Positions 1 through 64,000 of a stretch of DNA of 64,000 bases are shown piece after piece. A program made the position numbers and the translations under genes. Position 1 is the first letter of the stretch. Every line of letters starts with the position of its first letter. The stretch comes from an uncultured Clostridia bacterium. GTDB taxonomy: Bacteria; Bacillota; Clostridia; Oscillospirales; Acutalibacteraceae. The notes below the pieces were generated by a model. That model had not been told where the DNA came from and ran no database searches. It was given only the letters and a program-made list of their open reading frames with translations. The stretch covers positions 1 to 64,000 of the forward strand of contig CALWDJ010000003.1 of the NCBI GenBank assembly GCA_944376655.1. The letters run 5' to 3'.

Positions 1-2
1 CT

Positions 3-995
3 AAAAAGCTCTTCGGAGCAGAGCACGCAAATGTTCAGCCGCACAGCGGCGCCAACGCCAACCTTGCGGTTTTCTTTGCCCTTTTACAGCCGGGCGATAC
101 CTTTATGGGTATGAATCTCCAGCAGGGCGGACATCTCTCGCACGGCTCACCGGTAAATATTTCAGGCAAATATTTCAATATCGTTCCCTACGGTGTCAAC
201 GACGAAACCGAAATGATAGATTACGACAAAATGCGCGAAATCGCGCTCGAATGCAGGCCGAAGCTGATACTCGCGGGCGCCAGCGCCTATTCAAGGACAA
301 TAGATTTCGCGCGCTGCCGTGAAATCGCCGATGAGGTCGGAGCATATCTTATGGTTGATATGGCGCACATTGCCGGACTTGTCGCGGCAGGACTTCACCC
401 CTCCCCTGTTCCCTATGCCGATGTTGTGACAACAACCACCCATAAAACCTTAAGAGGCCCGCGCGGCGGTCTTATCCTCTGCAAAGAGCAGTATGCCAAG
501 CAGATAGACAAGGCGGTTTTTCCCGGCACACAGGGCGGTCCGCTTATGCATATAATCGCCGCCAAGGCGGTGGCGCTGGGCGAGGCTCTCACCCCTGAGT
601 TCAAAGAGTATCAGACCCAGATAGTAAAGAACGCGAAGGTTCTCTGTGACGCGCTTATTAAAGAGGGGCTTGAAATTGTATCCGGCGGTACCGACAATCA
701 TCTTATGCTCTTAAAGCTCATAAAGAACGGAATCACCGGAAAAGAGCTTGAGCACAGGCTTGATGAGGTTCATATCACCGCGAATAAGAACACGGTTCCG
801 AACGACCCGCAGAGCCCGTTTGTCACAAGCGGACTTCGTATCGGCACGCCTGCTGTCACAACAAGAGGCTTCAGGGAGCCTGAAATGCTCAAAATTGCCA
901 AGTGGATAAGCGAAACCGTAAATGATTTTGAGGGAACAAAAGACCGTATATCAGATGAGGTTCAGGAGCTCTGCTCACACTTCCCGATTTATTGA
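3..995 (+). CDS. glyA: Serine hydroxymethyltransferase, 5'-truncated by the window edge
   Basis: PLP enzyme that converts serine plus tetrahydrofolate to glycine plus 5,10-methylene-THF in the cytosol. The frame is open from base 3 and reads [13 protein letters not shown] almost at once, the conserved N-terminal region of GlyA, so only roughly the first 85 residues are missing. The PLP-lysine motif [14 protein letters not shown] is present, as are the C-terminal [15 protein letters not shown] and the ending CSHFPIY. It is the first visible gene of a run with purD, purL and fhs, all in C1/purine metabolism. The family call is certain; only the start lies outside the window. Confidence 0.97.
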
Positions 996-1005
996 TAATA
1001 CCCGT

Positions 1006-1027
1006 AAGCCGGCAAAAAAGCCGGCTT
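1006..1027 (+). other. Intercistronic stem-loop between glyA and purD
   Basis: Perfect 8-bp inverted repeat AAGCCGGC / GCCGGCTT around an A6 loop in the 55-bp glyA-purD gap. No run of T follows, so it is not a convincing terminator. It could be a weak attenuator or an mRNA-stabilising or processing hairpin. Confidence 0.55.
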
Positions 1028-1050
1028 GCGTCCGTTACAGGAGTGAGAAT

Positions 1051-2322
1051 ATGAAAATAATGGTAGTAGGCGGCGGCGGACGTGAGCACGCCATAATAAA
1101 AAAGCTGAAGGAAAATCCGGCGGTAAGTGAAATTTACGCGCTTCCGGGAAACGGCGGCATTGCGGCGGACGCCGTCTGTGTGAATATCGGCGCAAAGGAT
1201 ATTGACGGTCAGGTCAAATTTACGCTTGAAAACAAAATTGATTACGCTGTTGTTGCCCCTGACGACCCGCTTGTTTTAGGCGCGGTCGACGCGCTGACAG
1301 CCGCCGGTATCCCCTGCTTCGGACCGGATAAAAAAGCGGCGATAATTGAGGGCAGCAAGGTTTTTTCAAAAAACCTTATGAAAAAATACGGTATTCCAAC
1401 GGCACGGTACGAGGTTTTTTCCAACGCGGACGATGCGCTTGTTTATCTTGAAACGGCGCCGATACCGACTGTTATCAAGGCTGACGGTCTCGCGCTGGGA
1501 AAAGGTGTTATAATAGCCGAAACCCGCGCGGCGGCAAAGGAAGCCGTCCGCTCAATAATGGAGGACAGGATTTTCGGTGAAAGCGGCGCGAATATCGTAA
1601 TCGAGGAATTTCTTACAGGTCCTGAGGTTTCCGTTCTGTCCTTTACCGACGGAAAAACGCTTGTTCCCACGGTATCTTCAATGGACCACAAGCGCGCGCT
1701 TGACGGCGACAGGGGCCTGAATACCGGCGGTATGGGTACTGTCGCCCCTAATCCGTATTACACCGAAGAAACAGCAAACGAATGTATGGAAAAAATATTT
1801 ATTCCCACAATGAACGCTATGAACACCGAGGGCAGAACCTTTAAGGGCTGCCTCTATTTCGGACTTATGCTGACAGAGGACGGACCCAAGGTAATAGAAT
1901 ACAACTGCCGCTTCGGCGATCCCGAAACACAGGTAGTGCTGCCGCTGCTCGAAAGCGATTTGCTGACAGTTATGCAGGCAGTTACAAACGGCACTCTCGC
2001 GGAAACAGAAGTTAATTTTAAAAACGAATATGCCGCCTGCGTAGTTATGGCGTCAAGCGGATACCCGCAGAAATACGAAAGCGGCTTTGAGCTCCAAATT
2101 TCACCTGATGTGGCGGACAGCGTTTATGTCGCCGGCGCAAAACTTGAAAACGGAGTTCTTAAAACCGCGGGCGGCAGGGTGCTCGGTGTCACAGCCACTG
2201 CCGATACGCTTGAAAAAGCCATACAGTCGGCATATAAGAAGACAGAAAAAATAACATTCAAAAACGCATTTTACCGCCATGATATAGGAGCCAGAGCGCT
2301 GAAAGCAAAGGAGAGAAAATAA
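1051..2322 (+). CDS. purD: Phosphoribosylamine-glycine ligase
   Basis: Joins glycine to phosphoribosylamine using ATP to make GAR in de novo purine synthesis. The frame is open further upstream into glyA, but ATG at 1051 follows CAGGAG and begins MKIMVVGGGGREHAI, the canonical PurD N-terminus, giving 423 aa as expected for the family. ATP-grasp landmarks are visible: PTVIKADGLALGKGV, the loop EEFLTGPEVSVLSF and the metal-binding YNCRFGDPETQV. Its stop overlaps the purL start by one base (TAATG), so translation is probably coupled. Placement after glyA fits, since glycine is the substrate. Confidence 0.97.
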   Translation: MKIMVVGGGGREHAIIKKLKENPAVSEIYALPGNGGIAADAVCVNIGAKDIDGQVKFTLENKIDYAVVAPDDPLVLGAVDALTAAGIPCFGPDKKAAIIEGSKVFSKNLMKKYGIPTARYEVFSNADDALVYLETAPIPTVIKADGLALGKGVIIAETRAAAKEAVRSIMEDRIFGESGANIVIEEFLTGPEVSVLSFTDGKTLVPTVSSMDHKRALDGDRGLNTGGMGTVAPNPYYTEETANECMEKIFIPTMNAMNTEGRTFKGCLYFGLMLTEDGPKVIEYNCRFGDPETQVVLPLLESDLLTVMQAVTNGTLAETEVNFKNEYAACVVMASSGYPQKYESGFELQISPDVADSVYVAGAKLENGVLKTAGGRVLGVTATADTLEKAIQSAYKKTEKITFKNAFYRHDIGARALKAKERK

Positions 2323-5300
2323 TGGTATACCGCATTTTTTCCGAAAAGAAAAAGGAGCTTGCACACGAAGCGAAAGCGCTGCTTTCGGATATTAACGGTC
2401 TTTTGCAGATAAGCTCGGTAAAGGATATACGCGTGATAAACCGTTATGACGCGGAAAATATCGAGCCGGAGCTGTTCGATTACGCCGTTAAAACAGTTTT
2501 TTCCGAACCGCAGCTTGACAATACCTATTCCGAGCTTGTAAACGACGGTCAGGCGATTTTCGCGGTTGAGTATCTGCCCGGTCAGTTCGACCAGAGAGCC
2601 GACTCAGCGGCACAGTGCATTCAGCTTATATCAAAGGGCGAACGTCCTGTAATCCGCACCGCTAAAGTATACATCGTTTACGGCAATGTGACCGGCGCGG
2701 AGCTTGCGGCAATCAAAAAATATGTTATAAACCCCGTCGAAGCACGCGAGGCGTCGCTTGAAAAGCCCGAAACGCTCGCTGTTAAATACGACATACCCGA
2801 TTCTGTCGCCACACTTGACGGCTTTATAAGCCTTGACCGCCCGGCGCTTGAGGAATTTGTAAAAAAATACGGTCTCGCGATGGACGCGGACGATATAGCT
2901 TTTTGTCAGGATTATTTCAAATCCGAGCACCGCGACCCGACCATGACCGAGATCAGAATGATAGATACCTACTGGTCAGACCATTGCCGTCACACTACAT
3001 TCCTTACGAATATAGACGGCGCCGAATTTGAGGACAAGCTGCTGCAAAGCGCCTACAACGACTATCTGAATGTCCGAAAGGAGCTCGGGCGCACAAAGCC
3101 GGTATGCCTTATGGATTTAGCCACAATAGCCGTTAAGTACCTTAAATCAAAGGGAAAGCTTGACAAGCTCGACGAATCGGAAGAGATAAACGCCTGTACT
3201 GTCAAAATCAAGGTGAATATTGACGGCAACGATGAGGACTGGCTGCTGCTCTTTAAGAACGAGACGCACAATCACCCGACCGAAATCGAGCCTTTCGGCG
3301 GCGCAGCGACCTGCATAGGCGGTGCTATACGTGACCCGCTGTCAGGACGCTCTTATGTATACGGCGCAATGCGTGTTACCGGCGCGGCAGATCCGCTTAA
3401 AAGCGTAAAGGAAACAATGCCGGGCAAGCTGCCGCAGAGAAAGCTGGTCACCACCGCGGCGGACGGATATTCCTCATACGGCAACCAGATAGGCCTTGCC
3501 ACCGGAATCGTTGATGAGATATACCATGACGGATATGCCGCGAAGCGTATGGAAATAGGCGCGGTAATTGCCGCCGCTCCGGCCTGCAACGTGCGCCGTG
3601 AATGTCCTGGCCCCGGTGATATTGTTATACTTTTAGGCGGAAGAACAGGACGCGACGGCTGCGGCGGAGCTACCGGTTCATCAAAATCACACACTTTACA
3701 GTCGCTTGAAACCTGCGGCGCCGAGGTTCAGAAAGGTAACGCGCCGGAGGAAAGAAAACTGCAAAGGCTTTTCAGAAACGCCGAAGCCTGCCGTATGATT
3801 AAGCGCTGCAACGATTTCGGCGCGGGCGGTGTTTCAGTCGCTATCGGAGAGCTGGCTGACGGTCTTGAGATTGACCTTAATGCTGTTCCGAAAAAGTATG
3901 ACGGACTTGACGGAACAGAGCTTGCTATCAGCGAATCTCAGGAAAGAATGGCTGTTGTCGTTGAGCCGGAAAATGTCGAACGCTTTTTGAGCCTCGCTGC
4001 CTCAGAAAACCTTGAAGCAACACCTGTCGCGGTAGTAAAATCCGAACCGAGACTTACAATGAACTGGAACGGCAGGGCTATTGTAGATATAAGCCGCGAG
4101 TTTTTAAACTCAAACGGTGCTGAAAAGCATATAACCGCCTTTGCAGAAAAGCCGCAGCCGATAGGCAAAACAGTCGGTGGCAGCTTTACCGAAAATTACA
4201 AAGCTCTTGCCGGCGACCTCAATATCTGCTCAAAGAGAGGTCTTTCCGAGCAGTTTGACTCAACAATCGGCGCCGGTACGGTGCTTATGCCGTTCGGCGG
4301 CAAAAACCAGCTCACTCCTATTCAGGCTATGGTTCAGAAAATCTCGGTTGAGAAAAAGCATACGGACGACTGCTCGCTTATGGCCTGGGGCTATAATCCG
4401 TTTATTACGGAACAGAGTCCGTATCACGGAGCGTATCTTGCCGTGATAGAATCGGTCTGCAAGCTCATAGCCACCGGTGCCGAATTTAAGGACGTTTACC
4501 TTACCTTCCAGGAATATTTCGAGCGTCTCGGCAAAGACCCGAAGCGCTGGGGAAAACCGCTTGCCGCGCTTCTCGGCGCTTTCAAGGCACAGACCGAACT
4601 GCAAATCGGAGCAATAGGCGGCAAGGATTCGATGAGCGGAACATTTGAAAACCTTGACGTTCCTCCTACCCTCGTTTCCTTTGCCGTAACGACCGCCAAA
4701 ACTTCCGATATTGTTTCACCTGAATTCAAAAAAGCCGGAAACAAGGTTGTTATGCTCTGTCCTGTTTACAATAAAAACGGTCTGCCCGACACGGCTTCGC
4801 TCTTAAAAACCTTTGACAAAGTCACCGCGCTTATACGCTCCGGAAAGGCTGTCTCCTGCTATACTCCCGGAATGGGCGGCATTGCAGAGGCAGTTATGAA
4901 AATGTGCTTCGGAAACTCACTCGGATTTGAGTTTGACGGAAATATGTGCTGTCAGGGCATATTTGATTACTGCTATGCCGGCTTCCTGCTTGAAGTCACA
5001 GGCGACGTTGAGGACGCCCTGACCGTCGGAACAGTTACCGGCAACGGAAGGATTTCCCTTTCCGGAGAATCGGTTGAGCTTTCCGAGCTGCTTGAAATAT
5101 ACGAAAGCAAGCTCGAAAGCGTTTTCCGCTGCAATATTTCGGACAGTCATTCTGCAATGCAGAATTTCAGCTACAAAACAACAGACCGTGTTTCACCGGC
5201 GGTAAAAACAGCAAAACCGCGCGTGCTTATTCCTGTATTTCCCGGTACCAACTGTGAATTTGACAGTGCCAAAATAATGCGTGACGCCGGAGCAGAGCCC

Positions 5301-6011
5301 GAAATATTTGTTATAAAGAACCTTTCTCCGGCGGCGGTCGCGGAAAGCGTTGAAGCCTTTGCTAATAAGCTGCGCGGCTCACAGATAGTCTTTATTCCCG
5401 GCGGTTTTTCGGGCGGAGACGAACCGGAAGGCAGCGCAAAGTTTATTACCGCGTTTTTCCGCAATGCCTCAGTAAAAGATGAGATTACCCGTCTGCTTCA
5501 AATGCGCGACGGTCTTATGTGCGGAATCTGCAACGGTTTCCAGGCGCTTATAAAATTAGGTCTTGTTCCCTACGGCAAAATAATTGACACTGACGAAAGC
5601 TGCCCGACCTTAACCTACAATACTATTTCACGTCACCAGTCAAAGATTGTCAGAACGAGAATAGCGTCAAATAAATCCCCGTGGCTTGCCGCCACACAGG
5701 TCGGAGAGATTTACAGCGTTCCGATTTCACACGGTGAGGGACGTTTCTTAGCAAGCGATGAGCTTGTTATGAAGCTCGCCGAAAACGGTCAGATAGCTAC
5801 ACAGTATGTTGACCTAAGCGGCTCCGCCACAAGCGATGTGCGCTTTAATCCGAACGATTCCGTCTACGCTATTGAGGGTATCACCTCTCCTGACGGCAGA
5901 GTATTCGGAAAGATGGGTCACGCCGAAAGATACGCCGCAGACCTTTACAGGAACGTGCCCGGAAACTACGATATAAAAATGTTTGAGTCTGCCGTTAAAT
6001 ACTTTAAGTAA
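2322..6011 (+). CDS. purL: Phosphoribosylformylglycinamidine synthase, large single-chain form
   Basis: Converts FGAR, glutamine and ATP to FGAM in purine synthesis. At 1229 aa this is the fused form that carries PurS-like, PurL and PurQ parts in one chain, rather than the split purS/Q/L of Bacillus. The N-terminal part contains WSDHCRHTTF and FKNETHNHPTEIEPFGGAAT, the FGAM synthase core. The second half carries GAIGGKDSMSGTF. The C-terminal class-I glutaminase has the nucleophile in CGICNGFQALIKLGL and the partner SHGEGRF. It overlaps purD by one base and is followed after 12 bases by fhs. Confidence 0.97.
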   Translation: MVYRIFSEKKKELAHEAKALLSDINGLLQISSVKDIRVINRYDAENIEPELFDYAVKTVFSEPQLDNTYSELVNDGQAIFAVEYLPGQFDQRADSAAQCIQLISKGERPVIRTAKVYIVYGNVTGAELAAIKKYVINPVEAREASLEKPETLAVKYDIPDSVATLDGFISLDRPALEEFVKKYGLAMDADDIAFCQDYFKSEHRDPTMTEIRMIDTYWSDHCRHTTFLTNIDGAEFEDKLLQSAYNDYLNVRKELGRTKPVCLMDLATIAVKYLKSKGKLDKLDESEEINACTVKIKVNIDGNDEDWLLLFKNETHNHPTEIEPFGGAATCIGGAIRDPLSGRSYVYGAMRVTGAADPLKSVKETMPGKLPQRKLVTTAADGYSSYGNQIGLATGIVDEIYHDGYAAKRMEIGAVIAAAPACNVRRECPGPGDIVILLGGRTGRDGCGGATGSSKSHTLQSLETCGAEVQKGNAPEERKLQRLFRNAEACRMIKRCNDFGAGGVSVAIGELADGLEIDLNAVPKKYDGLDGTELAISESQERMAVVVEPENVERFLSLAASENLEATPVAVVKSEPRLTMNWNGRAIVDISREFLNSNGAEKHITAFAEKPQPIGKTVGGSFTENYKALAGDLNICSKRGLSEQFDSTIGAGTVLMPFGGKNQLTPIQAMVQKISVEKKHTDDCSLMAWGYNPFITEQSPYHGAYLAVIESVCKLIATGAEFKDVYLTFQEYFERLGKDPKRWGKPLAALLGAFKAQTELQIGAIGGKDSMSGTFENLDVPPTLVSFAVTTAKTSDIVSPEFKKAGNKVVMLCPVYNKNGLPDTASLLKTFDKVTALIRSGKAVSCYTPGMGGIAEAVMKMCFGNSLGFEFDGNMCCQGIFDYCYAGFLLEVTGDVEDALTVGTVTGNGRISLSGESVELSELLEIYESKLESVFRCNISDSHSAMQNFSYKTTDRVSPAVKTAKPRVLIPVFPGTNCEFDSAKIMRDAGAEPEIFVIKNLSPAAVAESVEAFANKLRGSQIVFIPGGFSGGDEPEGSAKFITAFFRNASVKDEITRLLQMRDGLMCGICNGFQALIKLGLVPYGKIIDTDESCPTLTYNTISRHQSKIVRTRIASNKSPWLAATQVGEIYSVPISHGEGRFLASDELVMKLAENGQIATQYVDLSGSATSDVRFNPNDSVYAIEGITSPDGRVFGKMGHAERYAADLYRNVPGNYDIKMFESAVKYFK

Positions 6012-6023
6012 GGAGGAGATTTG

Positions 6024-7700
6024 ATGGCATATTTATCTGACATTGAAATTGCGCAGCAATGCGAAATGAAGCCTATTTCAGAAATCGCCGCCGCTGCGGG
6101 AATTGATGAAAAATATATTGAGCAGTACGGTAAATACAAAGCAAAAATTGACCTTTCTCTGCTTAATGAAAGCAAGGCGGAAAACGGAAAGCTGATTCTT
6201 GTCACGGCGATTACGCCGACACCTGCCGGTGAGGGCAAAACCACTACGACAATAGGTCTTGCCGACGGTATGAAAAGAATAGGAAAAAATGTCGCCGTAG
6301 CTCTTCGCGAGCCCTCACTGGGTCCTGTTTTCGGCATAAAGGGCGGCGCCGCCGGCGGAGGATACGCACAGGTAGTTCCCATGGAGGATATAAACCTTCA
6401 TTTCACGGGTGATTTTCATGCTATCGGCGCTGCAAATAATCTGCTTGCGGCAATGCTTGACAATCATATTCATCAGGGCAACTCACTTAATATCGATGTC
6501 CGCAGAATAACATGGAAACGCTGCGTGGACATGAACGACCGCCAGCTGCGCTTTATAACCGACGGTCTCGGCGGAAAAGCGAACGGTATGCCAAGGGAGG
6601 ACGGCTTTGATATTACCGTAGCAAGCGAGATAATGGCGGTACTATGCCTATCAAGATCAATTTCCGACCTTAAAAAAAGACTTTCAAGAATAATAGTCGG
6701 ATATACGTTTGACGATAAGCCGGTAACCTGCGGCGAGCTTAAAGCTGCGGGAGCCATGGCGGCGCTTCTAAAAGACGCACTCAAACCTAATCTTGTTCAG
6801 ACTTTGGAGGGCACACCCGCCTTTGTCCACGGCGGGCCTTTCGCCAATATCGCCCACGGCTGCAATTCTGTTACAGCGACAAAAATGGCGCTTAAAATAG
6901 CTGATTACGCAGTTACCGAGGCAGGCTTCGGCGCGGACTTAGGCGCTGAAAAATTCCTTGATATTAAATGCCGCGTGGCAGGACTTACACCATCTGCAGT
7001 TGTTATGGTCGCAACTGTGCGCGCGCTTAAAATGCACGGAGGACTTGACAAAAAAAGCCTTGACACGGAAAATCTTGACGCGCTCGAAAGAGGTATTCCA
7101 AACCTTCTGCGCCATGTTTCAAATATCAAAAATGTGTACAGGCTACCCTGTGTTGTCGCGGTAAACCGCTTCCCTACCGATACCGACAGCGAAATAGATT
7201 TTATAATCAGAAAATGCAAAGAGCTCGGTGTTAATGTGGTGCTCTCCACCGTCTGGGCGGACGGCGGCAGGGGCGGCGAGGCTTTAGCGCGTGAGGTTGT
7301 CCGTCTTTGTGAAGAAGAAAAGGGCGACTTTACCTTCAGCTATGAGCTTGACGGCTCTATCGGGGATAAAATTGAGGCGGTAGTAAAGAAGATTTACGGC
7401 GGAAAAGGAATAAACATTCTGCCGAACGCCAAAAAGCAAATCCAGAAGCTCACCGAAATGGGATTTTCTAACTGTCCGGTATGTATAGCCAAAACGCAGT
7501 ACAGCTTTTCAGACGATCCGACACTTTTAGGCGCGCCTGAAGATTTCACCGTCACAGTCAAAAATGTCAAAATATCCGCCGGAGCAGGATTCATAGTAGT
7601 GCTTACCGGCGATATAATGACCATGCCGGGACTTCCGAAAGTGCCCGCTGCCGAACGAATTGATGTAGACGAAAACGGAAAAATATCGGGACTGTTCTGA
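6024..7700 (+). CDS. fhs: Formate-tetrahydrofolate ligase
   Basis: ATP-dependent formation of 10-formyl-THF from formate and THF. This supplies formyl groups for purines and is common in anaerobes that lack pyruvate- or glycine-derived formyl sources. ATG at 6024 is preferred because AGGAGGAG lies at 6011-6018; the frame extends one TTG codon further up. The product is 558 aa. The nucleotide-binding loop [39 protein letters not shown] and the ending [19 protein letters not shown] are all classic Fhs motifs. It is the last gene of the operon before a strong hairpin. Confidence 0.98.
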
Positions 7701-7729
7701 TAGTATTAATTTTGTTTTTTCATTTTTAA

Positions 7730-7768
7730 AAGAGTGGTATTGAAATAAGCAGTACCACTCTTGTTTTA
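7730..7768. terminator. Bidirectional terminator between fhs and the adh/bcp pair
   Basis: Ten-base perfect stem AAGAGTGGTA / TACCACTCTT with a 13-nt loop. GTTTTA follows on the plus strand, and TTTTAAAAA reads out on the minus strand. It sits between convergent genes and should stop both. Confidence 0.85.
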
Positions 7769-7796
7769 TAATGTTTCATTTTTTATAAAAGAAATG

Positions 7797-8831
7797 TTAA
7801 GGCTTTACAGCCACTTTAATTACGCCATCCCGCTTTTCTTCAAAGAGCTTATAGGCTTCTTCTATGTCTTTGAGGTCATATGTATGAGTTATAAGCGGCG
7901 TTGTGTCGATTTTTCCCTGTTCCATCAGTGAAAGAATTTCAGCGCAGTCGCAGCCGTCTACCCCGCCGGTTTTGAATATGAGATTTTTTCCGTACATTTC
8001 GGGCAGCGGCAAAATCTGCGGCTTATCGTAGAGTGCGACCACTGTTACAACAGCGTTCGGTCTTGCACACTCCCATGCGAGCCGGAAGGTATCCTCAGCT
8101 CCGGCGACCTCTATCACGCGGTCGGCTCCTCCGTTCGGACAGTTGGCTTTAATGAATCGCAAAGCTTCTTCCGGCGCTACTGTCAATACCTCCGGATAAT
8201 GCTTCCGCACAAAATCCCGGCGGCTTTCGTCCCTTTCACATACAATAATTTTTTCCGGATTTTTAAGGCTCACGCAGGCAAGAGTACAAAGTCCGGTCGG
8301 TCCCGCCCCTATTATAAGAACGGTATCCTCAGGAGTTATTTCGGAAATGCGCGCAGCCCAAAATCCGGTTGCTAAAATATCACCGGTAAACAGCGCCTGC
8401 TCGTCGGTCACGCTGTCCGGAATAATGTCAAGCCCGTTATCGGCAAACGGTACGCGGACATACTCCGCCTGTCCCCCATCGATACGGCAGCCAAGCGCCC
8501 AGCCGCCGTTTTTATCAGTACAGTTATTTACATAACCGTTCCGGCAGAAAAAGCATTCTCCGCAGAAGGTTTCGACATTTACGGTAACCCGGTCGCCCGG
8601 TTTGACTTTTTCAACGGCGGTGCCGGTTTTTTCAACAACTCCTACCATCTCGTGCCCGACTGTGATTCCGGGTATGGCACGTGGCACAGACCCGTGCTTG
8701 ATGTGTATGTCGCTTGTGCATATGCTCGCAAGCGTAACGCGCACCACCGCGTCTTTTTCATCTATTATTTGAGGCTTCAGCTTATCTTTAAGTTCAAAAA
8801 GCCCTTTTTCAATATAAGTATATGCAAGCAT
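7797..8831 (-). CDS. Zinc-dependent medium-chain alcohol dehydrogenase
   Basis: NAD(P)-dependent alcohol/polyol dehydrogenase family. Catalytic-zinc residues are in ICTSDIHIKHG and GHEMVGVVE. The structural-zinc cysteines are in CGECFFCRNGYVNNC, and the Rossmann glycine motif is VLIIGAGPTGLCTLA. ATG at 8831 gives 344 aa starting MLAYTYIEKG, which aligns with the family N-terminus. A GTG at 8843 is the alternative and would overlap the bcp stop. It lies just downstream of bcp and is probably co-transcribed. Substrate cannot be told from sequence; butanediol, isopropanol or sorbitol-type alcohols are possible. Confidence 0.88.
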   Translation of the reverse strand: MLAYTYIEKGLFELKDKLKPQIIDEKDAVVRVTLASICTSDIHIKHGSVPRAIPGITVGHEMVGVVEKTGTAVEKVKPGDRVTVNVETFCGECFFCRNGYVNNCTDKNGGWALGCRIDGGQAEYVRVPFADNGLDIIPDSVTDEQALFTGDILATGFWAARISEITPEDTVLIIGAGPTGLCTLACVSLKNPEKIIVCERDESRRDFVRKHYPEVLTVAPEEALRFIKANCPNGGADRVIEVAGAEDTFRLAWECARPNAVVTVVALYDKPQILPLPEMYGKNLIFKTGGVDGCDCAEILSLMEQGKIDTTPLITHTYDLKDIEEAYKLFEEKRDGVIKVAVKP

Positions 8832-8839
8832 AAAACGCC

Positions 8840-9298
8840 TCACTCCCCGAAATATTCAAGTAGCTCTGCGGCGTTTGTATCCGGCTTTACCTTTGGCACA
8901 ATTTTTTCGATATTCCCCTGCTCGTCGATAACAAAGGTCGTTCTTACAACCCCCATGCTTACCTTGCCGTACAGCTTTTTTTCCTGCCATACTCCGTAAG
9001 CCTTTATAGCGTTAAGCTCAGGATCAGATAAAAGAACAAAAGGCAGAGAGTATTTTTCGGCGAATTTTGTATGCGAGGCAGCGCTGTCCTTGCTAATGCC
9101 GATGACCTCTATATTCATTTTTTTGAATTTCTCATATGCCGTGCTGAAGGCCTGCGCCTGTCTTGTACAGCCGGGGGTATTATCCTTCGGATAAAAATAA
9201 AGTATCACTTTTTTACCGGCAAAATCCGAAAGCGACACATTTCTGCCGTCCTTGTCCTGTAAAGTAAAACCGGGTGCTTTCATTCCTGTTTCAAGCAT
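8840..9298 (-). CDS. bcp: Thioredoxin-dependent peroxiredoxin (Bcp/PrxQ type)
   Basis: Thiol peroxidase that reduces H2O2 and organic hydroperoxides with thioredoxin. The 152-aa protein has the Bcp signature YPKDNTPGCT with the peroxidatic Cys near residue 44. QAQAFS follows where many members have a resolving cysteine, so it may work as a 1-Cys type or use another thiol. AAAGGAG lies 5' of ATG 9298. It is first of a two-gene unit with the dehydrogenase, and an inverted repeat in the upstream region is a candidate operator. Confidence 0.93.
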   Translation of the reverse strand: MLETGMKAPGFTLQDKDGRNVSLSDFAGKKVILYFYPKDNTPGCTRQAQAFSTAYEKFKKMNIEVIGISKDSAASHTKFAEKYSLPFVLLSDPELNAIKAYGVWQEKKLYGKVSMGVVRTTFVIDEQGNIEKIVPKVKPDTNAAELLEYFGE

Positions 9299-9324
9299 TT
9301 TAATTCTCCTTTTTAAAATATAAT

Positions 9325-9340
9325 TTTACCTGACGGTAAA
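9325..9340 (-). promoter_or_regulatory. Candidate operator upstream of bcp
   Basis: Inverted repeat TTTACC-4-GGTAAA placed 27 bases before the bcp start, within the likely promoter (TTGTTG and TAAAAT on the minus strand, spacing 18). No family consensus is claimed; it is a short palindrome in a place where a regulator could act. Confidence 0.35.
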
Positions 9341-9372
9341 TTGATACAACAATATGATAAAAAAACATAGCG

Positions 9373-10143
9373 TTACCGTGGCAATTTTCTGTACTCTGCC
9401 GGCGAAATTCCGGTATATTCTTTGAAATTCCTGTTGAAGCTCCTTAATGAATCATACCCACATTCCTCGGCAATTTGCAAAACCGTTTTATTGCCTGTTT
9501 TGAGAAGATAACACGCCTCGCTTATTCTGTACTGATTTATAAACGCGTTGAAATTCATTCCTGTATTTTTTCTGAATATTCGTGAAATGTACGCGTAATC
9601 ATACCTTAAATATTCGGACAGCCTTTTCAGATTGCAATTTTCACGATAGTTTTCCGTAACATATTCAAAAATTCTTATAATCATCTGCTCTGATTTTGTG
9701 TCGTCCCGTTTAACATAAACCGCATTATTATCGAATACTCCGCACAAAGAATACAGCGTACCTTTAACGGTGCTTAAATTGCTTTTAATATTAAGATTGT
9801 CAAACATATCAGAGAGGTAATCCGGAATAGCAAAAAAGTTGTTTTCCGGTAAAAGTCCGGCCTTTTGCTTTGAAAATGAATTTACCAGTTTATCCGAAAA
9901 AACGCATAAGGTATGCCTGCTTTTCTCTTCGGTTTTAAGAGAATGAACCTGGTTCGGAAAAATCAGTACAGCTTCGTTTTTGACAAGCTCACGGCTTTCC
10001 CCGCCGACAGCTACCGTCATTTTCCCCTCTGTAACATTTATTATTTCAAAGCAGTGATGTATATGAGGCGGAAAGGAAAAATCCTGACCGCGCTCTATTT
10101 GAAAATAATCGGCATCAAGAGGATGTTTTGATTCATAAAACAA
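9373..10143 (-). CDS. AraC-family transcriptional regulator
   Basis: DNA-binding regulator of 256 aa. The N-terminal half is a cupin sensor domain (PPHIHHCFEIINVTEGKMTV) and the C-terminal half is a two-HTH AraC domain with LSEYLRYDYAYISRIFRKNTG and the family signature ending GISPAEYRKL. The start is TTG at 10143, supported by GAGG eight bases upstream. It is transcribed divergently from xylA across 130 bp, so it probably senses a sugar and controls the xyl cluster. No XylR repressor is seen next to the operon. The inducer is inferred, not shown. Confidence 0.9.
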   Translation of the reverse strand: MFYESKHPLDADYFQIERGQDFSFPPHIHHCFEIINVTEGKMTVAVGGESRELVKNEAVLIFPNQVHSLKTEEKSRHTLCVFSDKLVNSFSKQKAGLLPENNFFAIPDYLSDMFDNLNIKSNLSTVKGTLYSLCGVFDNNAVYVKRDDTKSEQMIIRIFEYVTENYRENCNLKRLSEYLRYDYAYISRIFRKNTGMNFNAFINQYRISEACYLLKTGNKTVLQIAEECGYDSLRSFNRNFKEYTGISPAEYRKLPR

Positions 10144-10273
10144 ATGAACCGCCTCACAAAAAACAAATTTTGTCTATATATTATATAATATTTGTCGTGA
10201 AAAGTCTATACCGTAATGCTACGATATTAATGGAATAAAATTTTCCGCAAAAAACACAAAAGAGGGATGCAGA
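10144..10273. promoter_or_regulatory. Divergent control region between the AraC regulator and xylA
   Basis: AT-rich 130-bp intergenic region. A near-palindromic AT block around 10175-10195 contains TATAAT on both strands. On the minus strand TAGACT-17-TATAAT fits a promoter for the regulator. The xylA promoter cannot be fixed with confidence. AGAGGG at 10261-10266 is the xylA ribosome binding site. Confidence 0.45.
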
Positions 10274-11590
10274 ATGAAAGAATTTTTTCCTATGATACCG
10301 AAAATCAGATACGAAGGAAGCTCGGCAAAAAACGGACTTGCCTTCAGATATTATAATCCGGACGAAGTAATAGCCGGAAAGCCGATGCGTGACCATCTTA
10401 AATTCGCACTTTCCTACTGGCACACGCTTTGCGCGGACGGAACCGATATGTTCGGGCGCGGAACCATGGATAAAAATTTCAGCGGAAAAACTCCGATGGA
10501 AATTTACGAAAACAGGGCTTATGCCGCATTTGAGCTTCTTGATAAACTGAACATAGATTATTTTTGCTTTCATGACCGGGATATTGCCCCTGAAGGCTCA
10601 ACACTTGCCGAAAGCAATGGAAATCTTGATAAAATCGCCGAACTGCTCGAAAAGCTGATGAAAGAGCACGGCAAAAAGCTGCTCTGGGGTACGGCAAACT
10701 GTTTTAATCAACCAAGATATATGCACGGCGCCGGAACATCTCCGAACGCTGATGTTTTTGCCTTTGCCGCCGCGCAGATAAAGAAAGCTATTGAAATAAC
10801 CGTTAAACTGGGCGGAAAAGGCTATGTTTTCTGGGGCGGCAGAGAGGGCTATGAAACGCTTCTCAACACCGATATGATGCTAGAGCAGGATAATATGGCG
10901 TATCTTATGCGCATTGCTGCTGACTACGGCAGATCGATAGGGTTTGACGGTGATTTCTACGTTGAACCTAAGCCGAAGGAGCCGACAAAGCACCAGTACG
11001 ACTTTGATGCCGCCACTGTCGCAGGATTTCTCAGAAAATACGGACTTGACAACGATTTCAAACTAAACATAGAAGCAAATCACGCTACACTTGCGGGTCA
11101 TACCTTCCAGCATGAGCTTGAAATCGCGCGCATTAACGGCCTTTTCGGCTCTATTGACGCCAATCAGGGCGACCTGCTTTTAGGCTGGGACACTGACCAA
11201 TTCCCCACAAATATTTATGATACAACACTGTGTATGTTTGAAGTTCTGCGCGCAGGAGGCTTTACAAACGGAGGTCTTAATTTTGACGCGAAAGCGCGGC
11301 GAGGCTCTTATACCCCGGAGGATATTGCTTACTCATACATTGCCGGTATGGATTCATTTGCTCTCGGTCTCAAGATTGCCGACAGACTGATTTCCGACGG
11401 CAGACTCGATGAATTTGTACGTGAGCGCTACAGCAGCTATAAGAGCGGTATCGGAGCTAAAATAGTTTCCAAAACCGCTACGATAGAAGAACTTGAAAAG
11501 CATGCACTCAGTCTAGGTGAAATAACAACAAACACAAGCGGAAGACAGGAATATCTTGAGAGTATAGTCAATTCTGTTATTTTCGGGTAG
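10274..11590 (+). CDS. xylA: Xylose isomerase
   Basis: Interconverts D-xylose and D-xylulose in the cytosol, with two divalent metals. The length of 438 aa is typical of the class II enzyme of Firmicutes and Bacteroidetes. The catalytic histidine region [13 protein letters not shown] is present, with the signature [17 protein letters not shown] and metal ligands in [17 protein letters not shown] and [11 protein letters not shown] at 10274 follows AGAGGG. It is the first gene of a cluster with a GH3 enzyme (13-bp gap) and xylB. Confidence 0.98.
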
Positions 11591-11603
11591 GGAGCAAAAA
11601 ACT

Positions 11604-13703
11604 ATGAAATACAGCGAGGCATACGAAAAAGCCGAAAAATTAGTTTCTGAAATGACTGTCGAAGAAGCGGCATCGCAATTACTTTATAATTCACCTGCCG
11701 TTGAACGGTTAAATATAAACGAATACAACTGGTGGAACGAAGCGCTTCACGGTGTTGCAAGGGCAGGTACGGCGACTGTTTTTCCACAGGCGATAGGTTT
11801 AGCGGCGACTTTTAATCCGGAGTTAATTGAAAATGTGGCAGAAGTTATTTCCCTCGAAGGCAGGGCAAAATACAATAAAAGCATTGAAGAAAACGACAGA
11901 GATATTTTTAAAGGTCTTACATACTGGTCACCAAACATCAATATTTTCAGAGATCCCCGCTGGGGCAGAGGTCAGGAAACATACGGCGAAGATCCGTTCC
12001 TTACATCAGAATGCGGCTGTGCGTTTGTCAGAGGTCTTCAGGGAGACGGAGAATTTCTTCGATCGGCAGCGTGTGCTAAACATTTCGCTGTTCACAGCGG
12101 ACCCGAGGGGCTCAGGCATACATTTGACGCGAAAGTTTCCGAACAGGATTTATGGGAAACTTATCTGCCGGCATTTGAATGGACTGTGAAATCAGCCGGA
12201 GTTATCGGCGTAATGGGCGCCTACAACAGAACAAACGGAGAGCCTTGCTGCGCAAGCAAAAAACTCATAAAAGATATATTGCTTGACAAATGGAAATTTA
12301 ACGGATATTTTGTTTCTGACTGCGGAGCAATAGCGGACATACATCAAAATCATCATTATACCGAATCCGATACAGAATCCGCGGCTTTGGCGCTTAAACG
12401 CGGATGTAATCTCAACTGCGGATGGATATATCAGAAACTTATAGACGCATATGAAGAAGATATGATAACCGAAGATGAAATTAAAAACGCGGCGGCAAAA
12501 TTATTTGCAGTACGTTTCCTGCTTGGCGAATTTGAAGAAAAGAGACCTTTTTCCGATATTCCCTTTGAAAAGCTGGACTGTCCGGAGCACCGTTCACTGA
12601 ATTTGAAAGCGGCACGTGAAAGCCTTGTTCTCATCGAAAACAAAGAAAACTTTCTTCCGCTTAAGCCGAGTGAAGTTAAGAGCATTGCGGTAGTCGGTCC
12701 AAATTGTATGTCGGTCACGGCACTTGAGGGTAATTATAATGGAAGAGCGTCGGAATATATAACCGTAGCCGACGGAATCAGAAGGATTTTCTCAGAGTCA
12801 ACCGTTAATGTTGCCGAGGGTTCACAGCTGTGGTACGAAAAGAAAAACGATTGGAGCGGATTTGCAAACCTTCACAGCACGGCTGTCGCGGCGGCAAAAG
12901 CGTCTGATTTAACCGTACTTTGTCTCGGACTTGACAGCACAATGGAGGGCGAGGAAGGAAGCGCGGCATCCGAATACAGCGACAAAGGTGATAAGCATAC
13001 GCTTTTTTTGCCTGAAACTCAACAAAAGCTCACCGAAAAAATCTGTGAAGTCTCCGAAAATGTTATTGCGGTTATTATTGCCGGGAGCGCCATAGATCCC
13101 GGTGAAGCTTTAAGGAAGCATGCAAAGGCTATTATTCACGCATGGTACCCGGGTGCTGTCGGCGGACTTGCCGTTGCTGAGCTTATTGCCGGCATTTTCT
13201 CACCTTCCGGTAAACTTCCCGTAACTTTTTACAACGGCAATGACACGCTACCGGATTTTGAAAACTATTCAATGGAAAACAGAACCTACCGCTTTATAAA
13301 AAGTGAGCCGCTTTATCCGTTCGGTTACGGACTCAGCTATACAAATTTTGTTTACAGCAATGCATCAATCAACATAAGCGGCGGTATAAAAATATCCGTA
13401 AATGTTAAAAACACCGGTAAAATTGCAGGAAATGAAAAAGTACAGGTTTATGCCAAATATACCGACTCGGAATGCCGTACGCCAAACTTCCAGCTGTGCG
13501 GAATCAAATCGGTTTATACCGAGCCGGGAGAAAATAGAGCTGTGGAAATAAGCGTTGATGACTACTGGCTTAAAGCGGTTGATGAAGATGGAATTAGGAA
13601 GGAACCTGATAGAACCTTATCGCTTTACGTGGGCGGCCATCAGCCTGATGAACAAAGTACAAAGCTGTGCGGATATTCATGCATTGAAATAAAAATAAGA
13701 TAA
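11604..13703 (+). CDS. Glycoside hydrolase family 3, probable beta-xylosidase
   Basis: 699-aa retaining exo-glycosidase. The N-terminal TIM-barrel carries WWNEALHGVAR, ETYGEDPFL and the nucleophile motif FVSDCGAI with Asp at residue 239. An alpha/beta sandwich and a C-terminal FnIII-like domain (YPFGYGLSYTNF) follow. No signal peptide is visible, so it acts in the cytosol on imported xylo-oligosaccharides. Position between xylA and xylB supports beta-xylosidase over beta-glucosidase; alpha-arabinosidase activity is also possible in this family. Confidence 0.9.
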   Translation: MKYSEAYEKAEKLVSEMTVEEAASQLLYNSPAVERLNINEYNWWNEALHGVARAGTATVFPQAIGLAATFNPELIENVAEVISLEGRAKYNKSIEENDRDIFKGLTYWSPNINIFRDPRWGRGQETYGEDPFLTSECGCAFVRGLQGDGEFLRSAACAKHFAVHSGPEGLRHTFDAKVSEQDLWETYLPAFEWTVKSAGVIGVMGAYNRTNGEPCCASKKLIKDILLDKWKFNGYFVSDCGAIADIHQNHHYTESDTESAALALKRGCNLNCGWIYQKLIDAYEEDMITEDEIKNAAAKLFAVRFLLGEFEEKRPFSDIPFEKLDCPEHRSLNLKAARESLVLIENKENFLPLKPSEVKSIAVVGPNCMSVTALEGNYNGRASEYITVADGIRRIFSESTVNVAEGSQLWYEKKNDWSGFANLHSTAVAAAKASDLTVLCLGLDSTMEGEEGSAASEYSDKGDKHTLFLPETQQKLTEKICEVSENVIAVIIAGSAIDPGEALRKHAKAIIHAWYPGAVGGLAVAELIAGIFSPSGKLPVTFYNGNDTLPDFENYSMENRTYRFIKSEPLYPFGYGLSYTNFVYSNASINISGGIKISVNVKNTGKIAGNEKVQVYAKYTDSECRTPNFQLCGIKSVYTEPGENRAVEISVDDYWLKAVDEDGIRKEPDRTLSLYVGGHQPDEQSTKLCGYSCIEIKIR

Positions 13704-13725
13704 AATTGTATTCGAGGAGCTTTTT

Positions 13726-15258
13726 ATGGGTTATTTATTAGGAATTGATATCGGGACTTCCGGAACAAAAACCGCGCTCTTTAATGAGAAAGGCGCGTTA
13801 ATTGCGTCTGAGACTGCCGGATATCCTCTTTATCAGCCCGAAAACGGCTGGGCGGAACAAAAACCGGAAGATTGGTGGATCGCCGTTGTAACCACAATTA
13901 CCGCAGTACTTCAAAAAAGCGGAATAAACGGAGAAGATATTTCCGGAATAGGACTGTCAGGACAGATGCACGGCCTTGTGATGCTTGACGCAGACAATAA
14001 TGTTTTGAGACCGGCGATTATATGGTGTGACCAGCGAACCGCAAAGGAATGTGACGAGCTTGAGGAAATTGTCGGGAAAGAAAAAATCATATCAATCACC
14101 TCAAATCCTCCGCTTACCGGATTTACCGCTTCAAAAATTCTTTGGGTCAGAAATAAGGAACCTCAAATTTACGACAAGTGCCGGCATATACTGCTTCCAA
14201 AAGATTATATACGCTTTATGCTTACCGGAGAGTACGCGACAGAAGTTTCGGACGCGGGCGGAATGCAGCTGCTTGATGTTCCGAACAGACACTGGTCGGA
14301 TGAGATTCTCTCCAAATTAAAAATTGATAAATCTCTTTTGGCAAGGGTTTATGAATCACCGGACGAAACAGGAAGAATATCATTGTCAGCCGCCCGCATT
14401 ACAGGACTGAAGGCAGGAACTCCTGTCGCGGGGGGTGCCGGAGATAACGCCGCGGCAGCGGTCGGAATGGGGGTTGTCCGCGACGGACGCGGTTTTGTTA
14501 CTATCGGCACAAGCGGTGTTGTTTATGCTCATACCTCTTTCCTTTCACGCGATCCAAAAGGAAGAATACATACGCTTTGCTCCGCAGTTCCTGGCGAATG
14601 GCATATAATGGGCGTTACCCAGGCTGCCGGCCTTTCGCTTAAATGGTTCAAGGATAATCTCTGTGATAAAGAAATATGTTACGCTGAAAAAACAGGTGAA
14701 AATGTTTATGCTTTGCTTGACCGAAAGGCTTCAGAGGTTCCTGTCGGAAGCAACGGCCTGTTTTTCCTCCCATATCTTATGGGTGAACGCAGTCCGCATC
14801 TTAACCCGCATGCGCGCGGTGGATTTATTGGGCTTTCCGCATCACATACAAAAGCAGATATGCTGCGTGCTGTAATGGAGGGCGTCACTTTTTCACTTAA
14901 AGACTGTCTTGATATCTTTGAAGCCGCTGGAGTAAGAGTTGAAAATATTCTCGCGTGCGGCGGAGGCGGTTCAAGCGCATTTTGGCGTCAGATGTTAGCA
15001 GATGTTTTCGGTTGTAAGATTCAGTCGGCTATTTCTTCGGAAGGCGCGGCGCTCGGCGCGGCGATACTCGGAGGTGTATGCAGCGGAATTTACGGCAGTG
15101 TTCAGTCGGCCTGCGATGATATATGCGCCGCTTCCGGAAACTGCACGCCGGATTCGGAAAATCAAATCAAATATTCACATTTTTATAAACTGTACGCATC
15201 TCTTTACCCGGCTCTTAAAAATTTTTATTCTGAATGTTCAAAAGAAAATTTGTACTGA
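13726..15258 (+). CDS. xylB: Xylulokinase
   Basis: Phosphorylates D-xylulose to xylulose-5-phosphate for the pentose phosphate or phosphoketolase route. It is a FGGY-family kinase of 510 aa: N-terminal phosphate-binding GIDIGTSGTKTALF, substrate region SGQMHGLVMLD, catalytic Asp in AGGAGDNAAAAVGMG, and C-terminal adenosine motif ILACGGGGSSAFWRQMLAD. GAGGAG precedes the start. It is the last gene of the xyl cluster; no transporter is linked in this window. Confidence 0.97.
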   Translation: MGYLLGIDIGTSGTKTALFNEKGALIASETAGYPLYQPENGWAEQKPEDWWIAVVTTITAVLQKSGINGEDISGIGLSGQMHGLVMLDADNNVLRPAIIWCDQRTAKECDELEEIVGKEKIISITSNPPLTGFTASKILWVRNKEPQIYDKCRHILLPKDYIRFMLTGEYATEVSDAGGMQLLDVPNRHWSDEILSKLKIDKSLLARVYESPDETGRISLSAARITGLKAGTPVAGGAGDNAAAAVGMGVVRDGRGFVTIGTSGVVYAHTSFLSRDPKGRIHTLCSAVPGEWHIMGVTQAAGLSLKWFKDNLCDKEICYAEKTGENVYALLDRKASEVPVGSNGLFFLPYLMGERSPHLNPHARGGFIGLSASHTKADMLRAVMEGVTFSLKDCLDIFEAAGVRVENILACGGGGSSAFWRQMLADVFGCKIQSAISSEGAALGAAILGGVCSGIYGSVQSACDDICAASGNCTPDSENQIKYSHFYKLYASLYPALKNFYSECSKENLY

Positions 15259-15262
15259 TTAA

Positions 15263-15303
15263 AAAAGAACGGTCACAGTGTTTTAATCTGTGACCGTTCT
15301 TTT
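15263..15303. terminator. Bidirectional terminator between xylB and luxS
   Basis: Sixteen-base perfect stem (15263-15278 with 15288-15303) beginning AAAAGAACGG and ending CCGTTCTTTT, around a 9-nt loop. The A and T tracts are part of the stem, so it serves convergent transcripts on both strands and touches the luxS stop codon. Confidence 0.93.
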
Positions 15304-15769
15304 AATCCGGATAAACAAATCTTTTGTTTTCCGAAATATCCTTTTTATAACGCCTTATATAGTATTTTGCCATTTCAAGATTCTGTTCCGAATAATTACC
15401 ACATTCAGACGGAAGTGCTCCCGGTATATCTCCTTTGAAATTCAGAATAAAATCACACATATCAAGCACAGTACCGGCTATTTCTTCGGGTATTTCGTCT
15501 CCGAAAACAAGAAAATAAAAACCTGTTCTGCACCCCATCGGCCCGAAATAAACGATTTTATCCTTAATATCGCTGTTGCGCAGAAAAGTAGCGCCTAAAT
15601 GCTCTATTGTATGAATAGCAGGCATATCCATAACCGGTTCACGGTTGGGGGCGGTTATTCTCATATCGAATGTTGTCACGGTGCAGCCGGAGTTGCAGTC
15701 CTTCCGTGAAACATAAAGTCCGGGCATCAGCCGCAAATGGTCAATTTTAAAGCTTTCGATTTTATCCAT
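15302..15769 (-). CDS. luxS: S-ribosylhomocysteine lyase (AI-2 synthase)
   Basis: Cleaves S-ribosylhomocysteine to homocysteine and DPD, the AI-2 precursor. The 155-aa protein has zinc ligands His53 and His57 in HTIEHLGATFLR, the signature GPMGCRTGFYF, and Cys123 in SECGNYSEQN. It closes a minus-strand group after the P-type ATPase, 20 bp away. The enzyme that makes its substrate, an MTA/SAH nucleosidase, is at 48777-49475, and metK is at 39.3 kb. Confidence 0.97.
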   Translation of the reverse strand: MDKIESFKIDHLRLMPGLYVSRKDCNSGCTVTTFDMRITAPNREPVMDMPAIHTIEHLGATFLRNSDIKDKIVYFGPMGCRTGFYFLVFGDEIPEEIAGTVLDMCDFILNFKGDIPGALPSECGNYSEQNLEMAKYYIRRYKKDISENKRFVYPD

Positions 15770-15789
15770 ATCAAAGCTCCTTTCCGAAA

Positions 15790-18387
15790 TCAGGAATTAT
15801 CTTTTGATAAACGTTTAATAATTTTAATAATTTCACAGAACGGTACGATAAGAACCGAAAGCAAAAGCGTAAGCAAAAACTGACCGACAGACAGCGCTGT
15901 CATTCCGAAAATATATCCGGCCGGTGTCAAAACGAGGAATAAAATTATAAAAAACGCGAGAAGCGCGGATAAATTAAGAAATCTGTTTGAAAAGATTTTT
16001 CTGTTGAATACCGAGCTCTCAAATTTATTATTGAAGCAATGGAATATCTGGGTCATTGAAAGAACCGAAAAAGCCATTGTCAGCGCTGTTTTTGAGCCGT
16101 CAGTCTTTCCGACGGCAAAGGCTATCAGCGTCATTACGGCAATAAATACGCTCTGTGCGGCTATCGAAGCTACTGAACGGACATTGAAGAATCTGCTTAA
16201 AATTGTATAAGGCTTACGCTTCATTACGGAATCTTCGGCTCTTTCCATGCTGAGTGAAACAGCCGGAGCACAGTCGGTAATAAGATTTATCCAGAGAAGC
16301 TGCACGGCGTTAAGCGGTGAACCGGCAAAAATAAGCATTCCGGCGAAAACTGTCAGCAGCTCGGCGAAATTGCATGACAAAAGATAAAAAACAGATTTTT
16401 TAATATTGTCGAAAAGGCCTCTGCTCTCTTTTACAGCGCAGACAATAGATTCAAATCTGTTGCTCGCGATAATAATATCCGCATTGCCTCTCGCGACATC
16501 GGCCCCGAAACGTCCTATTGCGCATCCTACATCGGCCGCGGCAAGCGCTTCGGCGTCCTGAACACTGTCACCGGTTATAGTTACTACGCTGCCATGATTC
16601 TGCCATGCTTTTACAATTCTTAATTTATCAGACGGAGAAACTCTAGCATAAACAGAATAATCCTCTATTGTTTCTGATAGCTCAGTATCGCTTATACAGG
16701 AAAGTTCTTCCCCTGTAACAGCTTTTGTGCCGTCTTTTAAAATACCGATTCTTCTCGCAACCGAGCTTGCGGTTGTAAGGTTATCACCGGTAATCATTAT
16801 GGTGCGTATGCCGGCTTCCTCACAGGTTTTTATATCTCCTATAACTGTTTCGCGCGGCGGGTCGGAAAGCGCCACAAGACCTACAAAAGTAAGATTTTGC
16901 TCGATTTCCTCATGATTAGGATTTGCCGGAATAGCATCAAGCTGGCGCATCGCAATACAAACAATACGGTAAGCGTCATTTGCGAAAGAATCGTTTATTT
17001 TAAGTATTTCCTCAGTGTTGCAGCCTGCACACTGCCTGACAACAATCTCCGGAGCGCCTTTAACAATAGCGTATGGTATTTCGTTAATCATAGTGATGAC
17101 AGTCATGGTTTTGCGAGCTGAGTCAAAGGGGATTACATTGAGTTTTGGGAAAAGGCTTTCAATATCTTTTTCTGACATTGAATTGTATGCGAGACATGCT
17201 TTTTTTATCGCGTCTTCTGTTGAATCATTCTGAAGTGTTGAGCATGCGGCCGCAAGCTTAAGCACCAGCAGCGTTTTTTCGTCGGCAGCCTCGTTTTCAA
17301 AATCGGTTATTTTATCGCCGTCGAAAATTTTACCGAGCTGCATTTTATTGCGTGTAAGCACACCTGTTTTATCTGAACAGATAACGTCTGTCTTACCGAG
17401 AAGCTCGAGCGCCGATGAATCTTTAACGGTTATTTTATCCTCAACAATACGCTGAACACCTATTGCGATAACAACTGTCGCTATCGCCGGAAGACCCTCG
17501 GGAATGGCAGCCACGCCGAGCGCAATGGCGTTGACAATCATTTTAAGCGTTGTGCTTGCGAAATTTCCGGTATTGAAATTCTGCATCATACCGATAAAAA
17601 ACACAAGAAGACAGACAACAAGAACCGCAATATTTATAATTTTTCCTATTCCGTCAAGCTCATTTTCAAGCGGCAGCTTTTTCTCTCCGGACTGACGGAG
17701 TATCGTAGAAGTTCTGCCGTTTTCCGTATTAAGGCCGGTAGCGACTACAACCGCCTTGGCGCTTCCGTGTGCGACGCTCGTACCTGAAAACACCATATTT
17801 GAGCGGTTTTCGGCTTCGGTAATGTCATCAAGCAACAAATCGGCGTCTTTCTCAACCGGTATATCATCACCTGTAAGCGAGGACTCGTTGCAGCGGAATT
17901 CGTTGCTGTCAATAATCCGCGCGTCAGCCGGAACATAATCCCCTTCTTCAAGCAGAATAATATCGCCCGGCACGAGAAGCGAAGAATTGACCGATTTTAC
18001 CACTCCGTCCCTCAGAACACGAACAGATGGGTTTGAAATACTTTTCATTCGGTCAAGCGCTTCATCACATGAATGAAGATGATAAGCGCTTACTGCCGCG
18101 TTAATCAAAACGATTGCAATTATAAGCAGCGATGAATAGCTGTTTACTTCCCTGTACATAAGGGAAACAATAAAAGAAAGAAGCGCGGTGATTATAAGAA
18201 AAATAACCGTTTTGCCCTTAAGCTGTCCCCAAAACCTATCCAAATATGTAGGTTTATCCGGGTTTGAAATCACATTTTTTCCGTATTCCTCAAGCCGCAT
18301 TTCCGCGACTCCGTTGGGAAGACCTTTTTTACTGTCAACATCAAGCTCGCGCAGTACTTCTTCCGCGCCTGTGCTGTGCCAAATCAT
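15790..18387 (-). CDS. P-type (calcium-like) cation ATPase with divergent catalytic motifs
   Basis: Membrane ion pump of 865 aa with P2-type architecture. The M4 motif IPEGLP (295-300), M5 Asn673/Glu676 and M6 Asn701-xxx-Asp705 match Ca2+-site residues of SERCA/PMR1-like pumps. The phosphorylated Asp339 is present, as are KGAPE and MITGDN. Three near-invariant motifs are altered: TGES reads TGDD (172-175), DKTGTLT reads DKTGVLT (339-345), and TGDGVNDAPAL reads TGDSVQDAEAL (605-615). Magnesium-binding Asp607 and Asp611 remain. It may be a slow or regulatory pump. It lies between luxS and a nuclease, transcribed together. Confidence 0.9.
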   Translation of the reverse strand: MIWHSTGAEEVLRELDVDSKKGLPNGVAEMRLEEYGKNVISNPDKPTYLDRFWGQLKGKTVIFLIITALLSFIVSLMYREVNSYSSLLIIAIVLINAAVSAYHLHSCDEALDRMKSISNPSVRVLRDGVVKSVNSSLLVPGDIILLEEGDYVPADARIIDSNEFRCNESSLTGDDIPVEKDADLLLDDITEAENRSNMVFSGTSVAHGSAKAVVVATGLNTENGRTSTILRQSGEKKLPLENELDGIGKIINIAVLVVCLLVFFIGMMQNFNTGNFASTTLKMIVNAIALGVAAIPEGLPAIATVVIAIGVQRIVEDKITVKDSSALELLGKTDVICSDKTGVLTRNKMQLGKIFDGDKITDFENEAADEKTLLVLKLAAACSTLQNDSTEDAIKKACLAYNSMSEKDIESLFPKLNVIPFDSARKTMTVITMINEIPYAIVKGAPEIVVRQCAGCNTEEILKINDSFANDAYRIVCIAMRQLDAIPANPNHEEIEQNLTFVGLVALSDPPRETVIGDIKTCEEAGIRTIMITGDNLTTASSVARRIGILKDGTKAVTGEELSCISDTELSETIEDYSVYARVSPSDKLRIVKAWQNHGSVVTITGDSVQDAEALAAADVGCAIGRFGADVARGNADIIIASNRFESIVCAVKESRGLFDNIKKSVFYLLSCNFAELLTVFAGMLIFAGSPLNAVQLLWINLITDCAPAVSLSMERAEDSVMKRKPYTILSRFFNVRSVASIAAQSVFIAVMTLIAFAVGKTDGSKTALTMAFSVLSMTQIFHCFNNKFESSVFNRKIFSNRFLNLSALLAFFIILFLVLTPAGYIFGMTALSVGQFLLTLLLSVLIVPFCEIIKIIKRLSKDNS

Positions 18388-18405
18388 CGGAGCACCTCCG
18401 TAATT

Positions 18406-19257
18406 TTATTTTAAAAGCGAAAGATAGTATTCTTTCATTGTACGCGCGTCCTCTGCTTGTGTACCGGCAGATTCGCATATAAAGACAGGATTGCAGCCGT
18501 ATTTGAGCGTAAGCTCCATCACCGGTTCATAATCAGGACCGAATATATCGTCCTCAAATGTCAGATGGCGTTTTTCACCGCCGGCGGTATACTCAATCTT
18601 TGAAAAATGTGAATGGAAATTTTTAAGGCGGTCTGTGCCGAGCTTGTCCTTTATTGCGGTAAATACACGCTCAAAGTCTGCGGCAGTTTTGAAGCAGCCA
18701 AGGTCTCTGGCGTTCAAATGTCCGAAATCGATGCATGGTATCAGACGCTCGTCAAGACTGCAAAGCTCAAGCACTTCATCAAGGGTTCCGAGCTGATTTA
18801 CCTTGCCCATGGTTTCAGGACATATATGGATATGTCCGAGACCCTCGCTGTCAAGTGCTTCAAGAGCCTTTTTCATTGTATCACACGCAAGCTCAAGCGC
18901 TTCTGCTCTTGATATTTTTCCGCACGAACCGGTATGCACAATTATACGCTCACCGCCCATGGCGCTGACCGCTTTGGCAGAAGCGATAATATAATTGACT
19001 GAGTTGTGTCTTTTTTCTTCTTCGACTGATGACATTGAGATATAGTAAGGCGCGTGAAGCGAAAGATAAACTCCGGCGTCCGCCGCCAGCCTGCCGAGGC
19101 TTTTTGCTTTCTCCTCTCCTATGTTCACTCCTCTGCCGCACTGGTACTCAAAACAGTCAAGTCCCATTTTTATAATATATTCCGGAACATCGAGACTGCT
19201 TTTGTAGCCCATAGCGGTAAAGCTGTCCGAAGTGCCGGCAGGACCGAATTTCGGCAT
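18406..19257 (-). CDS. nfo: Endonuclease IV family (AP endonuclease/TIM-barrel) protein
   Basis: Zinc-dependent AP endonuclease family, base-excision repair. The 283-aa protein retains the metal-ligand positions of Nfo in order: LHAPY, IVHTGS, CPETMGK, CIDFGHLNAR, FHSHFSKI and FICESAG. The frame is open to a TTG at 19266, but ATG at 19257 starts MPKFGPAG with GGAGG nine bases upstream and sits one base after the yqeG stop. It is closer to the shorter Nfo-like clade of Firmicutes than to E. coli Nfo, so DNA-repair activity is likely but inferred. Confidence 0.85.
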   Translation of the reverse strand: MPKFGPAGTSDSFTAMGYKSSLDVPEYIIKMGLDCFEYQCGRGVNIGEEKAKSLGRLAADAGVYLSLHAPYYISMSSVEEEKRHNSVNYIIASAKAVSAMGGERIIVHTGSCGKISRAEALELACDTMKKALEALDSEGLGHIHICPETMGKVNQLGTLDEVLELCSLDERLIPCIDFGHLNARDLGCFKTAADFERVFTAIKDKLGTDRLKNFHSHFSKIEYTAGGEKRHLTFEDDIFGPDYEPVMELTLKYGCNPVFICESAGTQAEDARTMKEYYLSLLK

Positions 19258-19258
19258 A

Positions 19259-19762
19259 TCAATCAACCTCCGTATTTCTGATTTTGAGTAATTGTATAAC
19301 CATACGTTCTATCTTCCGTTTAAATCTGAAACTCCTTGAGGTTTCAGGCTTTATAGGATCGAGCAGTACCGTTTTTATACCGTAAAGATTACCTCCGAGC
19401 GTATCGGTGAATACCTGGTCGCCGACTATGGCGGTTTCCTTCTTTTTAGCGCCGACAGCCTTAAGGGCCTGTCCGAATTTAAAAGGCAGAGGTTTTAAAC
19501 CCATGCTGATAAACGGTAAAGACAGTCTTTCCGCGAAAGGCTTGACCCTTTCACGCTTTGAGTTGGACAAAATCACCAGCTTGATACCGGCCTTGCCCAT
19601 TGTATCGAGCCATTCCTCAAGCCCGTCTGTCAGAACAGTACCGTGGTGTGTAGACAAAGTATTGTCAACGTCAAGAATAAGTGATTTTATCCCGTATTTT
19701 TCCAAAAGGCTCAAAGTTACATCAGTTATTCTTGTGAGCTTTATTCTGGGTCTTAAAAGCAT
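19259..19762 (-). CDS. yqeG: YqeG-type HAD phosphatase
   Basis: HAD superfamily IIIA phosphatase of 167 aa, usual length for YqeG. The catalytic motif is LILDVDNTLSTHHG, motif II is VILSNSKRER, and motif III/IV is IVGDQVFTDTLGGNLYG. The cellular substrate is unknown; related proteins act on phosphatidylglycerol phosphate in other lineages. It precedes the nfo-like gene and probably starts the nfo/ATPase/luxS transcript. Confidence 0.9.
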   Translation of the reverse strand: MLLRPRIKLTRITDVTLSLLEKYGIKSLILDVDNTLSTHHGTVLTDGLEEWLDTMGKAGIKLVILSNSKRERVKPFAERLSLPFISMGLKPLPFKFGQALKAVGAKKKETAIVGDQVFTDTLGGNLYGIKTVLLDPIKPETSRSFRFKRKIERMVIQLLKIRNTEVD

Positions 19763-19781
19763 AAATACTCCTTAGTATGAA

Positions 19782-19806
19782 AAAAAGCGGTTAAAAACCG
19801 CTTTTT
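19782..19806 (-). terminator. Terminator after rpsU
   Basis: Stem AAAAAGCGGTT / AACCGCTTTTT with a 3-nt loop, immediately downstream of the rpsU stop. The T tract is within the minus-strand 3' arm. Confidence 0.85.
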
Positions 19807-19817
19807 AACAGTAATTA

Positions 19818-19994
19818 TCAGCGGAACTTTCTTTTACGAGCAGCTTCCGACTTCTTTTTACGCTTTACAGAGGGCTTCTCATAATGCTCTCTCTTGCGGA
19901 CCTCCTGAATAACACCGTCTTTCGCGGTCTGCCTTTTAAAGCGGCGAAGCGCGTTATCAAGAGATTCATTTTCTTTGATTCTTACCTGACTCAT
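19818..19994 (-). CDS. rpsU: 30S ribosomal protein S21
   Basis: Short basic protein of 58 aa: begins [20 protein letters not shown], contains [15 protein letters not shown] and ends ARKRKFR. These are diagnostic of bS21, which acts in translation initiation on the 30S platform. ATG at 19994 has GGGAGGGA upstream. It is a single-gene transcript: it has a strong promoter at 20050-20078 and its own terminator. Confidence 0.97.
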
Positions 19995-20049
19995 TTATAT
20001 TCCCTCCCTCCGCAAAATAGCAGGGGTCTAAAATTAAATCGCAAAAATA

Positions 20050-20078
20050 ATTATACATTATTTTTCCGTATCGGTCAA
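20050..20078 (-). promoter_or_regulatory. Sigma-A promoter for rpsU
   Basis: On the minus strand TTGACC (20073-20078), 17 bp, TATAAT (20050-20055), about 55 bases before the start codon. Confidence 0.85.
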
Positions 20079-20110
20079 GACGTACTTTAACCGTAAAAAG
20101 CCGCGGTTAA

Positions 20111-20359
20111 TCAGCCTCTTAACGCGATAACATTTGCGATTATTGACATAACAAAGAAAAGAATGGCAATATACTTTGTCCAACGGGACAATGTGGCGTC
20201 AAACGTTCTCGCTTTGTTCTTTGAAAGAAAAGTATCAGCACCGCCGGATATCGCACCGTTTATACCGGCACGGTGACCCTGCTGCAAAAGAACAACGGCT
20301 ATAATGAAAAGAGAGACCAATATAACGGCAATTCCGATTATTATTTCAACTGCACTCAC
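20111..20359 (-). CDS. secG: Preprotein translocase subunit SecG
   Basis: Small membrane subunit of the SecYEG channel. The 82-aa protein has two transmembrane segments (about 5-25 and 60-80) with the conserved cytoplasmic loop VVLLQQGHRAGINGAISGGAD. The GTG start at 20359 is supported by GGAGG eight bases upstream. It sits downstream of leuS but has its own promoter. Confidence 0.94.
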   Translation of the reverse strand: MSAVEIIIGIAVILVSLFIIAVVLLQQGHRAGINGAISGGADTFLSKNKARTFDATLSRWTKYIAILFFVMSIIANVIALRG

Positions 20360-20393
20360 AGATTACACCTCCACATTACAGATAACACTGATT

Positions 20394-20422
20394 ATAATAC
20401 CACAAATTCGGCAGATATGCAA
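20394..20422 (-). promoter_or_regulatory. Promoter for secG
   Basis: Minus strand TTGCAT (20417-20422), 17 bp, TATTAT (20394-20399), between the leuS stop and secG. TATAAT three bases further on is an alternative -10. Confidence 0.65.
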
Positions 20423-20447
20423 TAAATATTTTGCACAAATGCGCAAA

Positions 20448-22862
20448 TTATTTCACGACAATATTAACAAGCTTTTTAGGCACATACAGCTCCTTAATAA
20501 CAGTACCTCCGCCTATCGCTGAAACGACTGCGTCATTCTGCTTTGCCTGTGCGATAGCGTCATCAGCGGAAATATCAGCCGGAATATCAATTCTTGCTTT
20601 TATTTTTCCGTTTACCTGCACCGCAATCTGTACGGTACTGTCAGCACATTTCGCCTCATCATAAGACGGCCACTCAGCCTCATTAAGCATCCCGTCAAAT
20701 CCCGCCTGCTGCCAAAGCTCTTCTGTCATATGCGGTGCAAAAGGATTGAGAAGGATAAGATATGTTTTAAATTCTCCCCTTGTAATGCTTCCGGTATTCT
20801 GAATACTGTTAAGCAGAGACATGAGAGCGGCTATCGCGGTATTCATTTTAAGTCCCCCAATGTCGAAGGTGACCTTTTTAATGGTACGGTGGAAGTCTGC
20901 CTCAAGCTCACTGCGGTATCCGTCACCGTCCGTCAGGCGATCAGACAGCGACCAGACCTTTTCGAGAAAACGCTTGCTTCCTTTTATTGATGACTGGCTC
21001 CAAGGCGCTGCTTTTTCAAAATCGCCTATAAACATTTCGTATATACGCATTGTATCTGCGCCGTAGTCGCGGATTATATCGTCCGGGTTTACTACATTGC
21101 CGCGTGATTTTGACATCTTCTCGCCGTTTTCACCCAGAATCATACCGTGGCTAGTACGCTTCGCATACGGCTCAGGATTCGGAACAGCGCCTATGTCGTA
21201 AAGGAATTTGTGCCAGAAGCGGCTGTAAAGAAGATGCAGCGTGGTATGCTCCATACCGCCGTTGTACCAGTCAACCGGACACCAGTATTCAAGCGCTTCC
21301 TTCGAGGCAAACTCTTTATCATTATGCGGGTCGCAGTAGCGCAGAAAATACCACGAAGAACCGGCCCACTGAGGCATAGTATCGGTCTCGCGCTTTGCCG
21401 GACCGCCGCAGTGCGGACAAGTGGTATTTACCCAGTCGGTCATTTTAGCAAGCGGTGACTCTCCGTTATCGGTAGGCTCATAGGAATCGACATTGGGAAG
21501 AACAAGCGGCAATTCGCTTTCGGGCAGCGGAACATAGCCGCATTTATCGCAGTGTACAATAGGTATAGGTTCTCCCCAGTAGCGCTGGCGTGAGAACACC
21601 CAGTCGCGGAGCTTGTAATTGGTTTTAACATATCCGATGCCCTTATCGATAAGCCACTGCTGCATGGCTTTTTTGGCTTCCTCTACCGAAAGACCGTCAA
21701 GAAAGCCGGAATTCACGAGCTTGCCTGTATCGCAATCGGTGTACGGCGCCTTCTGTACATCTTCTCCGCCCGAAACGACCTCAATAATCGGAAGACCGAA
21801 TTTCTTGGCGAAATCCCAGTCGCGTCCGTCGTGCGCGGGAACAGCCATAATAGCTCCCGTTCCGTATGAAATCAGGACATAATCCGAAATGAATATCGGA
21901 ACTTCCTTACCGTTCACCGGATTAACGGCGGTAACGCCCTCGAGCTTCACTCCGGTTTTGTCCTTGGCAAGCTCGGTTCTCTCGAAATCAGACTTTTTGG
22001 CGGCTTCCTGCTTGTAGGCGAGCACCTCGTCATAGTTTGCGATTTTATCGGCCCATTTTTCAATAAGCGGATGCTCGGGCGACATAACCATATAGGTAAC
22101 ACCGAAAAGAGTGTCTGCCCTCGTGGTAAAGATCTCAAACTCATCTCCGGTGCTGGCGGTAAACTTGACCTGAGTGCCGTAGGAACGTCCTATCCAGTTG
22201 CGCTGCTGCGTCTTTACCCTCTCAATAAAGTCGACATCATTAAGTCCGTCAAGCAGCTTTTCGGCATAATCGGTTATTTTAAGCATCCACTGGCTCTTTT
22301 CCCTGTGGACTACTTCACTGCCGCAGCGCTCGCAGAGACCGTTGACAACCTCTTCGTTAGCAAGCACGCATTTGCACGAAGTACACCAGTTTACCGACAT
22401 TTTCTTTTTATAGGCAAGTCCTTTTTTGAAAAGCTGCAGGAAAATCCACTGCGTCCATTTGTAATAGGACGGATCGGTGGTGTTTATCTCACGGCTCCAG
22501 TCAAAAGAAAAGCCGAGAGATTTAAGCTGTCTTTTGAAATTTTTTATATTATCCGCCGTAACCTTCGCGGGGTGAATATGATTTTTTATAGCGTAGTTTT
22601 CAGTAGGCAGACCGAACGCGTCCCACCCCATCGGGTAAAGCACATTATATCCCTGAAGCCTTTTTTTGCGGCATACAATATCAATAGCGGTGTATGAACG
22701 CGGATGTCCGACATGAAGACCCTGACCCGACGGATACGGGAACTCAACGAGTCCGTAAAATTTCGGCAGAGAATAATCGTCCTTCGCCGCAAAGGTTTGT
22801 TTTTCGTCCCATATATCCTGCCATTTTTTCTCAATGGCGGAATAATCGTAGTTGCTTTTCAT
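20448..22862 (-). CDS. leuS: Leucyl-tRNA synthetase
   Basis: Class I aminoacyl-tRNA synthetase, 804 aa. The HIGH-type motif is HVGH in [15 protein letters not shown] and the KMSKS motif is [12 protein letters not shown]. The zinc-binding region [21 protein letters not shown], the CP1 editing domain region ([15 protein letters not shown]) and a C-terminal anticodon/tail domain are present. ATG overlaps the rsfS stop (ATGA), so the two are coupled. No T-box leader precedes it, because it lies inside an operon. Confidence 0.98.
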
Positions 22863-23230
22863 TTTAAATCCCCTTCTGCCTCTGAAAGAATATCATCAAG
22901 TTTAACCTGTTCCCCGTCGCCCCACATCTTATCAAGCGCATAAAACTCACGCTGGTCACGGCTGAAAACATGAATAATAACCGAACCGTAGTCAAGAACT
23001 ATCCAGCCGGTAGTCCTTCCCTCTATATGATGCGGCTGAACGCCGGCCTCTGAGAGCTTTTCCTCTACTTCGTCCGCAAGTGAGCGCACATGAGTGGACG
23101 ATGTGGCAGTGCACATAAGGAAATACTCGGCAAGAACCGTGATTTCAGATACTTTTACGGCATTAAGCTCCTTGGCCTTTTTCGCGTTGAGCGCGTTTGC
23201 AGCGATTTTTAAAATTTCAAATGCTTCCAA
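22859..23230 (-). CDS. rsfS: Ribosomal silencing factor RsfS
   Basis: Binds uL14 and blocks subunit joining when nutrients are low. The 123 aa contain the RsfS core: [40 protein letters not shown], and [23 protein letters not shown] (shown in part). It lies between yqeK and leuS, the usual Firmicute order (yqeK-yqeL). Confidence 0.94.
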
Positions 23231-23245
23231 TTAAATTCCTCCGAA

Positions 23246-23821
23246 TTACTGTAATACAGCCTGATTATATGCTTCCACCGTATCAATGTGTATGGCTCGC
23301 CCCTGACTTACAAGGTCGGTGATCGAATACTCAAGCGCATACACAAATGCCTTTTCAAGCGATTCGTCAACGTATTTCCGGATTACGTCCACATCTTCGT
23401 AATCACGGTCTGCCGAAGTAAAATCAGCAAGATAAAGTATTTTCGCGAGCAGCGACATATCAGCCTTTGCGGTTGTGTGATATCTTATCGCGTCAATAAT
23501 TTCCGCATCTTCTATACCTATTACACGTTTGACGTATTCCGCTCCGGACATGGCGTGCCACAGCTTTTTGGCATTTTTTTCAATATCGTTTAAAATTATA
23601 TCAGACTCTTTGAAAATTTGCAAGTGTTCCTCGTCTGACGAGTTTTTTGTTATATCATGCAAAAGACCGGCAAGATAGGCTTTTTCCCAGTTGCCGCCGT
23701 ATTTGACGGCAAGTCGCTTTGCCTCATCCGCCACACAGAGTGAATGATAATAACGTTTTTCGTTGAGTCTGCTCTTCAGAATAATTTTGAGAGCCTCATA
23801 ATCCGTCCTGATTTCAGACAC
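23246..23821 (-). CDS. yqeK: YqeK-type HD-domain phosphohydrolase (symmetrical Ap4A hydrolase)
   Basis: HD hydrolase that splits diadenosine tetraphosphate to ADP. GTG at 23821 is chosen because GGAGGG lies eight bases upstream and the product (191 aa) then has family length; the frame runs further up inside nadD. HD motifs are RYYHSLCVADEAKRLA, LAGLLHDITKN, WHAMSGAEY and YLADFTSADRDYEDVD. It overlaps the nadD 3' end by 8 bases. Confidence 0.92.
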   Translation of the reverse strand: MSEIRTDYEALKIILKSRLNEKRYYHSLCVADEAKRLAVKYGGNWEKAYLAGLLHDITKNSSDEEHLQIFKESDIILNDIEKNAKKLWHAMSGAEYVKRVIGIEDAEIIDAIRYHTTAKADMSLLAKILYLADFTSADRDYEDVDVIRKYVDESLEKAFVYALEYSITDLVSQGRAIHIDTVEAYNQAVLQ

Positions 23822-24407
23822 CGTAAATCCCTCCGGCTTTAATGTAATCGTATATATATTCCGGCAAAAGCGCCTTCGCACTGTTAACGTCTTTCCGTAT
23901 CAGAGTCGATGAAACCGCCGTTATCCGCTCGTTCATTACGGTAATACGCATTCCCTCACGCTCCAGCTGCGCTTTTTTGCTGTCAAAAAGCGTATCGTCG
24001 GTATCGGTCCGCCTGAAGGCGTAAAACGGCAGCATTTTCATCAGCTCACTGTATCTGTACCATTCGTCGAATGTGACGAGCATATCGCCGCCGCATACAA
24101 AAACAAAATCCCTTTCAGGATATTTCTGCTTTAAAAGCTTTACGGTGTCGAAGGTATAGCTTTTGCCTGTTCTTTCAAATTCAATCAGAGAAACCCTCGC
24201 CTTTTTGCAGCGTTCCGCCGCCATACGGCACATCTCTATCCTTACGGAATCTTCTGCGGCCCTGTCAAACACCTTGTGCGGCGGTATCCTCGTCGGCATG
24301 ATCCATATCTCGCCAATTTCCGGACGGTTCTCAAGCGCCGAAAGAATTTCACAGTGACCTATATGCAAAGGATTGAAGGTTCCCCCGAAAAGAGCGGTAA
24401 AAGACAT
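23814..24407 (-). CDS. nadD: Nicotinate-nucleotide adenylyltransferase
   Basis: Adenylates NaMN to deamido-NAD in NAD biosynthesis. The 197-aa protein has the nucleotidyltransferase motif ALFGGTFNPLHIGHCEIL and the C-terminal VSSTLIRKDV (ISSTxIR-type). The intermediate WIMPTRIPPHK and FVCGGDMLVTFDEWYR are typical of NadD. It is adjacent to yhbY (one base) and overlaps yqeK, as in Bacillus. Confidence 0.96.
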   Translation of the reverse strand: MSFTALFGGTFNPLHIGHCEILSALENRPEIGEIWIMPTRIPPHKVFDRAAEDSVRIEMCRMAAERCKKARVSLIEFERTGKSYTFDTVKLLKQKYPERDFVFVCGGDMLVTFDEWYRYSELMKMLPFYAFRRTDTDDTLFDSKKAQLEREGMRITVMNERITAVSSTLIRKDVNSAKALLPEYIYDYIKAGGIYGV

Positions 24408-24408
24408 A

Positions 24409-24702
24409 TTATTTCACCAGTTTAATCTGCTTGTTGTTGCGGCTCTCACGGTAGAGTATAAAACGTGTGCCTATTACCTGCACAACATCAGCTCCGGTCT
24501 TTTCCGCAATCTCCTCGGCGGCGTCACGTGATGAAAGCGGACAGGTTTCAAGAGTTCTCATTTTAATTATTTCCCTTGCCTCAAGCGCGTCATCAGCCTG
24601 TTTTACCGTGTTTTCCGTAACACCTGACTTACCCACCTGAAAAATAGTATCAAGACTGTTCGCCATGGCGCGCAACTGCGCCCTTTGTCTGCTGTTCAAC
24701 AT
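24409..24702 (-). CDS. yhbY: YhbY-type RNA-binding (CRM domain) protein
   Basis: 97-aa CRM-domain protein associated with pre-50S ribosome particles. The GxxG-like loop FQVGKSGVTENTV and the core VIGTRFILYRES are visible. It begins MLNSRQRAQLRAMA directly upstream of the rdgB stop triplet, with GGAGAAAT as ribosome binding site. Confidence 0.93.
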   Translation of the reverse strand: MLNSRQRAQLRAMANSLDTIFQVGKSGVTENTVKQADDALEAREIIKMRTLETCPLSSRDAAEEIAEKTGADVVQVIGTRFILYRESRNNKQIKLVK

Positions 24703-25305
24703 TCATATTTCTCCGTTATCGATTATTTTTTTAAGCTCTTTCTCAAATTTTCTTAGCGCTATTCCCCTGTGACTTACCCTGTCCTTCTCCTCGGGTGACA
24801 GTTCGGCGTAGCAGCCTGCCTCGCACACAAAAAGCGGGTCATAGCCGAAGCCTCCGGTGCCGCTGCATTTGTCCGCGACATAGCCGGGGCATTCCCCTCT
24901 TACCGTAAATTCTCTGCCGTCGGGAAACACGCATGCGATAGCCGAAACAAAAACCGCCGTGCGTTTTTCCTTCGGAACACCGTCAAGTGCCGCAAGCAGC
25001 TTATTATTATTGCTTTCATATGTAGCTCCCTCGCCCGAATAGCGGGCGGAGTAAACTCCGGGAGCACCGTCAAGATAATCAACGCTCAGTCCCGAGTCGT
25101 CCGCAACGGTCATTATTCCGGTTACTTTAAGTCCTGAATGCGCTTTTAAAAGAGCGTTTTCCTCATATGTCGTTCCGGTTTCCTCAACCTCAGGCAGCGG
25201 CTCGCTTAAATCATTTTCACTGAGCACTTCAAATCCCATCGGCTTTAAAATACGTTCAAGCTCTTTGAGCTTATTGTGGTTTTTTGTCGCGATAAATATT
25301 TTCAA
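24703..25305 (-). CDS. rdgB: XTP/dITP diphosphatase
   Basis: House-cleaning enzyme that hydrolyses non-canonical purine nucleotides (ITP, XTP). TTG at 25305 is preferred: GGAGG lies nine bases upstream and the product starts KIFIATKNHNKLKEL after fMet, giving 200 aa as expected. An ATG further up would add a 17-residue tail not seen in the family. Motifs are ADDSGLSVDYLDGAPGVYSA, GFGYDPLFV and SHRGIALRKF. Confidence 0.95.
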   Translation of the reverse strand: MKIFIATKNHNKLKELERILKPMGFEVLSENDLSEPLPEVEETGTTYEENALLKAHSGLKVTGIMTVADDSGLSVDYLDGAPGVYSARYSGEGATYESNNNKLLAALDGVPKEKRTAVFVSAIACVFPDGREFTVRGECPGYVADKCSGTGGFGYDPLFVCEAGCYAELSPEEKDRVSHRGIALRKFEKELKKIIDNGEI

Positions 25306-25333
25306 ATCGTTTTTCCTCCGTTCATCCGGCAAA

Positions 25334-26239
25334 TCATTCAAAAATCCCATCGGCAAATTCCGCAGCGTTAAAAGGCTGTAAATCGTCTATACCCTCTCCG
25401 ACGCCGACAAATTTCACCGGTATTCCGAGCTCGTTTCTTATTGCTATTATTATACCGCCTTTTGCGGTTCCGTCAAGCTTTGTCAGGACAATTCCGGTAA
25501 TATCTGCAACATTTTTGAACTCTCTTGCCTGATTAACCGCGTTCTGTCCGGTTGCCGCGTCAAGCACGAGCAGCGTTTCCACCGAAGCGTCCGGAAGCTC
25601 CCTGCCTATCACACGGTAAATTTTAGCAAGCTCGTCCATCAGATTCTTTTTGTTATGAAGCCTGCCGGCGGTATCGCAGATTATGACGTCTGCTCCCTTA
25701 GCCTTCGCCGACGCTATTGTATCAAACACAACTGAGGCGGGGTCGGTTCCCTCAACGCTTCTCACCATCGAAACACCGGCGCGCTCTGCCCATATTCCGA
25801 GCTGGTCGATTGCCGCAGCCCTGAAGGTGTCCGCCGCGCCCAAAACAACCTTTTTGCCGTCTGCTTTAAGCTGTGAAGCCAGTTTTCCTATTGTCGTGGT
25901 CTTTCCTACACCGTTTACACCGATAACAAGTATAACAGACGGCTTTGTATCGAGCTTCAGCCCCTCGTCCTCTCCGAGCATTTCGGCAATGATTTCCTTC
26001 ATAAGCCTCTTTATTTGGGACGGGTCGGTTATTCCGGTCTCCTTGATTTTTTTACGCAGCTGCCCGCAGATTGCTTCCGCGGTTACAACCCCGACATCGG
26101 ATATGACCAGAGTTTCCTCCAGCTCCTCAAAAAGCTCCTCGTCAATTTTTGTAAAGCTGTTTAATATGCTGTTTACACCGTTTGAAATGGAGTCCCTTGT
26201 TTTCTGAAGACCCTGTTTGATTTTACTGAATAATCCCAT
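25334..26239 (-). CDS. ftsY: Signal recognition particle receptor FtsY
   Basis: SRP-receptor GTPase at the membrane. The 301-aa protein has the NG core without a long acidic A domain, as usual in Firmicutes. G1 is GVNGVGKTTTIGKLA, followed by DTFRAAAIDQL, DTAGRLHNK (G3) and TKLDGTAKGG (G4), ending with the GVGEGIDDLQPFNAAEF signature. It follows smc by 23 bp in the standard rnc-smc-ftsY order. Confidence 0.97.
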   Translation of the reverse strand: MGLFSKIKQGLQKTRDSISNGVNSILNSFTKIDEELFEELEETLVISDVGVVTAEAICGQLRKKIKETGITDPSQIKRLMKEIIAEMLGEDEGLKLDTKPSVILVIGVNGVGKTTTIGKLASQLKADGKKVVLGAADTFRAAAIDQLGIWAERAGVSMVRSVEGTDPASVVFDTIASAKAKGADVIICDTAGRLHNKKNLMDELAKIYRVIGRELPDASVETLLVLDAATGQNAVNQAREFKNVADITGIVLTKLDGTAKGGIIIAIRNELGIPVKFVGVGEGIDDLQPFNAAEFADGIFE

Positions 26240-26262
26240 GGCTTTCCCGCCTTTACAGAAAT

Positions 26263-29200
26263 TTATGCGCCTTTTGTTTCGGCAAGCGTCTTTTCAAGCT
26301 CGGAAACATTAAGCTCAAGCAGCTTTGTGATTCCCTTTTCCTGCATCGTGACGCCGTAAAGCATATCCGCCGCTTCCATTGTTCCTCTGCGGTGCGTAAC
26401 GCATATGAACTGTGTAGAATAATCGGATTTTTTCATATAATCCGCGAACCGCTCGACGTTAATATCGTCAAGCGCCGTGTCAACCTCGTCAAGGAAGCAG
26501 AACGGAGGAGCGTTTACACGCATAATCGCGAAGTATATGGAAAGAGCGATAAGCGCCTTTTCACCGCCCGAAAGCCCGTCAAGGCTCGGTACGTTCTTGC
26601 CCGGCAGCTTAACGTTTATGTCAATACCGCTTTCAAGCACGTTTTCGGGTTCTGAAAGCGTAAGGCTCGCGCTCCCGCCGCCGAAAAGCTCTGTAAATGT
26701 CTTTGAAAAGTTCTCGTTTATTTTCTCAAAGCCTTCCGTAAATATATCCTGCATCTGATGCGTCAGCTGATTTATGAGCTTATGAAGCTCGGCGCGGGTA
26801 GTTTCAACATCGTTTATCTGTGCCGACATAAACTCATACCGCTCGCTTACCTCTTTGTATTCCTCAATAGCCGAAACATTTACGTTTCCGAGTGAACGGA
26901 TTTTTGATTTTACATCGGCAAGCTCACGCTTTGCGTCAGACGGCTTTTCTATTCTGATACCCATGCTTTCCGCTTCGCTTCTCGTAAGCTGATATTCATC
27001 GTAAAGCTGACGTATAACGTCGTCGTACTCCTTGAGCATTACTTCTTTTCGTTCGGTAAGACGGGCAAGCTCGCCGCCGATTTTTTCACGCTGAGCGGTC
27101 TGCTCGCGCTCGCCCGACCTTAGCTCTATGCCGAGTTTCTCTGTACTGTTTCTTTTCTCGATAAGCTCGGCAATTTTGCTTTCAGACTCTGAAACCGATA
27201 ATTTAAGTCCGGCGGTTTTTGCGGCGGCTTCCTCGGTCTTGGCGGCAAGCTCTTTGTTTTTAAGCTCAAACTGAGCGGACTCCCTTTCGATTTCACGCTG
27301 CCTGTCCGCTCTGCCTGCGATCATTTCCTTTATATTATTGACCGAAAGCATGGTCGCTTCTATATCCTTTTGCTTCTCAATAACTGAAAGCTTGAGCGAC
27401 GTTATTTCCCCGGCGATACGCTCTCTGTCGGAATTGAGGCTGTCTCTTCCGCCTGTCATCTTATCAATTCCCGACTGAACAGCGGATTTGCGCGCGTCAA
27501 GCTCGGCTATCGCCTTGGCGGCAGCGTCAGCCGCTTCTTGCAGCTTTATCAGCTTTTCCCCGCCTGAAATACGCTCATCTTCAATCTGTTTAACCGCTTT
27601 TTCAAGACTTGTCTTCATATCGGTAATTCTTTTTATTTCAGCTAAAGCTCGTATTTTATCCTCGTTGGCGGTAGTAAGCACGGCATTTTCGGCGGTTATA
27701 TCGGCTTTTACTGAGGCAAGTGAGTTTTCAGCGTCTGACAGGCGTTTCTCCGCTTCGGCTGTTTTTTCATCGAGCTTTTTGACATCTTCTTCCAGCTTTT
27801 TAATATTGCTTATACGGCTTATCAGTCCCGCGTTTTTTACAAGCGAACCGCCTGTAAGCGAGCCGCCCGGATTTATTACCTGTCCGTCAAGTGTCACGAC
27901 CTTTACGCGGTAACCGTATTTTTTGGCTATTGCCGCAGCCGAATCAATTTCCTCCGCGACAATAACGCCGCCGAGAAGATATTTAATAATATCCCGGTAT
28001 TTATCGTCGGTTTTTACCAGCTCGTCCGCAATTCCCACATATCCGGCAAGCGCCTCAAAGCCTTGCTCCTTAAATTCTCTCGGCCTGATTGTCGCGACAG
28101 GCAGAAACGTTGCTCTTCCGCCCTTGCTTGTTTTCAGGAAATTTATGGCTCTTTTAGCGTCCGCCTCGGTTTCGGTCACGATATTCTGTATCGCCGCGGC
28201 AAGCGCCGTCTCAACGGCGATGCTGTACTCACGTTCGACCGTAATCAGCTTTGAGACCGGTCCGCATATACCTCTTAACAGTCCGGTTTCCGCCTGCGAC
28301 ATAACAGCCTTGACAGAATGACTGAAGCCCTCCATATTGTTTTCAAGCTCTTTAAGTATCTGAACACGGCGCTTTTTAGCTTCCGTATCAAGCCTTAAGC
28401 CGTCAAGCTCCTCCTTGATGTCGGCGTAGGCTTTCTCACGGGATTCAAGCCGCATTTCGTATCCCTTAATGGTATTGCGGCAGCTTGTAATGCTTTCTTC
28501 CGTTTCAGTAAGCATTCGGTCCGTCTCCGCAAGCTCGGTTTCAAGCTCTTTTATCTGAAGATTGTATTCATTCAGCTTTGTTTCAGAGGCAGCGGCACGT
28601 TCGGTGATCTCATCGGCAGCGGTCTGGGCGGTTACCATTTCAACTCGAAGGTCTGCGCTTTCAGAGGCAAGCGCGTTAAGCTGCTTAACCTCTCCCTCAA
28701 TCTGCCGTGAAATATTTTCACTGTCGGAAAGAAGCTCGGACAGCTTTTGCTCTAAAGCTGAGAGCTTTTCCTCTATCTGCTTTTTTTCGTTGATCTCTTC
28801 GGCGGCTTTGGCCTCTCTCTCCGATATTTCCGCCGCCGCGTCCTCGTCTGATTTACCGAGCTGCGCTGTCTCGTCGGCAAGACGTGCGATTTGTTCTTTA
28901 TTATGCTCAATATCGTTATTTATAACCGTGATATAGCTTTCGTTTTTGACTATTTCCTCATTGTAATTTGAAATATTAAGTCTTTCTCCCTCTATTTCCG
29001 ATGTAAGACGAGCGAAATACGCTGTATTTTCCTCGGCGCGGCGGTCAAAATCGGACAAAGCCTCATCTATTTCACGGTAAGCGAGCTGAGCCGCCGCAAT
29101 CTTGCTTTCCTGCGCGCGCAGCGCCTCCTTGGAATTGTCAAGCGTATGAATCCAAAGCCCTATCTCAAGTTTCTTTTTGTTTTCTGACAGCTCGAGAAAT

Positions 29201-29841
29201 TTCTGCGCTTTTTTGCTCTGCTCGGCAAGAGGGCCGACACGTGATTCAAGCTCGTCCATAATATCATGAAGACGCAGGAGATTATCCTCTGCCGCCGTCA
29301 GCTTCTTTTCCGCCTCGAGCTTTCTGTAACGGTATTTTGATATTCCCGCCGCTTCCTCGAAAATATCCCTGCGCTCGCCGGATTTTGAGCTTATGATATT
29401 ATCAATCTTACCCTGACCTATCATCGAATAACCGTCTCTTCCGAGTCCGGTATCCATAAACAGCTCATGTATATCCTTCAGTCTCACCGAAACACCGTTA
29501 ATGGCGTATTCGCTTTCGTGCGAGCGGTAATAGCGCCTTGTCACGGCGACACTGTCATTATCAAAATTAAGCGTGCGGTCGGTATTGTCTATATTAAGCG
29601 TAACCTCGCAGTAACCGTGGGGACGGCGCGTTTCGGTTCCGCCGAAGATCACGTCCTCCATCGACTGACCTCGTAGACTTTTGGTAGACTGCTCACCGAG
29701 CACCCAGCGAACCGCGTCCGATATGTTGCTTTTGCCGCTGCCGTTAGGCCCGACAACAGCGGTAATTCCCTTGCCGAATTTAAGAACGGTTTTATCCGCA
29801 AAAGATTTAAAGCCCTGTATCTGTATAGAGCTTAACAGCAT
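26263..29841 (-). CDS. smc: Chromosome segregation protein SMC
   Basis: Condensin ATPase, 1192 aa, usual length. N-terminal Walker A is GPNGSGKSNISDAVRW. Two long coiled coils flank a glycine-rich hinge (about 520-640, VINPGGSLTGGSL just after). The C-terminal signature is LDGLSGGEKALIALS and Walker B is FCFLDEVDTALDD. It abuts the radical SAM gene without spacing and is upstream of ftsY. Confidence 0.98.
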   Translation of the reverse strand: MLLSSIQIQGFKSFADKTVLKFGKGITAVVGPNGSGKSNISDAVRWVLGEQSTKSLRGQSMEDVIFGGTETRRPHGYCEVTLNIDNTDRTLNFDNDSVAVTRRYYRSHESEYAINGVSVRLKDIHELFMDTGLGRDGYSMIGQGKIDNIISSKSGERRDIFEEAAGISKYRYRKLEAEKKLTAAEDNLLRLHDIMDELESRVGPLAEQSKKAQKFLELSENKKKLEIGLWIHTLDNSKEALRAQESKIAAAQLAYREIDEALSDFDRRAEENTAYFARLTSEIEGERLNISNYNEEIVKNESYITVINNDIEHNKEQIARLADETAQLGKSDEDAAAEISEREAKAAEEINEKKQIEEKLSALEQKLSELLSDSENISRQIEGEVKQLNALASESADLRVEMVTAQTAADEITERAAASETKLNEYNLQIKELETELAETDRMLTETEESITSCRNTIKGYEMRLESREKAYADIKEELDGLRLDTEAKKRRVQILKELENNMEGFSHSVKAVMSQAETGLLRGICGPVSKLITVEREYSIAVETALAAAIQNIVTETEADAKRAINFLKTSKGGRATFLPVATIRPREFKEQGFEALAGYVGIADELVKTDDKYRDIIKYLLGGVIVAEEIDSAAAIAKKYGYRVKVVTLDGQVINPGGSLTGGSLVKNAGLISRISNIKKLEEDVKKLDEKTAEAEKRLSDAENSLASVKADITAENAVLTTANEDKIRALAEIKRITDMKTSLEKAVKQIEDERISGGEKLIKLQEAADAAAKAIAELDARKSAVQSGIDKMTGGRDSLNSDRERIAGEITSLKLSVIEKQKDIEATMLSVNNIKEMIAGRADRQREIERESAQFELKNKELAAKTEEAAAKTAGLKLSVSESESKIAELIEKRNSTEKLGIELRSGEREQTAQREKIGGELARLTERKEVMLKEYDDVIRQLYDEYQLTRSEAESMGIRIEKPSDAKRELADVKSKIRSLGNVNVSAIEEYKEVSERYEFMSAQINDVETTRAELHKLINQLTHQMQDIFTEGFEKINENFSKTFTELFGGGSASLTLSEPENVLESGIDINVKLPGKNVPSLDGLSGGEKALIALSIYFAIMRVNAPPFCFLDEVDTALDDINVERFADYMKKSDYSTQFICVTHRRGTMEAADMLYGVTMQEKGITKLLELNVSELEKTLAETKGA

Positions 29842-30840
29842 TTACTGCACTTCCTTTTCAATGCGAAATTCAAGACCCGACAGACTGCTGTCAGGCACAA
29901 CACGGCAGTCGAAGCCTTTTGAGGCGAGGAAAATAATGTTTTTCCTTGACTGTCCTGTCATTTTTGAAACGGCGCTACCGTTTACCTTTATAATATATTT
30001 CCCTTTTTCCGTAAACTGCGGCAGAACACCCGTAAGCATAATCTGTGACTGGCACAGCTCGCTGAAGGCTGGGTGCCACGGTCCCGCAATATACGCTTTT
30101 TCCTCTATCGAATGAAGTCCCAGCCTTATTACTCTTATTCCGTTTTCAGTAAACATTTTATACAGTTTGACCGCGAGTGTAACCGCAGCGTCAAGCGTTT
30201 GCGGCTTGTAAATTTTATCGGCGTAAAGAGCGGCAAGATCGGTATCTTTAAGCACTATCGTCGGATAAATGCGTACCGTATCAGGTTTTAAGGCAATCAG
30301 CTTTTCGGCTGTTTTCACCGCCGAAGAATCGCTGTCACCGTACAGTCCGGTCATCATCTGAAGTCCAAGCTCAAAGCCGTATTCACGTATAAGCTCAGAA
30401 GCCTTTACCACATCTGCGGACGTATGACCTCTGTTATTCATTTTAAGCACACGATCGCTCATGCTCTGTGCGCCGAGTTCGATGGAAGTAACATGGCGAC
30501 TTTTGAGCAGTTCAAGAATTTCCCTGTCAACAGCGTCAGGTCTCGTTGATATTCTTATGCCCTTTACGGTACCGTTTTCAACAAAGCCAGACGCGACATC
30601 CAACAGATCGGTCATATAATTCCGGTTTATCGCAGTAAAGCTGCCTCCGAAAAAGGCGATTTCAGCCGTTCCACTGTCAAAATTTTTGCTTTTAACAGCG
30701 GTTTTTACCGCTTTCGCCACATCAGAGCCACGCGGCGCCTTGCGGGCGCCGGTGATATACCTCTGGTCGCAGAAGCTGCATTTGTTAGGACAGCCGATAT
30801 GCGGTACAAAAATCGAAATATTGGAGTGTTTAAGGCTCAT
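29842..30840 (-). CDS. Radical SAM protein (Elp3-like, bacterial)
   Basis: 332-aa radical SAM enzyme with the cluster motif CPNKCSFC near residues 18-25, followed by GGSFTAI and the partner strands ISTRPDAVD and TSIELGAQSMSD, typical of the Elp3/YhcC-like group. A tRNA-modification role is possible by family, but the acetyltransferase domain of true Elp3 is absent. It lies between rnc (4-bp overlap) and smc (abutting) in one transcript. The exact reaction is unknown. Confidence 0.85.
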   Translation of the reverse strand: MSLKHSNISIFVPHIGCPNKCSFCDQRYITGARKAPRGSDVAKAVKTAVKSKNFDSGTAEIAFFGGSFTAINRNYMTDLLDVASGFVENGTVKGIRISTRPDAVDREILELLKSRHVTSIELGAQSMSDRVLKMNNRGHTSADVVKASELIREYGFELGLQMMTGLYGDSDSSAVKTAEKLIALKPDTVRIYPTIVLKDTDLAALYADKIYKPQTLDAAVTLAVKLYKMFTENGIRVIRLGLHSIEEKAYIAGPWHPAFSELCQSQIMLTGVLPQFTEKGKYIIKVNGSAVSKMTGQSRKNIIFLASKGFDCRVVPDSSLSGLEFRIEKEVQ

Positions 30841-31517
30841 ATCGCCGCACCCATAAGTATCAGCGCCTGCTTTGCCGCCATCTGCTCAGCCTGCTTTTTG
30901 CTCTTTCCAGTACCGGTCCCTATAACGTTTGAATTAAGGTGTACCTCAACCGTGAACACCTTATCGTGATCAGGTCCGCTTTCGCCGGTAAGAATATATG
31001 TCACGGACTCCTCGGGATTTCTCTGTATTATTTCCTGAAGAGCGGTTTTGTAGTCCTTGAAAACCTCATCGTCGGTATTTTTAAGCTCACGAAGAACAAA
31101 CCGCATAACATGCTTGCGCGCCGCCTCCATACCTCCGTCAAGATATATGGCGGCAAGCACAGCCTCAAATGCGTCGGCAAGAATAGACGGGCGTTCTCTC
31201 CCGCCGTTATGCTCCTCGCCCTTTCCGAGCTTTAAAAACTCTCCGAGGCCTATTTCCCTTGAAAACGCGCAAAGCGATTTTTCGCATACAAGTGATGCTC
31301 TCAGCTTTGTAAGCTCACCTTCGGGCATAGCGGGAAAATGCTTGTAAATATAATCGGATACTATTACGGAAAGAACCGAGTCACCTAAAAATTCCAGTCT
31401 TTCGTTTGAGGAAAAACCGGTTCTGACCTCGTTGGCATAAGACGAATGCGTAAGCGAGTTTTTCAGAAGATTTATGTTTTTAAAATTATATCCGAGTCTT
31501 TGTTCAAGAGTTTCCAT
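30837..31517 (-). CDS. rnc: Ribonuclease III
   Basis: Double-strand-specific RNase for rRNA and mRNA processing. The 226 aa consist of an endonuclease domain with NERLEFLGDSVLSVIVSDY, the second metal site LADAFEAVLAAIYLD, and a C-terminal dsRNA-binding domain (KSKKQAEQMAAKQALI). It overlaps plsX by 14 bases upstream and the radical SAM gene by 4 downstream. Confidence 0.97.
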   Translation of the reverse strand: METLEQRLGYNFKNINLLKNSLTHSSYANEVRTGFSSNERLEFLGDSVLSVIVSDYIYKHFPAMPEGELTKLRASLVCEKSLCAFSREIGLGEFLKLGKGEEHNGGRERPSILADAFEAVLAAIYLDGGMEAARKHVMRFVLRELKNTDDEVFKDYKTALQEIIQRNPEESVTYILTGESGPDHDKVFTVEVHLNSNVIGTGTGKSKKQAEQMAAKQALILMGAAI

Positions 31518-32526
31518 TTTCCTTTTCCTTTGCCGTCAACGCTTCTACGGAAGCTGATATTTTATCTATTACGCCGGTCTCGGTAAACCTAACCGCCTGA
31601 CGCACCGCGTTTTTAAGCGCCTTGGCGTCAGAGCTCCCGTGAGCCTTGATAACGGTTTTTCTAACACCCAAAAGCGGCGCTCCGCCGACCTCTGTGCTAT
31701 CCATTATCTTCTTTACGGCTTTAAGATCATTCTTTACAACAAGAGCCGCCAGCTTATTTTTAAGATTTTTATAAAGCGCGGATTTAATAAGTCCGAAAAG
31801 AGTGGCCGCTGAACCTTCAATGAGCTTTAAGGCAATATTTCCGGTAAAGCCGTCGGTAATAACAGCGTCACACACGCCTTTCGGCATTTCCCTTGACTCA
31901 ATGTTGCCGGCGAAGTTTATAGGAGATTCCTTCATCAGGGCGTATGCCGCTTTCTGAAGCTCACCGCCCTTTGAGTCTTCTGTTCCGATATTAAGAAGCC
32001 CGATCGACGGGTTTTTCCTGCCCTCAACATTTTCAAGATAAACGCTTGCCATTATTCCAAACTGGCAGAGCATCTCCGGCTTGCACTCGGCGTTTGCTCC
32101 CATATCCATAAGCATATAATGACCGTTAGGCGACGGAATCATACCGGCAAGCGCCGGACGCTTTATTCCCTTGATGCGTTTTATCATAAGCGTTCCGCCC
32201 ACAACAAGCGCGCCGGTGGAGCCGGCCGAGACAAACGCGTCAGCTCTGTCCTCCGCAAGCTCTTTAAACGCTAAAGCCATTGAGCTTTCAGAATGTGCTT
32301 TCATAAGCGAGGTAGGGTCATCGTGCATTGAGATTATATCGTCGGTGTGAACTATTTTTAGCTCACCGTGAAATTTAAGTCCGTTATCGGAAATAATCTG
32401 TCTGATTTTTTCTTCGTTTCCGGTAAGAGTTATTTCAGTGCCGTATTCAATCGATGCATCTGATGCACCTTTTATTATCTCGAGCGGAGCATTGTCTCCG
32501 CCGAACGCGTCTACAACAACACGCAT
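31504..32526 (-). CDS. plsX: Phosphate acyltransferase PlsX
   Basis: Makes acyl-phosphate from acyl-ACP, the acyl donor for PlsY in phospholipid synthesis; peripheral membrane enzyme. The 340-aa protein begins MRVVVDAFGGDNAPLEIIKG and contains FVSAGSTGALVVGGTLMIKR, DMGANAECKPEML and GFTGNIALKLIEGSA, all PlsX hallmarks. It is in the usual plsX-rnc order, but no acpP lies between them. Confidence 0.96.
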   Translation of the reverse strand: MRVVVDAFGGDNAPLEIIKGASDASIEYGTEITLTGNEEKIRQIISDNGLKFHGELKIVHTDDIISMHDDPTSLMKAHSESSMALAFKELAEDRADAFVSAGSTGALVVGGTLMIKRIKGIKRPALAGMIPSPNGHYMLMDMGANAECKPEMLCQFGIMASVYLENVEGRKNPSIGLLNIGTEDSKGGELQKAAYALMKESPINFAGNIESREMPKGVCDAVITDGFTGNIALKLIEGSAATLFGLIKSALYKNLKNKLAALVVKNDLKAVKKIMDSTEVGGAPLLGVRKTVIKAHGSSDAKALKNAVRQAVRFTETGVIDKISASVEALTAKEKENGNS

Positions 32527-32561
32527 TTTTATGTCCCCCGTTAAAATAATTATTATCTTCT

Positions 32562-33866
32562 TTAAGCGTATCCGTGCGAATCAAACCATTCAAGCGATCT
32601 CGCTGAAAGCGCCGAATAGCGTTCACGCTTGTCCCGTATATGGGTATCAAGCGGCGGCAGTATCCCGAAATTTGCTCCCATCGGCTGAAAATCCTCAACC
32701 GACGGATTAGTTATATAAGAAAGCAAAGCTCCCGTCATAGTATATCCAGGCAATATAAGCGGGTCTGCGCCGCTAAGCCTTGCCGCGGCGTTTATGCCAG
32801 CTATTATGCCGCTTGCAGCCGATTCCATATATCCTTCGACACCCGAAAGCTGACCGGCAAAGAATACGTTTTCATCGCTTTTCAGTGATAAATCACGCCC
32901 GAGCAGCTTCGGAGAATTTATAAATGTATTACGGTGCATTACGCCGTATCTCACAAATTCGGCATGTTCAAGACCGGGTATCATTGAAAATACCCTTTTC
33001 TGCTCCGGAAATTTAAGATTAGTCTGAAATCCGACAAGATTAAAAAGGGTTGCCGCCGCGTTTTCACGCCTTAACTGCACCGCCGCCCACGGTCTGTGAC
33101 CGGTTCTCGGGTCTTTAAGTCCCACAGGCTTTAAGGGACCGAAACGTATTGAATCCTCACCGCGTTTGGCGAGAACCTCAACCGGCATACAACCCTCATA
33201 AACCGTAATATTCCTGTCAAACTTATGAAGCGGAGCGGTCTCGGCACTGACAAGCTCGTTGTAAAACGCCGTATATTCCTCTTTATTCATCGGGCAGTTA
33301 ATATAATCGTCTGTTCCCCTGCCGTAGCGCGAAGCGTAGAAGGCTTTTTCCATATCAATACTCTCGGCGGTAACAATAGGCGCCGCCGCGTCATAAAAGC
33401 TTAAATTTCCGCCGTCACACAGCTCCGCTATGCTGTCGGCGAGGGCGGTATCGGTAAGCGGACCGGTGGCGATAACGCATACTCCGCCGCGCGGTATTTC
33501 TGTTACAACGCCCTCTGTAACCTTAATAAGAGGGTGATTTTTAATTTTCTCGGTAATAATACCCGAAAAAGCATCACGGTCAACTGCAAGCGCGCCGCCC
33601 GCCGCCACAGAGCATTTATCAGCCGCAAAAAGACAGAGCGAGCTAAACCGCCGCATTTCTTCCTTTAAAAGACCGGCGGCAGAGTCAATCCTTGCAGCTT
33701 TAAGCGAATTTGAGCATACAAGCTCAGCGAGGAGATCGCTTTTGTGCGCCGGAGTCTTTTTCCCGGGCTTCATTTCGATTATCTCGGTATAAATGCCTCG
33801 GTTAGCCGTCTGCCATGCCGCCTCGCAGCCGGCGAGACCGCCGCCTACAACGGTGATTTTGTTCAT
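32562..33866 (-). CDS. trmFO: Methylene-THF-tRNA uracil-5-methyltransferase TrmFO
   Basis: FAD- and folate-dependent enzyme forming m5U54 in tRNA. The 434 aa begin with the FAD dinucleotide fold ITVVGGGLAGCEAAWQ and contain SDLLAELVCSNSLKA, FIGQLSGVEGY-like FFAGQLSGVEGYMESAASG, and FQPMGANFGILPPL near the C-terminus. It starts one base after the topA stop, as in the typical topA-trmFO pair of Firmicutes. Confidence 0.96.
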   Translation of the reverse strand: MNKITVVGGGLAGCEAAWQTANRGIYTEIIEMKPGKKTPAHKSDLLAELVCSNSLKAARIDSAAGLLKEEMRRFSSLCLFAADKCSVAAGGALAVDRDAFSGIITEKIKNHPLIKVTEGVVTEIPRGGVCVIATGPLTDTALADSIAELCDGGNLSFYDAAAPIVTAESIDMEKAFYASRYGRGTDDYINCPMNKEEYTAFYNELVSAETAPLHKFDRNITVYEGCMPVEVLAKRGEDSIRFGPLKPVGLKDPRTGHRPWAAVQLRRENAAATLFNLVGFQTNLKFPEQKRVFSMIPGLEHAEFVRYGVMHRNTFINSPKLLGRDLSLKSDENVFFAGQLSGVEGYMESAASGIIAGINAAARLSGADPLILPGYTMTGALLSYITNPSVEDFQPMGANFGILPPLDTHIRDKRERYSALSARSLEWFDSHGYA

Positions 33867-33867
33867 A

Positions 33868-35964
33868 TTATTTATCTCCGGTTTTCTTTGACGTCTTTTT
33901 GGCTCTTGTGGGACAATCGGAATTCATACAGTATTTTCTGCCCCTTAATCCGCTTATAATATAGCTTCCGCATTCCGGGCAGGTCTCACCGGTAGGAATG
34001 CCGGGAGCAGCAAAATCACACTGCGGGTAATTAGAGCAGCCGTAAAACTTTTTGCCTTTTTTTGACGTCTTTTTAACGAGCTTTGCCCCGCATTTGGGAC
34101 AGGGCTGCTTGACCTCGTCCTCGGGCATCGGTTTGGTGTTCTTGCATTCCGGATATCCCGGACATGCGAGGAATTTTCCGAACCTTCCCGATTTTATAAC
34201 CATTTTTCTGCCGCATTTTTCGCAGACTATATCGGTTTCCTCAACAGGAACCTTTACTCTCTTGCCCTCAAGCGAGCTTTCCGCTTTGTCGTACAGCTTT
34301 TCAAAATCCTTGTAAAACGCTTTTATTGTATCTATCCAGCCTCTTTTTCCGGCTTCTATCTCATCGAGCTGTTCCTCAAGCGATGCGGTAAATTTTACAT
34401 CGACTATTTTATCAAAATACTCAACCATAAGGTCTGAAACAACCGTACCGAGATTTGTAGGTTTAAGCGATTTCTTCTCCCGCTCAATATAATCCCTGTT
34501 CATTATATTGGAGAGTATCGGTGCATAGGTAGACGGTCTTCCGATACCGTATTCATCAAGCGCCTTAATGAGAGTAGGCTCGGTATATCTCGCGGGCGGC
34601 TGCGTGAAATGCTGATTAGGAGTAAGCTCCTTGAGCTTAAGTACATCGCCCTCGGACATTTCGGGCAGGCTTGCTCCCTCGTCCGACTCCTCGTCCTTTC
34701 CCTCTTCGTAAAGAACGGTGAAGCCGTCAAACTTAACCGAATACCCGCTTGCCTTGAAAAGATAATCCCCCGCGGTAATATCTGCATTTACCGTATTCTG
34801 AACACATACCGCCATAAGCGACGCTATAAAGCGCTCCCATATGAGCTTATACAGCTTATACTGTTCAGCGGTAAGCGAATCCTTTACGGCTTCCGGAGCA
34901 AGTGCGACCGATGTAGGTCTGATAGCCTCGTGGGCGTCCTGCGCGCCGCTTTTTGTTTTAAAATATCTCGGCTTTTCAGGCAGGTAGCTTTTGCCGTATT
35001 TTTCCGCGATATAAGCGTTTGCGGCAGCTCTCGCCTCTTCGGAAATACGCAGGGAGTCGGTTCTCATATATGTTATAAGACCGGTAGTGCCCGTGCCCTT
35101 GATATCAACACCCTCGTAAAGCTGCTGAGCGATACGCATAGTGCGCTGACCGGTAAAGCCGAGCTTTCTCGAGGCCTCCTGCTGCAAGGTAGAAGTAATA
35201 AACGGAGGAGCGGGCTGCTTTTTGCGTGTGCCTTTTTTGAGCTCCGAAACGGCATAAACCGCACCTTCAAGCGCTCCGACAATTTTTTCAGCCTCTTCAC
35301 CGTTCGGGATTATATCTATTTTTCTGCCGTCAGCAAAGCCGTACAGCTTGGCGGTAAAGGTTTTACGTCCTGCCATCAGCTTGGCGTCTACCGACCAGTA
35401 TTCTTCTGAATTAAATTTTTCAATTTCACGCTCACGCTCTACAATAAGACGCAGGGCGACAGTCTGAACACGGCCGGCGGATAGTCCGCTTTTTACCTTT
35501 TTCCATAAAAACGGGCTTAATTTATATCCGACTATTCTGTCAAGCACACGTCTTGCCTGCTGAGCGTCAACCAAATCAAGATTTATTTTATGCGGCGCGG
35601 CTATGCCCGATTTTACGCCGGTTTCGGTAATCTCATTGAACGCCACCCTGTTTTCCTCATTCAAATCAAGCGCCAGTATCTGCGCCAGATGCCACGAAAT
35701 CGCCTCTCCCTCACGGTCGGGGTCGGTCGCGAGCAGGACGCCGTCACTGTTTGCGGCGGCGGTTTTAAGCGATTTTATAAGATCCTTCTTGTCCGCCATA
35801 TTGACATACTGCGGTTTAAAATCCTTATCTATATCAACACCGAGCTTGGATTTCGGCAGATCGCGTATATGACCCATAGAGGCCATTACCTCGTATCCGC
35901 CGCCGAGATATTTTTTTATACTCTTAACCTTTGTCGGTGACTCAACTATCAAAAGCTTGGACAT
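33868..35964 (-). CDS. topA: DNA topoisomerase I
   Basis: Type IA topoisomerase, relaxes negative supercoils. The 698 aa hold a TOPRIM domain (KLLIVESPTKVKSIKKYL, LATDPDREGEAISWHLA), the catalytic tyrosine in GLITYMRTDSLRIS, and three C-terminal zinc ribbons (CEKCGRKM, CPKCGAKL and CPECGSYI, each with a second CxxxxC-type half). ATG at 35964 has GGAGG nearby. It lies between dprA and trmFO. Confidence 0.97.
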   Translation of the reverse strand: MSKLLIVESPTKVKSIKKYLGGGYEVMASMGHIRDLPKSKLGVDIDKDFKPQYVNMADKKDLIKSLKTAAANSDGVLLATDPDREGEAISWHLAQILALDLNEENRVAFNEITETGVKSGIAAPHKINLDLVDAQQARRVLDRIVGYKLSPFLWKKVKSGLSAGRVQTVALRLIVEREREIEKFNSEEYWSVDAKLMAGRKTFTAKLYGFADGRKIDIIPNGEEAEKIVGALEGAVYAVSELKKGTRKKQPAPPFITSTLQQEASRKLGFTGQRTMRIAQQLYEGVDIKGTGTTGLITYMRTDSLRISEEARAAANAYIAEKYGKSYLPEKPRYFKTKSGAQDAHEAIRPTSVALAPEAVKDSLTAEQYKLYKLIWERFIASLMAVCVQNTVNADITAGDYLFKASGYSVKFDGFTVLYEEGKDEESDEGASLPEMSEGDVLKLKELTPNQHFTQPPARYTEPTLIKALDEYGIGRPSTYAPILSNIMNRDYIEREKKSLKPTNLGTVVSDLMVEYFDKIVDVKFTASLEEQLDEIEAGKRGWIDTIKAFYKDFEKLYDKAESSLEGKRVKVPVEETDIVCEKCGRKMVIKSGRFGKFLACPGYPECKNTKPMPEDEVKQPCPKCGAKLVKKTSKKGKKFYGCSNYPQCDFAAPGIPTGETCPECGSYIISGLRGRKYCMNSDCPTRAKKTSKKTGDK

Positions 35965-35991
35965 ATTTTTCCTCCGATAAATTTTTTTGAC

Positions 35992-37137
35992 TCAGCATTT
36001 TTCATAGCAGCCGCCCGGAAGCGCGTGAATCAGTAACTCAATTTCAAGTTCGGTAAGCGCCGCAAGGAGCTGCTGTGAATCAAGACCTGTGCCGGTAATC
36101 TCTTCAGGATAAAATTTATGCTTATCCAGATGATTATATACTATTTTTGCTTCTTTGGAAAGGGTTTCACTCAATATTTTTTTGCCGTTTTCAGGTATTT
36201 TTTCCGTTTTTTCGGTTTTAGCCGTATTTTCACGCTTTTTATACGCGTTCGCAATATCGATTTTGTCCGGGAATTTAGGTATATATTCATTAAAAATATC
36301 CGATGCGTCGAGTAAAGGACGCGCGCCGTCCCTCAAAAGAGCGTTCGAGCCTGCGTAATCCTCCGAATCAGGTGAGCCGGGTATCACAAAAACCTCCCTG
36401 CCCTGCTCAAGCGCATGATTTGCCGTTATAAGCGCGCCGCTTTTTTCCGGAGCCTCAACGACAACGGTAGTAAGCGCAAGCGCCGACATAATGCGGTTCC
36501 TGACCGGAAAGCTGAACCTTGTGACCTTGGTTCCGGGCGGGTATTCGCTTATAATGCAGCCGACTTCCTCGACTCTTTTCCTTAACGGTTCGTTTTTTAT
36601 CAGATATCCCGAGCCGATACCGCACGCCATAACAAGCACCGTTTTTCCTCCGGCTTTCAGCGCACCTGCGTGAGCATAATAATCGGCACCTACCGCGCCG
36701 CCGCTCACCACGGTAATTCCCGCCGCAGAGAGACGCATACCAAGCGAATAGGCGGCTTTCTTTCCGTAGTCGCTTACCTTTCTCGGCCCTACGATACAAA
36801 CCGCCGGTGTACTGTCAAAATCAGGAAAAGCACCGTTCACATAAAGTACAAGCGGCGGATTTTCCGTTGAAGAAAGACATTCCGGATAACGCTTGTCGCC
36901 CAAAGTGATTATTTCGGTGCGGTAGCTGTGACAGTCGGCTATGACTTCCTTTGCCGAACTCAGCCTGTATTTTCTCATACGGTTAAGCTCTGCCTGCGTA
37001 AAAATACCCGATTTTGACCTTTCTGTTATATCTGCCGCATAAACCGCCTCGGCGCTGCCGAAATGCTCAAGAGCCTTCACCGCTCTGATGCTTCCGGCAC
37101 CCATAACCGCCTGAAGCCAAATCATATATTCTGTCAT
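35992..37137 (-). CDS. dprA: DNA-processing protein DprA
   Basis: RecA-loading single-strand DNA-binding protein of natural transformation. ATG at 37137 overlaps the preceding methyltransferase stop as ATGA, giving 381 aa; ATG at 37152 is an alternative. The Rossmann-like core carries VGPRKVSDYGKKAAYSLG, VVSGGAVGADYYAHAGAL, VEAPEKSGALITANHALEQ and the VIPGSPDSEDYAGSN motif. A C-terminal winged-helix (residues about 310-380) is present. Confidence 0.94.
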   Translation of the reverse strand: MTEYMIWLQAVMGAGSIRAVKALEHFGSAEAVYAADITERSKSGIFTQAELNRMRKYRLSSAKEVIADCHSYRTEIITLGDKRYPECLSSTENPPLVLYVNGAFPDFDSTPAVCIVGPRKVSDYGKKAAYSLGMRLSAAGITVVSGGAVGADYYAHAGALKAGGKTVLVMACGIGSGYLIKNEPLRKRVEEVGCIISEYPPGTKVTRFSFPVRNRIMSALALTTVVVEAPEKSGALITANHALEQGREVFVIPGSPDSEDYAGSNALLRDGARPLLDASDIFNEYIPKFPDKIDIANAYKKRENTAKTEKTEKIPENGKKILSETLSKEAKIVYNHLDKHKFYPEEITGTGLDSQQLLAALTELEIELLIHALPGGCYEKC

Positions 37138-37916
37138 TTCATCATTTCCCATACGGCGATCGCCGCAGCTGCTGCTGCGTTCAACGATTCAGCCTTTCCT
37201 TTCATGGGAATTGTGACACGCCTGTATGCCGTCATGACGGTTTTTTCGGTGAGTCCGTTTGCCTCGTTCCCGATAAGAACCGCGCAGCCGTCAGAAAATT
37301 TCTGCACAGTAATGCTTTCGGCGGAGCTGTCCACAACACAGGCGTAAGTTTTCAGTCCTGAAGATTTGAGGAGAAGCTCAAAATCTTCAGCAACAAAAAC
37401 CGGAAGCCTGAGCACCGTTCCCATAGATGAGCGCAGAACCTTTGGTGAGTAAGGGTCGCAGCCGTCAGAGGATACTATCAGTCCGTCCGCACCGAGAGCC
37501 TCCGCGGTACGCGCCACGGCGCCGAAATTAGAAGGATCCGAAATATTTTCAAGCGCAACATATCTGCCCGCAGAAGAAATCCCGCGCGCGTTATGTTCCG
37601 GTATGCGGCAGAGAGCGATTATTCCCTGCGGGCTTTTTGTATCGCTTATCTTTTCGAACAAATTATCCGGCACTTTAATACATTCGCCGGTTTTTGATAA
37701 AAATCCGGATATTTCATTATTATATTTTCCGGCAGCCGAAAAGGAGACAATTAACTTATCAAACCGGATTCCGTTAAGAAAGGCGTCCGAACAAAGCCTT
37801 AAGCCTTCGAGCACAAAAAGACCGTTCTCCCTCCTCGCGGAAGACGAGCTCTGCAATCTGGAAACAAGCTTGATAAGTGAATTATCCCTGCTTCTTATTT
37901 CTTTGAAATCAGGCAT
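37134..37916 (-). CDS. SpoU/TrmH-family RNA 2'-O-methyltransferase
   Basis: SPOUT methyltransferase of 260 aa, probably acting on rRNA (RlmB/TsnR-like) by family. An N-terminal substrate-binding domain (ENGLFVLEGLRLCSDAF) is followed by knot motifs NISDPSNFGAVARTAEALG, GNEANGLTE and IPMKGKAESLNAAAAAAI. Target nucleotide is not determinable. It lies downstream of rplT past a terminator and overlaps dprA. Confidence 0.92.
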   Translation of the reverse strand: MPDFKEIRSRDNSLIKLVSRLQSSSSARRENGLFVLEGLRLCSDAFLNGIRFDKLIVSFSAAGKYNNEISGFLSKTGECIKVPDNLFEKISDTKSPQGIIALCRIPEHNARGISSAGRYVALENISDPSNFGAVARTAEALGADGLIVSSDGCDPYSPKVLRSSMGTVLRLPVFVAEDFELLLKSSGLKTYACVVDSSAESITVQKFSDGCAVLIGNEANGLTEKTVMTAYRRVTIPMKGKAESLNAAAAAAIAVWEMMK

Positions 37917-37941
37917 AATTTCACCCCTCCGTAAAAATAAA

Positions 37942-37973
37942 TAAAATTCGCCCGAGAATTAACCCCGGGCGAA
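37942..37973 (-). terminator. Terminator after rplT
   Basis: Stem TTCGCCCG / CGGGCGAA (37947-37954 with 37966-37973) followed on the minus strand by TTTTATTTATTTTT. It ends the infC-rpmI-rplT operon four bases after the rplT stop codon. Confidence 0.88.
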
Positions 37974-37976
37974 AAA

Positions 37977-38336
37977 TTACTTTTCGAGAGCCTTTTGAGC
38001 GGCTTTTACAAGAGTTGTAAAGCCTGCGGCGTCATTTACCGCAAGGTCGGCAAGCATTTTACGGTTGATAGTTATACCGGCTTTGTTAAGACCGTTGATG
38101 AATGTTGAATAATTCATACCGTTCATCTTGCAGGCAGCCGAAATACGGGTAATCCAAAGGCGACGGAAATCGCGTTTTTTCTGTCTGCGTCCGATATAAG
38201 CGTAATTGCCGGATTTCATTACGGCTTCTTTCGCGGTTTTAAAAAGCTTGGACTTTGCGCCGAAATAGCCCTTAGCGAGCTTTAAAATCTTTTTTCTTCT
38301 TTTGCGTGTTGCCAACGCACCTTTAACACGTGCCAT
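37977..38336 (-). CDS. rplT: 50S ribosomal protein L20
   Basis: 119-aa bL20, early 50S assembly protein and known translational repressor of its own operon in several bacteria. Begins [20 protein letters not shown] and contains [18 protein letters not shown]. It is the last gene of infC-rpmI-rplT, 29 bp after rpmI. Confidence 0.98.
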
Positions 38337-38365
38337 ATCTGTTAACCTCCACTTTCAAGCTGACC

Positions 38366-38563
38366 TTATTTATAAGGAATCATTTTTTTTATCTTCGCTA
38401 CATTTGTTACGTCTGCGGTAACGGTTTTACGAAGATTTCTCTTGCGTTTTGTTGTTTTCTTGTTGAGAATGTGCGACTTGAAAGCGTGAGCACGCTTTAC
38501 CATTCCGTTTTTGGTCAGCTTAAAGCGCTTTTTCGCGCCGCTGTGTGTTTTGATCTTAGGCAT
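38366..38563 (-). CDS. rpmI: 50S ribosomal protein L35
   Basis: 65-aa bL35: [20 protein letters not shown] and [16 protein letters not shown] are diagnostic. It lies between infC and rplT with 29-32-bp gaps, GGAGG upstream. Confidence 0.98.
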
Positions 38564-38595
38564 TATAAGTCCCTCCTGATAAAATTCAACTGCAA

Positions 38596-39114
38596 TTATT
38601 TATTGGTTTTCGGAGCTAAAAACATTATCATGTTTCTGCCTTCCATTTTAGCAGGTTTCTCAACCGCGCAATGCTCTGCGCAGTATTCCGCAAAACGCTT
38701 CATTGTATCAAGTCCGATTTCCGGATGACCAAGCTCTCTTCCCCTGAAACGGATTGAAACCTTGACCTTGTTTCCTTCATCGAGAAAACGCATTGCGTGC
38801 CTGCCTTTTGTTTCAAAGTCATGCACATCGATGCTGAGACCCAGTCTGATTTCCTTGATCTCCACTGTCTTCTGATTCTTTTTGGCTTCCTTTTCGCGTT
38901 TTGCCTGCTCAAAGCGGTATTTGCCGTAATCCATTATCTTGCATACCGGCGGCTGCGCGTTAGGCGAAATGCAAACCAAATCGAGGTCTGCCGCATACGC
39001 CGCCTCCAGTGCCTTTGCGATCGGCATTATACCGAGCTGAGAACCGTCAGACCCGATCGTGCGTACTTCCTTGAATTTAATGTTTTCGTTTACGGAAAGC
39101 TCTTTACTGCTGAT
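38596..39114 (-). CDS. infC: Translation initiation factor IF-3, AUC start codon
   Basis: IF-3 dissociates ribosomes and checks start-codon choice. The first canonical start in frame (ATG 39027) would remove 29 conserved residues. The frame upstream reads [20 protein letters not shown] and then [14 protein letters not shown], a normal IF-3 N-terminus. The only codon suitably placed behind GGAGG (39124-39128, spacing 9) is AUC at 39112-39114, giving 172 aa. Non-AUG starts in infC are established (AUU in E. coli) and let IF-3 repress its own synthesis. The C-terminal domain is intact ([14 protein letters not shown]). Confidence 0.93.
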
Positions 39115-39168
39115 ATTGATGCACCTCCAAAAAATCCTTTTGCAGCCAGATTAGCCGTAAGGCAAATC

Positions 39169-39197
39169 AAAAAGCGCGGACGCCAATACGCCCGCGC
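39169..39197 (-). promoter_or_regulatory. Attenuator hairpin in the infC-rpmI-rplT leader
   Basis: On the minus strand a 9-bp stem GCGCGGGCG / CGTCCGCGC (one G-U pair, 6-nt loop) followed by TTTTT, located about 50 bases before the infC ribosome binding site in a leader of about 170 bases. This is an intrinsic terminator inside a 5' leader, so conditional read-through is expected. By analogy with the L20 leaders of Firmicutes it may respond to L20. The ligand is inferred. Confidence 0.75.
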
Positions 39198-39292
39198 ATA
39201 AAAATACCGAGATAACTCTGCATTCTTATTGACCTTTAAGGACGTGACCCGAAAGGTGAGGACGATTAACGTACTGCTTCATTGTAAATACT

Positions 39293-39320
39293 ATTATAAC
39301 GCATTTTTACGGTTTGTCAA
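39293..39320 (-). promoter_or_regulatory. Sigma-A promoter for infC-rpmI-rplT
   Basis: Minus strand TTGACA (39315-39320), 16 bp, TATAAT (39293-39298), both perfect consensus. It begins eight bases after the metK stop, so the operon is transcribed independently of metK. Confidence 0.9.
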
Positions 39321-39328
39321 GTATTTTT

Positions 39329-40513
39329 TTAATTGCCGAGCGCTTTTTTGAGCTCCTCTGTGCGGTCGGTTTTTTCCCACTCAACATCAAGATCGGTTCT
39401 TCCCATATGCCCGTATGCCGAAAGCTCTTGGTAAATCGGACGGCGGAGCTTGAGCGTGTCGATTATCGCCGCCGGTCTTAAATCAAACACCTTTTTAACC
39501 GCTTCGGCGATTTTTTCATCATCGCAAACGCCGGTGCCGAATGTGTCAACCATTACCGAGACAGGGTGGGCAACTCCTATCGCGTAAGCGAGCTGAACCT
39601 CGCATTTTGAGGCAATGCCTGCGGCAACAATGTTTTTCGCGATATATCTTGCCGCGTAAGCCGCGCTCCTGTCCACCTTTGTCGGGTCTTTTCCGGAAAA
39701 GGCGCCGCCGCCGTGACGGGCAAAACCGCCGTACGTGTCAACTATTATCTTTCTGCCGGTAAGTCCCGTATCGCCCTGCGGACCGCCTACTACAAACCTT
39801 CCCGTCGGATTTATGTAAACCTTTGTGTTTCCGTCAAAAAGCTCTGACGGAACGGTAGGCTTTATAACCTTTTCGAGAATATCCGCGCGCAGCTTCGACA
39901 GCTCCACATCGGCGCTGTGCTGCGAAGAAACTACCACCGCGTCTATCCTTGACGGCTTACCGTCGTCATATTCGACAGTCACCTGAGTTTTTCCGTCAGG
40001 TCTTAAATAATCAAGCTCACCGCTTTTCCTGACCTCTGTCAGTCTGCGCGCCATTTTATGAGCAAGTGAAATCGAAAGCGGCATAAGCTCCGGAGTCTCA
40101 TCGCAGGCGTACCCGAACATCATCCCCTGGTCCCCAGCGCCGTTAAGGTTATAAGGGTCATTTTCGCCGTCCTTATATTCAAGAGAATTATCAACACCGA
40201 GCGCAATATCCGGCGACTGCTTGTCTATCGCGGTCATAACAGCACAGGTATTGCCGTCAAAGCCCGCTTCAGGACAGTTATATCCGATTTCACACACGAC
40301 ATCGCGCGCTATCTGCGGAATATCGACATAACATTCCGTCGTAATCTCACCCATAACCGTTATGCTTCCTGTTGTGCAGAAAGTCTCGCAGGCGACACGC
40401 GCTTGCGGGTCATTCCTTATTATCTCGTCGAGTATCGCGTCCGATATGCGGTCGCATACCTTATCGGGATGACCCTCCGTCACCGATTCAGATGTAAAAA
40501 GCATTTTTGACAT
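39329..40513 (-). CDS. metK: S-adenosylmethionine synthetase
   Basis: Makes SAM from methionine and ATP. The 394 aa begin [21 protein letters not shown] and contain [22 protein letters not shown], shown here only in part as [12 protein letters not shown], plus [22 protein letters not shown] in part ([14 protein letters not shown]). GGAGG precedes the ATG. Expression is under the SAM-I riboswitch directly upstream, giving feedback by its product. Confidence 0.98.
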
Positions 40514-40546
40514 TAAAATTCCTCCGTTTTTTTACCGAAAAGCCAA

Positions 40547-40574
40547 GAAAAAAACCGCTCCGAAACGAAGCGGT
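40547..40574 (-). terminator. Terminator of the metK SAM-I riboswitch
   Basis: Minus-strand stem ACCGCTTCG / CGGAGCGGT (one mispair/wobble tolerated) with a 3-nt loop followed by seven T, between aptamer and metK. It is the expression platform: SAM-bound aptamer should favour this hairpin. Confidence 0.88.
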
Positions 40575-40582
40575 ATAAAAGC

Positions 40583-40684
40583 CTCATCTTTCGGATAATC
40601 CGCCGGAATTGGCACCTTGATATAAAATCAGGTTGCCGGGCATCACAGGGCCGGTTCCCTCCGCCGCTCTTGATAAGGATATAT
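40583..40684 (-). promoter_or_regulatory. SAM-I (S-box) riboswitch aptamer upstream of metK
   Basis: Reading the minus strand, the conserved S-box blocks occur in order: CTTATCAAGAG, GGCGGAGGGA, CCCTGTGATGCCCGGCAACC, then AAGGTGCCAATTCC and GATGAGGC. These form the P1-P4 four-way core with the kink-turn in P2. It lies between a consensus promoter and a terminator, in front of metK. Confidence 0.97.
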
Positions 40685-40698
40685 TCAATTCTTAAATT

Positions 40699-40726
40699 AT
40701 TCTAACACATAAATTGAATTTGTCAA
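40699..40726 (-). promoter_or_regulatory. Sigma-A promoter for metK
   Basis: Minus strand TTGACA (40721-40726), 16 bp, TAGAAT (40699-40704). The -35 box overlaps the stop codon of ribU (40723-40725). Confidence 0.88.
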
Positions 40727-41307
40727 CTGTAAATTTTTGCAAAGGCTTTATTAAGCGCGTAATAAACCGGGAAAAACGGCAGAAGATTGAATGCCGCCTT
40801 TACCGCGTTAAGCAAAGTCGAGCCCCATACTCCGGCAAGAACCGCTGCGGACGTGGTGGGGATACCCATAACGGAAAAATAAAGCGGAGTGAGTACGGCG
40901 TTCAGAATCCAGCCCGCGAGTATCGCCGCCGCGATCGCCCCAATGCTTGCCAAATAATAAACAGGAGCGGACATTCCGTTCTTTTTAAGTAATTTTGAGA
41001 ACAAGCGTGAGAAAAGATACAGCGCGACAATTATAGCTGCACCGACGCCGACGTTTATGACTTCCCCTACCCCGAGTGTAGTGCTTCTGAAAAGGTGAAG
41101 AGCGTTTTTCACCACTTCAACGCACACGCCGCTCAATGGTCCGAATGTAACACCCGCTATTATCGCAGGAATATCCGAAAAATCAATTTTCAGATAATCA
41201 ATCCCCGGCACTATCGGAATTTCCGGAAGAACAAGATAAAGCACTGTTGAGAGTGCCGACATTACGGCAATAAAGGTTACCGCTCTGATGTTCATTTTAA
41301 TTTTCAT
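40723..41307 (-). CDS. ribU: ECF transporter S component for riboflavin
   Basis: Membrane substrate-binding subunit of an energy-coupling-factor vitamin importer. The 194 aa form about six hydrophobic segments, with FIAVMSALSTVLYLVLP at the N-terminus and the conserved YLKIDFSDIPAIIAGVTFGP region of RibU-type proteins. Assignment to riboflavin rests mainly on the FMN riboswitch immediately upstream. The ATPase and EcfT units are not in this window, as expected for group II ECF systems. Confidence 0.92.
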   Translation of the reverse strand: MKIKMNIRAVTFIAVMSALSTVLYLVLPEIPIVPGIDYLKIDFSDIPAIIAGVTFGPLSGVCVEVVKNALHLFRSTTLGVGEVINVGVGAAIIVALYLFSRLFSKLLKKNGMSAPVYYLASIGAIAAAILAGWILNAVLTPLYFSVMGIPTTSAAVLAGVWGSTLLNAVKAAFNLLPFFPVYYALNKAFAKIYS

Positions 41308-41337
41308 GATACATTTTCCTTTCTTTTTTCAGGGGCT

Positions 41338-41371
41338 AAAAAAAGAAAGCGCCCGCACAATGTGAGGGCGC
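41338..41371 (-). terminator. Terminator of the ribU FMN riboswitch
   Basis: Minus-strand stem GCGCCCTCACA / TGTGCGGGCGC with one mismatch, followed by TTTCTTTTTTT, between aptamer and ribU. It acts as the expression platform. Confidence 0.88.
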
Positions 41372-41395
41372 AAAAATGCAATATCTCTATAACAT

Positions 41396-41502
41396 TCTTC
41401 TTTCATCCGGACTTTAACCGTCGGCTTTGGAATTTCACCAAATCAACCAAAATGGCTCGCGGGCTGTACCGCCGGTGAGGAATTACACCTCGCCCTGAAG
41501 AT
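41396..41502 (-). promoter_or_regulatory. FMN riboswitch (RFN element) upstream of ribU
   Basis: Minus strand shows the RFN blocks in order: ATCTTCAGGGCGAGGTGTAA, TTCCTCACCGGCGGT, AGCCCGCGAGCC, GATTTGGTGAAATTCC, AAAGCCGACGGT and GTCCGGATGAAAGAAGA. All are close to consensus, including the closing helix ATCTTC/GAAGA. Confidence 0.97.
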
Positions 41503-41511
41503 TATATAAAT

Positions 41512-41540
41512 ATAATATTACTAAAATCCGATTTTGTCAA
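41512..41540 (-). promoter_or_regulatory. Sigma-A promoter for ribU
   Basis: Minus strand TTGACA (41535-41540), 17 bp, TATTAT (41512-41517), ten bases before the FMN aptamer. Confidence 0.88.
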
Positions 41541-41589
41541 TAGGAATATTAGAATTATTCTTCCTTCAAAAAAATCCCTGACAATCACT

Positions 41590-42654
41590 TTAATTTCCGG
41601 GCAAAGCTTTTTCCAAAATATCTCCGACAGCCTTAGCCATACAGGCAAAGCCCCAGTCGTTCGGATGACAGTTGTCGACCGTTCCGTTATCTGCCGCGTC
41701 AGCCATAAGGGTTCTTCCGTCAATAAAGTAAACGTTTTCGTCTCCCGAAGCGACGGCGCTGTCATAAGTTGCTTTTATGATTTCAAAGCGCCGTTTTTCA
41801 TCAGCCGTAAGATAATATTTCGGTCGCGGCAGAATAATAACCGGAATGCCGGGATGCGCCCGCCTGATAATTTTAAACATCTGACTGTGCGTCTTTTCAA
41901 GATGCTCGGCAGACGGCGCGTTATGGTCGTAATCGTAAACAAACGCCGACATATCAAGTCCTGCAATATATTCCGCCATCAGCGGCTCGCCTTTCGCGTT
42001 CCCCGAAAATCCCAGATTTATAAAATCGCAGCCGAGCCTGCGTGAAATTATACCTTGATATGTGTTGCCGGGTCTTGACGAACAGGCTCCCTGCGTAATT
42101 GAAGAACCGTAGTAAACCACCGGAGAGGAAATCTTATACGCGGCAGACTTTTCCAAACGACTGCCGGCGTCGACTCCTATATACAATTCAGAAACCGTGC
42201 TGTAAGTCGGTAAAAAAATTGTAATTGCTCGCATTTTCCTGCCGGAAAATCCTACGGTGCCCTCAAAACCGTCGGTTATGCCGTACGGAGGGATAAAGGT
42301 TCCGGAATACTGCTCCCTGCCTTCACATTCCGCAAAAGCGTCAAGTCCGGCGGAGCCTGTCAAGGCAAAATGCGGCATTTTGCCCACGCTGCTCATTTTA
42401 ACAATCACTGAAATATGCTCACTGTCCGTTTTAAACCTGACTCTGCCGCCAGCCGAATTTTTACTGAGACTCAGAACCGCCATGCTTATAAGTTTTGCAT
42501 CACTTTCGGGAATACGCCTGTAGCAGCCGCCTTCCTTAAACACGCCGTATACCGAAAACGGCTTTTCATCGACGCTGAAAAAGCTCATTCCGTCTTTTTC
42601 TATTGACGCTTTCACCGCGAAATTAGCATCAAGCCGGTCTATCTCATTTTCCAT
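41590..42654 (-). CDS. Two-domain SGNH/GDSL hydrolase
   Basis: Carbohydrate-esterase-like hydrolase of 354 aa. The start at ATG 42654 is chosen because GAGGTG lies six bases upstream; the open frame runs 40 codons further inside the preceding gene. The N-terminal half is a beta-rich domain as in SGNH_N/GxDLY proteins. The C-terminal half has the nucleophile in VYYGSSITQGACSS, GFSGNAKGE, the oxyanion-like DYDHN, and the catalytic pair NCHPNDWG. No signal peptide is visible. Probably deacetylates a sugar or glycan; substrate unknown. Confidence 0.85.
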   Translation of the reverse strand: MENEIDRLDANFAVKASIEKDGMSFFSVDEKPFSVYGVFKEGGCYRRIPESDAKLISMAVLSLSKNSAGGRVRFKTDSEHISVIVKMSSVGKMPHFALTGSAGLDAFAECEGREQYSGTFIPPYGITDGFEGTVGFSGRKMRAITIFLPTYSTVSELYIGVDAGSRLEKSAAYKISSPVVYYGSSITQGACSSRPGNTYQGIISRRLGCDFINLGFSGNAKGEPLMAEYIAGLDMSAFVYDYDHNAPSAEHLEKTHSQMFKIIRRAHPGIPVIILPRPKYYLTADEKRRFEIIKATYDSAVASGDENVYFIDGRTLMADAADNGTVDNCHPNDWGFACMAKAVGDILEKALPGN

Positions 42655-42670
42655 GTCAAACACCTCATTT

Positions 42671-43798
42671 TCAATTATTATTTTTAAAATACATATACAA
42701 CTGGCACTTAAGCATGCCGTTATATAATTTACGGCGTTTATCCGCCGTTCTTCCGAAAAAGCGCTCAAATTCATCGTCAGGGCTTATTATAAAGTATTTT
42801 CTGCCGTATCCCGGATTGAATCTGTTTCCCATAACGGCATAAAGCTCTTCCGCCGCCTTAACATCCAGAAGCCGTTCTCCGTACGGCGGGTTTGTAACCG
42901 TAAGGCAGCGCTCCTCCGGCAGGGAAAAATTATGTATATCCCCTGCCTTTGCCGAAACGTATTTTAACACTCCTGCCCTGCGCGCGTTTTCAAGAGTGAG
43001 CTCCGCCGCGGCTTTATCAATATCAGAGCCGTGCGCCCTGAAATCAACATTATGCAGTATCAAATCCTGTGCCCTTGTTCTTTCCTCCCGCCAGACACTT
43101 TCGGGTATAAACCCGAAGCGCTCTGCGGCAAAAAAGCGCCTTAAGCCGGGCGCGATATTCGCAGCCATAAGCGCCGACTCTATAAGCAGGGTGCCGCTGC
43201 CGCAGAACGGGTCATACATCTGCGTGTCAGGATATATTCTCGCTAAAGCGCACATAGCGGCGGCAAGGGTTTCCTTAATGGGAGCGCTGTTGGAATTGCG
43301 CCTGTACCCGCGCTTATGCAGTCCCTCGCCCGACGTGTCAATCATCATAGTCACATTATTTTTGTGTATCGAAAATCTGACCCTGTATTCCGCGCCGGTC
43401 TCCGAAAAGCGGGAAAGATGATATTTTGTTTTAAGGCGCTCCACTATAGCCTTCTTAATTATCGACTGGCAGTCGGGAATGCTGAAAAGCTGAGATGAAA
43501 TGCTCCAGCCGTTTACCGGGAAAGCGTCATCTCTGCCGATATAATTTTCCCAGGGAAGCGCCCTTACACCGTCGAACAGCTCGGTAAAGGTAACGGCGCT
43601 GAATTCGCCCAAATTTATAAGAATCCTTTCGGCGAAGCGGGAACAGATATTAGCGCGGGCAAGCATATTAAAGCTGCCGGACAGCCTTACCCTGCCGTTT
43701 TCAGCCACGGCATCCTCAAAGCCCATACGCCGAAATTCGTCAGCCGCGATACTCTCAATTCCGAAAAGACAGGGAGCCGCGAGTTTTATTTTTTCCAT
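42671..43798 (-). CDS. THUMP-domain rRNA N2-guanine methyltransferase (RlmL-like)
   Basis: 375-aa class I SAM methyltransferase. N-terminal ferredoxin-like/THUMP region (residues 1-155) is followed by a Rossmann domain with MYDPFCGSGTLLIESALMAA and the catalytic TNPPYGERL, the NPPY motif of N-methyltransferases. It corresponds to the single-domain YpsC/RlmL-N group that modifies 23S rRNA guanine. It overlaps the fumarase alpha stop by one base. Confidence 0.92.
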   Translation of the reverse strand: MEKIKLAAPCLFGIESIAADEFRRMGFEDAVAENGRVRLSGSFNMLARANICSRFAERILINLGEFSAVTFTELFDGVRALPWENYIGRDDAFPVNGWSISSQLFSIPDCQSIIKKAIVERLKTKYHLSRFSETGAEYRVRFSIHKNNVTMMIDTSGEGLHKRGYRRNSNSAPIKETLAAAMCALARIYPDTQMYDPFCGSGTLLIESALMAANIAPGLRRFFAAERFGFIPESVWREERTRAQDLILHNVDFRAHGSDIDKAAAELTLENARRAGVLKYVSAKAGDIHNFSLPEERCLTVTNPPYGERLLDVKAAEELYAVMGNRFNPGYGRKYFIISPDDEFERFFGRTADKRRKLYNGMLKCQLYMYFKNNN

Positions 43799-44646
43799 TA
43801 TCTGACCTCCGCTGTCGCGTGCCTTGTCACATGGCAGCCTATATTGACAGCAACAGGCAAACCGGCAATATGCGTCGGCGCCGTCTCTATATTAACCGCA
43901 AGGGCGGTTGTCTTGCCGCCGAAGCCCTGAGGCCCTATATCAAGCAGATTTATTTTCTCAAGCAGCTCGTCCTCAAGCTCTCTGTAATACCTGTCGGGAT
44001 TGCGCTCCTCTGTGTTGCGGCACAAAGCGAGCTTTGAAAGCAGCGCGCACTGCTCAAAATCTCCCCCGATGCCTACTCCCACCACCATCGGCGGACATGG
44101 ATTATTGGAGGCTTTTTTAACTATATCAAGCACGGCGTTTACTACTCCGTCTCTGCTGTCAAACGGAGTAAGCATTTTTGTTCCGCTCATATTTTCGCTT
44201 CCGAAGCCCTTAGGCGCCACGGTTATTTTCACGGAATCACCGTCGGTAATAAAAGTATGTATCACAGCAGGTGTATTGTCACCGGTATTTACGCGTCTTA
44301 ACGGGTCGCCTACCACTGATTTTCTCAAAAGGCCTTTTTCATATCCCAGTCTTACGCCCTCGTTTACTGCGTCATACAATAAACCGTCTGTAAAATGGAC
44401 ATCTTGTCCTATTTCAAGAAAAACCACCGCCATTCCGGTGTCCTGACAAACCGGAAGGTCATATTTTTCGGCTGCCGCGATATTCGTCGTAAGATCACCG
44501 AGCACACTGCATGCGGTCGCGGAGGTTTCCGACTCCTCCGCCGATTTTATCCTCTCTTTAATATCACAGGGAAGCTGCTTATTTGCTTTGATGCAAAGCT
44601 CACTTACTTTCTCGGTAATTTTATGCACAGAAATTTCATTTATCAT
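43798..44646 (-). CDS. Class I fumarate hydratase / tartrate dehydratase, alpha subunit
   Basis: Fe-S hydro-lyase alpha subunit, 282 aa. Conserved features are LPVCQDTGMAVVFLEIG with a cluster cysteine, KGFGSENMSGTKML, NPCPPMVVGVGIGG and DIGPQGFGGKTTALAVN, plus NIGCHVTRHATAEV at the end. It would hydrate fumarate to malate (or act on tartrate) with a beta subunit. The usual neighbour, the beta subunit, is absent: an S1-domain gene lies upstream and a methyltransferase overlaps downstream. GGAG precedes the start. Confidence 0.9.
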   Translation of the reverse strand: MINEISVHKITEKVSELCIKANKQLPCDIKERIKSAEESETSATACSVLGDLTTNIAAAEKYDLPVCQDTGMAVVFLEIGQDVHFTDGLLYDAVNEGVRLGYEKGLLRKSVVGDPLRRVNTGDNTPAVIHTFITDGDSVKITVAPKGFGSENMSGTKMLTPFDSRDGVVNAVLDIVKKASNNPCPPMVVGVGIGGDFEQCALLSKLALCRNTEERNPDRYYRELEDELLEKINLLDIGPQGFGGKTTALAVNIETAPTHIAGLPVAVNIGCHVTRHATAEVR

Positions 44647-44663
44647 ATTTTTCTCCGTAAATC

Positions 44664-44698
44664 AAAAGGCAGAAATCGCCTTACGGCAAAATCCGCCT
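44664..44698 (-). terminator. Possible terminator after the S1-domain gene
   Basis: Imperfect minus-strand hairpin with arms AGGCGGA... and ...TCTGCCT (44667-44698), then TTTTGATTT. It falls between yabR-like and the fumarase gene. Inner stem has mismatches, so strength is uncertain. Confidence 0.5.
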
Positions 44699-44709
44699 GT
44701 TTTTTCTTA

Positions 44710-45159
44710 TTATTTTGCCGCGCCGCGCTTTGTACGCCTTGCTTCGGGATTTTTGCGCTTAAGATCTGAAAACTTTTCCTCACTGGTCTGCTTGAAGCGG
44801 TTCATCATTTCTTCAAAGCTCTGCGGTTCGGCTTTTTTAGGTGTCCAAGTGTAAGAGCCGTCTATCTTCGGCTGCTGGAAGGTGCGGCGTTCACCGCGTT
44901 CTTTTGGAGCAGACGTTTTTTCCGGTTCGAGTGCCCGTTTTATACTGAGGCTGATTTTACCGTCCTCCCCGACGTTGAGCACTTTCATTTTAAGCACATC
45001 GCCCACCTTAACGAATTCTTTAATATCGCTGACATAGGTGCGCGCCACTTCGGAAATATGTACCATTCCGGATTTTCCTTCACCCAAATCCGCAAATACT
45101 CCGAAATTGGTTATGCCGGTAATTTTACCTTCAACAATCTGTCCCACTGTAAGCTCCAT
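44710..45159 (-). CDS. yabR: S1 RNA-binding domain protein (YabR-like)
   Basis: 149 aa with one S1 OB-fold at residues 1-72 (VGQIVEGKITGITNFGVFAD, GMVHISEVA, VLNVGEDGKISLSIKRA) and a low-complexity, basic C-terminal tail. It resembles general stress protein 13/YabR. Position directly after divIC matches Bacillus (yabQ-divIC-yabR). Confidence 0.88.
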   Translation of the reverse strand: MELTVGQIVEGKITGITNFGVFADLGEGKSGMVHISEVARTYVSDIKEFVKVGDVLKMKVLNVGEDGKISLSIKRALEPEKTSAPKERGERRTFQQPKIDGSYTWTPKKAEPQSFEEMMNRFKQTSEEKFSDLKRKNPEARRTKRGAAK

Positions 45160-45188
45160 AAAAGCTTTTTGTCCTCCTCAAATAAAAT

Positions 45189-45479
45189 TCAATTTCCTGA
45201 TATATCGATAAAGACCTGCTCGTCCGGATAGACATATCCAAGTCTCTCTCTTGCCGCTTTTTCAATAATTTTATATTCCGAGCCCTCTTCAAGCATTGCT
45301 TTAAGCTCGTCAATATCGTTTTGACTTTCAGCGTACTGCTCCTCATATTCGGAAAGCCGGGTCCGGCTTTCGTTTAACGTGCTCCACAATCCCGCAAGCG
45401 TAAATATCATATACGCAAAAACACCGAGCACTGCTAATCTTAACAAAATGCTTTTATTTTTTCTGTTCTTCTTTTTCAT
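45189..45479 (-). CDS. divIC: Septum formation initiator DivIC/FtsB-like
   Basis: 96-aa bitopic division protein. A basic N-terminus (MKKKNRKNKS) is followed by one membrane span (about 11-31) and a coiled coil (about 35-70), ending ERLGYVYPDEQVFIDISG with the family ExLGYV-type motif. It would partner FtsL/DivIB at the septum. A consensus promoter inside the upstream yabQ 3' end lets it be expressed apart from the sporulation genes. Confidence 0.9.
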   Translation of the reverse strand: MKKKNRKNKSILLRLAVLGVFAYMIFTLAGLWSTLNESRTRLSEYEEQYAESQNDIDELKAMLEEGSEYKIIEKAARERLGYVYPDEQVFIDISGN

Positions 45480-45531
45480 ATTGCGCTCTCCGGAAAAAAG
45501 CCGACTGTATCCATAACTCTTCTATCGCTTA

Positions 45532-45561
45532 AGTATACAACATTCTTCACTTATTTTTCAA
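45532..45561 (-). promoter_or_regulatory. Sigma-A promoter for divIC
   Basis: Minus strand TTGAAA (45556-45561), 18 bp, TATACT (45532-45537). The -35 box overlaps the last codons of yabQ. Confidence 0.7.
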
Positions 45562-46004
45562 GCTTTTTTTGCATCTTTTGAAAATTTTTTGAAAAAAATA
45601 ATTATTTTACACTTCATCTTTCCCGAAATTGCAAACAGTAAAGAAAAAAAGCGGCAAAACAAATCCGAAATCAGCTTTTTAAGCGTATAAAAAAATTTTA
45701 CTGTCCTTTTCAATACCATAAAAAATATTTTTGATACGGTCATCCTGACTGCAACAAATCCGGCAATCAGTCCGACAAAAACAAAAGAGCGCAATTCCCC
45801 GCCGGTTATTCCGAGCAAAAACAAAAAACAAATAATGGCGGCAGTGAAAGAAAAAACAATATCCTGAACAAATATACAAAAATTGCTGAAAAAAGTCTCG
45901 GCTCTTACCGCCCGTAAAATATCATAGCCTAAACAGAAAATTCCGCCGAGCGATGCGGAATACAGAAATCCTAAAAGCTGTTCAACGCTGTCTATTTCCC
46001 ACAT
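45558..46004 (-). CDS. yabQ: Spore cortex biosynthesis protein YabQ
   Basis: 148-aa membrane protein, about four hydrophobic segments, N-terminal MWEIDSVEQLLGFLYSASLGG and GYDILRAVR typical of YabQ. In Bacillus it is needed for the spore cortex. The C-terminal KxFFxxxKK-rich tail is very basic. Three bases downstream of yabP. Confidence 0.88.
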   Translation of the reverse strand: MWEIDSVEQLLGFLYSASLGGIFCLGYDILRAVRAETFFSNFCIFVQDIVFSFTAAIICFLFLLGITGGELRSFVFVGLIAGFVAVRMTVSKIFFMVLKRTVKFFYTLKKLISDLFCRFFSLLFAISGKMKCKIIIFFKKFSKDAKKA

Positions 46005-46007
46005 ATT

Positions 46008-46277
46008 TCACCTGAACATACGGGATAAAAATCCGCCGTTTTTTTCGTCCGAGGTGTACACAAGAGCGTACAGCTTCCCCTCTGCCGAAAAATCCCCGCT
46101 TTTAGTATCAAAATTTATGATATGAAGTCCGGAGCCTTTGACCGTCATTTTTCCGAGCGACGTATCAAGAACAAACGTCTCGTCATCGAATGACAGCACA
46201 TCTTTTACGCCCGTAAGTGTCATTTTCTTACGGTCCTCAACAATGATATTATGATTGACGCGAATATTTTCTTCCAC
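46008..46277 (-). CDS. yabP: Sporulation protein YabP
   Basis: 89 aa, YabP/YqfC family: NHNIIVEDRKKMTLTGVKDV, SFDDETFVLDTSLGKMTVKG and LHIINFDTKSGDFSAEG. Made in the mother cell during sporulation in Bacillus. Its presence with yabQ is good evidence for an endospore former. Confidence 0.92.
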   Translation of the reverse strand: MEENIRVNHNIIVEDRKKMTLTGVKDVLSFDDETFVLDTSLGKMTVKGSGLHIINFDTKSGDFSAEGKLYALVYTSDEKNGGFLSRMFR

Positions 46278-46345
46278 AGTAAACCACTCCTCATTTTAAC
46301 TATATTTGGAAAAGAGCGGGTTTATTACGGTATGAAAAAGCATTT

Positions 46346-46588
46346 TTACGGAATAATACGGTACATTCCCGAGGCGTCGTCCTTTTTTACGGTTTCCGCA
46401 ACAGATAAAACCTCCGCCTTGAAATTTCGCGTGCCGAAAGATATTTCTATGATATCTCCGGTTTTTACATCGTAAGAAGCTCTCGCCGGCTTTCCGTTGA
46501 CCGTTACTCTTCCGGCGTCGCACGCTTCATTCGCCACCGTGCGGCGTTTAATAATGCGTGAAACCTTAAGGTATTTATCAAGTCTCAT
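46346..46588 (-). CDS. yabO: S4-domain RNA-binding protein YabO/RqcP-like
   Basis: 80 aa consisting mostly of one S4 domain: MRLDKYLKVSRIIKRRTVAN, GRVTVNGKPARASYDVK and DIIEISFG. In Bacillus the equivalent gene (yabO, RqcP) takes part in ribosome quality control by C-terminal tailing. Sits directly upstream of yabP as in Bacillus. Confidence 0.92.
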   Translation of the reverse strand: MRLDKYLKVSRIIKRRTVANEACDAGRVTVNGKPARASYDVKTGDIIEISFGTRNFKAEVLSVAETVKKDDASGMYRIIP

Positions 46589-46607
46589 TTAATCACTTCC
46601 CAGTTCT

Positions 46608-46640
46608 AAAAAATAAGCCGCCCTTAATGGGCGGCTTATT
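46608..46640 (-). terminator. Terminator after hup
   Basis: Twelve-base perfect stem AATAAGCCGCCC / GGGCGGCTTATT with a 5-nt loop, followed by TTTTTT on the minus strand, 18 bases after the HU gene. Confidence 0.93.
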
Positions 46641-46657
46641 CGCCGTAACATTTTAAA

Positions 46658-46933
46658 TTATTTGGAAACAGCGTCCTTAAGAGCTTTGCCGGCCTTGAAT
46701 ACAGGATTCTTTGAAGCGGCAATTTTTATTGTCTGCTTTGTCTGCGGATTTATGCCGGTTCTCTCAGCGCGCTCACGTACCTCAAAAGTACCGAAGCCTA
46801 CGAGCTGAATCTTCTCGCCCTTCTTCATCTCATCGGTAACGGTCTCAAGGAAAGCGGCAAGAGCTTTGTCTGCATCTTTCTTGGAAATACCTGCCTTTTC
46901 GGCGATTGCTGCAACTAATTCTGTTTTGTTCAT
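46658..46933 (-). CDS. hup: DNA-binding protein HU
   Basis: 91-aa nucleoid protein: [40 protein letters not shown] and [17 protein letters not shown] (full HU fold). It is a single-gene unit with promoter and terminator, inserted where Bacillus has yabN between the flippase gene and yabO. Confidence 0.97.
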
Positions 46934-46988
46934 TTTTTAGAACCTCCAAAAAAATTTTTCAACGATCAGCTCGTTTGAAAGCTTTATG

Positions 46989-47009
46989 GTACAAGCATAA
47001 AACTTGTAC
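46989..47009 (-). promoter_or_regulatory. Inverted repeat in the hup 5' leader
   Basis: GTACAAG-7-CTTGTAC, perfect 7-bp arms, just downstream of the promoter. It could be a leader hairpin that stabilises mRNA or an operator. Confidence 0.5.
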
Positions 47010-47015
47010 TATATA

Positions 47016-47044
47016 TATTTACCATACTTTAAAAGAAAAATCAA
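47016..47044 (-). promoter_or_regulatory. Promoter for hup
   Basis: Minus strand TTGATT (47039-47044), 17 bp, TAAATA (47016-47021) with TGG directly before it (extended -10). Confidence 0.65.
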
Positions 47045-47111
47045 TCCATTTTAGTTTATTTCTTGATTTTTCTGCAAAAAAAATAAATTTTTGCGTGAAA
47101 AAAACGATTTA

Positions 47112-48776
47112 TCAGCGAATAATTTTACACTTTTTACAAAATTGAATTATTTTTTCGCCCTTCGGCATTGACAGAAAATCGCTTTCCTCAAAAGAATTAA
47201 GCAAAATCAGTGCCAAAAAAAACGTCAATGCGGAAACCGCAATAGCTAAAACAGTAATCAAAGAAGACTTCCCTGCGGCTAAAATCAGAAACGCTGCTGC
47301 CCCGCTTAAGCACGCGGCGGTCAAAGGTTTAATAAATGTTTTTATAATATCCGGAAAAGCTCCGAGAGTTTTTATGAGAACATAATATTCCGCGGCGAAT
47401 ATAAACGCATAGCAGGCCAAGGTGCTTATCGCTGCGCCCGCTATATTTATTTCAGGCTGAGAAACAGTAATAAACGAGACAATAAATTTAACGGCAGCTC
47501 CTGCGGCGATAATTAAAAGCGCTTTTTTCTGTTTGCCGAACGCCTGAAGGATTCCCGTCATCGGAATAGAAATCCCCGAGAAAATCACTGCGGCGCCGAA
47601 TATCCGCAGCAAAACTCCTCCGATTTCACCGGATGCATCGGTATCGTACAAAAGCTCCATTACAGGTTCGCCAGCGGCAATAAATCCGATACCGGCAGGC
47701 AATGAGATTAAAGCCGACCATTTCAGCACTGTCTCAACGCTGCCTTTAGCCGCCGAAACGCCGCCTGAAGCGTTATCCGAGGCTATTGCCGGCACAGCGC
47801 TTACCGCAAGCACAGACACAAAGGCCGGAATCAGATTGTAAAGAGTATACGCTTTTCCTCTTATTCCGTACAGCCATACGGAAATATCTCCCGTATCATA
47901 GCTTTGTGAGGTGTTGAGAAATTCAGCAAAGGAAGCCGGAAACAAATTTTTCAAAGCATCAGACAGCTGTGCTGACAGACCGTTGAGCTGCCACTTAACC
48001 GTTACAGCGTCGGCAATAACCGGAATATTGACCGAAAGCGAGGCAAACGCGACAGGTACCGCGACCGCAAAAAAGGAGATGACCGTTTTTCTGCTCAATT
48101 TGCTCTCATCAGATGCTTTGAGCTTATTTTCTTTCGCGTGATAAACCACAAGCACAAGAAACGCCGCCGCAGTTCCGACCGTTATACCCGATATCGCCGC
48201 CGCCGCGGCTATTACGGTGCTGCCGGTGATTTTAATGGCAGTATACGCGAAGCCGAGCCCCAAAATCAGCTTGCACAGCGCTTCCGCGAGTTCCGAAAAA
48301 GCGGTAGGATACATATTGCGCATACCCTCATAGTACCCGCGGTAAGCTGACATAACAAAGCAGAAAATAACAGACGGAAAGCAGGCGGCAAGGCTGTAAA
48401 ACGTATCTCCCGTGGGGTCGGTGATTTTCACAAAAGGATAAATTCCGGCACACATAAAGAGGAAGACCGCGCATCCCGCCGCTAAATATATCTTTCTGCT
48501 TACTTTGAAAAGTCCGGCGGCACGGTTATATTTACCCGCGGCGGCATACTCGGCAGTAAGTTTTGCGACGGCAACGGGCAGACCCGTCATTGCCATTGTG
48601 TAAAAGGGAGTGAAAATATCATACGCCGAAGAAAAGTAGCCAAACCCTATATCTCCGAGGCAGTTTTTACCTGACAGAGGAATTTTAAAAAGCGCGCCTA
48701 TCAGCTTCACGGCAAACGCGGAAAAAAGCAGTATTACAGCTCCGTACTGGAAACTCTGTTTTTTATTCGCTGACAT
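47112..48776 (-). CDS. Polysaccharide/lipid flippase, SpoVB/YabM-like
   Basis: 554-aa MOP-superfamily membrane protein with about 14 hydrophobic segments and N-terminal GAVILLFSAFAVKLIGALFK, PLSGKNCLGDIGFGYF. In Bacillus the equivalent position upstream of the yab cluster holds yabM, and the homologue SpoVB is linked to spore cortex synthesis. Its start abuts the stop of the nucleosidase gene upstream. Substrate (lipid-linked glycan) is inferred. Confidence 0.88.
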   Translation of the reverse strand: MSANKKQSFQYGAVILLFSAFAVKLIGALFKIPLSGKNCLGDIGFGYFSSAYDIFTPFYTMAMTGLPVAVAKLTAEYAAAGKYNRAAGLFKVSRKIYLAAGCAVFLFMCAGIYPFVKITDPTGDTFYSLAACFPSVIFCFVMSAYRGYYEGMRNMYPTAFSELAEALCKLILGLGFAYTAIKITGSTVIAAAAAISGITVGTAAAFLVLVVYHAKENKLKASDESKLSRKTVISFFAVAVPVAFASLSVNIPVIADAVTVKWQLNGLSAQLSDALKNLFPASFAEFLNTSQSYDTGDISVWLYGIRGKAYTLYNLIPAFVSVLAVSAVPAIASDNASGGVSAAKGSVETVLKWSALISLPAGIGFIAAGEPVMELLYDTDASGEIGGVLLRIFGAAVIFSGISIPMTGILQAFGKQKKALLIIAAGAAVKFIVSFITVSQPEINIAGAAISTLACYAFIFAAEYYVLIKTLGAFPDIIKTFIKPLTAACLSGAAAFLILAAGKSSLITVLAIAVSALTFFLALILLNSFEESDFLSMPKGEKIIQFCKKCKIIR

Positions 48777-49475
48777 TTATAAAATCTCCGCCGCCCTGCG
48801 GGCACATTCAAGAATGAAATCGGAAAGCTCGGTTTGAGATGAGCAGTTCATTTCCCTGTAACTTTCCGCAGCGTCCGCTCCGGCATCGTCTGATATTCGT
48901 CTGACGCAGGCGAACGGAACAGAAGCGTATTCGCACACAAAAGCGACAGCCGCCGTTTCCATATCGCAGGACATGGCTCCGAATTCATCCTTTAAAAAGG
49001 CGCGTGTTTTATCGTCGCAGATAAAACGGTCACCGCTTACCGCGGTCCCCTGCTTTATATCGGGCATAAGACTTTTAACAAGCCCGTTTAATCTTTTATC
49101 AGATTTATAAGTATATGTCTGTCCGGGCTTTTCACAGGGCTTGTACCCGATCATTGTAAGGTCAAAATCGTGCTCGAGAAATTCTGTTCCCAAAAACATA
49201 TCTCCGCGTCTTACGCCGCTGATACCGCCTGAGAGTCCGTAATTAAACACGGCGCCGCAGCCGATATCGACAAGATGCACCGCCGCAGCCGCGGCGTTGA
49301 CCTTTCCTATCCCGCAGTGAACGGTGACAATCTGTGTAAAACCGTCCGTCATAAAAGACAGCTTTTCTCTTCTCAAAAAGGTTTCTTTAACATATTCGCC
49401 TTTTTTGATTTTCTCAGCGAGCAGGCGGAACTCATCGGTGTCAGCGACGATTATTCCTATTTTTTTTATTTCCAT
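48777..49475 (-). CDS. mtnN: 5'-methylthioadenosine/S-adenosylhomocysteine nucleosidase-like protein
   Basis: 232-aa nucleoside phosphorylase-fold enzyme. Signature parts are HCGIGKVNAAAAAVHLVD, FNYGLSGGISGVRRGD, the catalytic-region SCDMETAAVAFVC and RRISDDAG. Depurinates MTA and SAH; the SAH product feeds LuxS (15302-15769). Sequence is divergent in mid-domain, so specificity for MTA/SAH over other nucleosides is probable rather than certain. Confidence 0.85.
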   Translation of the reverse strand: MEIKKIGIIVADTDEFRLLAEKIKKGEYVKETFLRREKLSFMTDGFTQIVTVHCGIGKVNAAAAAVHLVDIGCGAVFNYGLSGGISGVRRGDMFLGTEFLEHDFDLTMIGYKPCEKPGQTYTYKSDKRLNGLVKSLMPDIKQGTAVSGDRFICDDKTRAFLKDEFGAMSCDMETAAVAFVCEYASVPFACVRRISDDAGADAAESYREMNCSSQTELSDFILECARRAAEIL

Positions 49476-49494
49476 ATTTTTTCACCCTGAAACT

Positions 49495-49521
49495 AAAAAA
49501 TAAGGGGCGGAAATCCGCCCC
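49495..49521 (-). terminator. Terminator after the zinc-ribbon gene
   Basis: Minus-strand stem GGGGCGGA / TCCGCCCC with a 2-base core loop, followed by TTATTTTTT, 20 bases after the gene. Confidence 0.85.
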
Positions 49522-49541
49522 GGATATATCATATAAAAGCT

Positions 49542-49928
49542 TTATTCGTCAGTGTTTTCGGCGTTTTCGTATGTGAGCTTCGCGCCGCATGAGTTACAGT
49601 AATTGGACGTATCATCAACCGCCGCGCCGCATTCAGGGCATATACGCTTATGCTTAATGCTGTTTATCTCGTTTTTAAGCGTGTTGATTTTTCCGATTTT
49701 TTCATTGATGGCATTTACTATCGCGGCTGCGCTTTCGTCGGTTTCCTTACCGCTTTTTATCTTTTTATAATAAAGTTCGCCGAGAGACTGAAAATCCTTT
49801 GCGAGCTTGCTTTCAATCGCCGCAATATCGAATTTCTGTTTCTGAACAGCCACCGCGTCACCGGTTTTTTTAGATGCAATGTCTATCGCTTCTTTAGCCT
49901 TTGAAACTACATCGTCAAGAAAATCCAT
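49542..49928 (-). CDS. Zinc-ribbon protein of unknown function
   Basis: 128 aa: an alpha-helical, charged N-terminal region (residues 1-85, coiled-coil-like) and a C-terminal double-CxxC zinc ribbon, CPECGAAVDDTSNYCNSCGAK. Similar small zinc-ribbon proteins are common in Firmicutes with no assigned role. Monocistronic between two intergenic gaps, ended by a strong terminator. Confidence 0.85.
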   Translation of the reverse strand: MDFLDDVVSKAKEAIDIASKKTGDAVAVQKQKFDIAAIESKLAKDFQSLGELYYKKIKSGKETDESAAAIVNAINEKIGKINTLKNEINSIKHKRICPECGAAVDDTSNYCNSCGAKLTYENAENTDE

Positions 49929-49992
49929 TGCAGATACCTCCGTCTTCTTTTTTTATATTTTAACATAAATCCTCATTTTTTTCAAGCAAAAG

Positions 49993-50922
49993 TCAGTTAT
50001 ACTTTCCCTCGCCGATAAATTCGCGTATCAGCGAGTTATGCGGTATAAGCGCCTCGTCAAGCGGAACAAATTTACGTACCGCTTCGGCGGTTTTTAGAAA
50101 ATAATCGCGGCAATCGGTTATATTTTGAGTCTCGTCGCATAAAGCGCAGAAATCGTTTCTGTATAGACACGGCTCATATATGTGCAGTGTTTTTATAAGC
50201 ACGTCCGCAGTGTCCTTGAAGCAATAAAGATATTTCTTTTCTCCCTCAACAACGCCCTTCCACAGCGCCAGCGTCTCGTTTACCGAAGAACCCCTGAAGA
50301 TACGGTCGCGCAGAACCCTGCGCATCAGCCGTATCTGGCGGCTTGTAAGCAAAACATCACCGTTGTCATCAAAGACTGAACGGTTGACGCTTATATACGC
50401 CTTGAAAATATTTTTCCGAGGGACAAGGTCTGTTATAACCGGATTAAGGGCGTGCAGTCCCTCCACGATAACTATTCCCCTTCCCGATATATCAATGCTC
50501 CTCGCGGAAAGGATGCGGCGCTTTTCGGCAAAATTATACTTCGGCAGTTCGGTTCTGCCGGTATTTATTATCTCGCCGAAGCATTTTTTCATAAGAGCCT
50601 TATCAAGTGCGTTTACCGACTCAATATCATATTTCCCGTCTTCCGTAAGCGGAAGCTGCTCAGTCGGAAGATAAAAGTCGTCGAGAGAGACAACCTCGGT
50701 TTGTTCTCCGAGTTTTTGTAGCTTTTCCGAAAGTATATGTGCTGTTGTGGTCTTTCCGGACGCGGACGGTCCGGCAATGGCGACTATTTTAAGCGAATCG
50801 TCGTCCGCGATTCGCTGCGCCGTTTCCGTTATTTCACGGTCATAATGATTTTCGGCCTTTTCTACCAGACCGGCAGGGTCATTCAGCGCGTATTCATTTA
50901 TTGTCTGCAGAGTACTTTTCAT
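49993..50922 (-). CDS. Uridine kinase/phosphoribulokinase-family nucleoside kinase
   Basis: 309-aa P-loop kinase: AIAGPSASGKTTTAHILSEK, LDDFYLPTEQLP and GIVIVEGLHALNP. Relatives in Clostridia often carry an extra N-terminal TGS-like half (about 550 aa total); this one is the short form. The start overlaps the 3' end of hemZ by 29 bases and lacks a strong ribosome binding site. Substrate probably uridine/cytidine, by family only. Confidence 0.85.
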   Translation of the reverse strand: MKSTLQTINEYALNDPAGLVEKAENHYDREITETAQRIADDDSLKIVAIAGPSASGKTTTAHILSEKLQKLGEQTEVVSLDDFYLPTEQLPLTEDGKYDIESVNALDKALMKKCFGEIINTGRTELPKYNFAEKRRILSARSIDISGRGIVIVEGLHALNPVITDLVPRKNIFKAYISVNRSVFDDNGDVLLTSRQIRLMRRVLRDRIFRGSSVNETLALWKGVVEGEKKYLYCFKDTADVLIKTLHIYEPCLYRNDFCALCDETQNITDCRDYFLKTAEAVRKFVPLDEALIPHNSLIREFIGEGKYN

Positions 50923-52372
50923 AAAATTCAGTTATTCCGTCCTTTTTCGCAAGTATTTCACCGAACCGGCTAATATATTCATATGGATATTTGTAGTTAA
51001 AAATTCGTTCGATATAATCTCCGTTCGGTTCTCTCAGCTTTGTAACGGCAGACGCACCGCACGCAAGCACCGAATGAGTCTCGTCCATAGTGAAAACGTT
51101 ATAAAGACATTCAGAGCCTCTTTTCGAGTATCCCACATTTTCAAGATTGCCAACCGTTTTGCTCTGACGGTACATATAATACGGGAATATTCCGGCCTCC
51201 GTAAGGGTTTTTTTCGCGTATTCAACCATCATATCCGCTGTTTTGCCTGCCTGAGCTTCGGGGAACTCACCGTTTATGTTAAGGGTTGATGCCCTTTTCA
51301 TAGCGAGGGAATGTACCGTAACGCTTTCCGGTTCCAGCTTTAAAACACGGCTTAAAGTATCTTTAAAGCTCACATAATCGTCTCCGGGAAGTCCGGCAAT
51401 CAAATCGGTATTTATGTTGTCAAATCCGCATTTTCTCGCAAGCATAAAGGCTTTTACGGTATCCTCTGACGTGTGCCGCCTGCCTATTCTCTCGAGAACC
51501 CTGTCATTCATTGTCTGCGGATTTATGCTTATTCTCGTGGCTCCGAGTGATTTTATAGCTTTGAGCTTATCCTCCGTCACGGTATCGGGTCTACCCGCCT
51601 CTACGGTATATTCCCTTAAATGCGATAAATCAAAATTATCGGAAACTGCCGACATAACAGAGGAAAGCTGAGCGGCGGTAAGCGACGTAGGTGTTCCCCC
51701 GCCTATGTAAACCGTCTCAAGCCTTAAACCGAGCAATGATGATATCCCGGCGGTTTTTTCTATTTCCCGTACAAGCAAATCAACATACCGCGGTATAAGT
51801 CCCTTTGCCTGCTCTACCGAATGGGATACAAACGAGCAGTACGAGCACCTTGACGGGCAGAACGGCACCGAAATATAAAGACTGAAGGAATCGGGAAGCG
51901 AAAGCCCGGTTATACGTTTTTCAGAAGTGACCGTTTCACGGCATAAAGAAATTTTGCTTTCGTCCGCCAAAAGTGCGTTTTTGAACCAATCGGCGGCTTT
52001 TTCGTCACCGTATGCGGCGGAAAGTCTTGAAAACAGCTTCGCCGGACGCACACCGGTTAAAATCCCCCATTTAGGGATATAGCCGGAAGCCTCGGTAAAG
52101 CACCTGTAAAGCGCAACCGCGAGCAGTCTCTCGCACTCGTTTTCGTAATCGCTGTCTGTATCGGAAAGCGTTTCCTCCGCAGAATAGGTTTTGCCGTAAA
52201 TATTCAAAACGGCGGAGAGCACGGTTTTCTCGCCCTTTTCAAGGCGTGTGACCGCTGTTCCGTCACCGTAAAAAGGCTCATCGGAAAACTCCACCTTCTC
52301 AAACGGAAGAAAAATCCTTATAAGCTTTTCAAGTTCGTATTTAAAGGAATGATTTATAAGACAGAGCTTCAT
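50894..52372 (-). CDS. hemZ: Coproporphyrinogen III oxidase-like radical SAM enzyme HemZ
   Basis: 492-aa oxygen-independent coproporphyrinogen dehydrogenase relative. The radical SAM motif is VPFCPSRCSYCSF, followed by VYIGGGTPTSLTAAQL, INPQTMNDRVLERIGRRHT and DLIAGLPGDD. ATG at 52372 is used; a GTG at 52381 overlaps the upstream gene. No other haem genes are nearby, and many anaerobes carry HemZ without haem synthesis, so the actual role is open. Confidence 0.88.
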   Translation of the reverse strand: MKLCLINHSFKYELEKLIRIFLPFEKVEFSDEPFYGDGTAVTRLEKGEKTVLSAVLNIYGKTYSAEETLSDTDSDYENECERLLAVALYRCFTEASGYIPKWGILTGVRPAKLFSRLSAAYGDEKAADWFKNALLADESKISLCRETVTSEKRITGLSLPDSFSLYISVPFCPSRCSYCSFVSHSVEQAKGLIPRYVDLLVREIEKTAGISSLLGLRLETVYIGGGTPTSLTAAQLSSVMSAVSDNFDLSHLREYTVEAGRPDTVTEDKLKAIKSLGATRISINPQTMNDRVLERIGRRHTSEDTVKAFMLARKCGFDNINTDLIAGLPGDDYVSFKDTLSRVLKLEPESVTVHSLAMKRASTLNINGEFPEAQAGKTADMMVEYAKKTLTEAGIFPYYMYRQSKTVGNLENVGYSKRGSECLYNVFTMDETHSVLACGASAVTKLREPNGDYIERIFNYKYPYEYISRFGEILAKKDGITEFYEKYSADNK

Positions 52373-52374
52373 TT

Positions 52375-52986
52375 TTACCACACAAACATATTGTTTTCTC
52401 TTTCACGCGATATAGTCGTAAAATCCCCGTGACCGGGATAAACCTTAACGTCACCCGGAAGCAGCATAAGCCTTCTGAGTGATTTTTTAAGTGCTTTCAT
52501 GTCCCCGCCCGGAAAATCGGTGCGTCCTGCGGAGCTTTCAAAAAGCGTGTCACCTGAAAAAAGACAGTCCTCTGTATAATAGCATACACCGCCTACCGTA
52601 TGTCCCGGCGTATGTATAACGCGGAATTTAATGTCCCCCACCGAAAAATCATCGCCGTTTTTAAAGGTTATATCCGCTTCAAACGGAGGAATATCCGAGT
52701 GGAAACAGTCGGCAAGGTTAAGCGTTTTATCCGAAAGCGCCGGGGCATCTTCCTCGCCTATCGCTATTTTAACTCCGGTTTTTTCTCGCAGATCCGCTGC
52801 GCCACCTATATGGTCAAAATGCGCGTGCGTAAGCAGGATAAGGCGCTCCTTATCGCTGTTCTGATCAAGAAAATCATATGTTCCTTCTCTTATAAAGCCG
52901 GGATCAATCACAACTGCCGCTTTTTGTGTGCTTACAAGATAACAGTTTGTTTTGATAAGTCCCAAATGCAAAACTTTAATTTCCAT
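52375..52986 (-). CDS. Metallo-beta-lactamase-fold hydrolase
   Basis: 203-aa glyoxalase II-like enzyme. Metal motifs are LTHAHFDHIGGAADL (HxHxDH), HTPGHTVGGVCYY, LFSGDTLFESSAGRTD and YPGHGDFTT. Substrate is unknown; a thioesterase role is plausible by family. It overlaps dtd by 11 bases at its start and nearly touches hemZ. Confidence 0.9.
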   Translation of the reverse strand: MEIKVLHLGLIKTNCYLVSTQKAAVVIDPGFIREGTYDFLDQNSDKERLILLTHAHFDHIGGAADLREKTGVKIAIGEEDAPALSDKTLNLADCFHSDIPPFEADITFKNGDDFSVGDIKFRVIHTPGHTVGGVCYYTEDCLFSGDTLFESSAGRTDFPGGDMKALKKSLRRLMLLPGDVKVYPGHGDFTTISRERENNMFVW

Positions 52987-53440
52987 TTTTTCTCCATATC
53001 ACGGTATCAAAAAGTATTGTCACCGGTCCGTCGTTTACGAGCGAAACCTTCATATCGGCGCCGAAGATGCCTGTCGCCACCTTCCTGACGCCGAGCTTTT
53101 CAAGCTCTTTGCAGTAGATTTCATACAATTCCTTTGCCTTTTCAGGCTCTAAAGCGCCGGTAAATGACGGGCGGTTTCCTTTTTTAACATCGGCGCACAG
53201 TGTGAACTGCGAAACCGCCAGAATTTCCCCGCCTACATCGGCGATGGATCTATTCATTTTTCCGTCACTGTCTGAAAAGACCCTCAGGCTCGCGGTTTTT
53301 TTAGCGAGTATCAACGCGTCATCGGCGGTATCGCCCTGAGCGGCTCCGACAAGCACGAGAAAGCCGTTTTTGCAGCTTCCCGTTTCAATGCCGTCAACAG
53401 TCACACTGGCATTTTCCACCCTCTGAATAACAGCTTTCAT
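52976..53440 (-). CDS. dtd: D-aminoacyl-tRNA deacylase
   Basis: Removes D-amino acids from tRNA. The 154 aa begin MKAVIQRVENASVTVDG and contain SQFTLCADVKKGNRPSF and GIFGADMKVSLVNDGPVT, the catalytic cross-dimer Gly-cisPro region. Start overlaps the relA stop by one base. Confidence 0.97.
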   Translation of the reverse strand: MKAVIQRVENASVTVDGIETGSCKNGFLVLVGAAQGDTADDALILAKKTASLRVFSDSDGKMNRSIADVGGEILAVSQFTLCADVKKGNRPSFTGALEPEKAKELYEIYCKELEKLGVRKVATGIFGADMKVSLVNDGPVTILFDTVIWRKNGN

Positions 53441-55635
53441 TACTGGTTTATCCTTTCCACACTGAATACGCCGTTAACCTTTTCAAGCTTTGAAATAATG
53501 CTTTTAAGGTGCTCGACGCTTTCCGCGGAAACACTCATCACAACTATACAGTTTCCGCTCTTTGTCTGTCTGGCGTTTACTCCGTGAACCGGAACACGCA
53601 TATTGTATACCGAGTTCATAATATCAAGCAGCAGCCCGTCACGGTCTATCGCCGCAATCTGAAGCGTTGAAACGAAAGCGTCTGATTTTGTACCGTCCCA
53701 ATGGGCGGCAATCCAGCGTTCGGGCTCGGCAGAATCCGCGATATTCACAGGTACATTCGGACAGTCGCGCTTATGGATTGAAACACCGTGTCCTCTCGTT
53801 ATAAAACCGATTATATCGTCGCCCGGAAGCGGGGCGCAGCATTTTGAGAGCTTTACAAGACAGTTATCTATTCCTTCCACTATTACGCCGTCAGACGATT
53901 TTGTACGGCGCTTTTCGGGTATCGCGGTTATAACGTTTTGCGGCGAAGAAGCGGAAATGCGTTTCGAATAGTCCTCCTTGATTCGGGGCATTATCCTTGA
54001 AAGCAGCACTCCGCCGTAGCCGATAGCTGCGTAAAACTCATCGGCGCCGGAAAATCTCAGCTTCTTGGCAATTTCCTCAATAAAATCATTATAATCATCT
54101 TCTGAAAGGTCAATGCCCGCGCGTCGAAATTCCTTTTCAATTTCCAGCTTGCCCGCGGCGATATTCTCAGTCCGCTTTTCTTTCTTGAACCATGAGCGTA
54201 TTTTTGACTTTGCCTGTGAGGTAACCGCAATATTCAGCCAGTCGCGGCTGGGGCCGTGACCCGGCTGATTTGTAGTCAGAATCTCAATTACCTCTCCGGT
54301 CTTAACCTCGTGATTTATAGGAACGATTTTTCCGTCAACCTTGGCGCCTATCATTCGCGTTCCCACTGCCGAATGAATGGCAAAGGCGAAATCCACAACA
54401 GTAGAGCCTACCGGAAGATTTATTACATCTCCCTTAGGAGTCACCGCAAAAACATCCTCCTGCGACAAATCAACCTTAATGCTTCTGACAAGATCGGAAA
54501 CATCGGTTGAGTTGGCCTGGGAGTCGAGTATCTGTCTTATCCACGCGAGGCGGTCTTCCATTCTGCGGTTGTTTTCGGTTATGCCCTCCTTGTATTTCCA
54601 GTGAGCCGCTATACCGAACTCCGCAGTATGGTGCATATCGAATGTGCGTATCTGTATCTCAAAAGGTATGCCCGCGCGGCTGATTACCGTGGTATGAAGC
54701 GACTGGTACATATTAGGCTTAGGCGTTGAGATATAGTCCTTGAACCTGTTAGGTATCGGTCTGAACATATCGTGCATTATGCCGAGGATATTGTAGCAGT
54801 TCGCGACCGTGTCGGTTATTATCCTGATCGCGTAAATATCGTATATTTCATCAAAATCCTTGCCCTGAACATACATTTTGCGGTATATTCCGTGAATCGA
54901 CTTTATGCGTCCCTGAAAAGCCATTTCCACACCCGGCATAGCTTCGTGCAGACGTTCCTCGATACGCTGCTTTATTTCCTCAAGTATCTGCTCTCTGTGC
55001 TGCTTTCTGAGCATAAGCAAATCTTCTATTTCCTTATAGGCCACCGGATCAAGGTGCTTTATAGCGAGATCCTCAAGCTCCTCTTTTACGGGACGGATAC
55101 CGAGTCTGTGCGCTATCGGAGCGTAAATTTCAAGCGTTTCAAGCGATTTGTCTCGCTGCTTCTGCTCAGGCATAGCGTCTATTGTGCGCATATTGTGCAG
55201 ACGGTCGGCTAATTTTATAATAATAACCCTTATGTCCTGACCCATCGCGATAAGCATTTTTCTCAGGCTCTCCGCCTGCTGCTGCTCCTTTGTAGAAAAG
55301 TTCAGCTTGCCTATTTTTGTAACGCCGTCAACAAGTAAAGCGACTTCGTCACCGAATTCGCGCTTGATATCGTCAATCGTGCTGTCGGTATCCTCCACAA
55401 CGTCATGAAGAAGCGCCGCGGCTATCGATTCACTGTCCATTCCGAGCGAAACAATAATCGAAGCAACATTAAACGGGTGAATATAATATTCCTCGTTTGT
55501 ATAACGCTTCTGGCCGCGGTGCATTTCAACGCAGTACTCAAACGCTTTTTTGATAAGGTCCGTGTTGTAGGTGCCGCCGAAATCGCGCATCTGCTTTTCG
55601 AGCTTTTCGTAATTTTTCTGCTGCTCCGCGTTCAT
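53440..55635 (-). CDS. relA: Bifunctional (p)ppGpp synthetase/hydrolase
   Basis: Stringent-response Rel, 731 aa. The HD hydrolase carries ALLHDVVEDTDST and ADRLHNMRTI. The synthetase domain carries GRIKSIHGIYRKM, DIYAIRIITD and PKPNMYQSLHT. TGS (FAVTPKGDVINLPVGSTVVD), a CC domain (LSKCCAPLPGDDI) and a C-terminal ACT domain follow. The HD motifs are intact, so both activities are expected. Overlaps recJ by four bases. Confidence 0.97.
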   Translation of the reverse strand: MNAEQQKNYEKLEKQMRDFGGTYNTDLIKKAFEYCVEMHRGQKRYTNEEYYIHPFNVASIIVSLGMDSESIAAALLHDVVEDTDSTIDDIKREFGDEVALLVDGVTKIGKLNFSTKEQQQAESLRKMLIAMGQDIRVIIIKLADRLHNMRTIDAMPEQKQRDKSLETLEIYAPIAHRLGIRPVKEELEDLAIKHLDPVAYKEIEDLLMLRKQHREQILEEIKQRIEERLHEAMPGVEMAFQGRIKSIHGIYRKMYVQGKDFDEIYDIYAIRIITDTVANCYNILGIMHDMFRPIPNRFKDYISTPKPNMYQSLHTTVISRAGIPFEIQIRTFDMHHTAEFGIAAHWKYKEGITENNRRMEDRLAWIRQILDSQANSTDVSDLVRSIKVDLSQEDVFAVTPKGDVINLPVGSTVVDFAFAIHSAVGTRMIGAKVDGKIVPINHEVKTGEVIEILTTNQPGHGPSRDWLNIAVTSQAKSKIRSWFKKEKRTENIAAGKLEIEKEFRRAGIDLSEDDYNDFIEEIAKKLRFSGADEFYAAIGYGGVLLSRIMPRIKEDYSKRISASSPQNVITAIPEKRRTKSSDGVIVEGIDNCLVKLSKCCAPLPGDDIIGFITRGHGVSIHKRDCPNVPVNIADSAEPERWIAAHWDGTKSDAFVSTLQIAAIDRDGLLLDIMNSVYNMRVPVHGVNARQTKSGNCIVVMSVSAESVEHLKSIISKLEKVNGVFSVERINQ

Positions 55636-57650
55636 TGTTTTCCGCTCCTTTCAAGTAAATTTCTGTAAACGGCAGAGTTGGCAAGCTCCGTGCGCCTGCC
55701 TGCTCCGGTTATTTTGTAAAAGCCGGCGCCGTCCTTTTGTATTAAACCGAGTTCTGAAAGAACCATGAGTGATATTTCACATTTTGCGTATCCTACCGTA
55801 TTGAGCGTAAGATATTTTATTCTCTCGCCTGTGACAGGCTTTGAAGCTATAAGCCGGTATACAGAGCCTGTTTCCTCACGGGACGGGAGAAGCTGTTCGG
55901 CATCAACCTGTCTGCCTGCCATATAATCGTTAAAGCAGGAAATTTCACCGAAAAGCCGGACATCGTCCGTTCCGTTCATACGAAGTGCCTTTACCTGTAC
56001 GGAAAGACGCGTTTCCCCGTTATATATATCCGAGCTTACCGTTACCGCGAGATCAAGCAGGTCTCCGCACTCAAAGCAGAACTGCTCTGCAGTAACACCG
56101 AAAAGCAAAGCCTGAAACGAATTGTCTCCCTTTGAGAAAATCAGTCTTAAATGCTTGCCGCCGCCTATCGGGTTTATGCGTTCGAGCTTAACCCCGAAAA
56201 CACCGAAAAGCGGACTCGGATTGCCCTGACCAAACGGTTCAAGCTCTTTAAGCGCCTCCGCCAGCTCTACTGTAAGACCGGACGGATTAAGTTTGCAGTC
56301 GAGCTTTAAAACAGGCGGAACAAAATCGCACCCTGACGCGTACTCATTTATTTTTTCCCTGAAGGCAGGTATATTATCTGAAGAAAGACTTATTCCCGCC
56401 GCGAGCTCATGACCGCCGAACTTTGAAAGCGTATCGGAAGCCGCGTTAATAGCGTCATAGAGCGAAAATCCCTCAATGCTTCTCCCCGAGCCCGAAGCGG
56501 CGTTGCCGTTTCTTGATATCACTATCGACGGACAGCCGTAACGCTCGGTTATGCGTGACGCCACTATCCCGAGTACACCGTTATGCCAGCCTTCTCCGTC
56601 AACAACTATTACCCTGTCGTAAAAATAACCTTTTTTCTCTATTTCAGCCGAAGCCTCGGCAAATATTTCCTTTTCAATACGCTGACGCTCGCTGTTGTCG
56701 TCATCAATTTCGTTCGCAATTCCGAGAGCGTTGAGCATATTATCGCTGAGCAGAAGCTCAACCGCTCTTGCGGCGCTGCCCATTCTTCCGGCGGCATTGA
56801 TGCGCGGAGCAATTCCGAAAGCAATTCTGCCTGCCGAAATATTCTCGCGCTGAATAGCCGCAACGCTCATAAGCGCCGAAAAGCCTGTCAGAGGAGACTG
56901 CTTCAGCTTTTCAATACCGTATTTTACAATAGCGCGGTTCTCGTATATAAGCGGCATAACGTCAGCCGTAAGCGCCACACTCAGCAAATCGGAGTAATAA
57001 GGCAAAAGCTCCTCAGGCTCGCGCTCCTCCAAAACACAAATCAGCTTGAAAGCGACTTCGGCGCCGCATATTTCCTTAAATTCCGAGCGGCAGTCCGCCC
57101 TGTGAGGGTCAACAACGGCATCGGCTTGGGGCAGAGTTTCTATAGGAAGATGATGGTCGGTAACCACGACCGACATACCGAGTTCCTTTGCCCGTTTTAT
57201 TTCATTATGGCAGGCAATACCGTTATCCACCGTTATAAGCAGCTTTACTCCCTCTCCGGCGAGTTTTTCCACTGCGCCGGTATTCATGCCGTAGCCCTCG
57301 TCAAAACGGTCAGGTATATAATATACGCAGTCAGCTCCCCTGCTTTTGAGGTAGCTGAACATCAGAACGGTAGAGGTAATACCGTCGCAGTCATAATCGC
57401 CGTATACCGCAATTCTGCTTCCGTCTTCAATATATGAATTTATAATATCTGCGGCCTTTTCTATATCGACGAGGTTCCGCGGGTCGTCGAAGCATGGCTC
57501 GTCGGACAAAAACTCCTCAAGAGAAGCCGGGTCTGTATATCCGCGCGCGGAAGCGATAAGCGCAACTATCGGGTCAATATCACATTCTACGGCAAGCTCT
57601 TTCGCCAGCATTTTATTAAAACCGGCAATCTGCCATTTTTTCATACCCAT
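55632..57650 (-). CDS. recJ: Single-strand DNA exonuclease RecJ
   Basis: 5'-3' ssDNA exonuclease in recombination and repair. The 672 aa hold DHH motifs: VYGDYDCDGITST, ITVDNGI, VTDHHLP and the DHHA1 region VIVVDGEGWHNGVLGIVASR with SGSGRS. ATG at 57650 has AGGAGG eight bases upstream. It starts the recJ-relA-dtd transcript and is the last intact housekeeping gene before the accessory region. Confidence 0.96.
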   Translation of the reverse strand: MGMKKWQIAGFNKMLAKELAVECDIDPIVALIASARGYTDPASLEEFLSDEPCFDDPRNLVDIEKAADIINSYIEDGSRIAVYGDYDCDGITSTVLMFSYLKSRGADCVYYIPDRFDEGYGMNTGAVEKLAGEGVKLLITVDNGIACHNEIKRAKELGMSVVVTDHHLPIETLPQADAVVDPHRADCRSEFKEICGAEVAFKLICVLEEREPEELLPYYSDLLSVALTADVMPLIYENRAIVKYGIEKLKQSPLTGFSALMSVAAIQRENISAGRIAFGIAPRINAAGRMGSAARAVELLLSDNMLNALGIANEIDDDNSERQRIEKEIFAEASAEIEKKGYFYDRVIVVDGEGWHNGVLGIVASRITERYGCPSIVISRNGNAASGSGRSIEGFSLYDAINAASDTLSKFGGHELAAGISLSSDNIPAFREKINEYASGCDFVPPVLKLDCKLNPSGLTVELAEALKELEPFGQGNPSPLFGVFGVKLERINPIGGGKHLRLIFSKGDNSFQALLFGVTAEQFCFECGDLLDLAVTVSSDIYNGETRLSVQVKALRMNGTDDVRLFGEISCFNDYMAGRQVDAEQLLPSREETGSVYRLIASKPVTGERIKYLTLNTVGYAKCEISLMVLSELGLIQKDGAGFYKITGAGRRTELANSAVYRNLLERSGKQ

Positions 57651-57772
57651 ACGCTTCGCCTCCTTTTTTGCTTATACAGTGATTATTTTACCACCGCAGC
57701 CGTTTTTTTTCAACTTTTTTATTTTTGAATGTCATCAAATTTATACTTGTTTTTTGTATATACAAAATTTAA

Positions 57773-57797
57773 AGCGCCGATTTTATTTTACGGCGCT
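57773..57797 (-). terminator. Terminator downstream of cotJC
   Basis: Minus-strand stem AGCGCCG / CGGCGCT with an 11-nt loop, followed by TTAAATTTTG, 34 bases after the cotJC stop codon. Confidence 0.7.
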
Positions 57798-57830
57798 CTC
57801 TCATAAACGGATTAAATTTATTTCAGAACA

Positions 57831-58034
57831 TTATTTTTTCATATTCCTGCGGTCAAAGCCGGGATTGAAAGCATAAAAATTCTTGCAGTCAAGACGGTCT
57901 GTCGTAAGCCGCAGTGCTTCGCCGAAGCGCTGATAGTGGACTATTTCCCTCGCCCTTAAAAATTTCAGCGGCTCAATAATATCAGGATCATCAATAAGCC
58001 TCAGAAGATTATCGTAAGTCACTCTTGCCTTCTG
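57831..58034 (-). pseudogene. cotJC: cotJC segment 3 (C-terminal 67 codons), separated by element E1
   Basis: C-terminal part of a manganese-catalase-family spore coat protein. It starts at QKARVTYDNLLRL and includes the metal-site helix REIVHYQRFGEAL, ending FNPGFDRRNMKK and a normal stop. It has no start codon or ribosome binding site of its own; the frame continues into E1 (58040-58103) with unrelated sequence. The preceding 76 codons lie 4.76 kb away at 62798-63025, in frame after excision. It may be a gene rebuilt by recombination rather than a dead one. Confidence 0.9.
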
Positions 58035-58061
58035 CTCTGGTACGATTATAAATGCACAACC
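58035..58061 (-). other. E1 attachment site, left end (attL half)
   Basis: Minus strand: element arm GGTTGTGCATTTATAATCG then TACC, followed by core AGAG (58035-58038) and then cotJC segment 3. The arm is a 23-bp inverted match (17 of 23) to the arm at the other end of E1. Confidence 0.85.
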
Positions 58062-58162
58062 GATCCCGAAACCCCTTGATTTTACTGGCTTTTTCGTTGG
58101 CACTTGCCTTTTCTGCCTACATTGTTAAAAGAACAACATCGGTTAAAATTTGTGCAAAATGA

Positions 58163-59716
58163 TTAGAAATTCCAGTGAATTTCAACGGGCGCGTGCTTCA
58201 TACCCTTGAGGCGTTTCCCGATGATAATGTAGTCAATCATCTCCACAACCATCTCTCTGGTAAGGTGCTTGAGGTTGGCGTATTGTTCTATCAACTCTCT
58301 GCGATTGTCACCGACCGCAATCTTTTCGTCCAGCTCGGCAATCTGCTTTTCGTTCTGGGTAATCAGCTTTTCCAAACGGTCACGATTACTCATAAAATCC
58401 TTTGTCATTTCAGTATAATCGCTCTCATTCAGTAACCCCTTTACTTTATCCAAATAAAGGTCTCTGATGCCCTTTGAGTATTCCTCGATCTTTTTCTGAT
58501 AGGCAGTGTTATCGTCCAGCAACCCGGCTTTTTGCTCCTGTAGATTCGTGCAAAATACGATGCTGCGTTCTGCTTCATCCAAGTCCAAATATTCTTTCGA
58601 TAATCGGTTTAACTCTTCAATTACAAGCTGCTCCAAAGTATCTACCGAGATAAAGGAACCGATGCAGGAATCCTTTGCCACATGGCGGTTGGAGCATTGC
58701 AGATAGTGCTTGCCACGGTTTTTTGAGGAGCGCATCACATAACCGCAGCCCATACAGCGAGCCTTTCTTGCGAACAGTCCGACCGTTCCCACATCAAAGG
58801 GCTTTGCCCTTTCTCCAACCAGCTTCTGCACCCTGTCCCACAGCTCACGGTCGATAATCGGCTCGTGCGTGCCTTCCACCACATACCATTCTTCTTTTGG
58901 GCGCGGCTTGCACTGCTTGGTCTTGTAGGAAATACTGCCGTACTTGCCCTGCACCATGTTGCCGATATAAATTTCGTTCGTCAGCATATCGGAAATCGCA
59001 AAGTATTTCCAAAGGGTGCTGTTCTTGCCTTTGGGCTGCTTATATCGCAGACCGTGCAGGCGTTTGTATTCGGTCGGATTGGGAATGCCTCGGTCATTGA
59101 GCATACGGGCGATTGCGGTTTTTCCGTAGCCCCCGGCAAATAGGGTAAAAACTTCTCTTACAACTGCGGCGGCTTCTTCATCGATAATTAAATGTCCCTT
59201 GTGCTCCGGGTCTTTCTTGTACCCGTAAAGTGCAAAAGCGCCGATATGAAAGCCGTTCAGCCGTCTGTTTGTCAAGACGCTTCGGATGTTGTCTGACATA
59301 TCCTCTAAGTACCATTCGTTGACAAGCCCGTTGATCTGGCGAGATTTTTTGTTGCCCTTATTGGCGGTATCCGCGTTGTCAACGATGCTGACAAAGCGAA
59401 TCCCCCAAACAGGAAACAGACCGTGGATATACTTTTCCACAAGCTCCAGTTCACGGGTAAATCGCGACTGTGTCTTGCAGAGAATAATGTCAAAGCGTTT
59501 CGCCTCGGCGTCGGCAAGCAAACGGTTAAACTCGGGGCGGCGTCTGTCCGCGCCGGTATAGTCGTCATCGCTGTAAATATTGTAAAGCTCCCACCCCTGT
59601 TCCATGGCATATTGCAGCAGCATTGTTTTCTGATTTTGTATGCTGTTGCTATCATCGGTTTCAAATTGCTTGTTCCGATCTTCTTCGGATAAGCGGCAAT
59701 ATATAGCTACTTTCAA
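58163..59716 (-). CDS. Large serine recombinase of element E1
   Basis: 517-aa site-specific recombinase. The N-terminal resolvase domain has the catalytic serine in YCRLSEEDRN (Ser10) and DIILCKTQSRFTRE. A recombinase domain (about 155-270) follows, then a zinc ribbon CMGCGYVMRSSKNRGKHYLQC and a C-terminal coiled coil. TTG at 59716 is the start, with AGGAG eight bases upstream. It is intact and lies about 100 bp from the left attachment site, as recombinases of excised sporulation elements do. Predicted to cut at the AGAG core. Confidence 0.95.
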   Translation of the reverse strand: MKVAIYCRLSEEDRNKQFETDDSNSIQNQKTMLLQYAMEQGWELYNIYSDDDYTGADRRRPEFNRLLADAEAKRFDIILCKTQSRFTRELELVEKYIHGLFPVWGIRFVSIVDNADTANKGNKKSRQINGLVNEWYLEDMSDNIRSVLTNRRLNGFHIGAFALYGYKKDPEHKGHLIIDEEAAAVVREVFTLFAGGYGKTAIARMLNDRGIPNPTEYKRLHGLRYKQPKGKNSTLWKYFAISDMLTNEIYIGNMVQGKYGSISYKTKQCKPRPKEEWYVVEGTHEPIIDRELWDRVQKLVGERAKPFDVGTVGLFARKARCMGCGYVMRSSKNRGKHYLQCSNRHVAKDSCIGSFISVDTLEQLVIEELNRLSKEYLDLDEAERSIVFCTNLQEQKAGLLDDNTAYQKKIEEYSKGIRDLYLDKVKGLLNESDYTEMTKDFMSNRDRLEKLITQNEKQIAELDEKIAVGDNRRELIEQYANLKHLTREMVVEMIDYIIIGKRLKGMKHAPVEIHWNF

Positions 59717-59746
59717 TTTTCCATCTCCTTAGAGACAGAACAAGCT

Positions 59747-59787
59747 GTTTTCGTATATAGTATACCATACGAAAACCTATTTGTCAT
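59747..59787 (-). promoter_or_regulatory. Promoter with overlapping palindrome before the E1 recombinase
   Basis: Minus strand ATGACA (59782-59787), 17 bp, TATACT (59759-59764). A perfect inverted repeat GTTTTCGTAT / ATACGAAAAC (59747-59756 with 59767-59776, 10-bp spacer) covers the -10 box. No T tract follows, so it is an operator candidate rather than a terminator. A bound regulator would block the recombinase promoter. Confidence 0.7.
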
Positions 59788-59923
59788 CGTTTTTCACGCA
59801 AAAGCTCACGCTTTTGCTCCTTTCCAGCTTGTTGATAAGTTCTATCCAGATCTTTGTGAATACCTCTTTTGAGGTCGTGCTTTCGCCGCTTTTGAAAACA
59901 CTTTTCACAAGGCCCGTTTCCAT
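59777..59923 (-). CDS. 48-aa protein upstream of the E1 recombinase
   Basis: Short gene with an excellent ribosome binding site: AAGGAGG (59930-59936), six bases before ATG 59923. The product starts METGLVKSVFKSGESTTSKE, has an amphipathic middle (FTKIWIELINKLERS) and a basic tail. It ends 61 bases before the recombinase start and probably shares its transcript. No family recognised with confidence. Small partners next to serine recombinases can be directionality factors; that is only a guess here. A longer reading in another frame (59784-60026) has no ribosome binding site and was not chosen. Confidence 0.65.
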   Translation of the reverse strand: METGLVKSVFKSGESTTSKEVFTKIWIELINKLERSKSVSFCVKNDDK

Positions 59924-60096
59924 AAAAAGCCTCCTTCTCAGTTAAGGCGGCACAAGTCATTCCAACTTTATGATATATGAGCAGATTTTCGAGGGATTTT
60001 TTTGTTATGAGGTCACAGGAATACAAATGTATTTCAAAACCGAATACGGAAAAAGCACCGAAAATATGCCATATAGGGCTGGGCGGAATGGCTTGC

Positions 60097-60128
60097 GCCG
60101 CCTTTTAGTACACTATATGAAAGGCGGC
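60097..60128. repeat. Inverted repeat in E1 non-coding stretch
   Basis: Perfect 9-bp arms GCCGCCTTT / AAAGGCGGC around a 14-nt loop, without a T tract on either strand. It lies in the 300-bp gap between the 48-aa gene and the MATE fragment, where no other gene is visible. Function unknown. Confidence 0.5.
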
Positions 60129-60187
60129 AAGTCCGCTATTCTTTACAGCGCGCAAGCAATATGAAAAGCGGCATTCATTTTGGCAAG

Positions 60188-60221
60188 TAAAAAAGCCCTT
60201 TGAACAAGTCAAAGAGCTTTT
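60188..60221 (-). terminator. Terminator after the MATE fragment
   Basis: Minus-strand stem AAAAGCTCTTTGA / TCAAAGGGCTTTT (one wobble), 5-nt loop, then TTTTTTAC, 20 bases beyond the MATE stop. Confidence 0.8.
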
Positions 60222-60241
60222 ATCAAATCATTTTTGCTATT

Positions 60242-61053
60242 TTAATTTTTTACGCAATCCTTTTTTATAAAAAATCGTTGTTGAATGATTGAAATAATAA
60301 GGTGGACAACCATTCCGAAGCCGAACATCAGTATAATGGTATTTATATTAAATTTGATTAACCCGGTCAGATACAGTATATAAAATATACCGTAATAGCC
60401 AAGATTGATTATGAGAGAATTGACTGCATTATAGACCGTTTTTCCAAACCCGATAAAAATATTATCGATAATGGCACAGCCTGCATAGGCAATATAGAAC
60501 GGTGCAAGCTTGAGAGTAATTATAAATATCTCATTTGCATTGGATAGATTTTCGGCATAGCGGAAAAAAGGTAGCCATGCAGGTGTTGTGATCGCCAACA
60601 AGATAACAACCGCGCCGCCGATCAGGTAGTAATTTGTCTGTTTTAAGTTCTGATAGCCATCCTTGCAGTCGCTTCGGATAACCTCGGAAAGCGCCGTGAT
60701 AGGTATCAGCAGCCAGCCCCAAATAAAGTTATTGGCAACCCAGTAGTTGCCCTGTTCGGCAACCATATTTACCATTTTGCAAACCATTACGGCATAAATC
60801 AGATTATCCGCAAACTGTTGCAGTCCCGAAAAGGCACCGACTTTGCACCATTCCTTGAAAATACCGATATCCGACCTTCTGAATCGGGAAAAGCGAATGT
60901 ATTTTTGCTTATATAGAATGAAAATACTTACAACTGCAAGCAGTGTGTTTGTGATAATATTTGAAATTGCAACGCCGTATACTTGAAAGCTCGGTATCAA
61001 CAAAAAATCTGCAATCAAAGACAGAATGGTGCGTACACCTAAGAATACTGTGG
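60242..61053 (-). pseudogene. MATE-family transporter, C-terminal fragment
   Basis: About 270 residues from FLGVRTILSLIADFLLIPSF to the end, with about eight hydrophobic segments, matching the second two-thirds of a MATE exporter. The N-terminal third is missing: upstream of about 61050 the sequence is the 3' end of a truncated recombinase gene in another frame. The frame is open to 61177, but those residues are out-of-frame recombinase sequence. Non-functional as it stands. Confidence 0.8.
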
Positions 61054-61743
61054 AAGCTCGCCGTAATTCTTTCTGCGGTGTTTGGTGATGGGGTCTTCGC
61101 AGTATTCCTTCTGGAAAAGCATGTTCCCTGTGTAGGTGATGTTTGTTAGGATGACCTTCACATTGGAGTCCACCCACGGCTTTCCTTGCCGGGTATAAAT
61201 GCCTCGTTGCATCAGGGCTCTGCCGATTTCTATGCGTGATGCGCCTTTCATATACTCAGCATACATCCAGCGGACGATCTCGGCTTCCTCCGGAATGATG
61301 ACCAGCTTGTCATCCTGCCACTCATATCCGAATATCGAGAACTTGCCGTTGGGAATGCCTTGCTTGAATCGCTTTATCATGCCCCATTTGACGTTTTCCG
61401 AAATGCTGCGGCTCTCTTCCTGCGCAAAAGAAGCGAGGATGGAAAGCATCAGCTCTCCGTCACCACTCAAGGAATTGATATTTTCCTTTTCGAAGCGAAC
61501 CTCAATTCCGAGATCCTTTAGGTGCCGGACTGTGTTCAAAAGATCCACAGTGTTCCTCGCAAATCGCTGAATCGACTTGGTGAGGATAATGTCGATGTTT
61601 CCGGCTTCACACTCTGCCAGCATGCGATTAAACTCCTCACGTTTTTTGGTGTCGGTGCCAGAGATCCCGTAATCCGCAAAAACTCCAGCATAACTTAGTT
61701 GGGAGAACAGGGCGTTTATTTCAGCATTATTTAGGAGTAGCAC
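61039..61743 (-). pseudogene. Serine recombinase remnant
   Basis: 234 aa covering the mid and recombinase domains of a second, different serine recombinase: YGISGTDTKKREEFNRML, DIILTKSIQRFARNTVDLL, GELMLSILASFAQEESRS, ending KHRRKNYGELPQYS. The N-terminal segment with the catalytic serine (YxRVS) is missing, and the chain stops before the zinc ribbon. It is closer to the E2 recombinase type than to the intact E1 enzyme. Both ends join unrelated sequence, so it is a relic of an earlier insertion. Confidence 0.85.
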
Positions 61744-61790
61744 ATTACATAAAAACTCCGTCTGATCCGGTCTACGAGAAATCGCAGGCT

Positions 61791-62558
61791 TTGAAATCTA
61801 TAGAATTTGAATTAACTGATTCAAGTATTGATATGGATATCAATTTTGGTGATTATAGAAAGCACCCCGAATTTGTCGATGTTCTTCAAAAGTTAGGAAT
61901 TAGCTATGACGAGTATAAAGCTCAAATTGCTCGTAAACACCGGTTTTCAACGGTCGCATTTTTGCTAAATAGATATACGCAATCCAAAGCCAAACTTCTT
62001 GATATATTGTATAGACAAATGAGAGATCCAAATCAAAGTAAGCTGGAATTGGTTCGTGTGTTGTATGAAATATTGGAGGACAAGCCCCGAGATTTCAAAC
62101 TTAATACTTTTATTATTAATCGCCTTACTTATAAATATCGTCAATCTGTAAGAGAAGTTGTTGATGCTACTGCTGAATATTACAAAAATACTGGTATATC
62201 GAAAATAATCAATACAACAATACGTTACAAATCAAGTTATATTGAGTTCGATTTTTATAACAAAGTAGATTTAATTCGCTACTTCATGCGTTGTGAAAAT
62301 GTCAATGATTCTCTAATAAATACACTGCATGAACGATTGCTTAAAAATATCGAAATACTATACTATTTGACCACTCCAAGCAAGAAAATGCTCAAGGACA
62401 TGGGAATCTACGAGGGTGATATAGATCAAATTATCGCCATTATCGGGGACGATTTCACAAGCATTGCAGAACTCCAGCAATTGTTAACAGAGCACCTTGA
62501 TAAGCTTGGAAAAATAAGTATTGTATCAAGATATATAATTAATCGCTTACTCAATTAA
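61791..62558 (+). CDS. AT-rich hypothetical protein, probably 5'-truncated
   Basis: 255 aa from TTG 61791, no recognised family. Content is alpha-helical and charged (FVDVLQKLGISYDEYKAQIA, YRQSVREVVDATAEYYKN), with a C-terminal LEHLDKLGKIS-like stretch. Base composition is clearly more AT-rich than neighbouring genes. No good ribosome binding site precedes it, and the frame stays open and protein-like upstream (HYIKTPSDPVYEKSQAL) into the recombinase remnant, so the real start is likely lost. The only plus-strand gene in E1. Confidence 0.55.
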   Translation: MKSIEFELTDSSIDMDINFGDYRKHPEFVDVLQKLGISYDEYKAQIARKHRFSTVAFLLNRYTQSKAKLLDILYRQMRDPNQSKLELVRVLYEILEDKPRDFKLNTFIINRLTYKYRQSVREVVDATAEYYKNTGISKIINTTIRYKSSYIEFDFYNKVDLIRYFMRCENVNDSLINTLHERLLKNIEILYYLTTPSKKMLKDMGIYEGDIDQIIAIIGDDFTSIAELQQLLTEHLDKLGKISIVSRYIINRLLN

Positions 62559-62579
62559 CATATAGTAGAACGGTTATTC

Positions 62580-62625
62580 AAAAGACAATGGCAGCTGGAA
62601 TTTTTCCAACAGCCATTGTCTTTTT
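62580..62625 (+). terminator. Terminator of the AT-rich gene
   Basis: Long stem AAAAGACAATGGC / GCCATTGTCTTTTT with an inner TGGAA/TTCCA extension, followed by TTTTT, 21 bases after the stop. Confidence 0.88.
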
Positions 62626-62774
62626 ACTTGAATTTTTCTTTCAGAAAACAGCTTGTCCTATCGTATTTTTGTGATTTGTTGTTCTTATGAGGTCGCAGGC
62701 GGCGATTTGGAGCAAGAACCCTGAAAGTCCGGAAAACCGCATGAAATAAGGCTTTCTGGGGTATTGAAAACACA
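62626..62774. other. Non-coding right flank of E1
   Basis: About 150 bp between the terminator and the right attachment arm. No gene, repeat or promoter could be supported on either strand. Confidence 0.4.
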
Positions 62775-62802
62775 GGTTGTTCTTTCGTCATCGTGCCCTC
62801 TG
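62775..62802 (-). other. E1 attachment site, right end (attR half)
   Basis: Minus strand: cotJC ...GCGGC, core AGAG (62798-62801), then element arm GGCACGATGACGAAAG and AACAACC down to 62775. Its complement GGTTGT-x9-ATCGTGCC mirrors the left arm GGTTGT-x9-ATCGTACC. Confidence 0.85.
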
Positions 62803-63025
62803 CCGCAAGGTCTTCATGAAGGTCGGTTATCGCGTCGCCTTTCGCCTGGATATAGGTAGCGGTCCACGGAAGACCCGACGCGGCCACCGGATATACGGCG
62901 TTGGTATGGTCCACAAAGTAGGTTTCAAAGCCGCTTTTCTTTATTTGCTCCGGAGTAAGATTTTTTGTAAGCTGGTGAACCATGGCGCAGATCATTTCCA
63001 GGTGTCCGAGCTCCTCTGTACCTAT
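62798..63025 (-). pseudogene. cotJC: cotJC segment 2 (76 codons) between elements E1 and E2
   Basis: Reads IGTEELGHLEMICAMVHQLT to ITDLHEDLAAE, the middle of CotJC, with the metal-binding Glu and His in EELGHLEM. It has no start codon: upstream the sequence turns into E2 at or just before the Ile codon (63023-63025), where family members normally have Asp. Downstream the frame runs into E1. The coding length matches the family when joined to 57831-58034. About 45-60 N-terminal codons must lie right of this window. Confidence 0.9.
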
Positions 63026-63053
63026 TGAAGAACAAAATTGTTTATGATATAAT
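63025..63053 (+). promoter_or_regulatory. Promoter at the edge of E2
   Basis: TTGAAG (63025-63030), 17 bp, TATAAT (63048-63053), followed by AGAGGTG and the 114-aa gene. The -35 box begins at the last base of cotJC segment 2. Confidence 0.8.
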
Positions 63054-63086
63054 AAGTACAACAAAATAAAAAAAGAGGTGTAAAAA

Positions 63087-63431
63087 ATGCCCTTAGATGA
63101 TGAACTCAAAAACCACATTTTTAATTTTGTGAAACATCATACAACCTTAAGACAAGCACGAAATGCCCAAAAACTTCTGGAGAAACCTGATTTGCTTCTT
63201 ATCTACATCTTATCCGCATACAATATGCATGAGATAACCCAATTTGGGGGTATGCGGATGATAACAAACCCCGAAGCATTTTTACCCACAGAGAAAGAGA
63301 AGAATGCTTTTATTCAAGAATTGAAAAAGTATGTTGCCACTCTTTATACATACAACGGAAAGGAAGTAAATTTTAATGGATACAACAGTAATTGCTCCGA
63401 TTCACAAACCGCTGAAGACCGAAACGGATGA
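63087..63431 (+). CDS. 114-aa hypothetical protein of E2
   Basis: ATG 63087 has AGAGGTG at 63073-63079. The product is helical in its first 40 residues (IFNFVKHHTTLRQARNAQKL) and shows no motif that I recognise. Its last 18 codons overlap the start of the serine recombinase by 56 bases, so the two are translated from one message. Possible recombinase partner; function unknown. Confidence 0.7.
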   Translation: MPLDDELKNHIFNFVKHHTTLRQARNAQKLLEKPDLLLIYILSAYNMHEITQFGGMRMITNPEAFLPTEKEKNAFIQELKKYVATLYTYNGKEVNFNGYNSNCSDSQTAEDRNG

Positions 63432-64000
63432 ACAGTTAAAGGTTTGTGCTTACTGTCGTGTATCTACTGATGAAGCGGACCAGCGGAACTCTTTAAAATC
63501 TCAAAAAAAGTTTTTTGCTGATATTTTCAAAAAACACCCGAACTGGACGAATGTTGGCATATTTGCAGATGAAGGAATCAGCGGAACATCTTTAGAAAAG
63601 CGGGACCGTTTCAATGCTATGATAGCACTTGCAAAGCGAAAAGGTGTTGATGTTATTTTAACGAAAGAAGTATCCCGATTTTCACGAAATGCCACCGATT
63701 TATTAAGCATAGTAAAAGACCTGCAAGACCGCAAGGTCTTTATATGGTTTTTATCGGATGACATCAATACCGAAAACCCGAACAGTATCCAACAATTAAC
63801 CGAAACCGCCACATCCGCACAGGGCGAAAGCTTAAGAACATCCCGCCGAGTTGTTTGGGGGCAACAAAGACAGATGGAAAAAGGTATTGTGTTCGGGCGG
63901 AAAGAAATGTATGGGTATCGCATAGAAAGAGACAGCGAGGGCATACAACACTTTATTGTCGTTGAGGAAGAAGCGGAAATCATCAAAAAAATATTTGAAT
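63376..64000 (+). CDS. Serine recombinase of element E2, 3'-truncated by the window edge
   Basis: Open from ATG 63376 to the end of the window (208 residues). The resolvase domain has catalytic serine in CAYCRVSTDEADQRNS (near residue 34), IFADEGISGTSLEKRDRF and VILTKEVSRFSRNATDLL. The start of the recombinase domain follows (QMEKGIVFGRKEMYGYRI). It belongs to a different subgroup from the E1 enzyme and is closer to the remnant at 61039-61743. Presumed integrase/excisionase of E2. Confidence 0.93.
   Translation, partial: MDTTVIAPIHKPLKTETDEQLKVCAYCRVSTDEADQRNSLKSQKKFFADIFKKHPNWTNVGIFADEGISGTSLEKRDRFNAMIALAKRKGVDVILTKEVSRFSRNATDLLSIVKDLQDRKVFIWFLSDDINTENPNSIQQLTETATSAQGESLRTSRRVVWGQQRQMEKGIVFGRKEMYGYRIERDSEGIQHFIVVEEEAEIIKKIFE

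Follow-up and report, generated by a model that had tools for sequence, protein, structure and literature searches.

A spore coat gene, cotJC, cut at up to four fixed sites by recombinase elements and predicted to be rejoined in the sporulating mother cell

The cotJC gene of the uncultured Clostridia bacterium presented here (genome G000) lies in three pieces, cut by elements A (codon 136) and B (codon 65). This raises the possibility that the pieces are parts of a working gene, rebuilt by DNA excision during sporulation. Alternatively, cotJC may be a favored landing gene for mobile elements, a dead gene, or a product of misassembly. A sequence-only reading of the window (the whole analyzed stretch of 64,000 nucleotides, the start of contig C3) had described a single element with a serine recombinase and had proposed that its excision would rebuild the gene, as for skin and spsM. 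The pieces and borders are as follows, in window positions unless marked C3.

57831..58034, minus strand: cotJC segment 3, codons 137-203 plus stop; PF05067 match 149-196; equal to the CotJC of genome G023 except at residues 201-202
58035..58039, minus strand: core CAGAG, attR of element A
58040..62802, minus strand: element A, inserted at codon 136 (site S3), delimited by comparison with the empty site of G023; includes one core copy, 62798-62802
62798..63025, minus strand: cotJC segment 2, about codons 61-136; PF05067 match 56-151
63012..63025, minus strand: 14-bp core ATAGGTACAGAGGA of element B, repeated near C3:68617
about C3 63022-68617 (63023..64000 within the window), plus strand: element B, 5,595 bp, inserted at codon 65 (site S2)
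C3:68606-68800, beyond the window: cotJC segment 1, behind cotJB and cotJA

Much of the earlier description held. On the minus strand, segment 2 ends in GCG GCA GAG at 62798 and segment 3 begins with CAG AAG GCA at 58034, and the same junction recurs in relatives. Because CAGAG stands at 62802-62798 and again at 58039-58035, element A measures the 4,763 bp first claimed. The comparison with a relative carrying intact cotJC, proposed as a check, agreed as well: G023, a member of the same genus, has an uninterrupted gene (locus L013), and a blastn alignment of L013 with the G000 locus breaks at both element borders. What that description could not show was the second interruption: at 63025, segment 2 gives way to element B, which runs out of the window. 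The join across element A is seamless as claimed, but its removal alone would not rebuild cotJC, because element B, with a different recombinase, splits the gene at codon 65. Joining all three pieces over both cores gives 203 codons with the frame restored exactly. The rejoined product differs from G023 CotJC at two residues (201-202), and 63 of the 66 nucleotide differences fall at third codon positions, some of which may have arisen before the insertion. No further cotJC match was found in G000, in which the reading frames of spoIVA and spo0A are open over 498 and 267 codons, respectively.

Both elements encode an uninterrupted large serine recombinase (LSR), in element A the intact enzyme that had been claimed for the gap.

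58163..59716, minus strand: LSR_A, 517 aa, TTG start, with Resolvase, Recombinase, Zn_ribbon_recom and DUF4368 domains
60242..61036, minus strand: 5'-truncated remnant of a MATE-family transporter (NF045539 positions 148-410 of 411)
61039..61743, minus strand: remnant of a second serine recombinase, 234 aa (Resolvase 29-143 and Recombinase 1-70 only)
61791..62558, plus strand: 255-codon ORF without Pfam, NCBIfam or PHROG match
63087..63431, plus strand: 114-codon ORF before LSR_B, without Pfam or NCBIfam match
63376..64000, ending outside the window at C3:65130, plus strand: LSR_B, 584 aa, with Resolvase and Recombinase domains

LSR_A carries YCRLS near its N-terminus and matches the phrog_95 integrase; the zinc ribbon of LSR_B scores below the Pfam cut-off. 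No relaxase or transfer genes were recognized among the element A ORFs scanned, and in element B a MobV profile matched at 77 bits, below the curated 100. In comparison with seven related loci, the LSR_A stretch was the sole shared part of element A. A 20-kb stretch of G000 (L004) gave no Rfam match.

Across genomes, recombinases tied to cotJC occupy four sites, at codons ~31 (S1), 65 (S2), 136 (S3) and ~175 (S4), with one LSR family each. Relatives of LSR_A adjoin codon 136 within 400 nt in 73 of 80 loci; because the codon 136/137 junction recurs in this way, chance is excluded. In two of the other seven, a cotJC piece stands farther off, at 2.7 and 3.7 kb; the remaining five (L081, L090, L124, L137 and L153) have no such piece. 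L081 forms a tandem with another element, at a distance of 10 kb from an interrupted cotJC, and L124 is at a contig end. Matches to LSR_B across the order stand beside cotJC at S2 in seven of nine cases, its own included, and relatives of LSR_C are tied to cotJC at 21 of 23 loci. In genome G317, all four sites are filled, and cotJC lies in five pieces, in order, on one 480-kb contig; its S2 junction, read by eye, has one base unexplained. The split also occurs on single contigs of named isolates, Roseburia faecis M72 and Clostridium fessum (strain SNUG30386 being a cultured carrier). Anaerotignum lactatifermentans DSM 14214 and Blautia sp. An249 are further carriers in culture. In Caproiciproducens YR-4, the pieces break at S2 and S3; we did not count the S2 break as an element, because segment 1 is on a different contig, well away from the contig's ends, and none of these recombinases was found in the 14 kb fetched. 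The cotJC split is confirmed; it is larger than first noted and is one of many cases rather than a singular one.

Three other accounts of this pattern were rejected: random insertion, given that the codons of insertion are fixed; a mixed-target LSR_A family, given its count at cotJC; and the idea that conservation of the sites alone explains why cotJC is chosen, since in 24-nt windows over 20 intact genes S1 and S4 fall in the most conserved tenth, whereas S2 and S3 reach no higher than the upper 35-37%.

The cut genes are largely open. Contig edges end 3 of 63 downstream halves; in 57 of the remaining 60, the frame continues for 60-87 codons before a stop, although this intactness can partly reflect youth, because horizontal arrival was recent in most of the LSR_A pairs compared. 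The exceptions stop early (L108 and L118) or run on for >100 codons (L106). All 21 upstream parts, 5 of them partial, are without a stop.

We then consider what could time an exit. Directly upstream of LSR_A are a small ORF and two promoter motifs:

59759..59786, minus strand: sigma-A-type promoter of LSR_A, TGACAA-16-TATACT, with a palindrome around the -10, read by eye
59777..59923, minus strand: 48-codon ORF, candidate recombination directionality factor
60112..60139, minus strand: sigma-E-type promoter motif ATA-N17-CATATAGT, 5' of the 48-codon ORF

A small ORF of ~50 codons is conserved 5' of LSR_A in 79 of the 83 loci that offer 400 nt or more of upstream sequence, and it has 98 database relatives, without Pfam domain or function name; it is a candidate for the directionality factor of LSR_A. 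The sigma-E-type motif precedes this ORF in 49 of 59 non-redundant regions, where 1.27 would be expected from shuffles and 1.57 from random windows of the same loci. As a control, 20 genomes of the genus were fetched; 16 of them, including G000, carry the motif 5' of spoIVA. Before cotJA, a second positive control failed (0/25 loci); B. subtilis cotJC is listed under sigma-E (PMC3416734), and C. difficile operons homologous to cotJ are described as decreased in a sigK mutant (PMC3789822). The G000 motif starts 216 nt before the small ORF and 234 nt before a conserved codon, compared with 79-109 nt before that codon in relatives. A loose sigma-A-type pattern precedes LSR_A in 42 of 78 loci. At S4, three genus loci displayed the order motif, 55-codon ORF with ribosome site, recombinase (LSR_D), and the motif was present in 6 of 12 LSR_D matches beside cotJC with upstream DNA, versus 2 of 15 elsewhere. 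Element B showed no sigma-E-type promoter ahead of a candidate factor.

We therefore propose a model in which LSR_A would be made constitutively from its sigma-A-type promoter, while the small ORF would supply the factor from its sigma-E-type promoter, an arrangement that would confine excision to the mother cell and to the interval between sigma-E activation and the need for the coat gene. Excision would carry no cost for the element, since it would persist in the forespore chromosome. Both elements are likely excised in the sporulating mother cell, rejoining an intact 203-codon cotJC, and we hold this explanation as a whole with good confidence. The skin- and spsM-like logic first suggested is thus retained in its seamless join, intact recombinase, site-tied family and sigma-E-type motif, and amended in that loss of element A would not suffice. 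With somewhat less assurance, we suggest that cotJC is a four-socket rearrangement gene, in which at least four specialized recombinase families use four sites near metal-ligand motifs. Many Clostridia would then undergo multi-step mother-cell DNA elimination, with up to four excisions from five pieces (G317), and the elements, each with its own sigma-E-timed exit switch, would be harmless inside a gene used only in a dying cell.

The most serious competing account, which we nonetheless consider unlikely, is that cotJC is merely a favored landing gene, from which elements exit at random or at transfer while the host does without CotJC. Most elements compared have indeed spread horizontally. 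At L135 and L139 (Diplocloster versus Clostridium fessum), the LSRs are 100% identical and cotJC 72%, indicating recent horizontal arrival, and element A of G000 was itself acquired horizontally, with an LSR dS of 0.37 against saturated cotJC dS in comparison with L077. Some elements (L139 and L146) encode Lysozyme_like and NlpC_P60 proteins, a pair typical of conjugative elements, and L196 holds tandem elements with an attP-like junction. Moreover, C. difficile cotCB and cotD mutants are described as showing no marked coat defect (PMC11222575), and a further near-full cotJC copy is present in 3 of 19 genomes; given both, cotJC may be dispensable. However, a landing gene does not predict the sigma-E-type motif at the small ORF or the open halves on both sides of the cut. 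Nor does it predict the low dN/dS, indicative of purifying selection on cotJC, in the few pairs whose element appears to date from before they diverged. For LSR_A, only five pairs passed our vertical filter; three of these were compared over 39 codons, and L133 is a member of each of the three. For L131/L148, the LSR dS was 0.35, the cotJC dS 0.35 and 0.57, and the cotJC dN/dS 0.079 and 0.014; for L037/L039 at S1, the LSR dS was 0.41 and the cotJC dS 0.51, with a dN of 0.006.

It is more doubtful still that G000 cotJC is dead and element A a decayed remnant unable to leave. The truncated MATE and recombinase genes and the restriction of shared sequence to the LSR_A stretch fit such decay, as does the LSR_A dN/dS of 0.17 against L077, the highest among compared LSR pairs with a ratio. 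On the other hand, LSR_A, the small ORF, the promoter motifs and the att arms are uninterrupted, as is each of the three cotJC pieces, and the differences from G023 fall mostly at third codon positions, in part perhaps from before the insertion. An assembly artefact has next to no probability, and in general is already refuted by the isolates: G000 and the examined genus members are draft assemblies, and several relatives' pieces lie at contig ends, but the G000 pieces stand in order on one 88.7-kb contig, as the five G317 pieces do on theirs.

The favored reading, excision in the mother cell, has described counterparts. In skin(Cd) of C. difficile sigK, the recombinase CD1231 is expressed from sigma-A and the directionality factor CD1234 from sigma-E (PMC5025042). 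Element A resembles it in lying inside a mother-cell sporulation gene with precise (here predicted) rejoining, and in its large serine recombinase with a sigma-A-type promoter and small candidate factor with a sigma-E-type motif, here as motifs alone. It differs from that description in its target, in the small ORF directly upstream of the recombinase, and in involving many species, several recombinase families and two to four elements per gene. The skin of B. subtilis sigK, SP-beta in spsM and vfbin in spoVFB are described as prophages or prophage-like (PMC10747680; SP-beta also PMC4191935). They too interrupt sporulation genes, which excision rebuilds (here predicted); unlike them, element A has no recognized phage gene but the integrase among the ORFs scanned, the PHROG scan of G000 covering LSR_A, LSR_B and one ORF only, with the integrase as sole match. 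The gin element in B. cereus gerE shares an apparent non-prophage character, serine recombinase genes, short end repeats and an extra factor, the required GirX there and a candidate here, but is described as 28.6 kb in a 225-bp regulator gene (PMC5595907), unlike elements A and B. The yin element in C. botulinum yabG likewise pairs a clostridial sporulation gene with a recombinase element, a 14-bp repeat and a candidate small factor; unlike the cotJC elements, it is described as a prophage unique to one strain, with a putative sigma-K promoter on its factor (PMC10747680).

The sources consulted describe sporulation-timed gene rebuilding for only a few genes. In the present case, at least four recombinase families converge on a single coat gene, both in uncultured species and in cultured isolates, and one gene can hold several elements. 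If the switch works as we propose, it would explain how a conserved gene can house mobile elements at no lasting cost, many natural sets of recombinase, site and factor would be on offer, and stretches of cotJC now labeled pseudogenes may belong to a functional gene. The sigma-E-type motif makes excision timing directly testable in cultured hosts. We found no description of cotJC as a recombinase-element target in open-licence PMC papers, and an earlier one is possible in subscription journals or preprints, which lay outside that scope. The nearest lead in the literature is a C. difficile prophage described next to a CotJC-like catalase gene (PMC11222575).

A profile search of contig C3 of genome G000, to which the window belongs, returned three matches to the manganese-catalase family (PF05067), in order on the minus strand:

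C3:68606-68800, minus strand, cotJC segment 1 (PF05067 positions 1-66)
C3:62795-63043, minus strand, cotJC segment 2 (PF05067 positions 56-151)
C3:57897-58040, minus strand, cotJC segment 3 (PF05067 positions 149-196)

Segment 1 lies outside the window because the window stops at 64000, and cotJB and cotJA (PF12652, PF11007) lie upstream of it. Element A (4,763 bp), whose coordinates in the sequence-only reading proved exact, separates segments 2 and 3, and element B (5,595 bp) separates segments 1 and 2; CAGAG is common to both ends of element A and ATAGGTACAGAGGA to both ends of element B. That reading had predicted a seamless frame on joining, and we found that joining over both cores gives 203 codons with no stop. 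It had also proposed comparison with relatives that have an intact cotJC, and the uninterrupted locus of G023, a genome of the same genus, aligned with G000 by blastn in three blocks of 87-89% identity, with the element borders as the breakpoints between them. The joined G000 protein is identical to G023 CotJC save at residues 201 and 202, and of the 66 nucleotide differences between the genes 63 fall at third codon positions, 2 at second and 1 at first. In the unexcised state, segment 1 reads through into element B to a stop after 114 codons, and no full-length enzyme can be made from the interrupted gene. The SpoIVA and Spo0A domains of G000 belong to open reading frames 498 and 267 codons long, and the host is therefore probably a spore former.

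Element A encodes the large serine recombinase LSR_A (517 aa; Resolvase, Recombinase, zinc ribbon and DUF4368 domains), preceded by a 48-codon small ORF, together with remnants of a truncated MATE transporter and of a recombinase; a 255-codon ORF (window 61791-62558) matched no family. Its match to seven related loci is limited to the ~1.75 kb of small ORF and LSR_A (72-90% identity). In element B we found LSR_B (584 aa), a gene for an HTH regulator and a stretch resembling MobV relaxases, whose 77 bits fall below the curated cut-off of 100. Another contig (G000:C33:1358-4156) holds three more large-serine-recombinase matches within ~3 kb.

Among 70 genomes of the genus, 60 had a cotJC match, which we read as full-length in 27, in pieces bounded at four places in 24, unclear in 3 (one a weak match, two lying at contig ends) and represented in 6 by a homologue of ~37% identity alone. 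The four places, each with its own recombinase type at the element edge, are:

S1, codon ~31, QYGG/PDGE, LSR_C
S2, codon ~65, GTEE/LGH, LSR_B
S3, codon 136, LAAE/QKAR, LSR_A
S4, codon ~175, QRFGEA/LR, LSR_D, plus a further type E

Solved manganese catalases align with CotJC across the range of S1-S4, sites that are presumably situated by its metal ligands. Across the order, 196 of 245 genomes had a cotJC match; among the matches listed, which leave 48 of the 196 outside, at least 98 genomes carry cotJC in full and at least 50 solely as pieces delimited by S1-S4. Some of the S4-type ends may reflect divergence of the C-terminus instead of a cut. Both S2 and S3 are cut in Blautia An249 and G070. 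Our check for multiple cuts covered 21 order genomes selected for at least three cotJC matches; cotJC is in four pieces on one contig of G123 (S2, S3, S4), and up to four elements are stacked within one gene, G317 having five pieces in order on a single 480-kb contig with all four sites occupied and C-, B-, A- and E-type recombinases (40, 35, 61 and 42% identical, respectively) at the element edges. A second cotJC copy beside an intact one (L036, G004:C37:27433-27648) has an internal deletion fusing codons 1-46 to 171-198.

How closely are these recombinases tied to cotJC? Taking the best 80 of 394 LSR_A relatives in named genomes (76-90% identical), we found a cotJC piece downstream of the LSR_A end in 75, and within 400 nt in 73, of which 60 have segment 3 and 13 the upstream part in opposite orientation. 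Carriers include Roseburia faecis M72, Clostridium fessum, Anaerotignum lactatifermentans DSM 14214, Anaerotruncus colihominis, Flintibacter muris and Blautia sp. An249. LSR_B matched 9 of the 245 order genomes, G000 included (E 1e-100), and seven adjoin an S2-cut cotJC (at least 40% identity), with no cotJC in the flanks of L189 and L190. LSR_C matched 23 (E 1e-80), 21 of them at S1 (35-51% identical). LSR_D matched 36, and an S4-cut cotJC was found at 12 of the 30 loci taken in, with L224 and L225 added by eye, and was absent at the other 16. Since A, B and C loci are mostly at cotJC and D loci only in part, the first three families look dedicated to cotJC sites, and LSR_D partly so. An attP-like junction separates the two LSR_A-type recombinases (84 and 51% identical) that lie one behind the other at S3 in L196 (G070:C22), a layout that accretion would produce.

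LSR_A elements have a left end of ...GCAGAT/GGTGCAA...AACAAC and a right end of GTTGT...TTGCACCAGAG/CAG..., the arms forming near-inverted repeats that flank a CAGA core, to which G000 conforms. The cut turns codon 136 from Glu to Asp in 20 of 22 left ends among those listed, often with a stop soon after; in G000 it remains Glu. The elements occur in cotJC in both orientations (L085-L089, L135, L139 and others versus L078-L084), and by eye one class has AGAT and the other ATCT at the attP centre, within near-symmetric arms.

Excluding 3 at contig edges, 57 of 60 S3-cut downstream halves (63 in all) stay open for 60-87 codons before the stop; premature stops occur in L108 and L118, and L106 runs more than 100 codons. 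The L108 stop, at S4, is perhaps a further cut; L118, whose 50-codon segment 3 ends away from S4, is possibly a decaying copy. All 21 S3-cut upstream parts are stop-free, five of these being partial. In most pairs compared, recombinase dS was far below cotJC dS, and therefore points to horizontal spread. Five LSR_A pairs passed a similar-dS filter, the clearest being L131/L148, from two Oscillospiraceae isolates named Lapin (rabbit), with 91% synteny over 3.3 kb, dS of 0.35 (LSR), 0.35 (segment 3) and 0.57 (segments 1-2), and dN/dS of 0.074, 0.079 and 0.014. For L037/L039 (S1, window's genus), LSR dS was 0.41, cotJC dS 0.51 and dN 0.006, with patchy similarity within the element. Should the insertions be older than the species split, cotJC was kept functional while cut, which would have required excision in some cells.

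Of the 83 loci in which 400 nt or more of upstream sequence was available, 79 have the small ORF before LSR_A. L093 lacks it, as do three viral contigs, two of which have distant recombinases (45-46%). None of its 98 database relatives has a Pfam domain or functional name. Scanning 59 non-redundant upstream regions out of the 79, we found ATA-N16-18-CATAnnnT in 49, against 1.27 on average in dinucleotide shuffles (maximum 6 in 200) and 1.57 in random windows of the same loci (maximum 5 in 100). In 47 of the 49 the spacer measures 17, with at least nine dissimilar spacer sequences. CATAnnnT is the -10 form of a sigma-E-type promoter. As a control we took spoIVA in 20 of the 62 genus genomes with a match, and the motif preceded the gene in 16, G000 included, with 0.53 expected. 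Three displayed genus loci of LSR_D have the order motif, 55-codon ORF with ribosome site, recombinase; in a wider LSR_D set, the motif lay within 700 nt at 6 of 12 loci at cotJC versus 2 of 15 elsewhere. A sigma-A-type promoter of LSR_A was read by eye in G000, and a loose pattern occurs in 42 of 78 loci. From these arrangements we infer that the small ORFs are candidate directionality factors. PMC5025042 places CD1231, the recombinase of skin(Cd), the C. difficile sigK-intervening element, under sigma-A, and its factor CD1234 under sigma-E with SpoIIID; the motifs found here, sigma-A-type at LSR_A and sigma-E-type at the small ORF, would follow the same logic.

Judged by anatomy, these are skin-like elements, in keeping with the proposed skin- and spsM-like logic, and they would be excised in sporulation. 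As far as our searches of the open literature reach, four things are new: cotJC as the target, how many sites and families are tied to it, the stacking of up to four elements in one gene, and the sigma-E motif that dozens of genomes have at the small ORF. PMC11222575 describes C. difficile prophage phi027 as adjoining a gene for a CotJC-like manganese catalase. Two LSR_A elements have an Rfam pemK RNA (RF02913) a short way before the small ORF and recombinase (L088:7575-7672 and L078:7571-7666); the L004 stretch of G000 gave no such match.
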